This document shows, piece after piece, positions 1 through 44,453 of a stretch of 44,453 nucleotides of DNA (positions are counted from its first letter, which is position 1; every line of letters starts with the position of its first letter). Origin of the DNA: Paracoccaceae bacterium (GTDB taxonomy: Bacteria > Pseudomonadota > Alphaproteobacteria > Rhodobacterales > Rhodobacteraceae); assembly GCA_030950185.1 (NCBI GenBank), contig JAUZRU010000011.1:1-44453 (forward strand), in the 5' to 3' direction. Below the pieces are notes generated by a model. That model searched no databases. It saw only the letters and a program-made list of their open reading frames with translations, and was not told where the DNA came from. The position numbers were made by a program, and so were the translations under genes.

Positions 1-348
1 TAGCAGAAATATTTGCGATCACATACACGGCCACATACACGGCCCCTTGGGCGCACGACCCGCAGCGCCCAACAATTTTCAGTGGTTTCCGACGCTTTCA
101 GATTGCCCGGGAACCGCCCAAATTTCGGCGAACTTTAACAACATCGGCCATATTGTTGCTTTTATTTGGCTTTACGGATTACCAACAAGCATATTGGCAC
201 AACCAGGCCTGACGGCACATAAACGTCTGACCCCATCCCGATGGGCGAGAACCGCGAATACTTCCGTGAAAATCGCCTCATTGCCCGGGAAATTATTTGA
301 TTTTTTGCGATAATTGCATGATCATCAAAGGGTGATGAGGTACCTATT
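1..348. other. Non-coding leader region, no gene supported
   Basis: No reading frame here looks like a protein I recognise, and those open are short with no convincing ribosome site. The region is more AT-rich than the genes that follow and probably holds the promoter of the AraC-type gene. Visible small features are a 12-bp tandem repeat at 21-44 and the 12-mer ATTGCCCGGGAA occurring twice in direct orientation, at 102-113 and 280-291. There is also a weak dyad CAACA-N10-TGTTG at 139-158. Their function is unknown. Confidence 0.5.
21..44. repeat. Two tandem copies of a 12-bp unit
   Basis: The unit ACATACACGGCC is present twice, head to tail and identical, at 21-32 and 33-44. Two copies are too few to call a functional satellite. 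It may be simple slippage. Confidence 0.7.
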
Positions 349-1194
349 TTGCCATTTTCAGATTTCTCATCGGAATTGACCATATTGCGCATGAATCCAC
401 TTCATGCGCTCTTTCAGCAGGCGCCGTGGCGGCTGGCAGGTCTTCGCGCATATCCGGAAATACGGTTGTACTGGATCACCCGCGGCCAAGGGCGTGTCTC
501 GATCGATGCCGTGACACGCGGATTCGGGCCGAACATGCTGATTTTCGCCCCGCCCGGCAGCGTCCATGCCCTTTCGCCGACCGCCGGATGCCAGGGGTTT
601 GCAATCACGATGTCCCCGAATCTGCTGCTGGACATGCCTGATCACCCTCTGCTTCTCAGATCCGAAACGGTCATCGAACAGGGCGAATTGTCGGGGCTGC
701 TGGAACGGATCCGCACCGAAAGCGCCGGGGACGACCCGTCCGCCTGGACGGCGACCCTTGGTTATCTGGCGCTGCTTTCGGTCTGGATCGCGCGCCACGC
801 GGCACGCAACGAATGGGATACGGAAACACGTCCCGACGCCAGCATCCGTCTGGCGCGCAGGTTCCTGCACCAGCTTGAAACCGATATTTCCGCAAGCCCC
901 AGCGTTGCCTCGATCGCGCGCCGGCTGGATGTTACCGCCACGCATCTGGGGCGTGTCTGCCACAAGGTTTTCGCCAGCCAGGCATCCAGGATGGTGCAGG
1001 AACGCCAGGTTCTCGAGGCCCGGTATCTGCTGTGCGACACCGGGTTGCGCATAGGCGAAATAGCGCAAAGATCAGGCGTTTCGGCCCCGGCAACCTTTAC
1101 GCGGCTGTTTCAACGCCATACCGGCATGACACCGCGCGCCTTTCGGCAACGCATGTCTCAACCCGGTGATGCCATTCCTTCTGCCCGGCGCTGA
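349..1194 (+). CDS. AraC family transcriptional regulator
   Basis: A DNA-binding regulator with an N-terminal cupin-like sensor domain (about residues 20-110, with the pattern GxG...FAPPGSVHAL) and a C-terminal AraC double helix-turn-helix (about 165-270). The second helix pair carries the typical IAQRSGVSAPATFTRLFQRH arrangement. The TTG at 349 is preceded by GAGG at 337-340 with 8-nt spacing, so I prefer it. An ATG at 391 would give a 267-residue protein starting at MNPLHALFQQ and is a real alternative. The gene lies 43 bp upstream of the ABM-domain gene on the same strand, so the two probably form a unit. The effector is not evident. Confidence 0.85.
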   Translation: MPFSDFSSELTILRMNPLHALFQQAPWRLAGLRAYPEIRLYWITRGQGRVSIDAVTRGFGPNMLIFAPPGSVHALSPTAGCQGFAITMSPNLLLDMPDHPLLLRSETVIEQGELSGLLERIRTESAGDDPSAWTATLGYLALLSVWIARHAARNEWDTETRPDASIRLARRFLHQLETDISASPSVASIARRLDVTATHLGRVCHKVFASQASRMVQERQVLEARYLLCDTGLRIGEIAQRSGVSAPATFTRLFQRHTGMTPRAFRQRMSQPGDAIPSARR

Positions 1195-1237
1195 CGGAAT
1201 CGGGATCATTGCCACCAGATCGTGAAAGACCCTGTCC

Positions 1238-1573
1238 ATGACCCGCTTCGCCCCCCTGCCCGCTCCTCCCTATTACGCCGTGATATTTTCGTCGCAACGA
1301 GGCCCGGATGATCGGGGATACGCCGAAATGGCCGCAAAGCTGGAAGAACTGGCCGGAAAACAGCCCGGTTTTCTGGGGATGGAAACAACGCGCGATCAAC
1401 AAGGCTTTGGCATCACTGTAAGCTATTGGAAGGACAAGGAAAGCATCCATGCCTGGAAAGGCCAGGCCACCCATCTGCTGGCCCAGAAGCTGGGCAAGAC
1501 AAGATGGTATGAACATTACCAGCTGCGTATCGCCAAAGTCGAGCGGGCCTGTGGCGGCCCCGAGGGGCGTTAG
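1238..1573 (+). CDS. Antibiotic biosynthesis monooxygenase (ABM) domain protein
   Basis: A 111-residue protein of the ferredoxin-like dimeric alpha/beta barrel ABM family. The cues are the AVIFSSQRGPDD start strand, the helix EMAAKLEELAGKQPGFLGMET, and the strand-helix ITVSYWKDKESIHAWK that is characteristic of YgiN/ABM proteins. Members include quinol monooxygenases and heme-degrading enzymes, but most small stand-alone members have no known substrate. It follows the AraC regulator in the same direction. Its stop (1571-1573) overlaps the end of the convergent ThiE-like gene by 4 bp. The ribosome site before 1238 is weak. Confidence 0.8.
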   Translation: MTRFAPLPAPPYYAVIFSSQRGPDDRGYAEMAAKLEELAGKQPGFLGMETTRDQQGFGITVSYWKDKESIHAWKGQATHLLAQKLGKTRWYEHYQLRIAKVERACGGPEGR

Positions 1574-2199
1574 ACGGCTGTATTGCCCAGCGGCGCCAGC
1601 AGATCGGCCAGCGCCTTCAGCGGGGCATCCTGGCGCCAGATCTCGCTGCCCACGGCCAGGAAATCGGTGATCGGGGCCAGCTTTTCGACCATCTCGACCG
1701 TAACACCCCCTTCGGCCACGACCGGCACCTCGATCATCTCGGACCACCATTCAAACAGATCAAGGGGCGCGACATTGCCGTCCCCCAGAACACCGGCCGA
1801 GACCGGGCCGAAGCTGACATAATCGGCACCCGCCTCGGCGGCGGTCATGCCGGTATGGCGGGTGGTGCCGCAAAAGGCCCCGATGATGGCGTCCTCGCCC
1901 AGATCCTTGCGCAGATCGCGCAGCTTGACCGAGGCATCGGGCAGATGCACCCCGTCAAGGCCAAGACGTTCGACCAGCAGGGTGTGGCGCTCGATCACGA
2001 TGGGCACGTCGCGCGCATGGCAGATCTCGCGCAGGGCATCGGCCGAGCGCAACACCAGATCTTCGTCATTTTCGGCCAGGGCAAGGCGGAAGCAGGCGAT
2101 TGGGCGTGCGTCAAGGATCGAGGCAAGGGTTTCCCCGAACCCCTCGTCCGGCTGCGGGGGTGAAATCAGATAGATCTGCGGCTGTTCCTGCTCGGTCAT
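1570..2199 (-). CDS. Thiamine-phosphate synthase family protein (ThiE-like)
   Basis: A 209-residue TIM-barrel protein of the ThiE/TenI family. ThiE joins HMP-pyrophosphate and thiazole phosphate to make thiamine phosphate. Family motifs seen are RHTLLVERLGLDGVHLPD (about 80-97), GAFCGTTRHTGMTAAEAGADYVSFGPV (about 115-141) and the phosphate-binding loop near PVVAEGGVTVEMV. ATG at 2199 is chosen over the in-frame ATG at 2232 because the protein then begins directly before the first beta strand (QIYLISPP). No other thi gene is nearby, so a TenI-like or divergent role cannot be excluded. Confidence 0.8.
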   Translation of the reverse strand: MTEQEQPQIYLISPPQPDEGFGETLASILDARPIACFRLALAENDEDLVLRSADALREICHARDVPIVIERHTLLVERLGLDGVHLPDASVKLRDLRKDLGEDAIIGAFCGTTRHTGMTAAEAGADYVSFGPVSAGVLGDGNVAPLDLFEWWSEMIEVPVVAEGGVTVEMVEKLAPITDFLAVGSEIWRQDAPLKALADLLAPLGNTAV

Positions 2200-2327
2200 C
2201 GCTCTTTCCTGCTCGGCTATACAAGACGTCACATAGCCCCCTGCCCGCAGCCGGGCAAGCCCCGCGCTTGCCTGTTGCGGCGGCGGGGGCTATCACCCGG
2301 CGCAGACGCGCAAGATCAGAGGCACCC

Positions 2328-3113
2328 ATGTCAGGCACCAATCACGGACAGGAAGAGGGCTGGGGCGGGCCGCAACCGGCCATCATCCTTGTCGCCCCGC
2401 AAATGGGCGAAAACATCGGCGCCGCCGCCCGCGCCATGTGGAATTTCGGGCTGGAGCGCATGCGCCTGATCAACCCGCGCGACGGCTGGCCCAACCCGCG
2501 CGCGGTGGCCATGTCCAGCGGCGCGGCCCGGGTGATCGACCGGGTGCGGGTGTTTGACGACACCCCGGCGGCGCTGGCCGATCTCAACTATGTTTACGCC
2601 ACCACCGCGCGTGGCCGCGATCTGACGAAACCCATCGTCACGCCCGAACAGGCGATGATCGAGGCCCGCGCCCGCATCAAGGAGGGCCAGCAGGTCGGCA
2701 TCATGTTCGGCCCCGAACGCGCGGGGCTGGAAAACACCGATGTGGTGCGGGCCAATGCGATCATCTCGATCCCGGTGAACCCGGCTTTCGGGTCGCTCAA
2801 TCTCGCGCAGGCCGTGTTGCTGTGCGCCTATGAATGGCGCCGCGCCGTTGACGAAACCCCCGCCAGCACCGTCGAGATGGCCGGCGCGCGCCATGCCTCA
2901 TTGGTCGAGGTCGAAAAGCTGTATGACCGCCTGCAGCGAGAGTTGGACGCCCGCGGCTTTTTCTGGCCCGACCACAAGGCCGCCAGCATGCAGCTGGCGT
3001 TGCGCAACATGCTGTCCCGGCTGCCGCTGACCGACACCGATATCCGCACATTGCACGGCGTCATCCGCACCCTGGCCGAGAAAGCGCCAAAAGGTGACCG
3101 CAGCGCCGATTGA
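2328..3113 (+). CDS. trmJ: RNA 2'-O-methyltransferase, TrmJ/SpoU type
   Basis: A 261-residue SPOUT-class methyltransferase. TrmJ methylates the 2'-OH of tRNA position 32 using S-adenosylmethionine. Visible family blocks are the start PAIILVAPQMGENIGAAARAM (SpoU motif 1), MFGPERAGLENTDVV, and the trefoil-knot motif IPVNPAFGSLNLAQAVLLCAYEW near residues 147-169. The C-terminal stretch FFWPDHKAASMQLALRNML matches the TrmJ tail. The reading frame is open much further upstream, but ATG 2328 places the conserved core close to the N terminus. The gene is divergent from the ThiE-like gene and lies 63 bp before ctaA. Confidence 0.85.
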   Translation: MSGTNHGQEEGWGGPQPAIILVAPQMGENIGAAARAMWNFGLERMRLINPRDGWPNPRAVAMSSGAARVIDRVRVFDDTPAALADLNYVYATTARGRDLTKPIVTPEQAMIEARARIKEGQQVGIMFGPERAGLENTDVVRANAIISIPVNPAFGSLNLAQAVLLCAYEWRRAVDETPASTVEMAGARHASLVEVEKLYDRLQRELDARGFFWPDHKAASMQLALRNMLSRLPLTDTDIRTLHGVIRTLAEKAPKGDRSAD

Positions 3114-3176
3114 CCCCGCCGAACCATCAACATAGGCTCGCCCCCGACAGGGTTCCGCATGCCGCAGGAGAACGAC

Positions 3177-4316
3177 ATGAGCGAAAAGCGCAGCATCTTT
3201 CAAGAGGTGGACACCCCTGCCCCCGACGACACCCCGCCACCGCAGGGCGGGTTGATCGACGCCGGGCGCAAGGGCGCGCGCCGGGGCATCCGCATCTGGC
3301 TGACGGTCCTGTTGTTGATGGTGGCCCTGATGATCGCGGTTGGCGGCTGGACACGGCTGACAGACAGCGGGCTGTCCATCACCGAATGGAAACCCGTGAC
3401 CGGCGCCCTGCCGCCCATGAATGATGCCGATTGGCAGACCGAGTTTTCGAAATATCAGCAAAGCCCCGAATATCAGATCCAGAACAAGGGCATGACGATC
3501 GAACAGTTCAAGTCGATCTTCTGGTGGGAATGGGGCCACCGCAATCTGGGCCGCGCCATCGGGCTGGTCTGGGCGCTGGGATTCTTCGGCTTTCTGCTGG
3601 CCCGCAAGATCCCGCCCGGCTGGACAGGCCGCCTGTTCGGGCTTGGCGTGCTTGGCGGGCTTCAGGGCGCAATCGGCTGGTGGATGGTGTCGTCGGGCCT
3701 GACGGGCCGCATGGTCGATGTGGCAAGCTATCGGCTTGCGACGCATCTGGGGCTGGGCTTCATCATCATGGGGCTGATCCTGTGGTATCTGATGCGGCTT
3801 GGCCGGGACGAGCGCGAGTTGCTGCAGGCGCGGCGAACGCGCGAGGAAAGGCTGGCGCGGCTGGCAACCATTCTGATGGCGCTGGTCTTTTTCCAGGTCT
3901 TGCTGGGCGCGCTGGTGGCTGGTATCGACGCCGGGCGCGGCTATATCGACTGGCCATGGATGAACGGGCAGTTCCTGCCTTCGGAAAGCTTTGACTATAC
4001 CCCGCTCTGGACCAATTTCTTTGAAAACCCGGCGCTGGTGCAGTTCAATCACCGGATGCTGGGCTATCTCGTGTTCCTGTTTGCGGCGTTTTCATGGTGG
4101 AAAAGCCGCCGCAGCCCGTTGCGGGCCACCCGACATGCGTTCGACTGGGTCATGGCCATCGTGCTGCTGCAGGTCAGCCTTGGCATCGCCACGGTGATGA
4201 CGGCCGCCCAGCCGCACCTCGCCATAACCCACCAGATCGGGGCGATCATCGTCATGGCGATGGTTCTGCGCGCCCGTTTTGCCACCCTTTACCCGACAGC
4301 CCAATCGCTGCGCTGA
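3177..4316 (+). CDS. ctaA: Heme A synthase (COX15/CtaA)
   Basis: A 379-residue polytopic membrane protein that oxidises the heme O methyl group to make heme A for aa3-type cytochrome oxidase. It shows the long COX15-type layout, with eight predicted membrane segments and the blocks GGWTRLTDSGLSITEWKPV, FKSIFWWEWGHRNLGRAIG, YRLATHLGLGF, FFENPALVQFNHRMLGY and AITHQIGA. Their histidines are the heme ligands. ATG 3177 has AGGAG at 3166-3170, which favours it over the in-frame ATG at 3159. The M32 peptidase gene follows after 10 bp. Confidence 0.93.
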   Translation: MSEKRSIFQEVDTPAPDDTPPPQGGLIDAGRKGARRGIRIWLTVLLLMVALMIAVGGWTRLTDSGLSITEWKPVTGALPPMNDADWQTEFSKYQQSPEYQIQNKGMTIEQFKSIFWWEWGHRNLGRAIGLVWALGFFGFLLARKIPPGWTGRLFGLGVLGGLQGAIGWWMVSSGLTGRMVDVASYRLATHLGLGFIIMGLILWYLMRLGRDERELLQARRTREERLARLATILMALVFFQVLLGALVAGIDAGRGYIDWPWMNGQFLPSESFDYTPLWTNFFENPALVQFNHRMLGYLVFLFAAFSWWKSRRSPLRATRHAFDWVMAIVLLQVSLGIATVMTAAQPHLAITHQIGAIIVMAMVLRARFATLYPTAQSLR

Positions 4317-4326
4317 GGAGCACCAG

Positions 4327-5811
4327 ATGAAAAACGAAACCTATGCCGCGCTGATGGCGCATGTGCGCCAGACCGTGGCCCTTTCGCAGATCGCGGGCCT
4401 GATCGGCTGGGATCAGGAAACCATGATGCCGCGCGGGGCCGCCACCCAGCGTGGCGAATGGTCGGGGGCCCTTGAATCCGTGATCCACGAGCGCCGCACC
4501 GACCCGCGCATCGGCGACTGGCTGGCAGCCCTTGAGGGCACCGATCTTGACGAGGTCGCGCAGGCCAATCTGCGCCATATCCGCCGCTCATACGACCGCA
4601 ACACCAAGGTGCCCGCCGATCTGGCGGCCGAGATCGCGCGTGTCACATCGGTCGCGCAGGGCATCTGGGCCGAGGCGCGGCGCGCAGACGATTTCGCCGC
4701 CTTCGCCCCGACCCTGAAACAGGTGCTGGAGCTGCGCCGCGAAGAGGCCACCGCGCTCAGCGACGGGGACGACCCCTATGATGCGCTGCTTGACGATTAT
4801 GAACCGGGCATGACCGGCGCACGCCTTGACCAGCTGCTGGGCAATCTGCGCGATGGCCTTGTGCGCCTGCGCGACCGGATCCGGGGCAGCGCGCGCGTGG
4901 TGCCGCAGCTGGGCCGTGATTTCGACCATGATCTGCAGATGAAGCTGTCGCGCGAACTGGCCACAACCTTTGGCTATGACTGGAACCGCGGGCGACTGGA
5001 CAAGGCGGTGCATCCGTTCTCGTCCGGCTCGGGCAATGACTGCCGCATCACGACCCGGGTCGAGGCCGACAACCCCTTCAACTGTTTCTATTCCACCATC
5101 CACGAGGTCGGCCACGCCTGCTATGAGCAGAATATCGACCCCGATTACCTGCTGACCCCGCTGGGCCGAGGCGTGTCGATGGGCGTGCATGAAAGCCAGA
5201 GCCGCATCTATGAAAACCAGCTGGGCCGCTCGCGTGCCTTCACGGGCTATCTGTTCGGCCGCATGCGCGAGCATTTCGGTGATTTCGGCATTGCCAACGA
5301 GGACGATTTCCACGCCGTCGTCAACGCCGTCGGCGAGGGCCATATCCGCACCGAGGCCGACGAGGTGCAGTACAATCTGCATATTCTTCTGCGCTATGAA
5401 CTGGAGCGCGAGATGATCCTTGGCCGCCTTGAAGTGGACGATCTGGAAGAGGCCTGGAACAGCCGCTTTGAACGCGATTTCGGCTTTGCCGTGGACCGGC
5501 CTGCAAACGGGGTGCTTCAGGATGTGCACTGGTCGGTCGGCCTGTTCGGCTATTTCCCGACCTACAGCCTGGGCAATATCTATGCGGGCATGCTGTTCAA
5601 GGCGCTGAAGCGCGATGTGCCGGATCTCGACACCGCGCTGGCCCGCGGCGACACGTCAGGCGCAACCGCCTGGCTGAAAGACCGGGTCCAGCGCCACGGC
5701 GGGCTGTACGAGCCTGCCAAGGTCATCAGCCAGGCGGCGGGCCAGGCCATCAGCGAAAAGCCCCTGCTGGCCTATCTGGAAGAGAAATTCAGCGCGATCT
5801 ACGATCTCTGA
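4327..5811 (+). CDS. Carboxypeptidase M32 (thermostable carboxypeptidase 1 family)
   Basis: A 494-residue cytoplasmic zinc metallocarboxypeptidase that removes C-terminal residues from peptides. The zinc motif HEVGH is at residues 259-263 within FYSTIHEVGHACYEQNI. The family blocks HPFSSGSGNDCRITTR, GVSMGVHESQSRIYENQLGRS and YFPTYSLGNIYAGMLF are all present, and the length matches the usual 490-510 residues. The start follows a GAGGAG at 4315-4320, where the ribosome site overlaps the ctaA stop, suggesting co-transcription with ctaA. Confidence 0.93.
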   Translation: MKNETYAALMAHVRQTVALSQIAGLIGWDQETMMPRGAATQRGEWSGALESVIHERRTDPRIGDWLAALEGTDLDEVAQANLRHIRRSYDRNTKVPADLAAEIARVTSVAQGIWAEARRADDFAAFAPTLKQVLELRREEATALSDGDDPYDALLDDYEPGMTGARLDQLLGNLRDGLVRLRDRIRGSARVVPQLGRDFDHDLQMKLSRELATTFGYDWNRGRLDKAVHPFSSGSGNDCRITTRVEADNPFNCFYSTIHEVGHACYEQNIDPDYLLTPLGRGVSMGVHESQSRIYENQLGRSRAFTGYLFGRMREHFGDFGIANEDDFHAVVNAVGEGHIRTEADEVQYNLHILLRYELEREMILGRLEVDDLEEAWNSRFERDFGFAVDRPANGVLQDVHWSVGLFGYFPTYSLGNIYAGMLFKALKRDVPDLDTALARGDTSGATAWLKDRVQRHGGLYEPAKVISQAAGQAISEKPLLAYLEEKFSAIYDL

Positions 5812-5896
5812 CCGAGGGCGTGGGCTTCCGCCCCGTCGCCGACCACAAGATCGACAGGCTGGACGCAGCGGCATTCCCGCAATACTGTCAGGAAAC

Positions 5897-5915
5897 GCAG
5901 GCGACAAACGCCTGC
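5897..5915 (+). other. Small hairpin in the 5' region of the DUF4396 gene
   Basis: A perfect 7-bp stem (GCAGGCG / CGCCTGC) with a 5-nt loop ends 19 nt before the chosen start codon at 5935. There is no U tract, so it is not a classical terminator. It could affect translation initiation or be incidental. Confidence 0.35.
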
Positions 5916-5934
5916 ACGAAAGGTGGGTTTCCTG

Positions 5935-6846
5935 ATGGACGGGCTGGAGTTCGTTGACGGCATCATACTGATGTGGTTTTCCCTGACCGCCCTGTCGGTT
6001 CTGTTCGTTGCTATCGATATTCGGAACACCCCCGAAGACCCCGTGCTCAAATGGGGTTTTATCCTGCTTACAGCCTATATCGGGCCGTTCGGCGTGTTCC
6101 TTTATGTATTCGGCTGTCGCGAGCCGCTTCCGGGGTTGCACGAAAAATATATCGCGACCCGCTGGCGGCAGGTTCTGGGCTCGACCATGCACTGCGTTGC
6201 CGGCGACGGAATCGGAATTCTGGCCGGTGCCATCATCGGCGCCGTCATCCAACTGAGCGGGCTGTGGGAAATCCTGCTGGAATATGTGCTGGGCTTCGGT
6301 TTTGGCTGGGCGATTTTTCAGGCCCTTGCGATGAAGGCGATGCTTGGTTCCTACAAACAGGCGCTGGCAAAAACCTTTTACGCCGAGCTGGTTTCGATGA
6401 ACTGGCTGATGGCGGGCATGATGCCGACAATGATGATCCTGATGCGCACTATCGAAGGGGCGGAAGACCCGACTTCACACCGGTTCTGGTTCGTGATGTC
6501 GATGTCGCTTCTGGTCGGGTTCATTGCGGCCTATCCGATCAACTGGTGGCTGGTGTCGCGTGGCCTGAAACATGGCATGATGACGGTGCGCCCGCACGAA
6601 AGCATGATCGGAATGGACACCGACATGCCCATGGATACGACACCGCATCAGGCAGGCGCGCAGCCAGCATCTGCGCAGGAGCACAGCAAACATTCGGGAA
6701 ATCACAAGCCCGAGGATCAGGGCCCTTCCGGTATCATACCTTCGACTATTACACCTTCGACCACACGGATGCTGGGTATCGCCGCCATATCCTTTGGCGC
6801 CCTTGCCACGGGCATCACCTTCGGGATGAGCATGGCGTTGCACTGA
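5935..6846 (+). CDS. DUF4396 domain membrane protein
   Basis: A 303-residue inner-membrane protein. Two N-terminal membrane helices (about 8-55) are followed by the conserved DUF4396 core with THFY-like patterns, here STMHCVAGDGIGILAGAIIGA and SYKQALAKTFYAELVSMNWLMAGMMPTM (about 85-180). A further helix pair and a last C-terminal helix (about 278-300) follow. Between them lies a hydrophilic Met/His-rich linker (roughly 215-260: HESMIGMDTDMPMDTTPHQ, then more His), the sort of composition seen in copper- or silver-handling proteins. The family function is unknown. ATG 5935 has AAAGG upstream; a GTG at 5923 is the alternative. Confidence 0.8.
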   Translation: MDGLEFVDGIILMWFSLTALSVLFVAIDIRNTPEDPVLKWGFILLTAYIGPFGVFLYVFGCREPLPGLHEKYIATRWRQVLGSTMHCVAGDGIGILAGAIIGAVIQLSGLWEILLEYVLGFGFGWAIFQALAMKAMLGSYKQALAKTFYAELVSMNWLMAGMMPTMMILMRTIEGAEDPTSHRFWFVMSMSLLVGFIAAYPINWWLVSRGLKHGMMTVRPHESMIGMDTDMPMDTTPHQAGAQPASAQEHSKHSGNHKPEDQGPSGIIPSTITPSTTRMLGIAAISFGALATGITFGMSMALH

Positions 6847-6879
6847 GGGCGTGTGTCAAGCCGACATGCCCCATATGTA

Positions 6880-6905
6880 AAAAGCCCCCTGGATCGGGGG
6901 CTTTT
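6880..6905. terminator. Bidirectional Rho-independent terminator
   Basis: A perfect 10-bp inverted repeat, AAAAGCCCCC (6880-6889) and GGGGGCTTTT (6896-6905), encloses a 6-nt loop. It has A-run/U-run flanks on both strands and sits between the convergent DUF4396 gene and grxD, so it can stop both. Confidence 0.92.
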
Positions 6906-6934
6906 CCATCTTTGTCGCGGCTTGCCGGCGGCGC

Positions 6935-7300
6935 TCAGCCGTTGGCTTCGCGGATCTTGTCGGCAGCTTCCTTGTTGAAGGAAATGCCCTTGTCTTCCAG
7001 CAGGGTATCAAGCTCGCCCGACAGCGTCATTTCGGTGACGATGTCGCATCCGCCCACGAATTCGCCCTTGACGTAAAGCTGCGGGATGGTGGGCCAGTCA
7101 GAGAAATCCTTGATGCCCTGACGGATGGTTTCGTCTTCAAGCACGTTCACGTCCTTGAATTCGATCCCCATATAGTTCAGCACACCAGCAACACGGCTGG
7201 AAAAGCCGCATTGCGGCATGGATTTCGTGCCTTTCATGAACAGCACGACATCGTTGTTTTCGATCAGTTCCTTGATCAGGGGTTCTGCCGGATTCGTCAT
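6935..7300 (-). CDS. grxD: Monothiol glutaredoxin, Grx4/GrxD type
   Basis: A 121-residue CGFS-type glutaredoxin. These proteins bind and transfer [2Fe-2S] clusters and partner with BolA proteins. The active-site CGFS is at residues 31-34, after [10 protein letters not shown]. The glutathione-binding WPTIPQLYV and the GGCDI turn are both present. ATG 7300 is selected over the upstream in-frame start at 7336 because it begins right at the conserved N terminus. It is the last gene of a minus-strand unit with bolA and a small membrane protein, the expected partner context. Confidence 0.95.
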
Positions 7301-7344
7301 TTTCAGTCCTTTCGCGATAGCCCCATGCCGAGGCAATATTCCGT

Positions 7345-7539
7345 TCAGTCGTCACCGCCGCCATTGTCGTCGTAGTCGGTGAAATCCTGGTCTTCCATCT
7401 TGTTCAGCCTGCTCCGCTTTTGGCGAAGCTTGCGATATTCGGGGTTGTCTTTCATCCGCCTGGCATTCTTTTCCGCCGAGTATGCGAAAAATACCAGAAA
7501 CAGCACAAACAGGGCGACGAATATCGCAAAGCCTATCAA
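7345..7539 (-). CDS. Small single-span membrane protein between bolA and grxD
   Basis: A 64-residue protein with one hydrophobic helix (about 2-22, [20 protein letters not shown]), then a basic helix ([21 protein letters not shown]) and an acidic tail ending DDNGGGDD. The likely topology is N-out/C-in by the positive-inside rule. The start is a TTG whose bases overlap the bolA stop (TTGA), implying translational coupling. It is 44 bp upstream of grxD. I do not recognise a named family. The position inside the bolA-grxD unit argues that it is expressed and may have a role in the same pathway. Confidence 0.7.
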
Positions 7540-7778
7540 TCAGGGGCCCGTGTCGTCAGCGCAAGCGCATGCAGGTCGCCATCTGTGCCATCCATCTTGC
7601 CCTTGAGGGCGGCATAGACCGCCCGCTGCTGCTGCACGCGGTTCTTGCCCTTGAAGCTGGCATCGATGACTTCGGCGGCATAGTGGCGCCCGTCGCCGGC
7701 AAGATCGGTGATGGTGATCTTTGCTTCCGGGAAAGCCTCGCGGATCAGGCTTTCGATTTCTGCGGCATCAATGGCCAT
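7536..7778 (-). CDS. BolA family protein (BolA2/IbaG-like)
   Basis: An 80-residue BolA-fold protein. The signature GDGRHYAAEVID at about 28-39 supplies the conserved histidine that can ligate the Fe-S cluster shared with CGFS glutaredoxins. It is followed by FKGKNRVQQQRAVYAALKGKM and LHALALTT. The short length and the VQQQRxVYxAL pattern place it with BolA2/IbaG rather than classic BolA1. The start ATG 7778 gives the normal N terminus. It is first in the bolA-membrane protein-grxD unit. Confidence 0.93.
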   Translation of the reverse strand: MAIDAAEIESLIREAFPEAKITITDLAGDGRHYAAEVIDASFKGKNRVQQQRAVYAALKGKMDGTDGDLHALALTTRAPD

Positions 7779-7847
7779 GCTTGTTCCCCCTTTTGAATCG
7801 AACAGTGATGTACGCCCCCATCCCCCCCGGCGCAAGGGGTGCGATGT

Positions 7848-8045
7848 CTAGGGCCTGTTGACAATCCCCAAATCGCACCGGTTTCAGCCCAAATCCACCA
7901 GTGCCAGCCAATTTTGCGCAGACAGGGTGGCCCCCTTTCAAGCGAAATTTGCGCCGCAATGGTGGATTTTGGCGAAATCCCGCAGGGACGCGGCGCAAAT
8001 TGCCCCCAGCGCCGGTGCGATCTGGAAATTGTCAACAGCCCCTAG
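7848..8045. mobile_element. MITE-like element with 34-bp terminal inverted repeats
   Basis: The ends 7848-7881 and 8012-8045 are inverted copies matching at 30 of 34 positions. Both begin CTAGGG and share CTGTTGACAAT and TCGCACCGG. The outer CTAG on each side could be a target duplication or part of the repeat. Inside is a second inverted pair, CCCAAATCCACCA (7888-7900) against TGGTGGATTTTGG (7960-7972; 12 of 13), plus several AAATTTGCGC-type segments in both orientations. The whole unit can fold into nested hairpins. There is no transposase frame. It lies between the bolA start and the livM end and breaks no gene. A non-autonomous transposon mobilised by an IS with similar ends is the likeliest explanation (inference). 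Confidence 0.75.
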
Positions 8046-8125
8046 TCGCTGCAAGAACAGGCGGCCCCGGATCGGTTGAAACGGGACCGCCTTGAATTGT
8101 TGCCCGTCAAATGACCGGCGTCGCG

Positions 8126-9430
8126 CTATTTTTCAGGTATCAGCCCCTTTGGACTGAACCTCAGCACAAGTAGCAGGATGATCCCCATGGTCAGCAGACG
8201 CATATGCGCAGCCGACTCGAGAAGATGTTTCTTCAGCCCGCTGTCGTCGGCCATCCACGCGGTCACGAAATCCAGCAGGTGCTTGCCCATCGGCTCGACC
8301 TCGACCCAGAGGAACCAGATCAGGAAGCCGCCAAGAACCGCGCCCCAGTTGTTGCCCGACCCGCCGACCACGACCATCACCCAGATCAGGAAGGTAAAGC
8401 GCAGCGGGTTATAGGTGCCCGGCGTGAACAGGCCGTCAAGCGAGGTCATCATCGCGCCGGCAATGCCAAGCACCGCCGAGCCAAGGATGAACACCTGCAA
8501 ATGGCGCCGGGTCACATCCTTGCCCATTGCCTCGGCGGCCTCTTCATTGTCGCGGATCGCCCGCATCATCCGGCCCCAGGGCGACCTGAGCGCCTTTTCC
8601 GACATCCACAGGATGATCAGCAGGACAACGGTAAACAGGGCAGCATAGATCAGCTTGACGAACCATGACGAAGCCTGGACGGGATCCAGCCCGAAGCTGG
8701 CGGCCCAGGATACGAACCACGGGTCGCCTTGCAGGTTGACCTCGTACATGAAGCTGAAGGGTCGCGGAATGCCGTTCACGTTCTTGACGCCACGGGCCAG
8801 CCAGTCTTCGTTCTTGATGACCGAGATGATGATCTCGGCGATCCCCAGCGTCGCGATGGCCAGATAGTCGGATCGCAGACCAAGAGAAATCTTGCCGATC
8901 ACCCAGGCCACACCGGCCGCAAGCAACCCGCCAACGCCCCAGGAAACCAGAACCGGCAGGCCCATGCCGCCCAGATAGCCGGTGCCGGCGGGATTCACGC
9001 GCTCGATTGCATCGACCGCCGGATCAAAGACATAGCGATACAGGAAGAACCCGCCAACCAGCACCACGATCATGGAAAGGTTGCGCTTGCGGCCCGGCGC
9101 CATGCGCTTCCATATCTGGCTGGCCGCAACGATCACCACAACCGCCAGCAGCAGCGCCAGAACGACACGCGCGCCCCCGGCGGCCCAGGCCTCGTGCACG
9201 GGGGGCATCGAGGTAATGACCGTCGCCAGCCCGCCCAACGCCACAAAGCCCATGGTGCCGACGGAAAACAGCCCGGCATAGCCCCACTGGATATTGACCC
9301 CCAGCGCCATGACGGCCGAGATCAGACACAGGTTCAGCAGCTGGAAGGCAACCGACCAGCTCTGGATATAGCCGACGACGACCAGCAGGCCGAAAACGAC
9401 GGCAAACAAAAGGATGTTGCGAATATTCAT
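8126..9430 (-). CDS. livM: Branched-chain amino acid-type ABC transporter permease, LivM-like
   Basis: A 434-residue inner-membrane permease of the HAAT (hydrophobic amino acid/amide uptake) family. An early NIQWGYAGLFSVGTMGFVALGG block is the LivM signature. The cytoplasmic loop SPWGRMMRAIRDNEEAAEAMGKDVTRRHLQVFILGSAVLGIAGA contacts the ATPases. The C terminus ends with RFSPKGLIPEK. It is longer than E. coli LivM partly because of an insert around residues 90-150. The last gene of the operon, it overlaps livH by 4 bp (ATGA). The substrate is probably a branched-chain amino acid or a related amide. Confidence 0.92.
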   Translation of the reverse strand: MNIRNILLFAVVFGLLVVVGYIQSWSVAFQLLNLCLISAVMALGVNIQWGYAGLFSVGTMGFVALGGLATVITSMPPVHEAWAAGGARVVLALLLAVVVIVAASQIWKRMAPGRKRNLSMIVVLVGGFFLYRYVFDPAVDAIERVNPAGTGYLGGMGLPVLVSWGVGGLLAAGVAWVIGKISLGLRSDYLAIATLGIAEIIISVIKNEDWLARGVKNVNGIPRPFSFMYEVNLQGDPWFVSWAASFGLDPVQASSWFVKLIYAALFTVVLLIILWMSEKALRSPWGRMMRAIRDNEEAAEAMGKDVTRRHLQVFILGSAVLGIAGAMMTSLDGLFTPGTYNPLRFTFLIWVMVVVGGSGNNWGAVLGGFLIWFLWVEVEPMGKHLLDFVTAWMADDSGLKKHLLESAAHMRLLTMGIILLLVLRFSPKGLIPEK

Positions 9431-10440
9431 ACCGATTGCCCCTTGAAAATTCCTGTCGGACGGAACAGCAGCACCAGAACCAGGATCGAGAACGACACCG
9501 CAAATTTGTAATCCGTGGACATGAGCTGAACCAGACTGTCAGGCGCCCATTGCTCGGGCAGCAGATAGACCAGAACCTTTTTCCACGCATAGGTCACGCC
9601 GACCTCGGAAAACGAGATCACAAAGCCCCCCGCGATGGCCCCCAGCGGGTTGCCGAGGCCCCCGACAATGGCGGCGGCAAACATCGGCAGCAGCAGCTGG
9701 AAATAGGTGAAGGGCTTATAGCTCTTGTCCAGGCCGTAAAGCGTGCCGGCAATGGTTGCCAGGATCGCCACCAGCACCCAGGTGACGGTGACAACGCGCT
9801 CGGGGTTGATCCCCGAAAGCAGGGCAAGATCCTCGTTGTCGGAAAATGCGCGCATCGACTTGCCCGTGCGCGTGCGGTTGAGAAACCAGAACAGTGCCAC
9901 CACCACGATCACCGCGGTCACGACCGTGATGCCCTGGCTGACCTTGATCGCCAGCCCCTCGCTCAGCCCGGTCATGTGCTTGAACTCGCGCGCCTTGATG
10001 ATGAAACGCGCGCCATCGGCAAAGCGTTGCTCATTGGGGCCAATGATGAAGCGCACGATACCGTTGGTGATGAACATCACCCCCAGAGAGGCCATGACAA
10101 AGATGATCGGCGCCGCCTTGGCCTTGCGGTAAAAGCGATACACCACCCGGTCGGTTCCCAGCAGCAGTGCCAGCGTCACGATGATGCCGATCGGCAGGGC
10201 CAGCAGCGCGGTTGGCAGCGGGGCAATGGATATGCCCATGTCCTGAAACCACCAGGTCGTGAGGATGACCACCATCGTGCCAAAGGCCATCGTGTCGCCA
10301 TGGGCAAAGTTGGAAAACCGCAGGATGCCGTAGATCAGCGTGATCCCCAGCGCACCCAACGCCAGCTGGCTGCCATAGGCCACTGCAGGAACCAGAATAT
10401 AATTTGTCAGCGCCACAAGGGCATTCAGAAAATCGACCAT
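9427..10440 (-). CDS. livH: Branched-chain amino acid-type ABC transporter permease, LivH-like
   Basis: A 337-residue membrane permease. The LivH-typical N-terminal block SQLALGALGITLIYGILRFSNFAHGDTMAFG is present, as is the ATPase-contact loop SMRAFSDNEDLALLSGINPERVV near 195-215. These partner with LivM to form the transmembrane pore. About eight hydrophobic segments are seen. It is separated by 3 bp from the upstream livF stop and overlaps livM at its 3' end. Confidence 0.93.
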   Translation of the reverse strand: MVDFLNALVALTNYILVPAVAYGSQLALGALGITLIYGILRFSNFAHGDTMAFGTMVVILTTWWFQDMGISIAPLPTALLALPIGIIVTLALLLGTDRVVYRFYRKAKAAPIIFVMASLGVMFITNGIVRFIIGPNEQRFADGARFIIKAREFKHMTGLSEGLAIKVSQGITVVTAVIVVVALFWFLNRTRTGKSMRAFSDNEDLALLSGINPERVVTVTWVLVAILATIAGTLYGLDKSYKPFTYFQLLLPMFAAAIVGGLGNPLGAIAGGFVISFSEVGVTYAWKKVLVYLLPEQWAPDSLVQLMSTDYKFAVSFSILVLVLLFRPTGIFKGQSV

Positions 10441-10443
10441 GGC

Positions 10444-11277
10444 TCAGCCCCCCAGGAAAGATTTGCGGACTTCGGGGTCGGCCAGCAGCGCCTTGCCCGT
10501 ATCCGTATAGCGGTTGCGCCCTTGCACCAGCACATAGCCCTTGTCTGCAATGGCCAGCGCCTGGCGCGCATTCTGTTCGACCATCAGGATGGAAATGCCG
10601 GTTCGCGCGACCTCGATGATACGGTCGAACAGCTCGTCCATGACAATCGGGCTGACGCCTGCGGTCGGCTCGTCCAGCATCAGGACCTTGGGCTGCGTCA
10701 TCAGGGCGCGTCCCACGGCAACCTGCTGGCGCTGCCCGCCCGAAAGTTCGCCCGCCGCCTGTTTGCGCTTGTCGCGCAGGATCGGAAACAGTTCAAAGAC
10801 CTGTTCCATGGTGGCCGAGATGTCATCGCGGCGCAGGAACGCGCCCATTTCGAGGTTTTCCTCGACTGTCATCGAGGTAAAGATGTTGTGGGTCTGCGGC
10901 ACGAAGGCCATGCCCTCTGCCACACGGTCCTGCGGTGACAGGCGGGTGATGTCCTTGCCGTCGATCACGACACGCCCCTTGCGCAGGTTGAGCATGCCGA
11001 AAATGGCCTTCATCGCGGTCGATTTGCCGGCACCGTTGGGCCCCACGATCACCGCGATCTCGCCCTTGTTCACCGAAACCGTGCAGTCATGCAGGATATC
11101 GGCGCCCTTGCCATAACCGCCGGTCATGTTTTCGCCGATCAGAAACGGCTTGTCTTCCCCGACTGGCACCGGTTCAGCGCTTTGGCCGGGATCGACCTCA
11201 ATCGTGCTGGCCTTGCTGGGGTCGGTCACTGAAAGATCCTTGTTTCCACGGTCGTCCTTGTAGGGATTGTCGCTCAT
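10444..11277 (-). CDS. livF: ABC transporter ATP-binding protein, LivF-like
   Basis: A 277-residue ATPase subunit. Walker A GPNGAGKST, signature LSGGQRQQVAVGRALM, Walker B VLMLDEPTAGVSP and the H-loop region SILMVEQNARQAL are all intact. The pattern AFVPQTHNIFTSMTVEENL is typical of LivF. An N-terminal extension of about 45 hydrophilic residues precedes the ATPase core and is unusual for LivF (normally about 235 residues). The start overlaps the livG stop by 4 bp, so translation is probably coupled. Confidence 0.92.
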   Translation of the reverse strand: MSDNPYKDDRGNKDLSVTDPSKASTIEVDPGQSAEPVPVGEDKPFLIGENMTGGYGKGADILHDCTVSVNKGEIAVIVGPNGAGKSTAMKAIFGMLNLRKGRVVIDGKDITRLSPQDRVAEGMAFVPQTHNIFTSMTVEENLEMGAFLRRDDISATMEQVFELFPILRDKRKQAAGELSGGQRQQVAVGRALMTQPKVLMLDEPTAGVSPIVMDELFDRIIEVARTGISILMVEQNARQALAIADKGYVLVQGRNRYTDTGKALLADPEVRKSFLGG

Positions 11278-12059
11278 GCCACCCCCTCCTTGACCTTGTT
11301 CTTGAGGCCGGTGCCCAGATAGGCTTCGATCACCGCCTCATTGTTCTTGACTTCGTCGATCGTGCCCTCTGCCAGCACCTTGCCCTCGGCCATCACGATA
11401 ACCGGGTCGCACAGGCGGGCGATGAAATCCATGTCGTGCTCGATCACGACAAAGGTATAGCCGCGCTCCTTGTTCAGACGCAGGATCGCGTCACCAATGG
11501 TGTTCAGCAGCGTGCGGTTCACGCCCGCGCCAACCTCGTCAAGAAACACGATACGGGCATCCACCATCATGGTGCGGCCCAGTTCAAGCAGCTTTTTCTG
11601 CCCGCCCGACAGATTGCCCGCGCGCTCGTCAGCCAGGTGGTCGATGGTCAGAAATTCCAGCACCTCGTCGGCCTTGCGGGCCAGTTCGGCCTCTTGCCGG
11701 GCCACCGCGCCACGGCGGAACCAGGCATTGACCAGGGTTTCGCCCATCTGACCACCGGGCACCATCATCAGGTTCTCGCGCACCGTCATGGATGAAAATT
11801 CATGGGCAATCTGGAACGTGCGCAGCAGGCCCTTGTGAAACAGCTCATGCGGCGGCAGGCCGGTAATGTCCTCGCCTTCCATGAAGACACGACCCGAGGT
11901 CGGCTTCAGCACACCGGCAATCACGTTGAACAATGTGGTCTTGCCGGCACCGTTGGGGCCAATCAGCCCCGTGATCGAGCCCTTCTTGATGCTCAGACTG
12001 GCACCATCCACAGCGTGAAACCCGCCGAAATGCTTGTGCAGGTCTTCGACGACAATCAT
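11274..12059 (-). CDS. livG: ABC transporter ATP-binding protein, LivG-like
   Basis: A 261-residue ATPase subunit that pairs with LivF. Walker [10 protein letters not shown] (about 34-42), signature [16 protein letters not shown], Walker [13 protein letters not shown] and H-loop [13 protein letters not shown] are present. The LivG-specific block [22 protein letters not shown] is also seen. Walker B reads LDEVGAGVN where most family members have LDEPxAGxN; the catalytic Glu is kept. It is the second gene after livK, behind a stable intergenic hairpin. Confidence 0.92.
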
Positions 12060-12084
12060 AGGTTTTCCCTCCCCGACACGGGAA

Positions 12085-12106
12085 CAGCCCGGGTTTCCCC
12101 GGGCTG
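12085..12106 (-). terminator. Hairpin between livK and livG (attenuator or mRNA stabiliser)
   Basis: A perfect 9-bp stem CAGCCCGGG / CCCGGGCTG lies 23 nt after the livK stop. Read in the direction of transcription, its loop is GAAA, a stable GNRA tetraloop. No U tract follows, so it probably protects the livK mRNA end or only partly stops transcription, giving more binding protein than membrane components. Confidence 0.65.
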
Positions 12107-12128
12107 CCCAATTCTTCGGATCAATCGA

Positions 12129-13316
12129 TCAACGGTAGCGAACCGTTGTGATCTTGCCGTCCTTGATCACGATTTCACGATAGTTGCCCTTGGATTCGCC
12201 CGGGCCGATCAGTTCGACAGCGGATGCACCGACATAATCGATGTCCTTGCCTTCCTTGAGCAGTTTCAGCGCCTTGGCCAGCTCGCCCGGGAAGATCTTG
12301 ATGCCGGGGGCGTTGGCGACTTCCATGATCTTGCTCTTGTAGTCTGCCGGGTTGGTCGAATTGGCAGCCTGCATGGCCAGCATCAAGAGGGCCGCAGCAT
12401 CATAGGATTCCGGCACAAAGGGCGAAGTGGAGTCAAAGCCCTCTTTCTCGCCGATCTTCTTCAGGATAGCCGCGCCCGGGCTGTCAGTGCCGGGGTTGTC
12501 GCCGGTGGAACCGTCGATATCCTTGCCGAAGTTTTCCGTCAGCTTGTCGCTGATCATGCCGTCAGGGAAGTGGAAGGTATCGAAAGCGCCGGTATCAAGG
12601 GCCGCGCGAACGATGCCCGAGCCACCCTGGTCAACATAACCGGCAACCACAAGCACATCGCCACCGGCCGAGGCCAGCGCGCCGACTTCGGCCGAATAGT
12701 CGGCCTTGCCGTCTTCATGTGCGGCAACGATGGTCACCTTGCCACCAACGGCTTCGAAGGACGACTTGATCGCATCGGCAAGACCCTTGCCATAGTCGTT
12801 GTTGGTGTAGGTGATGGCGATCGACTTGACACCCTTGTCTTTCAGGATATCGGCAACGATCTGGCCCTGACGCGCATCCGACGGCGCCGTGCGGAAGAAC
12901 AGGCCGTCATCTTCGGCGGTCGAAAGCGCAGGCGACGTGGCCGAAGGCGAGATCATCACCATGCCGTTGGGGCGTGCAACGCTTTGCAGGATCGCACCCG
13001 TCACACCCGAGCAGTCCGCGCCAACGATGCCATCGACCTTGTCCGAGGTGATCAGACGTTCGGCGGCAGCCTTGGCTGCACCCGAGTCGATGCAGGTCGA
13101 GTCAGCGCGAACTGCGGTGACCTTCGCACCGTCAAGCAGCGCACCCGAAGCAGACACTTCCTTGATGGCGGCTTCGGCCCCGGCAGCCATTCCCGGGGTC
13201 AGCGATTCGATGGGTCCGGTAAAGCCAAGCTCGATGCCGATCTTGACCTCTTTCGCATAGACCGCACTGGCAGACACGATGGCCATGGCCGCCGTGGCAA
13301 GCAAGAATTTTTTCAT
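12129..13316 (-). CDS. livK: Periplasmic substrate-binding protein of HAAT/Liv ABC transporter
   Basis: A 395-residue type I periplasmic binding protein that captures the substrate for LivFGHM. The signal peptide is residues 1 to about 21 (lysine pair, hydrophobic core ATAAMAIVSASAV, cleavage after VYA). The mature start KEVKIGIELGFTGPIESLTPG is typical of Leu/Ile/Val-binding proteins. The pair of cysteines in DSTCIDSG and GADCSGV is compatible with the family disulfide. ATG 13316 has GGGAG about 6 nt upstream. The first structural gene after the glxA-type regulator, it is followed by a hairpin. Substrate not provable from sequence. Confidence 0.92.
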   Translation of the reverse strand: MKKFLLATAAMAIVSASAVYAKEVKIGIELGFTGPIESLTPGMAAGAEAAIKEVSASGALLDGAKVTAVRADSTCIDSGAAKAAAERLITSDKVDGIVGADCSGVTGAILQSVARPNGMVMISPSATSPALSTAEDDGLFFRTAPSDARQGQIVADILKDKGVKSIAITYTNNDYGKGLADAIKSSFEAVGGKVTIVAAHEDGKADYSAEVGALASAGGDVLVVAGYVDQGGSGIVRAALDTGAFDTFHFPDGMISDKLTENFGKDIDGSTGDNPGTDSPGAAILKKIGEKEGFDSTSPFVPESYDAAALLMLAMQAANSTNPADYKSKIMEVANAPGIKIFPGELAKALKLLKEGKDIDYVGASAVELIGPGESKGNYREIVIKDGKITTVRYR

Positions 13317-13429
13317 GATTGTCTCCCGATTGGTGAATTCAGTGCCGATCACTTTAAGACCCACGCCCGCAAAAGAAAAGGAAAGATTTTTCCGAATTCC
13401 CATCACATTACGAACAGACTGACCGAATT

Positions 13430-14404
13430 TCAACCCTTGCTGGCACGAGAACCCCGCTCGCGATACGGGGTGATGTCATAATGCGCCCGATAGCATTTCG
13501 AGAAATGGCTGGGCGAGGCAAACCCGCAGGCCAGCGCCACATTGATCACGCTCATATCGGTCTGCAACAGCAGGTTTCTGGCCTTCTGAAGGCGCAGCTC
13601 CATGTAATACCGTTTTGGCGAGCGATCCAGATAGCGGCGGAACAGGCGCTCCAGCTGGCGTGTGGACATGCCGACATCGCGCGCCAGCTGCGCCGGGCTG
13701 ACAGGTTCTTCGATATTGTCCTCCATCATGCGCAGCACAGTTGCCAGCTTGGGGTGACGCACACCGATACGGGTCGGAATCGACAGACGCTGCTCGTCGC
13801 GGTCGGTGCGGATCGAGGTATAGATCATCTGATCGGCCACGACATTGGCCAGATCCTGCCCGTGATCCGAGGCGATGACCCCAAGCATGAGGTCAAGCGA
13901 CGACATCCCCCCGGCCGAGGACAGGCGCTTGCCGTCAATGACATAGACCGCCCTGGACAGCTCGACATCCGGGAAATCCTCTTCGAAACCGTCGTGATTT
14001 TCCCAATGGATGGTGCAACGCCGCCCCTCCAGCAGCCCGGCCTTTGCCAGCGTATAGGCAGCAGTACACAGCCCGCCAATGACAACGCCCTTGCGCGCCT
14101 CGCGCCGCAGCCAGTTCAGCACCGTCCTGGTCGTCGCCGCCTTGACATCGACCCCACCGCAGACAAGCAGCGTGTCATCACGGCCCAGCTCGCCCAGCCC
14201 TGAATCGACCTGCACCACAACCCCGTTCGAGGCGGTTGCCGGGTGACCGCCCTCACTGACCAGGGTCCAGCGATACAGATCTTTGCCAGTTTCGCGATTG
14301 GCCAGCCGCAAGGGCTCGAGTGCCGCTGTAAAGGGCATCATCGAAAAGTTCTGCAACAGCAGAAAGACGAAATTCCTTGTCGAAACATCCTGGTCGGTCT
14401 GCAT
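13430..14404 (-). CDS. GlxA family transcriptional regulator (DJ-1/PfpI + AraC HTH)
   Basis: A 324-residue regulator. The N-terminal DJ-1/PfpI amidase-like domain (about 8-180: FVFLLLQNFSMMPFTAALEPL, then GGLCTAAYTLAKAGLLEGRRCTIHWEN) probably senses a ligand. The C-terminal AraC helix-turn-helix (about 215-315: QLARDVGMSTRQLERLFRRYL and VALACGFASPSHFSKCYRAHY) binds DNA. GbdR and ArgR/CdhR of this family control betaine, arginine or carnitine use. ATG 14404 starts just before the first beta strand. It lies 113 bp upstream of livK on the same strand and may control the transporter, which would point to a nitrogenous substrate (inference). Confidence 0.9.
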   Translation of the reverse strand: MQTDQDVSTRNFVFLLLQNFSMMPFTAALEPLRLANRETGKDLYRWTLVSEGGHPATASNGVVVQVDSGLGELGRDDTLLVCGGVDVKAATTRTVLNWLRREARKGVVIGGLCTAAYTLAKAGLLEGRRCTIHWENHDGFEEDFPDVELSRAVYVIDGKRLSSAGGMSSLDLMLGVIASDHGQDLANVVADQMIYTSIRTDRDEQRLSIPTRIGVRHPKLATVLRMMEDNIEEPVSPAQLARDVGMSTRQLERLFRRYLDRSPKRYYMELRLQKARNLLLQTDMSVINVALACGFASPSHFSKCYRAHYDITPYRERGSRASKG

Positions 14405-14616
14405 GCGGGGGCGTCCTTGCACCTGGCCCATCGCCATCAAACGGTGGCACGGGAAACGGGAACTCTTGGCACAGCGAAAGCAGAGCGACGGTAGCGGATC
14501 AAGAACAAAATGCACCATCCCCGGTGACAGTTGCGCTGTCGGGCTTTATGATCTGGCCTTTCCCGCGGCTATTTCCTATAAGCCGCGTCTGAAACTGAAT
14601 GCAGCGGAGACACGCG

Positions 14617-15987
14617 ATGACACGGGCCTGGAACAAATCCGACTGGCGCAACAAGCCCAGGGTTCAGATGCCGGATTACGCCGACAAGGCAGCACTGAAA
14701 TCCGTCGAGGAACAACTTGCAAAATATCCGCCGCTGGTCTTTGCCGGCGAAGCACGGCGCCTGAAGCGCCAGCTGGGCGAGGTGGCCGAGGGGCGCGCCT
14801 TTCTGCTGCAAGGCGGCGATTGCGCTGAAAGCTTCAACGAGTTTTCCGCCGACAGCATCCGCGACACCTTTCGCGTGCTGCTGCAAATGGCGGTGGTGCT
14901 GACCTATGGCGCCAAGGTGCCCGTGGTCAAGGTGGGCCGCATGGCAGGCCAGTTTGCCAAGCCGCGCTCGTCGCCAACCGAAAAGATCGGCGATCTGGAA
15001 CTGCCCAGCTATCGCGGCGACATCATCAACGATATCGCCCCGACCGCACAGGCACGCGAACCCGACCCGCAGCGCATGTTGCAGGCCTATACCCAGTCGG
15101 CCGCCACGCTGAACCTGCTGCGGGCGTTTTCCACCGGGGGCTATGCCGATATCCACCATGTCCACAGCTGGACGCTGGGCTTCGCACAGGACGCCACCGC
15201 AACCGAAAAATACCGCGATCTGGCTACCCGTATTTCGGACGCGCTGGATTTCATGAATGCGGCAGGCGTCAACAGCAACAATTCTGGCAAGCTGCGCACG
15301 GTGAATTTCTATACCAGCCACGAGGCCCTGCTGCTGGAATATGAAGAGGCCCTGTGCCGCATCGACAGCACGACCGGCCTGCCGGTTGCGGGATCCGGCC
15401 ACATGATCTGGATCGGCGACCGCACCCGTCAGCCCGACGGTGCGCATGTGGAATTTGCCCGCGGCGTGCAGAACCCGATCGGCCTGAAATGCGGCCCCTC
15501 GATCACCACCGACGACCTGAAACGCCTGATCGAGATCCTGAACCCGGAAAACGAGCCAGGCCGCCTGACCCTGATCAACCGCTTTGGCGCCGGCAAGGTG
15601 GGTGACCACCTGCCGAAACTGATCCGCGCGGTTCAGGAAGAGGGCTTCAAGGTGGTCTGGTCCTGCGACCCGATGCATGGCAACACCATCAAGTCGGCCA
15701 GCGGTTTCAAGACCCGTCCCTTTGAAAACGTGCTGCGCGAGGTGCGCGAATTCTTTGCCGTCCACGCGGCCGAGGGCACCTATCCGGGCGGCGTGCATTT
15801 CGAGATGACCGGCAAGGATGTCACCGAATGCACCGGCGGCGTGCGCGCCGTGCGTGACGAAGACCTGTCGGCGCGCTATCACACGGCCTGCGATCCGCGC
15901 CTCAACGCCAGCCAGGCGCTGGAACTGGCCTTTCTTGTTTCAGAGGAATTGTCACAACGCCTGCAGGAAAACCGCAAGGCGGTCTGA
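14617..15987 (+). CDS. Class II 3-deoxy-7-phosphoheptulonate synthase (DAHP synthase)
   Basis: A 456-residue enzyme that condenses phosphoenolpyruvate and erythrose 4-phosphate, the first step of the shikimate pathway. It is the plant/Mycobacterium-like class II type. Seen are [36 protein letters not shown] (with the metal-site Cys of GGDCAE), [12 protein letters not shown], and KCGPSI. Also present are the metal-binding HGNT (CDPMHGNT), [17 protein letters not shown] and the terminal [14 protein letters not shown] 14617 has GGAGA upstream. It is monocistronic, with a strong terminator behind it and the glxA-type gene divergent in front. Confidence 0.96.
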
Positions 15988-16005
15988 ACCTGATCACCGT
16001 TACAG

Positions 16006-16034
16006 AAAGGCCCGGAGCCATGCTCCGGGCCTTT
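16006..16034. terminator. Rho-independent terminator, bidirectional
   Basis: A perfect 13-bp stem, AAAGGCCCGGAGC (16006-16018) and GCTCCGGGCCTTT (16022-16034), has a 3-nt loop, with T run on plus and A-run reverse. It lies between the convergent DAHP synthase and usp genes. Confidence 0.95.
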
Positions 16035-16057
16035 TGCGTATTTTGACAAAGACGAAA

Positions 16058-16498
16058 CTATCTGACCACGTAGACCGAGCATTTCGCGTGCCGCACCACG
16101 CGTGCAGCATTCGGCCCCAACAGGAAATCGGCGATATCGGGGCGATGCGCGCCGATCACGATAAGGTCGGCCTCGTCGCGCGTGGCGGCCTTGAGGATTT
16201 CCTCATAGATGCTGCCGGTTGCGACGACATGGCGGATCTTGCTGTTTTCATCCGCGCCCAGAACGGATTCGACGAATTCGTTCAGCCGACTGCGCGCCTC
16301 GAGCAGCGCCTTGTCGTGAAAGCCTTCGCGGAAATAGCCCGCGACAATGGGCATTCCGAAATCGGGCATCACGGTGATCACGTCCAGCTGCGCGCCTTCC
16401 AGCGCCGCCAGCTTTGCCGCGCGTTCAAGCACCGCGCGATCGACCTCGTCCCGGGTCACATCCACCGCGCAGAGGATGGTGTTGATGGGTTTGCTCAT
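16058..16498 (-). CDS. Universal stress protein family (TeaD-like, TRAP-associated)
   Basis: A 146-residue UspA-fold protein. It begins INTILCAVDVTRDEVDRAVLERAAKLA, and its C-terminal nucleotide loop IVIGAHRPDIADFLLGPNAARVVRHAKCSVYVV follows the ATP-binding USP pattern G-2x-(H/R)-9x-G(x)-N. ATG 16498 overlaps the TRAP permease stop (ATGA). USP genes at the end of TRAP operons, such as teaD with the ectoine transporter teaABC, regulate uptake in an ATP-dependent way. A similar role is inferred here. Confidence 0.9.
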   Translation of the reverse strand: MSKPINTILCAVDVTRDEVDRAVLERAAKLAALEGAQLDVITVMPDFGMPIVAGYFREGFHDKALLEARSRLNEFVESVLGADENSKIRHVVATGSIYEEILKAATRDEADLIVIGAHRPDIADFLLGPNAARVVRHAKCSVYVVR

Positions 16499-19107
16499 GT
16501 CTTGACTCCTTCCCTGCGGATACGGGCCTGTTGCGACCATGCGATCAGCCCCAGCAGGATCAGCCCCGGAATGAAGATCAGTTCCTTGGGCATCTGGTCG
16601 GCCTTTGCTTCGGCGGCAATCACGACAACGGGTTCGTCTCCGTAGAAATCGAATACCCCCATCTGGTCAAAGAACGGGGTGCCGGGGAATGGCTCGTCCA
16701 GCTTGACGATATCACCTTCGGGGATCAGGGTCAGGCCCTGCGCCTTGAGGCGCGCAGCGCCATCCTTGCCCTTGGGGACAATGAACAGCAGGGTCTTTTT
16801 CTTGATCTTGCCCGAGTTGAAATCCGGCCCGCGTACGTGAATGCGGATTTCCTCGCCCACCGGCGCCTTGCCGACAACCTGTTCAAGGCGGGCGGGATCT
16901 ATGGCGTTATAGGGTGGCTCGATCCGGTTCATCACATAGTCGGGGCGGAACAGCAGGAAAGCGACGATCAGCAGTGCCGCGCTTTCCCACAGGCGGCTTT
17001 TGGTCAGGAAATGGCCCATGGTGCCGGCGGTAAAGGCCAGCACCGCGATGACCGAGCTGATGATGACCAGGATGACCTGCCACCAGGTGACGTTGATCAT
17101 CAGCATGTCGGTATTGAAGATGAATATGAAGGGCAGGATCACCGTGCGCAGCGAATAGAAGAAGGCGATAAATCCGGTCTTGATGGCATCACCCCCGGAT
17201 ATCGCCGCAGCCGCAAAACTGGCCAGCCCCACAGGGGGCGTCACATCCGCCATGATTCCGAAATAGAACACGAACAGATGTACCGCGATCAGCGGCACGA
17301 TCAGCCCCGACTGCGCGCCCAGCTGCACCACGACACCGGCCATCAGCGAGGACACCACGATATAGTTGGCGGTCGTCGGCAGGCCCATGCCCAGGATCAA
17401 CGACAGGATCGCGACAAAGATCAGCATGATGATCAGGTTGCCACCCGACACGAATTCGACCATCTCGGCCATGACCTGCCCGATGCCGGTCAGCGTCACC
17501 GTGCCCACGATCACCCCCGCCGTGGCGGTGGCAAGACCGATGCCGATCATGTTGCGCGCACCATCAATAAGCCCCTCGACCAGTTCGCGCGCGCCCCGCA
17601 TCAGGTCATTGGCCCAGTCGCTTTCGCCGCGGAAGATGGCCTTGATCGGGTGTTGTGTCAGCAAGATCACGAACAGCAGCATGGTTGCCCAGAAGGCCGA
17701 CAGGCCGGGCGATTTCTTTTCGATCATCAGGAAATAGACCAGCACCACGATGGGCATGAGGAAATGCAGCCCCGCCTTGTAGATCTTGCCCACATCGGGC
17801 AGCACAACCTCTTTGGCGTTGGGGTCGTCCATTTCCAGATCTTCCACCCCGGACGCAACCCAAAGCAAGGCCAGATAGGTGACGGCGACAAGGGCAACCA
17901 ATATCCCCGTAGCACCCTCGGGCACCAGCGCCGTGATCCAGCGCACCGGATACTGCACGCCATAGCACAGTGCCGCGAATGCCAGGAAAAAGGTGAACAT
18001 CCCCATGAAGGTGCGCGCAAGCGAAACGGTGCGGTTGCCCAGTGTGGGCATGTTCCGTTTTACCGCCTCCAGATGCACGATATAGACCAGCGCCACATAT
18101 GAAATCGCGGCAGGCAGGAAGGCGTGGGTAATGACCTCGACATAGGGGATGCCGATATATTCGACCATCAGAAAGGCCGCCGCCCCCATCACGGGCGGCA
18201 TGATCTGGCCGTTGACCGAGCTGGCCACCTCGACCGATCCGGCCTGTTCGGGGGTAAAGCCTACGCGCTTCATCAGGGGGATGGTGAATGTGCCGGTGGT
18301 CACCACATTGGCAATGGACGACCCCGAGATCAGCCCCGTCGCCGCCGATCCCACGACCGCCGCCTTGGCGGGGCCGCCACGCAGATGGCCCAGCGCGCCA
18401 AAGGCCAGCTTGATGAAATAATTGCCCGCGCCGGCCTTTTCCAGCAGCGCCCCGAACAGCACGAACAGGAACACGAATTTGGTGGACACGCCCAGCGCAA
18501 TGCCGAACACCCCTTCGGAGGTTATCCACATGTGGCTCATGGCCTTTTTCAGGCTGGCGCCCTTCCATCGGATGACCTCGGGCACCCAGTCGGATGAGCC
18601 AAAGAACACATAGGCCAGAAAGATGATGGCGATTGCGGCCATGGCCGGTCCCAGGCTGCGCCGCGCGGCCTCGAACAGGATCAACAGGCCGACAAGGGCA
18701 AACCACTTGTCGGTGTTGTCCGCAAGGCCGCCGGCATCGACCAGCTTGGTGTAAAAGATGAATCCGTAAAGGGCGATGAAGGCACCGACGATGGAAAGCA
18801 CCCAGTCCTGCACCGGGATGCGATCGCGCGGGCTGGATTTCAGCGCCGGATAGGCGGCAAATGCAAGAAAGACCGCAAAGGCCAGATGGATCTGGCGGGA
18901 ATTGTTGATCAGGTCGTTGGGCAAAACATAGTTGGCAAGCGGCGAGGCCAGCACCACCTGAAAGACCGACCACAGAACGGCCACCGCCGCCAGAAAGATG
19001 CCGACCGGGCCATGCGGGTTGCGTGCCCCTGAATCCGAGGCCGCAACAAGGGCCTGAAGTTCCTCTTCCGAAAGCTGCCTGTCACTGTCCGATGCCGCGG
19101 CATTCAT
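16495..19107 (-). CDS. TRAP transporter permease, fused DctQ-DctM (4TM/12TM), TAXI type
   Basis: An 870-residue inner-membrane protein using ion gradients to import the solute held by the TAXI binding protein. The first about 180 residues are the small subunit-like part (GPVGIFLAAVAVLWSVFQV, QIHLAFAVFLAFAAYP). The large DctM-like part follows (GALLEKAGAGNYFIKLAFGALGHLRGGPAKAAVVGSAATGLISGSSIANVVTTG; ILGMGLPTTANYIVVSSLMAG; FYFGIMADVTPPVGLASFAAAAISG). The C-terminal soluble extension of roughly 130 residues ending in one more membrane helix is DUF3394-like. ATG 19107 has GGGGGA upstream; ATG 19122 in frame is the alternative. Confidence 0.95.
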   Translation of the reverse strand: MNAAASDSDRQLSEEELQALVAASDSGARNPHGPVGIFLAAVAVLWSVFQVVLASPLANYVLPNDLINNSRQIHLAFAVFLAFAAYPALKSSPRDRIPVQDWVLSIVGAFIALYGFIFYTKLVDAGGLADNTDKWFALVGLLILFEAARRSLGPAMAAIAIIFLAYVFFGSSDWVPEVIRWKGASLKKAMSHMWITSEGVFGIALGVSTKFVFLFVLFGALLEKAGAGNYFIKLAFGALGHLRGGPAKAAVVGSAATGLISGSSIANVVTTGTFTIPLMKRVGFTPEQAGSVEVASSVNGQIMPPVMGAAAFLMVEYIGIPYVEVITHAFLPAAISYVALVYIVHLEAVKRNMPTLGNRTVSLARTFMGMFTFFLAFAALCYGVQYPVRWITALVPEGATGILVALVAVTYLALLWVASGVEDLEMDDPNAKEVVLPDVGKIYKAGLHFLMPIVVLVYFLMIEKKSPGLSAFWATMLLFVILLTQHPIKAIFRGESDWANDLMRGARELVEGLIDGARNMIGIGLATATAGVIVGTVTLTGIGQVMAEMVEFVSGGNLIIMLIFVAILSLILGMGLPTTANYIVVSSLMAGVVVQLGAQSGLIVPLIAVHLFVFYFGIMADVTPPVGLASFAAAAISGGDAIKTGFIAFFYSLRTVILPFIFIFNTDMLMINVTWWQVILVIISSVIAVLAFTAGTMGHFLTKSRLWESAALLIVAFLLFRPDYVMNRIEPPYNAIDPARLEQVVGKAPVGEEIRIHVRGPDFNSGKIKKKTLLFIVPKGKDGAARLKAQGLTLIPEGDIVKLDEPFPGTPFFDQMGVFDFYGDEPVVVIAAEAKADQMPKELIFIPGLILLGLIAWSQQARIRREGVKT

Positions 19108-19228
19108 TGCTCGATCCCCCATGCGCGAGTTGGTCCAGGAAACCGACCGTGGCAGAGATCGCGCACTGCCCTGACCACGGGTTTCATGTGATCATGAATT
19201 GAAACTGCCAATCCATAAACAGAAAAGA

Positions 19229-19248
19229 CGGGGGGCCGAAACCCCCCG
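19229..19248 (-). terminator. Terminator/attenuator between TAXI binding protein and TRAP permease
   Basis: A 7-bp GC-only stem CGGGGGG / CCCCCCG with a 6-nt loop is followed, in the direction of transcription, by TCTTTTCTG. It lies 17 nt after the binding-protein stop. A partial terminator here would make the binding protein more abundant than the permease. Confidence 0.75.
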
Positions 19249-19265
19249 CCCGATCGCTGCTGGCC

Positions 19266-20234
19266 TTATTTCAGCCAGCCACGTTCCTTGTAGTACTTGA
19301 CGGCGCCGGGATGCAGCGGAGCCGACAGGCCGTCCTTGATCATCTGTTTCGGATCAAGATGTGCGAATGCCGGGTGCAGCTTCTTGAAGTCGTCGAAATT
19401 GTCGAACACAGCCTTGACCACCGTATAGACGACCTCGTCGGGCACCTTGGCCGAGGTCACGAAGGTCGCGCCGACGCCGAAGGTGTGCACGTCGTTCGGG
19501 TTGCCGCGATACATGCCGCCGGGGATGGTGGCATAGCGGTAGAACGAGTTTTCCTTGACCAGCTTGTCAACGGCCGGGCCTTCGACATTGACCAGAACCG
19601 CATCACACGAGGTGGTGGCCTCCTGGATCGAACCGGACGGGTGACCAACGGTATAGACCATGGCATCGATCTGGTTGTCACACAAAGCGGCCGACTGTTC
19701 AGAGGCCTTCAGCTCGGTCGCAAGGGCAAAGTCCTTGGTGGTCCAGCCCATTTCCTTCATCAGCACTTCCATGGTGCCGCGCTGGCCGGAACCGGGGTTG
19801 CCGATATTGACCCGCTTGCCCTTGAGATCCTGGAACGACTTGATACCTGAATCGGCACGCGCCACCAGGGTAAAGGGTTCCGGGTGGACCGAGAAGACCG
19901 CGCGCAGATCCTTGAACGGCCCCTTGTCCTTGAATTTCGAGGTGCCGTGATAGGCGTGATACTGCCAGTCCGACTGGGCAACGCCGAATTCAAGTTCGCC
20001 CTCGCGGATGGTGTTCAGGTTGTAGATCGAACCACCCGTCGATTCCACCGAACAACGGATGCCGGTTTCCTTGCGCATCTTGTTGACCAGACGGCAGATC
20101 GCACCGCCGGTCGGGTAATACACGCCTGTCACGCCGCCGGTGCCGATGGTGATGAAGGTTTCGGCGCTGACCACCGGTGCCGTCAATGTCATCGCCGCCG
20201 CGGCTACGGCTGCAATCTTGAGTTTTTTCAACAT
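19266..20234 (-). CDS. TAXI family TRAP transporter solute-binding protein
   Basis: A 322-residue periplasmic receptor for the fused TRAP permease. The signal peptide is residues 1 to about 24 ([23 protein letters not shown]). The mature N terminus [26 protein letters not shown] is diagnostic for the TAXI (TRAP-associated extracytoplasmic immunogenic) family. [23 protein letters not shown] is the typical central block. GGGAG precedes the ATG. TAXI proteins with known ligands bind glutamate or other small acids; the ligand here is unknown, though the neighbouring enzymes suggest an amino acid. Confidence 0.95.
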
Positions 20235-20278
20235 GTTGTTCTCCCTTGGGTTTGGTTGATGATTGAAAAGGGTCGTGG

Positions 20279-21148
20279 TTACTCCGTCCAGAATTCCTCC
20301 AGACGGCGATTTCGTTCCTCTACCTCGCGGATGCGCTCAAGCGCCCCACTGCCGGCACGCGACACCAGCATCCCGATCATGGTTTCGATCAGCACGATGG
20401 TGGCCGAGTAAGAGGAAAAGAACTGCGGGCTTTCGGTCGAAAGGATGAAACCTGCATCGGCATCCTTGAGCGCCGGGCAGGCATGGGTATCGGAAATGAC
20501 GATCACATAGGCGCCCTGTTCCTGCGCCATCTCGGCCGCCATGACCGAGCGACGGGCAAAGGGCGGCTTGGTGATGACAACCAGCGCATCGCCCTTGCCC
20601 AGACTGGCCATCGAGGTGCTGATCGACGCGCCGTTGCGCCCGGCAACCTGCCAGCCGGGCGAGAAATAGTTTCCAAGATAGGCGAAATATTCGACGATGC
20701 CGGTCGAGCCGAACGCCCCGAACAACACCTTCTGGCGCGCCTCATGCAGATGGGCAACAGCATCTTCCAGACGCGCCTGGTCAATTCCGGCACCCAGCGC
20801 GCCGATATTGTCAACACAGGCGGCCGCCTGTCGCATCAGGAACGGGGTTTCGGCCCGCTCTTCCTCGGCTTGCAAACGACTGACACGTTCGGAAAAGGGG
20901 GTGAACTGGCGCCCGACGGCCTGGCGCGAAAGCTCGCGCATATCCTCGTAGGATTCAAAGCCCAGCGCACGCGCCAATCGCGAAAAGGTTGCAGGGGCAA
21001 GGCCGGTACTGCCCGAGATCGAGCGCAGACTGCGGGTTGCCACATCGACCGGGTTGGTTGCCACGAAATCGGCCGCATCCTTCAGCTTGCTGCTGAGATG
21101 CGCGTATTCGGCAGCAATCCTGTCTTCGATACGGTCAGCCTGCGGCAT
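20279..21148 (-). CDS. MurR/RpiR family transcriptional regulator
   Basis: A 289-residue regulator. The N-terminal RpiR helix-turn-helix (about 1-80: [52 protein letters not shown]) is joined to a C-terminal SIS domain (about 120-250) that normally senses phosphosugars or related ligands. The SIS part includes [18 protein letters not shown] and [18 protein letters not shown] 21148 has GGGAGGAG just upstream. It is divergent from the aminotransferase gene and first in front of the TAXI-TRAP genes, so it probably represses or activates both arms through the dyad in the 99-bp intergenic stretch. Confidence 0.93.
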
Positions 21149-21175
21149 GACTCCTCCCATTCACGACATGCGCAA

Positions 21176-21195
21176 TTATTCATACGTTTTAGTGA
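21176..21195. promoter_or_regulatory. Second, weaker operator-like dyad in the RpiR/aminotransferase intergenic region
   Basis: An imperfect dyad (12 of 20 positions) is centred on ACGT. Read on the minus strand it contains AAACGTATGAAT, which matches AAACATATGTAT of the stronger dyad at 10 of 12 positions. The two centres are 29 bp apart, close to three helical turns, so co-operative binding by one regulator is possible. Confidence 0.45.
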
Positions 21196-21206
21196 TTGTC
21201 AATTAT

Positions 21207-21222
21207 TGAAACATATGTATCA
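21207..21222. promoter_or_regulatory. Operator-like palindrome, probable RpiR regulator site
   Basis: TGAAACATATGTATCA is an almost perfect 16-bp palindrome (consensus TGAWACATATGTWTCA) in the AT-rich divergent promoter region. It lies immediately before the aminotransferase gene. An ATG inside the palindrome is in frame with that gene but would be an odd start. Confidence 0.6.
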
Positions 21223-21247
21223 TTTCCCTGCTACCACTCACGAGCGA

Positions 21248-22594
21248 ATGCATAAAATGGGGCTGCGCAGCGAAATGGGCCATATCTTTCCACGTCACAC
21301 CAAGATCTTGCCGCCTGTCGTCGCACGCGGTGACGGGGTTTATCTGTATGACGAATCGGGCAAGCAGTATTTCGATGGCTCGGGGGGGGCGGCTGTTTCC
21401 TGCCTTGGCCATGGCGATGAAAAGGTAACTGCCGCGATCAAGGCGCAGCTCGATTCGGTTGCATTCGCCCACACCTCTTTCTTTACCTCGCAACCGGCCG
21501 AAGAGCTGGCAGATCGGCTGGCATCCCTCGCGCCCGCCGGGATCGAGCGGGTCTATCTGGTTTCCGGTGGATCCGAGGCGATGGAGGCCGCGCTCAAGCT
21601 GGCGCGCCAGTATTATCTGGAAATCGGCCAGCCACAGCGGCGCCATGTGATCGCGCGACGTCAAAGCTATCACGGCAACACGCTTGGGGCGCTTTCAACG
21701 GGCGGCAACATGTGGCGGCGCAAGCAGTTCGAGCCGCTCTTGATCGAAACCAGCCATGTTTCGCCCTGCTATGAATACCGCGACCGGCGCGACGACGAAA
21801 GCGCCGAGGAATACGGCCGGCGTCTTGCCGACGAGCTTGAGGCCGAGATCCTGCGTCTGGGCAGCGACAGCGTGATGGCCTTTGTCGCCGAGCCGGTTGT
21901 CGGTGCCACCATGGGTGCGGTGCCTCCCGTTCCCGGCTATTTCAAGCGCATTCGCGAAATCTGCGACCGATACGGCGTCTTGCTGATTCTTGACGAGGTC
22001 ATGTGCGGTATGGGGCGCACGGGTACCCTGTTTGCCATCGAACAAGAGGGCATCAGCCCCGACATCACCGCCGTCGCCAAGGGGCTTGGTGCGGGCTATC
22101 AGCCCATCGGCGCCATGCTGTGCAGCGGGCGGATTTATGAAGCCATCGAGAATGGCTCGGGCTTTTTCCAGCACGGCCACACCTATGTCGGCCACCCTGT
22201 CGCCGCTGCCGCCGCGCTGGCGGTTCTGAAACGGCTGGTCGATGACGGCATTGGCGCGCGTGTTGCCCCCATGGGCCAGCGCCTGCGCGAAGGGCTGCAA
22301 GCGGCATTCGGCCAGCACCCCCATATGGGCGACATCCGCGGGCGCGGGCTGTTTCTTGGGCTGGAACTTGTCGCCGACAGGGCAACGAAAGCGCCATTCG
22401 ACCCTGCGCTGCGTGTGGCCGCACGCCTCAAGGCCGCCGCCTTTGACGAGGGGCTGATCTGCTATCCCATGAGCGGCACCATTGACGGGCTGCAAGGCGA
22501 CCACATCCTGCTGGCACCGCCCTTCATCATGCAGGACAGCCATGTTGACGAAATCACCGGCAAGCTGGGCCGGGCACTGGAGCGCGTGTTGTGA
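21248..22594 (+). CDS. Class III PLP-dependent aminotransferase
   Basis: A 448-residue fold-type I aminotransferase (omega-amino acid:pyruvate / 4-aminobutyrate family). It shows GVYLYDESGKQYFDGSGGAAVSCLGH, the PLP phosphate loop VSGGSEAMEAALKLARQYY, and YHGNTLGALS. The cofactor Asp249 is in ILDEVMCGMGRTGT, and the Schiff-base lysine is about 278 in TAVAKGLGAGYQPIGAM. The start is uncertain: ATG 21215 lies inside the operator, 21248 and 21257 lack strong ribosome sites, and 21275 (MGHIFPRH) gives the most family-like N terminus. The 3' end overlaps the BKACE gene (GTGA), so the two are co-translated. The likely job is converting an imported amino acid to a keto acid. Confidence 0.93.
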   Translation: MHKMGLRSEMGHIFPRHTKILPPVVARGDGVYLYDESGKQYFDGSGGAAVSCLGHGDEKVTAAIKAQLDSVAFAHTSFFTSQPAEELADRLASLAPAGIERVYLVSGGSEAMEAALKLARQYYLEIGQPQRRHVIARRQSYHGNTLGALSTGGNMWRRKQFEPLLIETSHVSPCYEYRDRRDDESAEEYGRRLADELEAEILRLGSDSVMAFVAEPVVGATMGAVPPVPGYFKRIREICDRYGVLLILDEVMCGMGRTGTLFAIEQEGISPDITAVAKGLGAGYQPIGAMLCSGRIYEAIENGSGFFQHGHTYVGHPVAAAAALAVLKRLVDDGIGARVAPMGQRLREGLQAAFGQHPHMGDIRGRGLFLGLELVADRATKAPFDPALRVAARLKAAAFDEGLICYPMSGTIDGLQGDHILLAPPFIMQDSHVDEITGKLGRALERVL

Positions 22595-23370
22595 AACCTC
22601 TTCCCGCGCTGATGGTTGCCCCCAATGGTGCGCGCCTGACCCGCGCCAACCACCCTGCCTTGCCGGTGACCCTGCCGCAGATCATGGATAGCGCGCGCGC
22701 ATGTTTCGATGCCGGGGCCACTGGTCTGCATCTGCATCTGCGCGACAGCAGGGGCGGCCACATGCTTGACGCCGGCCTGTATGACGAGGCCCTGGCCGAG
22801 CTCGCATTGGCGGTGCCCGAAATGAGTGTGCAGATCACCACCGAATCGGTCGGCCTTTACGACCCGGCGTTTCAGCGGCGCCTGGCACTGGCAACCCGCG
22901 CGCGCCTTGTATCGGTGGCGCTGCGCGAGATCCTTGCCGACGGTGACGAGGCCGCCGCGCGCCGAATGCACGAGGCAGCACAAGAGCGGGATATCGCCCT
23001 TCAGTATATCCTTTACGCACCGCACGAGGTTGACAGGCTTGCCGCGCTTCTGGGGCGCGATCAGTTGTCACGCGCGCAACTTCTGTTCGTCCTGGGCAGC
23101 CATGGCGGCCGTGACGGCAGCCCCGCCATGCTGCCGCCTTTCGTTAAGGGCCTCGACCGGCTGAACATTGCGCCCGACTGGATGGTCTGCGCCTTTGGGC
23201 AGCCCGAAACCGATTGCCTGCTTGCCGCCCATCGCGCTGGCGGCAAGCTGCGGGTCGGCTTTGAAAACAACATGACGATGCGCAATGGCCAGCGCGCCCG
23301 CGACAATGCCGAACGCGTTGCCGAGATCAGGCGCCTGACCGCCGCCTCGGTCAGATCGAAGGCAGGATGA
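22591..23370 (+). CDS. Beta-keto acid cleavage enzyme (BKACE, DUF849/Kce family)
   Basis: A 259-residue TIM-barrel enzyme. The family (type member 3-keto-5-aminohexanoate cleavage enzyme of lysine fermentation) uses acetyl-CoA to split a beta-keto acid into acetoacetate plus a new CoA ester. Visible are the N-terminal APNGARLTRANHPALPVT, the zinc-binding HLHLRD (His47, His49), TTESVG, FVLGSHGG and the C-terminal metal-site region LRVGFENNM. It is somewhat shorter than the usual 270-310 residues. It starts with GTG overlapping the aminotransferase stop and ends 20 bp inside the convergent HAD gene. Sequence gives no substrate. Pairing with a transaminase suggests a beta-keto acid made from a beta-amino acid. 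Confidence 0.92.
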   Translation: MKPLPALMVAPNGARLTRANHPALPVTLPQIMDSARACFDAGATGLHLHLRDSRGGHMLDAGLYDEALAELALAVPEMSVQITTESVGLYDPAFQRRLALATRARLVSVALREILADGDEAAARRMHEAAQERDIALQYILYAPHEVDRLAALLGRDQLSRAQLLFVLGSHGGRDGSPAMLPPFVKGLDRLNIAPDWMVCAFGQPETDCLLAAHRAGGKLRVGFENNMTMRNGQRARDNAERVAEIRRLTAASVRSKAG

Positions 23371-24256
23371 AATCGGGCCGGATCCCCGAGCGCGCGATGA
23401 ACGGCCCGACATCCAGCCCCCTGAACAGGCCGTGATCGGTGACCAACGCGGTTTTCACCCCCGCCGCAGCGCCCCCCAGCACATCGGTATGCAAGGTGTC
23501 ACCCACGGCCAGGACGCGATCGCGCGCAACATCGCCAAGCCTTTCAAACGCCAGGTCATAGATGTTGCGAAAAGGCTTGCCGTAAAAGACCGGGGCAATG
23601 CCGGTCAGGGCCTCGGCCTCGAACGCCCAGTGCCCCGGCTCAAGCGTCAGACCGCCTTCCCGCGGGGCTACCAGATCAGGGTTGCCGGCCAGCAGCGGCC
23701 TTGGCCGGCGTGTCAGTGCCCGTGTCAGCAATCCTTGACGGTCCTCGCCCCATTCGGCGGAACTGAGCAACACGAAAGCATCAACGCGTTCATGGATATC
23801 CGGGTCGTCCTGCAACAGAACGCAGCGCCCCGGCAGCAGGTCGATGCGCGATTCCGGCGTGGCGGCAACACCCCAAAGACACGCACCCGCATCTTCCATT
23901 CCGCGCGCCAGAGCATCGCGGCTGGCCACAACATCCTGCGCGGCCAGGTCCAGCCCGAACCCGCGATACTTGGCCAGTGCCGAATCGGGTGGCAAGGTGG
24001 CGCCGTTGGTCAGCACCAGAACCCGCTTGCCCAGCGCCTGAAGGCCTGCAACCGACCGCGCCGCGCCGGCAATCGCCCTCTCGCCCACATTCAGCACGCC
24101 AAAGGCGTCCAACAGAAATACGTCGAAATCGGCGGCAATATCGCCAAGACAGGCAACCCTGCGGCTGGCCGGGGGAAAGGATGCGCTGGGCAGGCTGACA
24201 CGCAAGGCCTCGTAACGGTCAAAGGTCCAGGCGGCGTCGGGGGAAAGAACGGTCAA
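23351..24256 (-). CDS. HAD superfamily class IIA protein with altered nucleophile motif
   Basis: A 301-residue HAD-IIA protein of the TIGR01459-like subgroup. Motif I reads FLLDAFGVL: the nucleophile Asp50 is present, but the usual DxD second aspartate is Phe52. Motif II (LTNGAT, about 82-87), the lysine of YGKPFRNIYDLAF and motif IV AVGDTLHTDVLGGAAAG are intact. Proteins of this subgroup commonly carry an aromatic residue at that place, so it is probably not a simple mutation. HAD-IIA enzymes include glycerol-3-phosphate and phosphoglycolate phosphatases. Placement downstream of glpR (4-bp overlap) next to glpD-ugp hints at a G3P-related role; activity is uncertain. Confidence 0.88.
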   Translation of the reverse strand: MTVLSPDAAWTFDRYEALRVSLPSASFPPASRRVACLGDIAADFDVFLLDAFGVLNVGERAIAGAARSVAGLQALGKRVLVLTNGATLPPDSALAKYRGFGLDLAAQDVVASRDALARGMEDAGACLWGVAATPESRIDLLPGRCVLLQDDPDIHERVDAFVLLSSAEWGEDRQGLLTRALTRRPRPLLAGNPDLVAPREGGLTLEPGHWAFEAEALTGIAPVFYGKPFRNIYDLAFERLGDVARDRVLAVGDTLHTDVLGGAAAGVKTALVTDHGLFRGLDVGPFIARSGIRPDFILPSI

Positions 24257-25032
24257 GGGGTATCTTCCCCCGCTGCGGTTTCGTACAGCACGACCCCATT
24301 GTCCTGACAGACCTCGCGCAGGGCCGGTGACGTCACGCGATCGGTAAAGAAGGCATCTATGCTGCCCATGTCGGCAATGCGCACCGGCGCCGAGCGCGCA
24401 AATTTCGAGCTGTCCGCCACAAGAAATGTCTTGCGGGCATTGGCGATGATCGCCTGCGAGACGCGCACCTCGCGATAATCGAAATCCAGCAAAGTTCCAT
24501 CATCATCAACGGCAGAGGCACCGATCACGGCGTAATCGGCCTTGAACTGCCGCACCATGTCGATGGTCGATTCCCCGACCAGCCCGCCATCGGACCGGCG
24601 CAGCATGCCGCCGGCCACGACAACATCGCATTGGGGATTGGCGGCCATGATGTTGGCAATGTTCAGATTGTTCGTGATCACCAGCATGTCGCGCCTGTTG
24701 CCCAGAGCGCGCGCGACGGCCTCGGTCGTGGTGCCGATATTGATGAACAGGGACGCGCCGTCAGGAATTGCCTCGGCACAGATCCTGCCGATCTGTTCCT
24801 TGGCCTCGGCCGCCATCATCCGGCGCGCGTCATAGGCCAGATTGGCCAGCGCCGAGGCCAGCACCGCCCCCCCATGCACCCGCGCCAGAAGACGGCGCGC
24901 GCACAGCTCGTTCAGGTCACGACGGATGGTCTGGGGGGTGACCGACAGCTCGGCCGCCATGGCCTCGACCTCGACCCGCCCGGCAGCCCGCGCCGCATTC
25001 ATGATCTGCTGCTGTCTGTATGAAAGTTCCAA
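24253..25032 (-). CDS. glpR: DeoR/GlpR family transcriptional regulator
   Basis: A 259-residue repressor. The N-terminal DeoR helix-turn-helix (RQQQIMNAARAAGRVEVEAMAAELSVTPQTIRRDLNELCARRLLARVHGGA) is followed by a DeoR sensor domain (about 80-235: FINIGTTTEAVARAL, then VVVAGGMLRRSDGGLVGESTIDM and FLVADSSKFARSAPVRIADM). GlpR binds glycerol 3-phosphate. The frame stays open upstream to an ATG at 25149, but that extension is Arg/Pro-rich and not family-like. TTG 25032 starts at LELSYRQQQ and gives the normal length. It is divergent from glpD and overlaps the HAD gene start. Confidence 0.9.
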   Translation of the reverse strand: MELSYRQQQIMNAARAAGRVEVEAMAAELSVTPQTIRRDLNELCARRLLARVHGGAVLASALANLAYDARRMMAAEAKEQIGRICAEAIPDGASLFINIGTTTEAVARALGNRRDMLVITNNLNIANIMAANPQCDVVVAGGMLRRSDGGLVGESTIDMVRQFKADYAVIGASAVDDDGTLLDFDYREVRVSQAIIANARKTFLVADSSKFARSAPVRIADMGSIDAFFTDRVTSPALREVCQDNGVVLYETAAGEDTP

Positions 25033-25164
25033 GTCTTCCGGCCCGCCAACCCCGTTTCGGGCCGAGGTTAGGCGGCTGTCGGGCCGGGGGTCAAGCGGTA
25101 TTGCGAATCGCGATGGTCGCGGGCGGGGCGATCCAGACAAACGAGTCATGGTTGCAAATCGCGC

Positions 25165-25232
25165 CGAATCGAAAACATAACGAAACTGAACCGAACAATA
25201 TGAATAGTTCTTGACCTGTATTCGAAAAATAC
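25165..25232. promoter_or_regulatory. Probable GlpR operator with phased CGAA repeats and glpD promoter
   Basis: CGAAAA at 25170, CGAAAC at 25181 and CGAACA at 25192 are spaced exactly 11 bp apart, with CGAAAA again at 25223. Repeated CGAAA (TTTCG on the other strand) is typical of DeoR-family operators. TTGACC at 25211-25216 is a candidate -35 box. The dyad GTATT-CGAAA-AATAC (25218-25232) lies between it and the expected -10 position, where bound repressor would block transcription of glpD-ugp. Confidence 0.6.
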
Positions 25233-25314
25233 GCAGGCTTCTGTCACATTTCTGTCATTGCGCCGCTGCATATAGGCGTTGCTCGCCAATCACTGTCCCG
25301 GGGTCAGTTGTCTC

Positions 25315-26916
25315 ATGACGCAATCACAAATTCATGACATCGCCATCATCGGCGGCGGGGTGAATGGCTGCGCGGTTGCGCGCGACGCTGCCGGGCGGGG
25401 GCTGTCGGTGTTTCTGTGCGAGGCGGGCGATCTTGCGCAAGGCACGTCCTCGGCCTCGACCAAGCTGTTTCACGGGGGGCTGCGCTATCTGGAATATTAC
25501 GAATTCGGCCTCGTGCGCCACGCGCTGATCGAGCGCGAGATCCTGTTGTCCATGATGCCGCATATCGCACGCCCGCTGCGCTTTGTGCTGCCTTACCACA
25601 AGGGGTTGCGGCCGGCCTGGATGCTGCGGCTGGGGCTGTTCATCTATGATCACCTCGGCGGGCGGCGGATCCTGCCCCCGACGAAAACGCTGGATCTGAC
25701 GCGGGATGAGGCCGGCAAACCGCTGCGCGGCGAATTTCGCAAGGGGTTTGAATATTCCGACTGCTGGGTTGACGATTCCCGTCTTGTCGTTCTGCTGGCC
25801 CGCGATGCCGCCAACAGGGGCGCGCAGATCGCGACACGTACCCGCTGCGTCAGCGCAAGACGCAAGGACGGGCTGTGGCAGGTGATGCTGCAAGACAGCG
25901 AAACCGGCGATCGCCATGAAATCACCGCCCGCGCGCTGGTCAATGCCGGCGGTCCCTGGGTCGGACAGATCATCGACGATGCGCTGCATGTCGCGTCGAA
26001 AGACCGCGTTCGCCTGGTCAGGGGCAGCCATGTGGTCGTGCCCCGCATCTTTGACCACGACCGCGCCTATATCTTTCAGAACGCCGATGGACGCATCATC
26101 TTCGCCATCCCGTTCGAGCGCGACTTTACCCTGATCGGCACCACCGATATCGACCATGAAGGCAGCCTCGATCAGGTCTCCTGCACCGAGGAAGAGGCTG
26201 AATATCTGTGCAACGCGGCCTCTGAATATTTCCGCCAGCCCGTTCTGCGCAAGGATGTGGTCTGGACATATGCCGGTGTGCGCCCGCTTTACGATGACGG
26301 GGCCTCGTCTGCGACCGAAGCCACGCGCGACTATGTTCTCAAGCGCGAGGGCGGCGAGGGCGAGGCACCGCTGATCAACATTTTCGGCGGCAAGATCACC
26401 ACGCACCGCTTTCTGGCGACACAGGTGATGAAGAACCTCGCACGCGATTTCGCGGGCATGCGCGGCGACTGGACCGCCGGCGCCCCCCTTCCCGGAGGGG
26501 ATTTCCGCCTTGAAGACCGCACCAGGCTGATTTCCGCCCTGCGCGGAGAATTCGAATTCATCGATCGGAACTGGGCCGAGCGCCTCGTCGCCGCCTATGG
26601 AACCCTTGCGCGCAAGATGCTGGGCGATGCCCGCTCGAAACAGGACATGGGCCGCGATTTCGGCGCCACCCTGCATGCGCGCGAGGTCCGCTGGCTGATG
26701 CTCAACGAATGGGCCAGAACCGCAGAAGATGTGCTTTGGCGACGCTCGAAACTTGGGCTGCGCCTTGATGACAACCAGGTTCGCGAACTTGAAACCTGGA
26801 TGAAGCAGCAAGCCGGAAAGCAACCGGCGAAAACGGAAACCGCAGCAGTAGAAACGACAGGCAACACACCTAGGCAACTTGAACCCAGTCTATCCAAAAC
26901 GGAGGAAGATCAATGA
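25315..26916 (+). CDS. glpD: Aerobic glycerol-3-phosphate dehydrogenase
   Basis: A 533-residue FAD-dependent, membrane-associated enzyme that oxidises sn-glycerol 3-phosphate to dihydroxyacetone phosphate and passes electrons to quinone. The FAD-binding IAIIGGGVNGCAVARDAAGRGL is at the N terminus. It is followed by the GlpD blocks QGTSSASTKLFHGGLRYLEYYEF, LVNAGGPWV, FTLIGTTDIDH, WTYAGVRPL and FGGKITTHRFLA. ATG 25315 is chosen because the dinucleotide fold begins six residues later. The stop overlaps the ugpB start (ATGA), so import and oxidation of G3P are co-expressed under GlpR. Confidence 0.97.
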   Translation: MTQSQIHDIAIIGGGVNGCAVARDAAGRGLSVFLCEAGDLAQGTSSASTKLFHGGLRYLEYYEFGLVRHALIEREILLSMMPHIARPLRFVLPYHKGLRPAWMLRLGLFIYDHLGGRRILPPTKTLDLTRDEAGKPLRGEFRKGFEYSDCWVDDSRLVVLLARDAANRGAQIATRTRCVSARRKDGLWQVMLQDSETGDRHEITARALVNAGGPWVGQIIDDALHVASKDRVRLVRGSHVVVPRIFDHDRAYIFQNADGRIIFAIPFERDFTLIGTTDIDHEGSLDQVSCTEEEAEYLCNAASEYFRQPVLRKDVVWTYAGVRPLYDDGASSATEATRDYVLKREGGEGEAPLINIFGGKITTHRFLATQVMKNLARDFAGMRGDWTAGAPLPGGDFRLEDRTRLISALRGEFEFIDRNWAERLVAAYGTLARKMLGDARSKQDMGRDFGATLHAREVRWLMLNEWARTAEDVLWRRSKLGLRLDDNQVRELETWMKQQAGKQPAKTETAAVETTGNTPRQLEPSLSKTEEDQ

Positions 26917-28226
26917 AACTCAGCAAATTCCTGGTCGGCGCAGCAGCCGCCACGGCCCTGACGGGCATGGCCAGCGGTGCCATGGCTGTCACCGAAATCC
27001 AGTGGTGGCACGCCATGGGTGGCGCCAATGGCGAGCGCGTCAACAAGATCGCGGCCGACTTCAACGCATCGCAAAGCGAATACAAGGTCGTGCCCACCAA
27101 CAAGGGCAACTACACCGAGACCATGACCGCCGCGATCGCCGCCTTCCGCGCGGGCAAACAGCCCGACATCGTGCAGGTCTTCGAGGTCGGCACCGCCACC
27201 ATGATGGCCGCCAAGGGCGCCGTCTATCCCGTCTACAAGCTGATGCAGGACGAAGGTGAAAGCTTTGACATCAATGCCTATCTGCCGGCTGTTGTCAGCT
27301 ATTACCAGACATCGAACGGCAAGCTGCTGTCGATGCCGTTCAACAGCTCGACCCCGGTTCTGTGGTATAACAAGGACGCCTTCAAGAAGGCCGGCATCAC
27401 CAAGGTTCCCTCGACCTGGGACGAAATGAAGACCGCCAGCGAAAAGCTGGTTGCCAGCGGCATGAAATGCGGCTTTTCCTTTGGCTGGCAAAGCTGGGTC
27501 ATGATCGAAAACTACTCGGCCTGGCACAACCTGCCCATCGGCACCAGGGAAAACGGCTATGCCGGTCTTGACACCGAATTCACCTTCAACAATGCAGCCG
27601 TCAAGAACCGCCTGCAAAAGATCTATGACTGGTCCAAGAAGGGCCTGTTCAAATATGGCGGCCGTCGCGGTGACAGCCTGTCGATGTTCACCAATGGCGA
27701 ATGCGGCATGTGGATGAACTCTTCGGCCTATTACGGCGCGATGAAGGCACAGGCCAAGTTCGATTTCGGTCAGGCCATGCTGCCGCTGGACACCGAGGTT
27801 GCCAAGAAACCCCAGAACTCGATCATCGGCGGCGCAACGCTGTGGGTTCTGAAGGGCAAGCCCAAGAGCCACTACAAGGGCGTGGCCCTGTTCCTGAAAT
27901 ACCTGTCCAGCCCGAAGGTGCAGGCATGGTGGCATCAGGAAACCGGCTATGTGCCGATCACGACCGCAGCCTACAAGCTGTCGGAAGAACAGGGTTTCTA
28001 CAAATCCAACCCCGGCACCGATACCGCGATCCACGAACTCAGCCTGAACCAGCCCACGCCCAATTCGCGCGGCCTGCGTTTCGGCAACTTTGTCCAGGTT
28101 CGTGACATCATCAACGAAGAGATGGAAAACATCTGGGCCGGCAAGAAGACTGCCTCGCAGGCCATGGATGACGCGGTTGCACGCGGCAACAAGCTGCTGC
28201 GCAAGTTTGAAAAAGCCAACCGCTAA
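26913..28226 (+). CDS. ugpB: sn-Glycerol-3-phosphate ABC transporter binding protein
   Basis: A 437-residue periplasmic binding protein. The signal peptide is residues 1 to about 25 (FLVGAAAATALTGMASGAMA|V). It aligns by eye with E. coli UgpB through IQWWHAMGGANGERV, VPTNKGNYTETMTAAIAAFRAG, QVFEVGTATMMAAKGAVYPVY, MPFNSSTPVLWYNKDAFKKAG, SGMKCGFSFGWQSW and IIGGATLWVLKGK. The ligand residues of UgpB (G3P and glycerophosphodiesters) appear kept in these blocks. It starts within the glpD stop and is followed by a hairpin before ugpA. Confidence 0.95.
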   Translation: MKLSKFLVGAAAATALTGMASGAMAVTEIQWWHAMGGANGERVNKIAADFNASQSEYKVVPTNKGNYTETMTAAIAAFRAGKQPDIVQVFEVGTATMMAAKGAVYPVYKLMQDEGESFDINAYLPAVVSYYQTSNGKLLSMPFNSSTPVLWYNKDAFKKAGITKVPSTWDEMKTASEKLVASGMKCGFSFGWQSWVMIENYSAWHNLPIGTRENGYAGLDTEFTFNNAAVKNRLQKIYDWSKKGLFKYGGRRGDSLSMFTNGECGMWMNSSAYYGAMKAQAKFDFGQAMLPLDTEVAKKPQNSIIGGATLWVLKGKPKSHYKGVALFLKYLSSPKVQAWWHQETGYVPITTAAYKLSEEQGFYKSNPGTDTAIHELSLNQPTPNSRGLRFGNFVQVRDIINEEMENIWAGKKTASQAMDDAVARGNKLLRKFEKANR

Positions 28227-28241
28227 GACTTGAAAGCACTG

Positions 28242-28273
28242 GCGGGCCTCCTGTTACATGACCGGGGGCCCGC
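28242..28273 (+). terminator. Hairpin between ugpB and ugpA
   Basis: A 10-bp stem with one G-U wobble, GCGGGCCTCC (28242-28251) against GGGGGCCCGC (28264-28273), has a 12-nt loop. There is no U tract. It is placed like the livK-livG and TAXI-TRAP hairpins and probably tunes the ratio of binding protein to permease. Confidence 0.6.
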
Positions 28274-28302
28274 TGCCCCATTCGGCAAGACGGAACGAAC
28301 AC

Positions 28303-29184
28303 ATGCTCAAACGGGTTCATTTCAAGCCCTCCCTGCTGCCCTTTCTGCTGGTGGCACCGCAGATCGTCATTACGATCGTGTTCTTTTTCTGGCCCGCAAG
28401 CCAGGCCCTGTATCAATCCTTCCTTGTCGAAGACGCCTTTGGCCTGAGCACCGAATTCGTCTGGTTCGACAATTTCATCGAGCTGTTTCAAGACCCGCAT
28501 TACCTGGGCGCGTTCCAGCGCACCGCCTATTTTTCCCTTTCTGTCGCCTTCATCGCCATGTTCTCGGCGCTGGTGCTGGCGGCAATGGCCGACAGGATCG
28601 TGCGCGGCGCCACCACCTACCGGACCCTGCTGATCTGGCCCTACGCGATCGCGCCGGTGCTGGCCGGGGCGTTGTGGGTATTCATGTTCGACCCGACCCT
28701 TGGCATCTTTGTCTATGCGCTGAACGCCATCGGCATCGACTGGAACTACAAGCTGAACGGCGATCAGGCCATGACGCTGGTGATCCTGGCATCCGCCTGG
28801 AAACAGATCGCCTATAACTTTCTGTTCTTCATCGCGGCGATGCAGTCGATCCCGCGCTCGCTGATCGAAGCCGCCGCCATTGACGGTGCCGGCCCCTTGC
28901 GCCGCTTCACGACGATCATCTTTCCGCTGATCACGCCGACCAGCTTTTTCCTGCTGGTGGTCAATGTGGTCTATGCGTTTTTCGACACGTTCGGCGTGAT
29001 CGACGCCATGACCCAGGGCGGGCCGGCAAATGCCACGCAGATTCTGGTCTACAAGGTCTATTACGACGGCTTTGTCGGGCTGGATCTGGGCGGATCGGCG
29101 GCACAGTCGGTGGTGCTGATGGCCATTGTCATCCTGCTGACGGTGGTCCAGTTCCGCTTTATCGAAAGAAAGGTTGAATACTGA
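28303..29184 (+). CDS. ugpA: sn-Glycerol-3-phosphate ABC transporter permease
   Basis: A 293-residue permease with about six membrane helices ([26 protein letters not shown] near the start). The EAA loop [25 protein letters not shown] (about 188-212) docks onto Ugp[32 protein letters not shown] is the UgpA-typical C-terminal block. ATG 28303 is preceded by GGAACG. It overlaps ugpE by one base (TGATG), so the pair is translationally coupled. Confidence 0.95.
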
Positions 29185-30032
29185 TGATCGAGAACCGCCC
29201 CCTCATCACCTTTCTTGCCCATGCAACGATCATTCTGGGCATCGCCATCGTGGCCTTTCCGATCTGGATCACCTTTGTCGCCGCCAGCCATGACGCGGTG
29301 CGCATGACGCAGGTGCCGATCCCGCTTTGGCCGGGCGACCAGTTTTTTGTCAATCTCAAGATCGCGCTGACCCGTGGACTGGGTGGCGCTCAGGGGCCGA
29401 CGGCCGCGACGTTGCTGCTCAACAGCCTGATCACCGCGCTGATGATCGCGGTCGGCAAGATCGTGATCTCGATGCTGTCGGCCTTTGCCATCGTCTATTT
29501 CCGCTTTCCGTTTCGCATGGGGTTCTTCTGGATGATCTTCGTCACTCTCATGCTGCCGGTCGAAGTGCGCATCCTGCCGACCTTCAAGGTGGTGGCGGAT
29601 CTCAACCTGCTTGACAGCTATTGGGGCATGACGCTGCCGCTGATCGCCAGTGCAACCGCAACCTTCATGTTCCGGCAGGTCTTTCTGACCATCCCCGACG
29701 AGATGCTGGAAGCCGCGCGCATAGATGGCGCCGGGCCGATGCGGTTTTTCTGGGACATACTGATCCCGATGTCGCGCACAAACATCGCGGCGCTGTTCGT
29801 GATCCTGTTCATCTATGGCTGGAACCAGTATCTCTGGCCGCTGCTGATCACCACCGACAGCAGCCTTTACACCATTACCATCGGCATCAAGAACCTGCTC
29901 AACTCGGCCGAGCTCACGCCTGAATGGAACATCATCATGATGACCGCCCTGCTGGCCATGATCCCGCCGGTGCTGGTGGTCGTGACCATGCAGAAGATGT
30001 TCGTCAAGGGCCTGACCGAAACCGACAAGTAA
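29184..30032 (+). CDS. ugpE: sn-Glycerol-3-phosphate ABC transporter permease
   Basis: A 282-residue partner permease of UgpA. It has an N-terminal helix [26 protein letters not shown], and the EAA loop [29 protein letters not shown] (about 175-203). The sequences [13 protein letters not shown] and [37 protein letters not shown] are close to E. coli UgpE. The gene is 16 bp upstream of ugpC. Confidence 0.95.
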
Positions 30033-30048
30033 GACTGGATACACAGAC

Positions 30049-31116
30049 ATGGCGGAAATTTCGCTCAGAAACATCACCAAATCCTATGGCAAGACCCAGG
30101 TCATCAACGGCGTTGACATGGAAATCCATGATGGCGAATTCATGGTCATCGTCGGCCCCTCGGGATGCGGGAAATCCACCCTGCTGCGCATGGTGGCCGG
30201 GCTTGAAACCATCACCGGGGGCGAAATATCCATCGGCGGGCGCGTGGTGAATGATCTGGAACCGGCCGAACGCGACATCGCCATGGTCTTTCAGAACTAT
30301 GCACTTTACCCGCATATGTCGGTTTACAAGAACATGGCCTATGGCCTGAAGATCCAGAAGCTGCCCGCCGACGAGATCGCGCGCCGCGTGCAGAAGGCCG
30401 CCGACATTCTGGAGCTTGGCGACTATCTGAACCGTTCTCCGCGGCAATTGTCGGGCGGCCAGCGCCAGCGCGTTGCCATGGGCCGCGCGATCGTGCGCGA
30501 ACCGGCCGTGTTCCTGTTCGACGAGCCGCTTTCGAACCTCGATGCCAAGCTGCGCGTGCAGATGCGCCTTGAAATCAAGAAACTGCAAGAGGCCCTTGGC
30601 ATCACCGCGATCTATGTCACCCATGATCAGGTCGAGGCCATGACGCTGGGCCATCGCCTGGCGGTCGTGAATGCCGGCAATGTCGAACAGATCGGCAGCC
30701 CGATGGAAATCTATGCCCGCCCGGAAACCGTGTTCGTCGCGGGCTTTATCGGCTCGCCCTCGATGAACCTGCTGGCTGCGCGCGTGAATGCCAAGGGCGA
30801 CATGGTCGAGCTGTCCGACGGCGCCCATATCGGGGCAACCGGCATCAACGAACTTGCAGGCCAAGAGGTGATCTTTGGCGCGCGCCCCGAGCATCTGTCG
30901 ATTGCAGATGGCGAAACGGGGCTGAGCCTGACCGTTACTATCGTCGAACAACTCGGCGCCGATACCCTTGTCCACGGCAAGCTGGGAGGCGGGGCCGATG
31001 CGGTGATCCGTCTGGACGGCATCCATTCGCTGGAAAGCGGCGCCACCGTGCCGCTGAGCATTGCCCCTGAAAACATTCACCTGTTCGATGCGCAAAGCAA
31101 AAAGCGGGTGAACTGA
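30049..31116 (+). CDS. ugpC: sn-Glycerol-3-phosphate ABC transporter ATP-binding protein
   Basis: A 355-residue ATPase of the MalK/UgpC group. It has Walker [10 protein letters not shown] (about 36-44), signature [16 protein letters not shown], Walker [13 protein letters not shown], and the H-loop [19 protein letters not shown]-terminal TOBE regulatory domain spans about 240-350. [31 protein letters not shown] is the usual linker. UgpC is the last gene of glpD-ugpBAEC, and no clear terminator follows. The convergent merR begins 73 bp downstream. Confidence 0.95.
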
Positions 31117-31189
31117 AGCGTCCCAAAGCCTGTCGCAAATGACCGGTGTTATTCACGAACGCAACGCAGGGCGGGCGACGCGGCCTGTG

Positions 31190-31588
31190 CTACCCCGCCA
31201 GCGCATCCATCACCGGGCATTCGGGCACATCGCGCCCGCTACAGCGCGAAACGGTTTCCGACAGCACCTTTTCAACACGCTGCAGATCCCTGATACGGGC
31301 ACGCACCGTTTCAAGATGGCCCTGCGCGACCGCCTGCACCTCGGCGCAGCTCTGGGCGCCGCGATCGACCAGACCCAGCAGGCTGCGAATCTCGTCCAGC
31401 GTGAACCCCAGCTCGCGCGAGCGCATGACGAAGCGCAGCCGATCCACATGCGCCGGGTCATATTGCCGATACCCGTTGCCCCCGCGCGGCGGTGCAGGCA
31501 GGATGCCGATCTTTTCGTAATAGCGGATGGTTTCGATATTGCATCCGGTCGCCCGGGACAGATCGATCCTGCGCAGGGCTTTTTTCAT
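31190..31588 (-). CDS. merR: Mercury-responsive MerR regulator
   Basis: A 132-residue MerR regulator with N-terminal winged helix (IDLSRATGCNIETIRYYEKIGILPAPPRGGNGYRQYDPAHVDRLRFV) and a coiled dimer helix. Cys81, Cys116 and Cys124 correspond to the three Hg(II) ligands of Tn501 MerR (Cys82, 117, 126), and the tail CSGRDVPECPVMDALAG aligns well with that protein, with the last spacing one residue shorter. MerR therefore most likely senses Hg(II). It is divergent from merT-merF-merA and shares their operator region. Confidence 0.94.
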   Translation of the reverse strand: MKKALRRIDLSRATGCNIETIRYYEKIGILPAPPRGGNGYRQYDPAHVDRLRFVMRSRELGFTLDEIRSLLGLVDRGAQSCAEVQAVAQGHLETVRARIRDLQRVEKVLSETVSRCSGRDVPECPVMDALAG

Positions 31589-31605
31589 GATCGCGACAAT
31601 CCCTC

Positions 31606-31636
31606 TTGAGCCTGTAGTGGCTACAGAGTGTAGCTT
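31606..31636 (+). promoter_or_regulatory. MerR-type promoter/operator of merTFA
   Basis: The -35 box TTGAGC (31606-31611) and -10 box TAGCTT (31631-31636) are separated by 19 bp rather than 17. The spacer holds the perfect dyad CTGTAG-TGG-CTACAG (31612-31626). The overlong spacer with a central dyad is the hallmark of promoters activated by MerR through DNA untwisting. The same site would also control the divergent merR gene. Confidence 0.9.
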
Positions 31637-31657
31637 GCCCTTGCAATCGGAACAAGG

Positions 31658-32059
31658 ATGATGCGCATGCAGGATCTGACACGTGCTGCAACAGAACGGG
31701 ACGGCGACAACAAGAATGGGTGGCTGGCAACGGGCCTGAGCCTGGCCGGGGCCCTTGCCATGACATCCTGCTGCATCCTGCCGCTGGTTCTTGTCAGCCT
31801 GGGGGTGACAGGTGTGTTCATCGGGCAGATGGCTGCCCTTTACCAATACAAATGGATCACCTTCGCCATCAGCGCCACCCTTCTGGGCTGGGATTTCTAC
31901 AAGGCCTATACCCCGGTAAAGTGCGCCGATGGCACCTGCACACGGCCCATGAACCGCACGGGCCTGCGCGCATTCCTCTGGCTGGCCGCCGCCATCATGG
32001 CCACGGCGATCCTCGACTACGGCTATCCCGCCAGACCGCTTGCCGACAACGGATCTTGA
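31658..32059 (+). CDS. merT: Mercuric ion transporter MerT
   Basis: A 133-residue inner-membrane Hg(II) importer with three membrane helices. The vicinal cysteine pair Cys38-Cys39 lies in the first helix (AMTSCCILPLVLVSLGVTG). A second pair, Cys89 and Cys94, lies in the cytoplasmic loop (KCADGTC), matching MerT. The length is slightly above the usual 116 because of a longer N terminus. The true start may be ATG 31667, which has AAGG at better spacing. It is the first gene behind the MerR promoter. No merP follows, unlike classic operons. Confidence 0.9.
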   Translation: MMRMQDLTRAATERDGDNKNGWLATGLSLAGALAMTSCCILPLVLVSLGVTGVFIGQMAALYQYKWITFAISATLLGWDFYKAYTPVKCADGTCTRPMNRTGLRAFLWLAAAIMATAILDYGYPARPLADNGS

Positions 32060-32073
32060 ACAGGAGCCCCCGG

Positions 32074-32316
32074 ATGAACCGGACCAATGAAAACGCCTGC
32101 AAGCGGCGCGAGGATCAACTGCTGAAATACGGCGTGCTGGGCACGGCGGTCGCCGCGCTGTGCTGCTTTACGCCGGCGCTGGTGGTGCTGGTCGGGCTGG
32201 TGGGGCTTTCGGCCATCATCGGCTATCTCGACTATGTTCTTTTCCCGGCACTCGGGTTCTTCATCCTGCTCACAGCCTGGGCGCTGTGGCGGCGCGCGCA
32301 AAGGCAATCGACATGA
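32074..32316 (+). CDS. merF: Mercury transport protein MerF
   Basis: An 80-residue two-helix membrane protein. The core LLKYGVLGTAVAALCCFTPALVVLVGLVGLSAIIGYLDYVLFPALGFFIL closely follows MerF, with the cytoplasm-facing pair Cys30-Cys31 in helix 1. MerF of plasmid pMER327 carries a second vicinal pair near its C terminus. Here the tail (RRAQRQST) has no cysteine, so the second pair is missing. GGAG lies upstream at 32063-32066. The stop overlaps the merA start (ATGA). Confidence 0.9.
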   Translation: MNRTNENACKRREDQLLKYGVLGTAVAALCCFTPALVVLVGLVGLSAIIGYLDYVLFPALGFFILLTAWALWRRAQRQST

Positions 32317-33710
32317 GCATGAAATACGACCTCGCCGTCATCGGCGCCGGATCCGCCGGCTTTTCCGCCGCCATCACCGCCGCCGACGCGGGCAGGCGCG
32401 TTGCCCTTGTCGGCCACGGCACCATCGGCGGAACCTGCGTCAATGTCGGCTGCGTGCCCTCGAAAACCATGATCCGCGCGGCCGAGGCCCTGCACGCCGC
32501 ACGCGCCGCTACGCGCTTTCCGGGCCTCGAGGCCAGCGCGCGTATCACCGATTTTGCCCGTCTTGCAAAGGCGCGCGATGATCTTGTCAGCGGGTTGCGG
32601 CAAAAGAAATATATCGACATCCTGTCGGCAAACCCGCTGGTCGATTACATCGACGAAGGGGCCGCGCGTCTTGCCGATGGCGGGGTGCGGGTCGGCGACC
32701 GCATGGTTCATGCCGACAAGATCATCATTGCCACCGGCGCGCACCCCAGTGTGCCCGACATTCCCGGCATCGACCTTGTGCCCACGCTCGACAGCACCGC
32801 GCTGCTGGCACTTGAGCATATCCCCGAAAGCCTGATCTTTCTTGGTGCCGGCTATATCGGGGCCGAGCTGGCCCAGATGATGGCGCGCTTTGGTGCCAGG
32901 GTCAGCCTGCTGTGCCGCTCGCGCCTGCTGCCCGAGGCCGAACCCGAAATTTCGGCAGCCCTCGCACAAGAGCTGCACGCCGAGGGCATCAACCTTCTGG
33001 AAGGTATCACATATGACAGCTGCACCCTGCGCGACGGTCGTGCGGTCGTTTCGCTGAACAACGGGGAAACCACGCTGGAAGCCGCCCATATCGTGCTGAC
33101 CACCGGCCGCCGCGCCAATACCGAGGGGTTGAACCTTGCCGGCGCAGGCGTCGAAACAGACCGTCGCGGCGCCATCGTCACCACGACCGAGATGCGCACC
33201 ACCCACCCCGACATCTATGCCGCAGGCGATGTCACCGACCGCGACCAGTTCGTCTATATGGCGGCCTATGGTGCCCGGATCGCGGCCTCGAACGCGGTAT
33301 TGGGCATGCAGCTGCACTATGACAACCGCGCCATGCCGTGGGTCGTGTTCACCGACCCCCAGATTGCCGGCGTGGGGCTGACCGAGGCGCAGGCGCGCAA
33401 GGCCGGCCACAAGGTCAAGACTTCGATCCTGCCGCTGGAGCAGGTGCCCCGCGCGCTTGCCGCCCGCGACACGCGCGGCCTGATCAAGCTGGTCGCCGAT
33501 GCCGATGACGACCGCCTGCTTGGCGGGCAGATCATGGCCTCCGAGGGCGCGGATTCGATCCAGACGCTGGCGCTGGCAATCAAGGCGGGCATGACGGCGC
33601 GCGAACTGGCCGAGACCATCTTCCCCTATCTGACCACGGTCGAGGGGCTGAAGCTGGCCGCCCAGACATTCGAGCGCGATATTGCCCAGCTTTCCTGCTG
33701 CGCGGGGTGA
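32313..33710 (+). CDS. merA: Mercuric reductase MerA
   Basis: A 465-residue flavoprotein disulfide reductase that reduces Hg(II) to volatile Hg(0) with NADPH. The FAD-binding GAGSAGFSAAITAA is followed by the redox pair Cys42/Cys47 in GTCVNVGCVPSK. The C-terminal vicinal pair Cys462-Cys463 (LSCCAG), unique to MerA among relatives, takes Hg(II) into the active site. IYAAGDVTDRDQFVYMAAYGARIAA is the FAD-ribityl motif. It lacks the N-terminal NmerA metal-binding domain, so it is the short form. Translation is coupled to merF by overlap. Confidence 0.96.
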   Translation: MSMKYDLAVIGAGSAGFSAAITAADAGRRVALVGHGTIGGTCVNVGCVPSKTMIRAAEALHAARAATRFPGLEASARITDFARLAKARDDLVSGLRQKKYIDILSANPLVDYIDEGAARLADGGVRVGDRMVHADKIIIATGAHPSVPDIPGIDLVPTLDSTALLALEHIPESLIFLGAGYIGAELAQMMARFGARVSLLCRSRLLPEAEPEISAALAQELHAEGINLLEGITYDSCTLRDGRAVVSLNNGETTLEAAHIVLTTGRRANTEGLNLAGAGVETDRRGAIVTTTEMRTTHPDIYAAGDVTDRDQFVYMAAYGARIAASNAVLGMQLHYDNRAMPWVVFTDPQIAGVGLTEAQARKAGHKVKTSILPLEQVPRALAARDTRGLIKLVADADDDRLLGGQIMASEGADSIQTLALAIKAGMTARELAETIFPYLTTVEGLKLAAQTFERDIAQLSCCAG

Positions 33711-33762
33711 ACCAACGCGCGCCAGCGCCTTCTTCCTTGCGCAAATACGCGCGCCGCAGGCA

Positions 33763-33782
33763 CGGGCCCCGGCTGGGGCCCG
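33763..33782. terminator. GC-rich hairpin between convergent merA and hydrolase genes
   Basis: A perfect 8-bp stem CGGGCCCC / GGGGCCCG has a 4-nt loop. No T run follows on either strand, so it is only a candidate terminator. The A/T-containing stretch TTCCTTGCGCAAATACGC just before it resembles an intergenic pattern I associate with Rhodobacterales (from memory, unverified). Confidence 0.5.
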
Positions 33783-33788
33783 ATCGCC

Positions 33789-34721
33789 TTAACGAAACCT
33801 CCCGCTCAGCCACTGAATGAAGCGCGCCGTGATCTCGTCTCGATTGACCTCGTTCAGCGACTCGTGGCGGGTATCGGGCAGTATCGAACAGGCCACATCC
33901 AGCATCCCGGCCTTTTTCATCCGGTCGGCCAGGCGTTGCATGTCACGCCCCTTGTTGGTGCAGGGGTCCACACCACCGCCCTGAACATGCACGGGCAGGT
34001 CACGGGCCAGCCCCGACAGGTGGCGGTCATCGGCGGCAAAGAAGATCCCGTCGAGCAGATCCAGCCACAGGCCCGTGGACACGTCAAAGCCGCAATCCGG
34101 GTCGGCGACATATTTGTCCACCTCGGCGTCGTCCCTGGATAACCAGTCAAACGCTGTGCGGTTGGGCTTGAACACCTTGTTCCAGCTATCGAATGTCAGG
34201 CTGCGGGCAAGGGCAGAGGGATGTTCGCGGCCCCTGATCCATGCCTCGGTTCCCAGGATCAGCCGCGAGACCCTTGGCAACAGCCCGGTTTCCACGCCTG
34301 CGTTCCAGCAGCACAGCCCGTCAACCTTGTCGGGGTGGCGCAGAGCAAAGTCGAGCGCGATGATCGCCCCCATGGAATGGCCGAACACGATAACGGGCAT
34401 GCCTGCATCACGGGCGCGGATATGCTTGTTGACGGCCAGAACATCCTCGATCACCCGGTCCAGGCCGTTACGCGCGGCAAACACCCCCTTGGGCGCGTCG
34501 GGCGCGGTAGTCTTGCCGTGGCCGCGGTGATCATGGGCGAAAAAGGCAAAGCCCGCATCCGTCAGCGCGCGGGCAAAACGGCCGTAACGCCCAGCATGTT
34601 CGGCCATGCCGTGATTGACATGCACAGCCGCCCGCACACGCCCCTCGGGCATGCGCGAATACAGGTGCAGGCTGGCGCCGCTGGGGCTTTCAAGTGTCGT
34701 TTCCACCAATTCCCTTGTCAT
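33789..34721 (-). CDS. Alpha/beta hydrolase, lysophospholipase/monoacylglycerol lipase-like
   Basis: A 310-residue serine hydrolase of the Hydrolase_4 type. The oxyanion HG motif is in HVNHGMAEHAGRYGRFARAL (about 34-53). FFAHDHRGHGKT is the classic monoglyceride lipase block, and GHSMG holds the nucleophile Ser116. DTRHESLNEVNRDEI near the end supplies the catalytic His. ATG 34721 has GGAGG at good spacing (within ATCGGAGGCAAG), so it is preferred over the ATG at 34736. Its start lies inside the 3' end of the CoA-racemase gene (32-bp overlap), so the two are probably co-expressed. Confidence 0.9.
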   Translation of the reverse strand: MTRELVETTLESPSGASLHLYSRMPEGRVRAAVHVNHGMAEHAGRYGRFARALTDAGFAFFAHDHRGHGKTTAPDAPKGVFAARNGLDRVIEDVLAVNKHIRARDAGMPVIVFGHSMGAIIALDFALRHPDKVDGLCCWNAGVETGLLPRVSRLILGTEAWIRGREHPSALARSLTFDSWNKVFKPNRTAFDWLSRDDAEVDKYVADPDCGFDVSTGLWLDLLDGIFFAADDRHLSGLARDLPVHVQGGGVDPCTNKGRDMQRLADRMKKAGMLDVACSILPDTRHESLNEVNRDEITARFIQWLSGRFR

Positions 34722-35832
34722 CTTGCCTCCGATCACGCGGGGGGTCCCGCCATTTCGTCAAAATCTCTTCGATATCCAGCGCCTCGCGCTGTGAATGCGC
34801 CTGCACCGCCCCAGGCGTGCGCGACAGGCGCGGGGCCGGCGCCGGCTGCACCACGCCGTCATGGGTTTCAAAAATGCCGCGCGCGCGGTTATGCGGGTGG
34901 TCGGGCGCCTCGTCGATGCTCAGCACCGGGGCGAAACAGACATCGGTCCCTTCCATGATTGCGCACCACTCGTCACGCGTGCGCCCCAGAAAGGCGTCGC
35001 TCAGCAGTGCCCGCAGGCGCGGCCATTCGCCCGCGTCAAGGCGTGCGCGAAACTGGTCGGGGTCAAGCCCGGTCAGGGCAACAAGCTGGTCATGGAACTG
35101 CGGCTCGATCGCGCCAATGGCGACAAAGCCGCCGCATTTGCAGCGATAGGTGCCATAGAAATGCGCCGCGCCGTCCAGCATGTTGCTTTCGCGCGCGTCA
35201 TTCCACAGCCCCGCCTGGCGCAACCCATAGATCATCGCCATCAGATGCGCCGTGCCATCGACAATGGCCGCATCCACCACCTGCCCCCGCCCCGAGCGCG
35301 TGGCCTCGAACAACGCGCAGACCATGCCAAAGGCCAGATAGATCCCCCCCGCCCCGAAATCGCCCAGCAGGTTCAGCGGCGGCACCGGGCGCTCGGCCGG
35401 GCCGATCGCATGCAGCGCGCCCGACAGCGCGATATAGTTGATGTCGTGCCCCGCCGCCTGCGCCAGAGGGCCGTCCTGGCCCCAGCCGGTCATGCGTCCG
35501 TAAACCAGACGGGGGTTGGTGACCTCAAAGACCGCGGGGCCCAGGCCGAGGCGTTCCATCACACCGGGACGCATGCCTTCGATCAGCCCGTCGGCCCGCT
35601 CGATCAACTGCCTGATACGGGCAAGGTCACCCGGATCCTTGAGATCGGCCTCGACCACCGCACGCCCGCGATCAAGCACATCATGGTCAACCCCCAGCAG
35701 ATGCCGCGCGCCGGGGCGGCGCACGCGGATCACCTCGGCCCCCATATCGGCCAGCGTCATGGCGGCAAAGGGCGTCGGGCCAAGCCCGGCGATTTCAACA
35801 ATCCTGGTTCCGTTCAGTGGACCCGATGCCAT
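34690..35832 (-). CDS. Alpha-methylacyl-CoA racemase-type CoA transferase family III protein
   Basis: A 380-residue CaiB/BaiF-fold protein. Residues matching the catalytic set of the mycobacterial racemase MCR (His126, Asp156, Glu241) are present as His129 (AAGHDINY), Asp158 (LLGDFGAGG) and Glu243 (GAIEPQF). This favours AMACR activity, epimerising 2-methylacyl-CoA esters for beta-oxidation of branched acids, over CoA transfer. The N-terminal IVEIAGLGPTPFAAMTLADMGAEVIRV is family-typical. It is immediately upstream of, and overlapping, the lipase-like gene. Confidence 0.9.
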   Translation of the reverse strand: MASGPLNGTRIVEIAGLGPTPFAAMTLADMGAEVIRVRRPGARHLLGVDHDVLDRGRAVVEADLKDPGDLARIRQLIERADGLIEGMRPGVMERLGLGPAVFEVTNPRLVYGRMTGWGQDGPLAQAAGHDINYIALSGALHAIGPAERPVPPLNLLGDFGAGGIYLAFGMVCALFEATRSGRGQVVDAAIVDGTAHLMAMIYGLRQAGLWNDARESNMLDGAAHFYGTYRCKCGGFVAIGAIEPQFHDQLVALTGLDPDQFRARLDAGEWPRLRALLSDAFLGRTRDEWCAIMEGTDVCFAPVLSIDEAPDHPHNRARGIFETHDGVVQPAPAPRLSRTPGAVQAHSQREALDIEEILTKWRDPPRDRRQDDKGIGGNDT

Positions 35833-35949
35833 TTTCCGATTGCCCCCTTGTTGCCGTTTCGGGGCAGTTTCGGGTGCAATTCATCCCAATGCAAGCAGAT
35901 CATGCCCGCCCACAAAACGCTGGCTGGCAGATGCAATGCCGGCAAACCC

Positions 35950-37037
35950 TCACCCGTAGATCGAGATCAGAATCGCGGTCAGAAGCGATCCCACCAGCAT
36001 GGTCAGCGAGACAAGAAACAGGCTGAAACCCGTGACCCGGTTTACATGCGCCACCTTCATACGCAGCTCTTCCGCCGTTTGCGGGAATTCCAGGGCGGCA
36101 GTGTTCGATCCGGTCCATTCCTGGCTGCGCTGATAGCGCTGTTCCTCGTCCTTGCCCCATTTGTGGAACACGATCAGAATCGCGGTCAGCGCCATCATGC
36201 TGGACGGCACCCACATGATATAGCCGCCAACGCTCTCGTCGGCCAATGGATGAAGGCCGAACAGGCGCTCGTCCCCATAGGCCGAATACAGCACCATGCT
36301 TTTCATCGTTGTCAGCGAACCAATAAGGATATTCGAAACGATGGTGCCTGTCAGCATCAGCTGGCGCAGCCCGAACGGAATGGAGATACCGCCCCGGTGG
36401 CGCTCGAAAATGACGTAAAAGAACAGCAGCCCGCCGGCCAGCATCGTTGCATGCATCAGGTAGTGCAGCGCCTCGTTCTCGATCGCGGCGTCATGGACCA
36501 CGGGGATCTGCCAGAAATACAGCAACAGAACAAAAATCGCCCAGCCCCTGCCGCGCTGCGCATCACGCGAAACACCGATTGGACATAGGTATTTGAAACC
36601 ATCGCGGAAAGCAGCCCCTTGCGCATCCGGTCAGGCAGTCCGGCGATCAGAACCGCCTGTGGCGACGACAGGATAAGCAGCATGGGCGCAATCATCCGCA
36701 GCATGATGTGCTGGATCTGGTGAATGGCGAAAGAGCGGTCAGCCATTGCATCAATCGGGCTTTGAAGGGCGATGAATGTTGCCAGCAGCCCGGCAAGAAA
36801 CAGCAGATGCCGCCAGATCGGCGGAGGGTTGCGAATGATCGCGCGGCGCCTCATGCCCCGCAGATATATCCATGCCACCAGCAGGGTTCCGGCAATGATC
36901 GAGGGCGAAAAGTTCCACTCCAGCCACAGATTTGCGCCGGGCTCGATATGGTCACCGCCATGGGCGGATGCAGTCGAGGCAGACAGGCCAAGGAAAACAA
37001 GCGCCGTGACCACACGGGAAGGAATCGATGTGTTCAA
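35950..37037 (-). pseudogene. Cytochrome c oxidase assembly factor CtaG family gene, frameshifted
   Basis: Two adjacent frames join into one caa3_CtaG-type membrane protein. The upstream part (from TTG 37037, after AGGA) has a signal-like start ending TASA|HGGD and the blocks IALQSPIDAMADRSFAIHQIQHIMLRMIAPMLLIL. The downstream part continues LLYFWQIPVVHDAAIENEALHYLMHATMLAGGLLFF with further helices to 35950. The shift lies near 36540-36548 in a G/C-rich run; one missing base (restoring an Ala-Trp-Ala-Ile-like join) would mend it. It could be a true recent inactivation or a sequencing error. Apart from the shift, no other lesion is seen. CtaG-type proteins assist copper insertion into oxidases. 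Confidence 0.82.
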
Positions 37038-37369
37038 GATGATTGTCCTGTCAGTTTCCTCGCGCAATCGAGCATGACCCAAAGCAGGCCCGAGAATGCC
37101 GGTTTCCGTGCCTGCCTATTGATGCCCGGCAGGGATGCGCAGCTTGTACAAGGTCTGATTTCCGGTCGCAATCGCAGGCGGGAAGTTGCGCGTAACAACA
37201 CTGTTATCCGATAACACCCCGGTTTCATCCCATATCACGGCGGCGAAATTGCCTATCAGAACGGTCCCGGAACAGGGTTGGGCATCGGCAACGAACAGAT
37301 GCGGATCGCCGAAAGGAAAACGCACCAACAGGGCAGCGACCCGACCCCGACAGTGAAAGGAATGAAACG
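37038..37369. other. Intergenic region with a perfect 15-bp dyad
   Basis: No supported gene lies in this 332-bp stretch between the ctaG remnant and the secreted-protein gene, which diverge. It holds the perfect palindrome TGTTATC-C-GATAACA at 37202-37216, directly overlapped by a second partial dyad AACA-ACAC-TGTT. This is a plausible regulator site for either flanking gene. GAAAGGAATG at 37354-37363 is the ribosome site for the secreted protein. Confidence 0.5.
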
Positions 37370-37918
37370 ATGAAAACCCTGATTTCGAAAACCGCCGCCA
37401 CCGCCGCCGCAGCCGCCATCGCCGTGACCGGCTTTACGACGACCCCGGCCAAGGCCCTGACCCAAGAGGAACAGGCGCTTCTGATCTTTGGCGCCGCCGC
37501 GATCCTGATGATGGCGGGCTCGCATGGCACCCCGACACCGCCCACACCCCCGCGGCATCCGCGCACCTATTCGACCGGGCGGGTCACGCTGCACCAGACC
37601 TATACGGTCAATCTGGACAATGGCCGCATCGGCGGCCCCGGTGCCGACCTGTGGTTTCAGGCCGCAACTGCCACCAGGCGTTATCTGACACCGATCAACG
37701 GCGCAAAAATGGCGGTCGCAAACCGCAGCAACCGCGGATATGCAGGCTGTGCCGTCGCGCATTATTCCAGCGCCCGTGTTCCGCTGTGGCGCGTTCCGGT
37801 TGGCTCTTATGTTTGCGTAAAAACAAATGCCGGGCGCATCAGCCAGTTCCGAGTGAACCGGATCTATGGTGGCGCCGTCAAGACCATCCGCATGGGCTAT
37901 ACGACCTGGCGCCGGTAG
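37370..37918 (+). CDS. Secreted protein of unknown function
   Basis: A 182-residue protein. Residues 1-29 form a signal peptide (KTLISKTAATAAAAAIAVTG core, likely cut after AKA). A short hydrophobic stretch at 36-50 (ALLIFGAAAILMMAG) may anchor it. A Pro/Thr-rich spacer (54-66) leads to a C-terminal domain (about 68-182) with Cys127 and Cys149, probably disulfide-linked, and many beta-strand-like segments. The pattern NLDNGRIGGPGADLWFQ...GAKMAVANRS...VKTNAGRISQFRV resembles an unnamed beta-rich module I recall from other bacterial secreted proteins; this is from memory only. It is monocistronic with a terminator behind it. Confidence 0.7.
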   Translation: MKTLISKTAATAAAAAIAVTGFTTTPAKALTQEEQALLIFGAAAILMMAGSHGTPTPPTPPRHPRTYSTGRVTLHQTYTVNLDNGRIGGPGADLWFQAATATRRYLTPINGAKMAVANRSNRGYAGCAVAHYSSARVPLWRVPVGSYVCVKTNAGRISQFRVNRIYGGAVKTIRMGYTTWRR

Positions 37919-37941
37919 GGCGGCAAGAACAGACCGCCAGA

Positions 37942-37974
37942 AAAGGCCCTTTCCAGGCACCGGAAGGGGCCTTT
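37942..37974. terminator. Rho-independent terminator
   Basis: A 13-bp stem with a single wobble, AAAGGCCCTTTCC (37942-37954) against GGAAGGGGCCTTT (37962-37974), sits between the convergent secreted-protein and ABC-F genes. The A and T ends suit both directions. Confidence 0.88.
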
Positions 37975-37975
37975 C

Positions 37976-39808
37976 CTATGTGCCGCCTTCGGCCTTTTCT
38001 TCCAGCGCCAGCCACTCTTCCTCGGCAGCGCTCAGGGCCTGCTGGCGTTCGACCAGCGCGTCCGTTGCGCGTTTGAATTTTTCCGGCGCCTTTGAATAGA
38101 GTTCCGGGTCGGAAAGAAATTCCTCAAGCCTGGCAATCTCGGCCTCAAGTCGCTCGATCCTGGCGGGCAGTTCTTTCAGGCGGTGCTGCTCGACATAGGT
38201 CAGGCCCGATGCGGGGGCGGCGGGTCTGGCCGCCTTGTGCGCCCTGGTGGCCGGTTTTTGTGGCTTTGTCGCGCGGGGCTTGTCGGCCACGGGCTGGCGC
38301 TGTGCCCGCTGCGCCTGATAATCCGACCAGCCGCCGGCATAGATGGTTGCGCGCCCGTCGCCCTCCATCGCGACTGTGGTCGTTGCCACGCGGTCAAGGA
38401 AATCGCGGTCATGGCTGACCAGCAGCACGGTGCCATCGTAATCGTCCAGCATCTCTTGCAGCAGGTCCAGCGTTTCCACGTCAAGGTCGTTGGTGGGCTC
38501 GTCCAGCACCAACAGATTGCTTTCGCGCGCCAGCAACAGCGCCAGCAGCAGGCGCGCCTTTTCGCCCCCCGACAGCGCCCGCACAGGCGCGCGCGCCTGG
38601 GTCTCGTCGAACAGGAAATCCTTGAGATAGCCCACCACATGACGCGGCGTGCCCCGCACCATGACCTGATCGTTGCGCCCGGACACGCCCAGCGCGCGAT
38701 CCTGGGTCAGGGTTTCCCAAAGCGTCTTGTCCGGGTCCAGCTGGGCGCGGTTCTGGTCGAACACCACCATCTGCAAGCCATGGCCGAGGCGCACCAACCC
38801 GCTGTCGGGTTCAAGCTGGCCGGTCAGGATGTTCAGCAATGTCGTCTTGCCGGCGCCATTGGGGCCGACCAGCGCAACCCGTTCGCCCCGCATGATGCGG
38901 ATGGAAAAGTCGCGCAGGATTTCGCGACCGTCATATGATTTCGAGATGTTTTTCGCTTCAACCACCAGACGGCCGGATTTGGGGCCGCTTTCCAGCTCGA
39001 TCCTGGCCACGCCCTGGCGCGCGATCTGGCTGGCGCGCTCGGCCCGAAGGGCCTGAAGCCGGCGCACCCTTCCCTGATTGCGCTTGCGCCGCGCGCTTAT
39101 GCCCTCGACGGCCCAGCGGGCCTCGGCCTTGATCAGGCGGTTGAGCTTGTGACGCTGGAGGTCCTCTTCCTCGAAGATCCTGTCGCGCCATTCCTCGAAA
39201 TGGGCAAACCCCTTGTCCAGACGCCGCACCTGCCCGCGATCGACCCACAGCGTCGCCCGTGTCAGCGCTCGCAGAAAGGCGCGGTCGTGGCTGATGATCA
39301 CATAGGCCGCGCGCATCTGGCCCAGCTGGGTTTCAAGCCAGGCGATGGCCTCGATATCCAGGTGGTTTGTGGGCTCGTCCAGCAGCATCAGATCGGGGGC
39401 CTCGGCAATAATGCGGGCCAATGCCGCGCGCCGCCTTTCACCGCCCGAGGCGCGCGCCGGGTCCATTTCCGGGCGCAGTTTCAACCCCTCGGCGGCCATC
39501 TCGATGCGCCACTGTTCCGAGGGCTCCAGCCGAGCGGCGGCGAAATCGCCCAGCGTGGCAAAGCCCGTGAAATCGGGATCCTGCTCCATATAGCCGACCG
39601 ACAGGCCCGGCGTCAGGAAACGCGTGCCGCTGTCGGGCTCGATCAAGCCGGCCATGACCTTCATCAAGGTCGATTTGCCCGACCCGTTGCGCCCCACCAG
39701 CGCCAGCCGGTCGCCGGGCTGGATGGCCAGCGACAGATCGTGAAACAGCGGATTGCCGCCAAAGCCAAGGGATATGTCGGAAAGGGTCAGGATGGGAGGT
39801 TGCGCCAT
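37976..39808 (-). CDS. uup: ABC-F family ATPase, Uup-type
   Basis: A 610-residue soluble protein with two ATPase domains and no membrane part. Domain 1 has Walker A GRNGSGKST (39-47), signature ASGGERRRAALARI and LLDEPTNHLD. The linker helix EEWRDRIFEEEDLQRHKLNRLIKAEARW follows, then domain 2 with [25 protein letters not shown] and VLDEPTNDLD. The C-terminal coiled coil (about 540-605: EQHRLKELPARIERLEAEIARLEEF) is the Uup-type nucleic-acid-binding tail. ABC-F proteins act on ribosomes. The stop lies only 2 bp from the terminator. Confidence 0.94.
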   Translation of the reverse strand: MAQPPILTLSDISLGFGGNPLFHDLSLAIQPGDRLALVGRNGSGKSTLMKVMAGLIEPDSGTRFLTPGLSVGYMEQDPDFTGFATLGDFAAARLEPSEQWRIEMAAEGLKLRPEMDPARASGGERRRAALARIIAEAPDLMLLDEPTNHLDIEAIAWLETQLGQMRAAYVIISHDRAFLRALTRATLWVDRGQVRRLDKGFAHFEEWRDRIFEEEDLQRHKLNRLIKAEARWAVEGISARRKRNQGRVRRLQALRAERASQIARQGVARIELESGPKSGRLVVEAKNISKSYDGREILRDFSIRIMRGERVALVGPNGAGKTTLLNILTGQLEPDSGLVRLGHGLQMVVFDQNRAQLDPDKTLWETLTQDRALGVSGRNDQVMVRGTPRHVVGYLKDFLFDETQARAPVRALSGGEKARLLLALLLARESNLLVLDEPTNDLDVETLDLLQEMLDDYDGTVLLVSHDRDFLDRVATTTVAMEGDGRATIYAGGWSDYQAQRAQRQPVADKPRATKPQKPATRAHKAARPAAPASGLTYVEQHRLKELPARIERLEAEIARLEEFLSDPELYSKAPEKFKRATDALVERQQALSAAEEEWLALEEKAEGGT

Positions 39809-39874
39809 GACAGCCTGCTAGCGGTGCGGGGCGGGCGGGTCAAGTAGGTGGACATGCGCATGCTGCCGCCCGAT

Positions 39875-40864
39875 CTACAGCGAAGCAGCTGCCGTGACCG
39901 TCGGCTCGAGTTCGATCACGCGCGGCGCACCCTTGCCGGCCAGCACCAGCTCGGCCGCCTGGCGCCCGATTTCAAAGCGGTGGGCATCGGTGGTGGCAAG
40001 ACGGATCGGAAGCCCCTCCAGCAGCTCCAGCCCGTTGAAACCGGCAAGCGCAAGATCATCCGGCACACGCAGCCCGGTCGCAAGGCAATGCATCAGCCCG
40101 CCCACCGACATCACGTCGCTTGAATAATAGATGCAGTCGATTTCGGGGCTGCGTTGCAGCAGACGTGCCGTCAGCTCGCGCCCCTTGCCCAGGGTCGAGC
40201 CGCCCGCGTAAAGTTCTTCGTCCTGCAAGGACACCCCGGCCTGAGCAAGGGTTTCCGCGAAACCGGCACGGCGTTTGGCCGCACGATAATCCTGCGGCAT
40301 CTTGGTGCCGATAAAGCCGATCTTGCGATAGCCGCGTGCAAGGATTTCGCGCGCCATCATTCGCCCGGCCTTGAGATGCGAAATGCCCACGCAGTGATCG
40401 ACCGGCGTGCCATCAACATCCATGATTTCGACAACCGGCACTTCGGCGTTTTCCAGCAACCGACGCGCCGCGTCATTATGTTCCAGCCCCGCCACCACCA
40501 GCCCCGAAGGCCGCCAGGACAGCATGTCGCGTATCACGCGCTCTTCGGTTTCGGCGTCATAGGCGGACAGGCCGACAACCGGCTGCAAAGGGGTATCTTT
40601 CAGGCCGGCGGAAAGGCCCGAAAGGACCTCGGGAAAGACGAAGCTGGACAGCGAGGGAAAGATCACCCCCACCAGATTGACCCTTTTGGACGCCAGCGCG
40701 CCGGCGATGCGGTTGGGGACATAGCCCAGCTCGCGGGCAGCGTTCTCGACGGCCTTCAATGTCTGCACCGACACATCTCCCGCACCCCGCAGCGCGCGCG
40801 AGGCCGTCATCTGGCTGACACCCGCCACGCGGGCCACATCCTTGAGGGTAGGTCGCCTGCTCAT
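39875..40864 (-). CDS. LacI family transcriptional regulator
   Basis: A 329-residue repressor. The LacI helix-turn-helix is at 5-30 (TLKDVARVAGVSQMTASRALRGAGDVS), with the hinge helix YVPNRIAGALASKR next. A periplasmic-binding-protein-like sensor domain follows (VGVIFPSLSSFVFPEVLSGLSAGL, EIMDVDGTPVDHCVGISHLKAGRMM, PDDLALAGFNGLELLEGL). It looks closest to the GntR (gluconate) branch, which suggests a sugar-acid or related ligand. It is divergent from the GAPDH-family gene with a 239-bp shared promoter region holding a double operator. Confidence 0.93.
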   Translation of the reverse strand: MSRRPTLKDVARVAGVSQMTASRALRGAGDVSVQTLKAVENAARELGYVPNRIAGALASKRVNLVGVIFPSLSSFVFPEVLSGLSAGLKDTPLQPVVGLSAYDAETEERVIRDMLSWRPSGLVVAGLEHNDAARRLLENAEVPVVEIMDVDGTPVDHCVGISHLKAGRMMAREILARGYRKIGFIGTKMPQDYRAAKRRAGFAETLAQAGVSLQDEELYAGGSTLGKGRELTARLLQRSPEIDCIYYSSDVMSVGGLMHCLATGLRVPDDLALAGFNGLELLEGLPIRLATTDAHRFEIGRQAAELVLAGKGAPRVIELEPTVTAAASL

Positions 40865-40991
40865 TCATCCGGCCCCTGTTGCGTTGCTCAGGGACAGTCT
40901 AGCGCATTATGCACGAAGGTCACCCCTCGTTTCCGGTAACCGGCAACGGGAAGGCCCGGCAAAAACACACCAAATCGTGCGTATCCCGGGC

Positions 40992-41020
40992 TTGACTCTT
41001 GCCCCGCCAAAGCCGATGTT
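40992..41020 (+). promoter_or_regulatory. Candidate promoter of the GAPDH-family gene
   Basis: TTGACT (40992-40997) and GATGTT (41015-41020) are spaced by 17 bp. The -35 box is good and the -10 box is weak. The double operator begins within the -10 box, so a bound repressor would block polymerase. Confidence 0.5.
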
Positions 41021-41042
41021 AGCGTTAACGGTATCGCTAACA
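41017..41042. promoter_or_regulatory. Double LacI-type operator upstream of the GAPDH-family gene
   Basis: A 26-bp dyad (22 of 26 symmetric) is made of two abutting 12-mers, GTTAGCGTTAAC (41018-41029) and GGTATCGCTAAC (41030-41041). Both fit GTTAnCGnTAAC with a central CG, the typical LacI/GntR-type operator shape; the second departs at one position. Centres are 12 bp apart. The divergent LacI gene is the obvious candidate binder. Confidence 0.7.
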
Positions 41043-41103
41043 CACAATCCCTGACACACAGACGACCAGGAACAAACCACCAAGATCCGGGAGGACACCG
41101 ATC

Positions 41104-42141
41104 ATGACCTGCAGGATTGCCCTGAACGGGTTCGGACGCATCGGGCGCGGGGTTCTGCGCGCCATGCTGGAACGCAATGAAACCGATCTCGAGGTCGTGG
41201 CCATCAACGATCTGGCACGTCCCGCAAGTCTGGCCCATCTGCTGAAATATGACAGCGTGCATGGCAGGCTGAACGCACAGGTTTCCGCCGAGGACGACAG
41301 CCTTGTCGTCAACGGCCACCGCATCCGCGTCACGGCCGAACGCGACCCTGCCAATCTGCCCTGGGAAGACGTGGATATCGTCTTTGAATGCACCGGCAAG
41401 TTCACCCGGCGCGAACAGGCCGAACGCCACCTGCAAAACGGCGCGCGGCGCGTGCTGATTTCCGCCCCCGGCAAGGGGGCCGACCGGACGGTGGTCTATG
41501 GTGTCAACCACACGCAGCTTACCCCCGATGACGTGATCGTTTCCAACGCTTCCTGCACCACCAACTGCCTGGCGCCGCTGGCGATGGTGCTGGATCGCGA
41601 ATTCGGTATCGTGACCGGCTACATGACCACCATTCACGCCTATACCGGCGACCAGCCCGCCCATGATTCCGACCATCGCGACCCCTATCGCGCCAGGGCT
41701 GCCGCGCTTTCCATGGTGCCCACGTCAACGGGTGCCGCCCGGGCTCTCTCGCAGGTACTACCGCAACTGGAAGGCCGGATCGAGGGCTCGGCGGTTCGTG
41801 TTCCCACACCCAATGTTTCCATGGTCGAGCTGTGCTTCATGCCGCGCAAACACGCCACCGCGGACGAGATCAACGCCGCGATGAAAGCCGCCGCCGAGGG
41901 CGAGCTGGCCGGGATCCTGTCATATGAACCCGATCCGATGGTGTCGATCGACTTCAACCACGATCCGCATTCCTCGTGCTTTGCCCCCGCACAGACGCGG
42001 GTGACAGGCGGCGGCATGGTCAGGGTCGTCAGCTGGTATGACAATGAATGGGGCTTTGCCAACCGGATGATCGACACCGGCAAGGCCATTTCCAAACTGC
42101 TGGAAAAGCCGGCAGAACTACCCCAGGCCATCGCTGTCTGA
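41104..42141 (+). CDS. NAD-dependent glyceraldehyde-3-phosphate dehydrogenase family protein (GAPDH or erythrose-4-phosphate dehydrogenase)
   Basis: A 345-residue enzyme with the Rossmann start RIALNGFGRIGRGVLRAML. Asp of VVAINDLARP favours NAD. The catalytic NASCTTNCLAP has its Cys near 154, and HAYTGDQ holds the general-base His. The C-terminal DFNHDPHSSCF and RVVSWYDNEWGFANRMIDT follow. The NHDPHS element also occurs in erythrose-4-phosphate dehydrogenases, so substrate preference is open. A GGGAGGAC ribosome site is close before the ATG. Control by a dedicated LacI regulator and the absence of pgk/fba neighbours suggest a special-purpose paralogue rather than the housekeeping gene. Confidence 0.92.
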   Translation: MTCRIALNGFGRIGRGVLRAMLERNETDLEVVAINDLARPASLAHLLKYDSVHGRLNAQVSAEDDSLVVNGHRIRVTAERDPANLPWEDVDIVFECTGKFTRREQAERHLQNGARRVLISAPGKGADRTVVYGVNHTQLTPDDVIVSNASCTTNCLAPLAMVLDREFGIVTGYMTTIHAYTGDQPAHDSDHRDPYRARAAALSMVPTSTGAARALSQVLPQLEGRIEGSAVRVPTPNVSMVELCFMPRKHATADEINAAMKAAAEGELAGILSYEPDPMVSIDFNHDPHSSCFAPAQTRVTGGGMVRVVSWYDNEWGFANRMIDTGKAISKLLEKPAELPQAIAV

Positions 42142-43758
42142 AGCGGCGGGCTCAAGGGAGCGAACCAGCCCCTGCCGACGTGACCCCCGCGCGAGATCAC
42201 GCAGCCTGTAGCGCTGGATCTTTCCCGTCGCGGTCTTTGGCAGATCGCGCACGAAATCGATCCGGCGTGGGTATTTCCACGGGCCAACCCGCGCCTTGAC
42301 ATGGGCCTTCAGGCGCTCGAACAAGGTGGGATCGGCGGGGTCTGTGCCATTTGCCGGCACAACATAGGCATGGGGGGTAACAAGGCCCTGCCCGTCTTCA
42401 TGGGCAACAACAGCCGCCTCAAAGACCATCGGGTGCGACATCAGGGCCTGTTCCACCTCGCAGGGCGAAACCCAGCGGCCGCCGACCTTGAACATGTCGT
42501 CAACGCGGCCGCAGTAATGATAATAGCCTTCTTCGTCGCAATAATACCGATCCCCCGTGCGCACCCATTTCCCAAGGAACGTGTTTCGGGTCTTTTCGCG
42601 CCGGTTCCAGTAACCATCGGCGCATGATCCCCCCGAGACCAGCAGTTCGCCGATCTCGCCCTGTGCAATCTTGCGGCCCTCGTCATCGACAAGGCGCAAC
42701 TCATAGCCCGGAACGGCACGGCCCGCGACGCCTGGGCGGATATCTCCGGGACGGTTGGAAACAAAGGCGTGCAGCATCTCGGTAGAACCTACCCCGTCGA
42801 TGATATCGACCTGCATGCGGTCGCGCCATTGCTGCGCGATTTCGGGCGGCAGGGCCTCGCCGGCGGAAACGCACAGCCGCAGCCGCGTCGAGCTGTTTTC
42901 CGGGCAGCCGCGGGGATGGTCCAGCAACGACGCGTAAAGTGTAGGCACACCAAAGAACAGGGTCGGCTGGTGCGATTTCAGGATGTCAAGCACCGCATCG
43001 GGCGTTGGTCGATCAGGCAACAATATGGTCGTCGCACCCGCCCAGATCGGGTTGGCCATCGCCGCGCCGTGACCATAGGCAAAGAACAGCTTGGCCGCGG
43101 CGAAACAGATATCTTCGGGGCCGATGTTCAGGATATGCCGGCCATAGTTTTCCCCAACATAGCGGGGCGACGTATGCACATGGCGCACCCCCTTGGGATT
43201 ACCGGTCGAGCCGGATGAATACAGCCAGAACGCCGTTTCATCCGGGTTGGTGTCTGCGGTGGGATAGTCGGGATCCGCGCCTGCCAGAAGGTCCGGGAAA
43301 TGGTGCCAGCCGGCAGGCAATTCGGCATCGGGTGCCGCCCCCACCACGACCACATGGCGCAGGAATTCCTGCCCCTCCAGTGCGGGGCGGACGACATCAA
43401 CCAGTGCGGATGACACGAACAAAACCTGCGCACGGCAATCCCTCAGCAGCCAGGCGTATTGGTCGGCTGGCAACAGCGTATTCAGGCAGACAGGCACGAT
43501 CCCGCCCCTGATCGCCCCCCAAAAGGCAATGGGGAAATCCACCGTGTCGAACATCAGCAAAGCAACCCGCGCCTCGCGCCTTATACACAGGGTCTCGCGC
43601 AGCAGGCAGGCAACGCGGTGAGTATCCTGTTGCAACTGGCCATAGGTGAGGGTTCGGTCGGGATCGACAAAGGCGGGTTTGTCCGCCAGCCCACGGGTGA
43701 TGTTGCGGTCGATCAGGTCGGCAGCCGCGTTGTATTGGCGCGGTGTTGTCTTGTTCAT
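42118..43758 (-). CDS. Benzoate-CoA ligase family protein (aryl-acid:CoA ligase)
   Basis: A 546-residue adenylate-forming enzyme that activates an aromatic carboxylate to its CoA thioester. It shows the ANL motif A3 FWLYSSGSTGNPKGVRHVHTS, the benzoate-CoA ligase block FAAAKLFFAYGHGAAM, SAGEALPPEI, DGVGSTEMLHAFVSN, RTGDRYYCDEEGYYHYCGRVDDMFKVGGRWVSP and the catalytic Lys of PKTATGKIQRYRLRD. ATG 43758 is preceded by AGGGG. Benzoate, 4-hydroxybenzoate or 2-aminobenzoate are all possible substrates. The 3' end overlaps the convergent GAPDH gene by 24 bp. It is divergent from a Rid-family gene. Confidence 0.92.
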   Translation of the reverse strand: MNKTTPRQYNAAADLIDRNITRGLADKPAFVDPDRTLTYGQLQQDTHRVACLLRETLCIRREARVALLMFDTVDFPIAFWGAIRGGIVPVCLNTLLPADQYAWLLRDCRAQVLFVSSALVDVVRPALEGQEFLRHVVVVGAAPDAELPAGWHHFPDLLAGADPDYPTADTNPDETAFWLYSSGSTGNPKGVRHVHTSPRYVGENYGRHILNIGPEDICFAAAKLFFAYGHGAAMANPIWAGATTILLPDRPTPDAVLDILKSHQPTLFFGVPTLYASLLDHPRGCPENSSTRLRLCVSAGEALPPEIAQQWRDRMQVDIIDGVGSTEMLHAFVSNRPGDIRPGVAGRAVPGYELRLVDDEGRKIAQGEIGELLVSGGSCADGYWNRREKTRNTFLGKWVRTGDRYYCDEEGYYHYCGRVDDMFKVGGRWVSPCEVEQALMSHPMVFEAAVVAHEDGQGLVTPHAYVVPANGTDPADPTLFERLKAHVKARVGPWKYPRRIDFVRDLPKTATGKIQRYRLRDLARGSRRQGLVRSLEPAASDSDGLG

Positions 43759-43798
43759 GGGGTGACCCCTGCCAGTCTGGCTTGCACTATAACGTATT

Positions 43799-43816
43799 AC
43801 AGTACTAATATACTGT
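43799..43816. promoter_or_regulatory. Operator-like dyad between CoA ligase and Rid genes
   Basis: Perfect 6-bp arms ACAGTA and TACTGT are separated by 6 bp in a short AT-rich divergent promoter region (43759-43847). No regulator gene lies inside the window next to it. A MarR- or GntR-type regulator outside the window would fit. Confidence 0.5.
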
Positions 43817-43847
43817 TTTGATGATCCCGGCAAATGGAGAACGTCAG

Positions 43848-44252
43848 ATGGAAATCCTGCACCCCGATGGCTGGGCCGCACCGATCGGTTATTCCAATGG
43901 CATCAAGGTAGAGGCCGGGCAGATGATCTTTGTCGCCGGCCAGGTCGGCTGGAATGAAAACCAGGTTTTCGAGCATGAAGACCTGGTCGGACAGTTCGAC
44001 CAGGCCCTGCGCAATGTGCTGGCGGTACTGGCCAAGGGCGGTGCGGGGCCGGAACATGTCTGCCGCATGACGGCCTATTGCTGCGACAAGGGCGAATATC
44101 TGGCCGCGCGCAAGGATCTGGGCCGGATCTGGCGCCGCCATATGGGCACGCATTTCCCGGCCATGAGCATGATCTTCGTGTCGGACCTGCTGGATCACCC
44201 CGGCAAGATAGAGCTGGAGGCAACCGCCGTGTTGCCGGCAAGAAAGGACTGA
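43848..44252 (+). CDS. Rid (YjgF/YER057c) family protein lacking the substrate arginine
   Basis: A 134-residue protein of the Rid trimer fold. GYSNGIKVEAGQMIFVAGQVGWNENQ and the helix DLVGQFDQALRNVLAVLAKGGAGPEHVCRMTAY are typical. In RidA an Arg (Arg105, in a PARS motif) binds the carboxylate of the imine substrate. Here the motif is HFPAMSMIFV with Met106 in that place, while the Glu of IELEA is kept. It therefore belongs to an Arg-less Rid subgroup and may not act on 2-iminoacids. ATG 43848 has GGAGA upstream; an ATG at 43818 is in frame but lacks a ribosome site. Divergent from the aryl-CoA ligase, it probably works in the same pathway. Confidence 0.88.
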   Translation: MEILHPDGWAAPIGYSNGIKVEAGQMIFVAGQVGWNENQVFEHEDLVGQFDQALRNVLAVLAKGGAGPEHVCRMTAYCCDKGEYLAARKDLGRIWRRHMGTHFPAMSMIFVSDLLDHPGKIELEATAVLPARKD

Positions 44253-44261
44253 GCGCGCTTT

Positions 44262-44276
44262 CCCCTGGTCCAGGGG
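44262..44276. terminator. Weak hairpin between convergent Rid and oxidoreductase genes
   Basis: A 6-bp stem CCCCTG / CAGGGG has a 3-nt loop and no T run. It sits between the two converging genes and is only a possible terminator. Confidence 0.3.
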
Positions 44277-44453
44277 CTATTGATACCGCACCCCTTGCCG
44301 GCCAAGTTCCTTGTGGATCGCCGCAACGGATACGTCGCGCAGGTCGCACCCGTCCTTCACCGACAGGGCCGCGGCGATCCCGCCCCCCTGCCCCACGACC
44401 GCGCAGCATGACATGTTGCGCGTGCCGGCATGCGCTATCCTGTCGCCGCCAAT
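44277..44453 (-). CDS. FAD-dependent oxidoreductase, C-terminal fragment (runs off the window)
   Basis: The last 58 residues of a protein whose start lies beyond 44453. The pattern AGTRNMSCCAVVGQGGGIAAALSVKDGCDLRDVSVAAIHKELGRQGVRY matches the C terminus of FAD_oxidored (PF12831-like) flavoproteins. In these, the (M/C)AxGQAAGxAAALA block contacts FAD and the tail reads (D)VxxLxxxLxxQG. Here the second Ala-Ala of the block is Gly-Gly. The truncation is due to the window edge. It converges on the Rid gene, so it is a separate transcription unit. Confidence 0.75.
   Translation of the reverse strand: MGGDRIAHAGTRNMSCCAVVGQGGGIAAALSVKDGCDLRDVSVAAIHKELGRQGVRYQ

Follow-up and report, generated by a model that had tools for sequence, protein, structure and literature searches.

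Repeat structure of the livM-bolA interval

The window analysed here is a stretch of 44,453 nucleotides (44 kb) from a Paracoccaceae genome assembly of 2.55 Mb in 167 contigs (G000). It contains a 198-bp element that lies 81 bp past the stop codon of a livM-like gene and 70 bp upstream of the start of bolA, assuming that bolA starts with the ATG at 7778. The earlier note had described the bolA and liv transcription units as convergent, but both genes are on the minus strand and co-directional, with the element after livM and before bolA. The features of the locus are as follows (positions are those of the window).

7536..7778, minus strand: bolA (Pfam BolA)
7848..8045, no strand: whole element, a MITE copy in the YTAR context C-TA-[GGG...CCC]-TA-G (repeats, further copies, flanks)
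7849..7850, no strand: left TA, target duplication by analogy with copy G012_b, for which precise empty sites exist
7851..7881, plus strand: left terminal inverted repeat and outer stem, its outer 14 bp an exact match to IS5-family ends
7880..7979, plus strand: arm 1, intact hairpin (positions 1-100 of covariance model R1, 38.6 bits, E 5.2e-7)
7978..7988, no strand: central mini-hairpin TCCCGCAGGGA (sequence and fold)
7989..8011, minus strand: remnant of arm 2, which has ~95 nt in full-length copies (fold and alignment to copies)
8006..8012, no strand: junction of a 72-bp deletion, with a single CCAGCGC instead of the two, spaced by 72 bp, of copies C10 and C87 (alignment)
8012..8042, minus strand: right terminal inverted repeat and outer stem (repeat search, fold, IS-end comparison)
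8043..8044, no strand: right TA, target duplication by the same analogy with copy G012_b
8126..9430, minus strand: livM-like branched-chain amino-acid permease gene

The inverted ends (7848-7881 and 8012-8045) are 34 nt long and 88% identical. The repeat search of the window gave the same count of 30 matching positions as the earlier note, and the best inverted pair of 34 nt within a 700-bp region reached 30/34, compared to 19-21 in 12 mononucleotide shuffles. The second inverted pair that had been noticed inside the element was also recovered (7880-7915/7945-7980, 36 nt, 72%), together with a shorter one (7946-7957/7990-8001, 12 nt, 100%). Folding of the 198 nt gave z = -8.9 for the plus strand and z = -10.2 for the minus strand, and none of 200 dinucleotide shuffles was equally stable on either strand. 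With up to three mismatches allowed, CTAGGGNCTGTTGACAAT matched the window twice (0.05 matches expected), both times at the element ends. Only short mechanical ORFs (64-96 aa) overlap the 198-bp element, of which full copies have 268-270 bp. Rfam models at gathering threshold had no match over 12 loci, and relaxed searches with two elements gave only weak matches below gathering score (seven of miRNA type and one mgtE).

Dispersed copies, insertion sites and IS5-family ends

The earlier note had proposed to look for further copies in the genome and in related Rhodobacterales, and such copies were found in the own genome, in congeners and in another genus. The element is not a single copy that sits at the same locus in all relatives and lacks an empty site. 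In the own genome, it is present in C13 (the window copy), C87 (268 bp), C10 (268 bp, left end degenerate; both lengths count both TA positions) and C29 (one end degraded), and fragments occur elsewhere. C10 and C29 share the same right flank, are both near contig ends, and may represent one site split by the assembly. Altogether, 7 of 121 genomes, the own one included, matched the element. Five of these belong to the genus of the window (again counting the own genome, and one with a 47-bp fragment only), one is a one-contig genome from another genus with four copies, and one shows a weak match of 51 bp. Full-length copies (268-270 bp) were detected in two of nine congeners (three in G001, two in G009), and also in the own genome and the other genus. 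The plasmid and phage collections searched with the window-family element gave no match. Contigs end inside or just past the element, or an IS with its ends, in G001:C18, G007:C181, G004:C160, G000:C10 and G000:C29, and draft assemblies probably undercount the copies for this reason.

Comparison of the copies explains the length of the window element. The alignment of the window copy with C10 is gapless except for one 72-bp deletion. Two CCAGCGC repeats, at positions 159 and 231, lie exactly these 72 bp apart; the window copy retains one of them, and 270 - 72 = 198 is the length of the window element. The feature is an internally deleted MITE copy that has lost most of arm 2 between two 7-bp repeats.

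Miniature relics were also seen in the own genome (G000:C163:943-963, C8:27708 and C85:4387; loci L076, L075 and L079), either as one end joined directly to the final bases of the opposite end (~35 bp) or as an end plus a short hairpin, for example CCGGATCGC-GCGATCCGG. A second, apparently unrelated dispersed repeat of ~230 bp directly adjoins one element copy (L044 1768-2017, G001:C34). It has many copies in the own genome (C91:12474-12695, C96:4347-4586, C30, C127) and occurs in G008; L044 contains no tRNA gene.

The predicted CTAG or TA target was supported by flanks and empty sites. TA is present at both ends in 31 of 37 copies from many bacteria (copy G000_C10, without left TA, belongs to a 38-copy set and was left out of this one). 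The preceding base is Y in 29 of these 31 and the following base R in 30; the TA was in the search pattern of this set, the outer Y and R were not. Left and right tetramers often differ (CTAG and CTAA in G012_a, for example), and the duplication is therefore TA and not YTAR. Precise empty sites for the full-length copy G012_b exist in two species of that genus (G297 and G298). They read AACTAGAGG and TACTAAAGG, versus AAC-TA-GGG...CCC-TA-AAGG in the filled site, and show that G012_b inserted at YTAR with TA duplication. At the window locus, the empty-site comparison shows absence only, as the bolA-livM interval of G001 is too diverged to define a duplication. The two flanks of copy G001_C34 match different contigs in congeners. 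The IS5 group proper, with its 4-bp target duplication, was considered and rejected, because the tetramers differ and the empty sites show TA only.

In several cases, the stop codon of a long ORF is the terminal TAG of a copy. Copy G012_b has an ORF of 213 aa to its left and one of 150 aa to its right; each stops at the terminal TAG of the element, and both frames end in the shared CTAR when they are carried onto the empty sites. At the 74 ends of the 37 copies, 18 ORFs of at least 150 aa reach the element, 12 in frame with the terminal TAG and 6 not (ORFs rather than family-checked genes were counted, and one of the 12, at G009_C103 right, may be antisense). Based on random frames, one would expect one third in frame (binomial probability ~0.004, hand calculation). 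For ORFs of at least 100 aa, the corresponding numbers are 15 and 10. The ORFs that end on the window copy are short (47 and 22 aa). YTAR is rare in the window, with 17 sites in 44 kb, two of them belonging to the element; the other 15 comprise three stop codons of naive gene calls, six sites in genes and six between genes. The simplest reason for the in-frame stops is that the YTAR target and the G-starting ends turn TA into TAG, and we do not claim a dedicated stop-codon sensor. As the element begins with G, TA plus G would re-make a TAG stop, and insertion into a TAA or TAG stop codon would do little harm. Target and ends thus offer a simple account of harmless insertion into stop codons.

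The ends GGG(C/G)CTGTTGACGTTC also flank transposase genes. An IS with element-type ends, which the earlier note had suggested to search for, was indeed found, and the genes with the same ends are of the IS5 family. Paired element-type ends were detected for 12 IS (11 of 840-880 bp, one of 936 bp), and transposase remnants with such ends in G069, G009, G001 and G007. The IS5-family model NF033580 (cut-off 110) matched an intact 266-aa protein with 273 bits and the C-terminal half of another protein with 135 bits; an N-terminal fragment scored 56 bits, below the cut-off. All tested transposases match Pfam DUF4096 (PF13340) and/or DDE (PF01609). Two IS have one 266-aa frame and several have two overlapping frames (134 + 192 aa in L221).

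The two overlapping frames of the IS5-family elements in L221, L119, L140, L121 and L125 may be due to decay or to a programmed frameshift, and stops are present in some matches to the second half of the transposase.

Among the matches listed by BLAST, the MITE shares only 14-26 bp of its ends with the 12 IS (14-18 bp with perfect or near-perfect identity, and a maximum of 26 bp with 88%). A Type I MITE, that is an internal deletion of its IS, was rejected, since only the ends match the 12 IS among these listed matches. An autonomous partner was not detected in the own genome, with no matches to the C-terminal half of the transposase (E<=1e-5) or to the N-terminal part (E<=1e-15). The C-terminal half matches 6 of 11 genomes (G001, G003, G005, G007, G008 and G012) with varying closeness, so that transposase relatives are present in five of nine congeners and in G012.

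Together, the copies, the YTAR flanks, the empty sites and the shared ends support the earlier proposal of a non-autonomous transposon moved by an IS5-like transposase, and we infer that the element is moved in trans by an enzyme of this family. TA duplication and size, as tabulated for Paracoccus, would fit the IS427 group. A transposase supplied in trans would cut at GGG.../...CCC and join the ends at the TA of a YTAR site.

Local regulation of the bolA or liv genes by the 198-bp unit, as a structured RNA or double terminator, is hardly credible. The reading draws on the position of the unit, close to both genes, and on its strong fold. A scan of 7700-8200 yielded no intrinsic-terminator-like sites, so that the double terminator of the earlier note was not substantiated, and no sigma-70-like promoters. 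A relaxed Rfam search of 7400-8500 returned a single weak match (Cis52 sRNA, 19.1 bits versus gathering 56) outside the element. Other copies adjoin other ORFs. In G001, the best-matching congener at this place, bolA and livM are adjacent without the element. The other congeners with both genes matched have them on separate contigs or, in G003, ~19 kb apart, and in G007, G008 and G009 the two genes were not both matched. Since the copies are dispersed and the interval is empty in G001, local regulation is largely refuted. The structured nucleic acid that had been suggested as an alternative to a transposon holds as an added property of the mobile element, but not as its rival. Having only one whole arm, and with no cognate transposase found in its own genome, the window copy is probably a fixed relic whose effect upstream of bolA is perhaps incidental at most.

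A twin-arm architecture in three proteobacterial classes

A scan of species genomes with the pattern TAGGG(C/G)CTGTTGAC(A/G)(A/T)T(C/T) identified at least 116 stretches. Inward-facing pairs of ends less than 600 bp apart numbered at least 35; among those listed, 15 pairs span 258-272 bp, 10 span 144-166 bp, 2 span 73-74 bp, and the other 8 span 223, 237, 301, 314, 322, 327, 479 and 579 bp. By BLAST (E<=1e-4), elements from Chromobacterium, from Halomonas/Vreelandella, from Hyphomicrobiales and from the window family form separate groups.

Alpha-, Beta- and Gammaproteobacteria (NCBI naming) provided 26 elements of 258-272 bp, the window family included. Of these, 23 adopt the same architecture on one or both strands; the exceptions are L162, L190 and L203. 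An outer stem of ~31-34 bp encloses a first arm of ~93-103 nt, a mini-hairpin of 7-13 nt and a second arm of ~94-100 nt. In the Beta- and Gammaproteobacteria groups, arm 1 aligns with the reverse complement of arm 2, so that the element is a mirror pair. Members of ~160 bp have one arm (L148, L231) and members of ~73 bp have none (L173, L256). Full window-family copies possess the outer stem, two mirror arms and the mini-hairpin (arms located with R1, filters off); the window copy has kept arm 1 and the mini-hairpin and lost most of arm 2. The lower half of the hairpin contains an asymmetric 2x3 loop in 20 of 34 arms and lacks it in 14; within the window family, this loop is found in 6 of 8 first-type arms and 0 of 8 second-type arms. 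These counts are not independent events, since the arms have a common ancestry and several of the Halomonas copies are nearly the same.

Other interiors were also observed. L153, L183 and L196 (Legionella/Legionellaceae, 159-164 bp) have the same ends around a different long hairpin, were not grouped by BLAST, and possibly represent the same transposon ends with other cargo. L182 and L239, from the same Betaproteobacteria MAG, have 322 and 301 bp and a longer first arm with extra hairpin blocks, which points to growth by insertion of hairpins.

The stems show extensive compensatory change. Double changes occur at 31 of 36 pairs in 12 arms, which come from six elements of Chromobacterium and Halomonas/Vreelandella; letters of the internal loop (5' side CRAGGC, 3' side AACG) are among the columns that do not vary. 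Over 32 hand-chosen arms (alignment A4; alignment A3 is without two opposite-strand rows), 90.1% of pair cells are paired, versus 60.5% when shuffled and 36.9-38.5% when slid, and double-change cells number 333 versus 99.

The covariance model R1 was built from the same 12 arms, with the window family left out. On six loci outside the training set and with filters off, 11 of 12 arms scored higher in the predicted orientation than on the other strand and one was tied, and the best scores were those of window-family arms, with 41.2 bits in L044 and 38.6 bits in L018. Arm 1 of the window copy ranks first for R1 in the 44 kb on both strands, at the score given above (filters off), and its opposite strand scores 17.8 bits. 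With default filters, R1 did not find the window-family arms. R1 scores near 30 are weak alone, because two hairpins used for training score 28.6 and 32.2 bits on their opposite strands, and it is the orientation preference that carries the argument. In the R1 alignment, the window arm keeps the core letters C25, A27, the G28-C73 pair, C30, G74 and G77, and is without A26, G29, A71 and A72.

R1 matched at least 83 of 299 Pseudomonadota genomes and 37 of 153 genera, with three genomes of the window's class. These counts are lower bounds, as 13 candidates were scored per genome under stricter filters, under which G000 and G005 were not matched. Ten genomes of other phyla, chosen because one locus each carries the end pattern, gave no match, as a small and biased control without positive control. 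Of 30 loci fetched by R1, 22 have family ends on both sides (270-273 bp apart in 16), four on one side and four on neither. In the loci without family ends, the ends are altered, but the sequence still folds and its outer stem is paired. For 19 of the 30 loci (the first ones, length 267-285), 23-31 of the 31 outer-stem bases pair.

Four matches are on plasmids, with no annotated feature under any of them (the gene table is incomplete). The element is carried by the plasmid pAcX50f of Azotobacter chroococcum and by a replicon of Halomonas sp. PA16-9, in both cases without a listed gene under it (the record of the latter lists only one feature in all). A phage collection searched with the G354 element (L331) gave no match. 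In L161 (Hyphomicrobiales MAG), an R1 match of 35.1 bits at 6182-6278 lies just outside the end pair 6309-6577 and has no family ends around it.

Sense arms are ~6 kcal/mol more stable than antisense arms in 55 of 58 arms outside the window family. Within it, sense is the more stable strand in 8 of 8 second-type and 2 of 8 first-type arms. As G.U and A.C counts outside the window family are close (116 versus 99), we do not read this stability as proof of an RNA role.

Known relatives and a possible role of the folded core

The observations define a multi-copy family with IS5-family (IS427-like) ends and a twin-arm architecture with extensive compensatory change that recurs in Alpha-, Beta- and Gammaproteobacteria. 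The window feature is, with high probability, a copy, deleted inside, of a ~270-bp MITE with such ends, YTAR/TA insertion and the twin-arm fold.

The element resembles the IS427 group of the IS5 family in terminal match and TA duplication. Its relatives of 840-880 bp carry an NF033580-type transposase in one frame or two overlapping ones; the element itself differs in its length of 270 bp, the lack of a transposase gene and an interior that is not IS-derived among the matches listed. The IS427-group elements shown for Paracoccus have 832-865 bp and 2-bp direct repeats, except for one with 4 (PMC3281130). MITEPsy1 of Pseudomonas syringae is likewise an IS5-type MITE with a similar target, CTAG/YTAA, but has 100 nt, a 4-nt duplication and the ends GGAAGGTCTGAAAAAGCC, and a twin-arm core is not mentioned in the parts of its description consulted (PMC3189936). 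MITEAba12, found across Moraxellaceae, is also IS-ended with identity to the IS confined to the ends, but is AT-rich, with 113 bp, a 9-bp duplication and the ends GGCTTTGTTGCACAAA, according to the sections of PMC6382973 compared here. The nearest published relatives that we found are intergenic repeat families of Pseudomonas fluorescens (R0, R2, R6 and others), with similar MITE-like inverted repeats, hairpins and Tail-repeat-Tail placement. They have 50-352 bp, none listed near 270 bp in the portions consulted; the comparison is by description only, and some family, such as R6 (177 bp, 34-bp inverted repeats), might be a one-arm form (PMC2718517). A MITE is a known kind of element; neither a ~270-bp twin-hairpin element with IS5 ends nor a twin-arm fold kept across three classes was found described in Rfam or in the literature searched. 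REP/REPIN elements are also dispersed intergenic palindromes mobilised in trans, by RAYT transposases. They are much shorter than the window family, depend on another transposase family and are not known to duplicate TA.

Recurrence in distant bacteria suggests that the shape of the hairpin core itself does a job, even though the purpose of the folded core is the least certain part of the explanation. The fold may be kept because a protein recognises one folded strand, most likely for the mobility of the element (the less certain part of this proposal). The strand could be extruded DNA, single-stranded DNA in replication or transfer, or a transcript. The mirror layout would give each strand one sense arm and so work in either orientation, which would suit a factor binding close to both ends, or one acting on the strand that happens to be exposed.

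Two other accounts of the fold in an IS5-family MITE have to be weighed against recognition by a protein. Very long imperfect palindromes are classic substrates for templated correction. The elements are palindromes of this kind, and quasi-palindrome repair or template switching in replication, rather than selection for structure, would likewise yield double changes. Such repair should erase mismatched internal loops too, but in arms of the Beta/Gamma type the loop letters are among the most conserved columns, and the 2x3 loop recurs in the arms as counted above, first-type window-family arms included. Covarying stems with conserved letters in their loops speak against templated palindrome repair as the sole cause, an account that we consider rather unlikely. 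It is possible, if somewhat doubtful, that the fold acts mainly as RNA after insertion, as a bidirectional terminator, RNase III site or insulator for tail-to-tail genes that lowers the insertion cost. The long ORFs that end on the terminal TAG would fit such a role, as would the Tail-repeat-Tail bias reported in the parts of the Pseudomonas fluorescens study consulted (PMC2718517) and the greater stability of sense arms outside the window family and of the second type (arms that are not independent). However, the region around the window copy lacks terminator-like sites, this copy does not lie between convergent genes, and its own arm type is only rarely more stable in sense. The G.U and A.C counts give no clear strand-specific RNA signature outside the window family, and the YTAR target alone favours stop codons.

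Structure recognition is used by attC sites and by IS200/IS605 ends. The interiors of MITEs are usually regarded as arbitrary, and the elements themselves as decayed transposons. Here, many members from three proteobacterial classes keep one interior and nearly one length despite divergence and hundreds of compensatory changes. We tentatively suggest a phylum-wide non-autonomous superfamily, with IS5-family ends and two ~100-nt hairpins in mirror arrangement whose internal loops are conserved, in which the folded nucleic acid, bound in folded form (as extruded DNA, ssDNA or RNA) by a transposase or a host factor, may be the unit of selection. If this is true, the satellite of a DDE transposon would use structure recognition like attC or IS200/IS605 ends, and the fold, not the sequence, would define the family. 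With this family, a functional folded core in a bacterial MITE becomes a case that can be tested.
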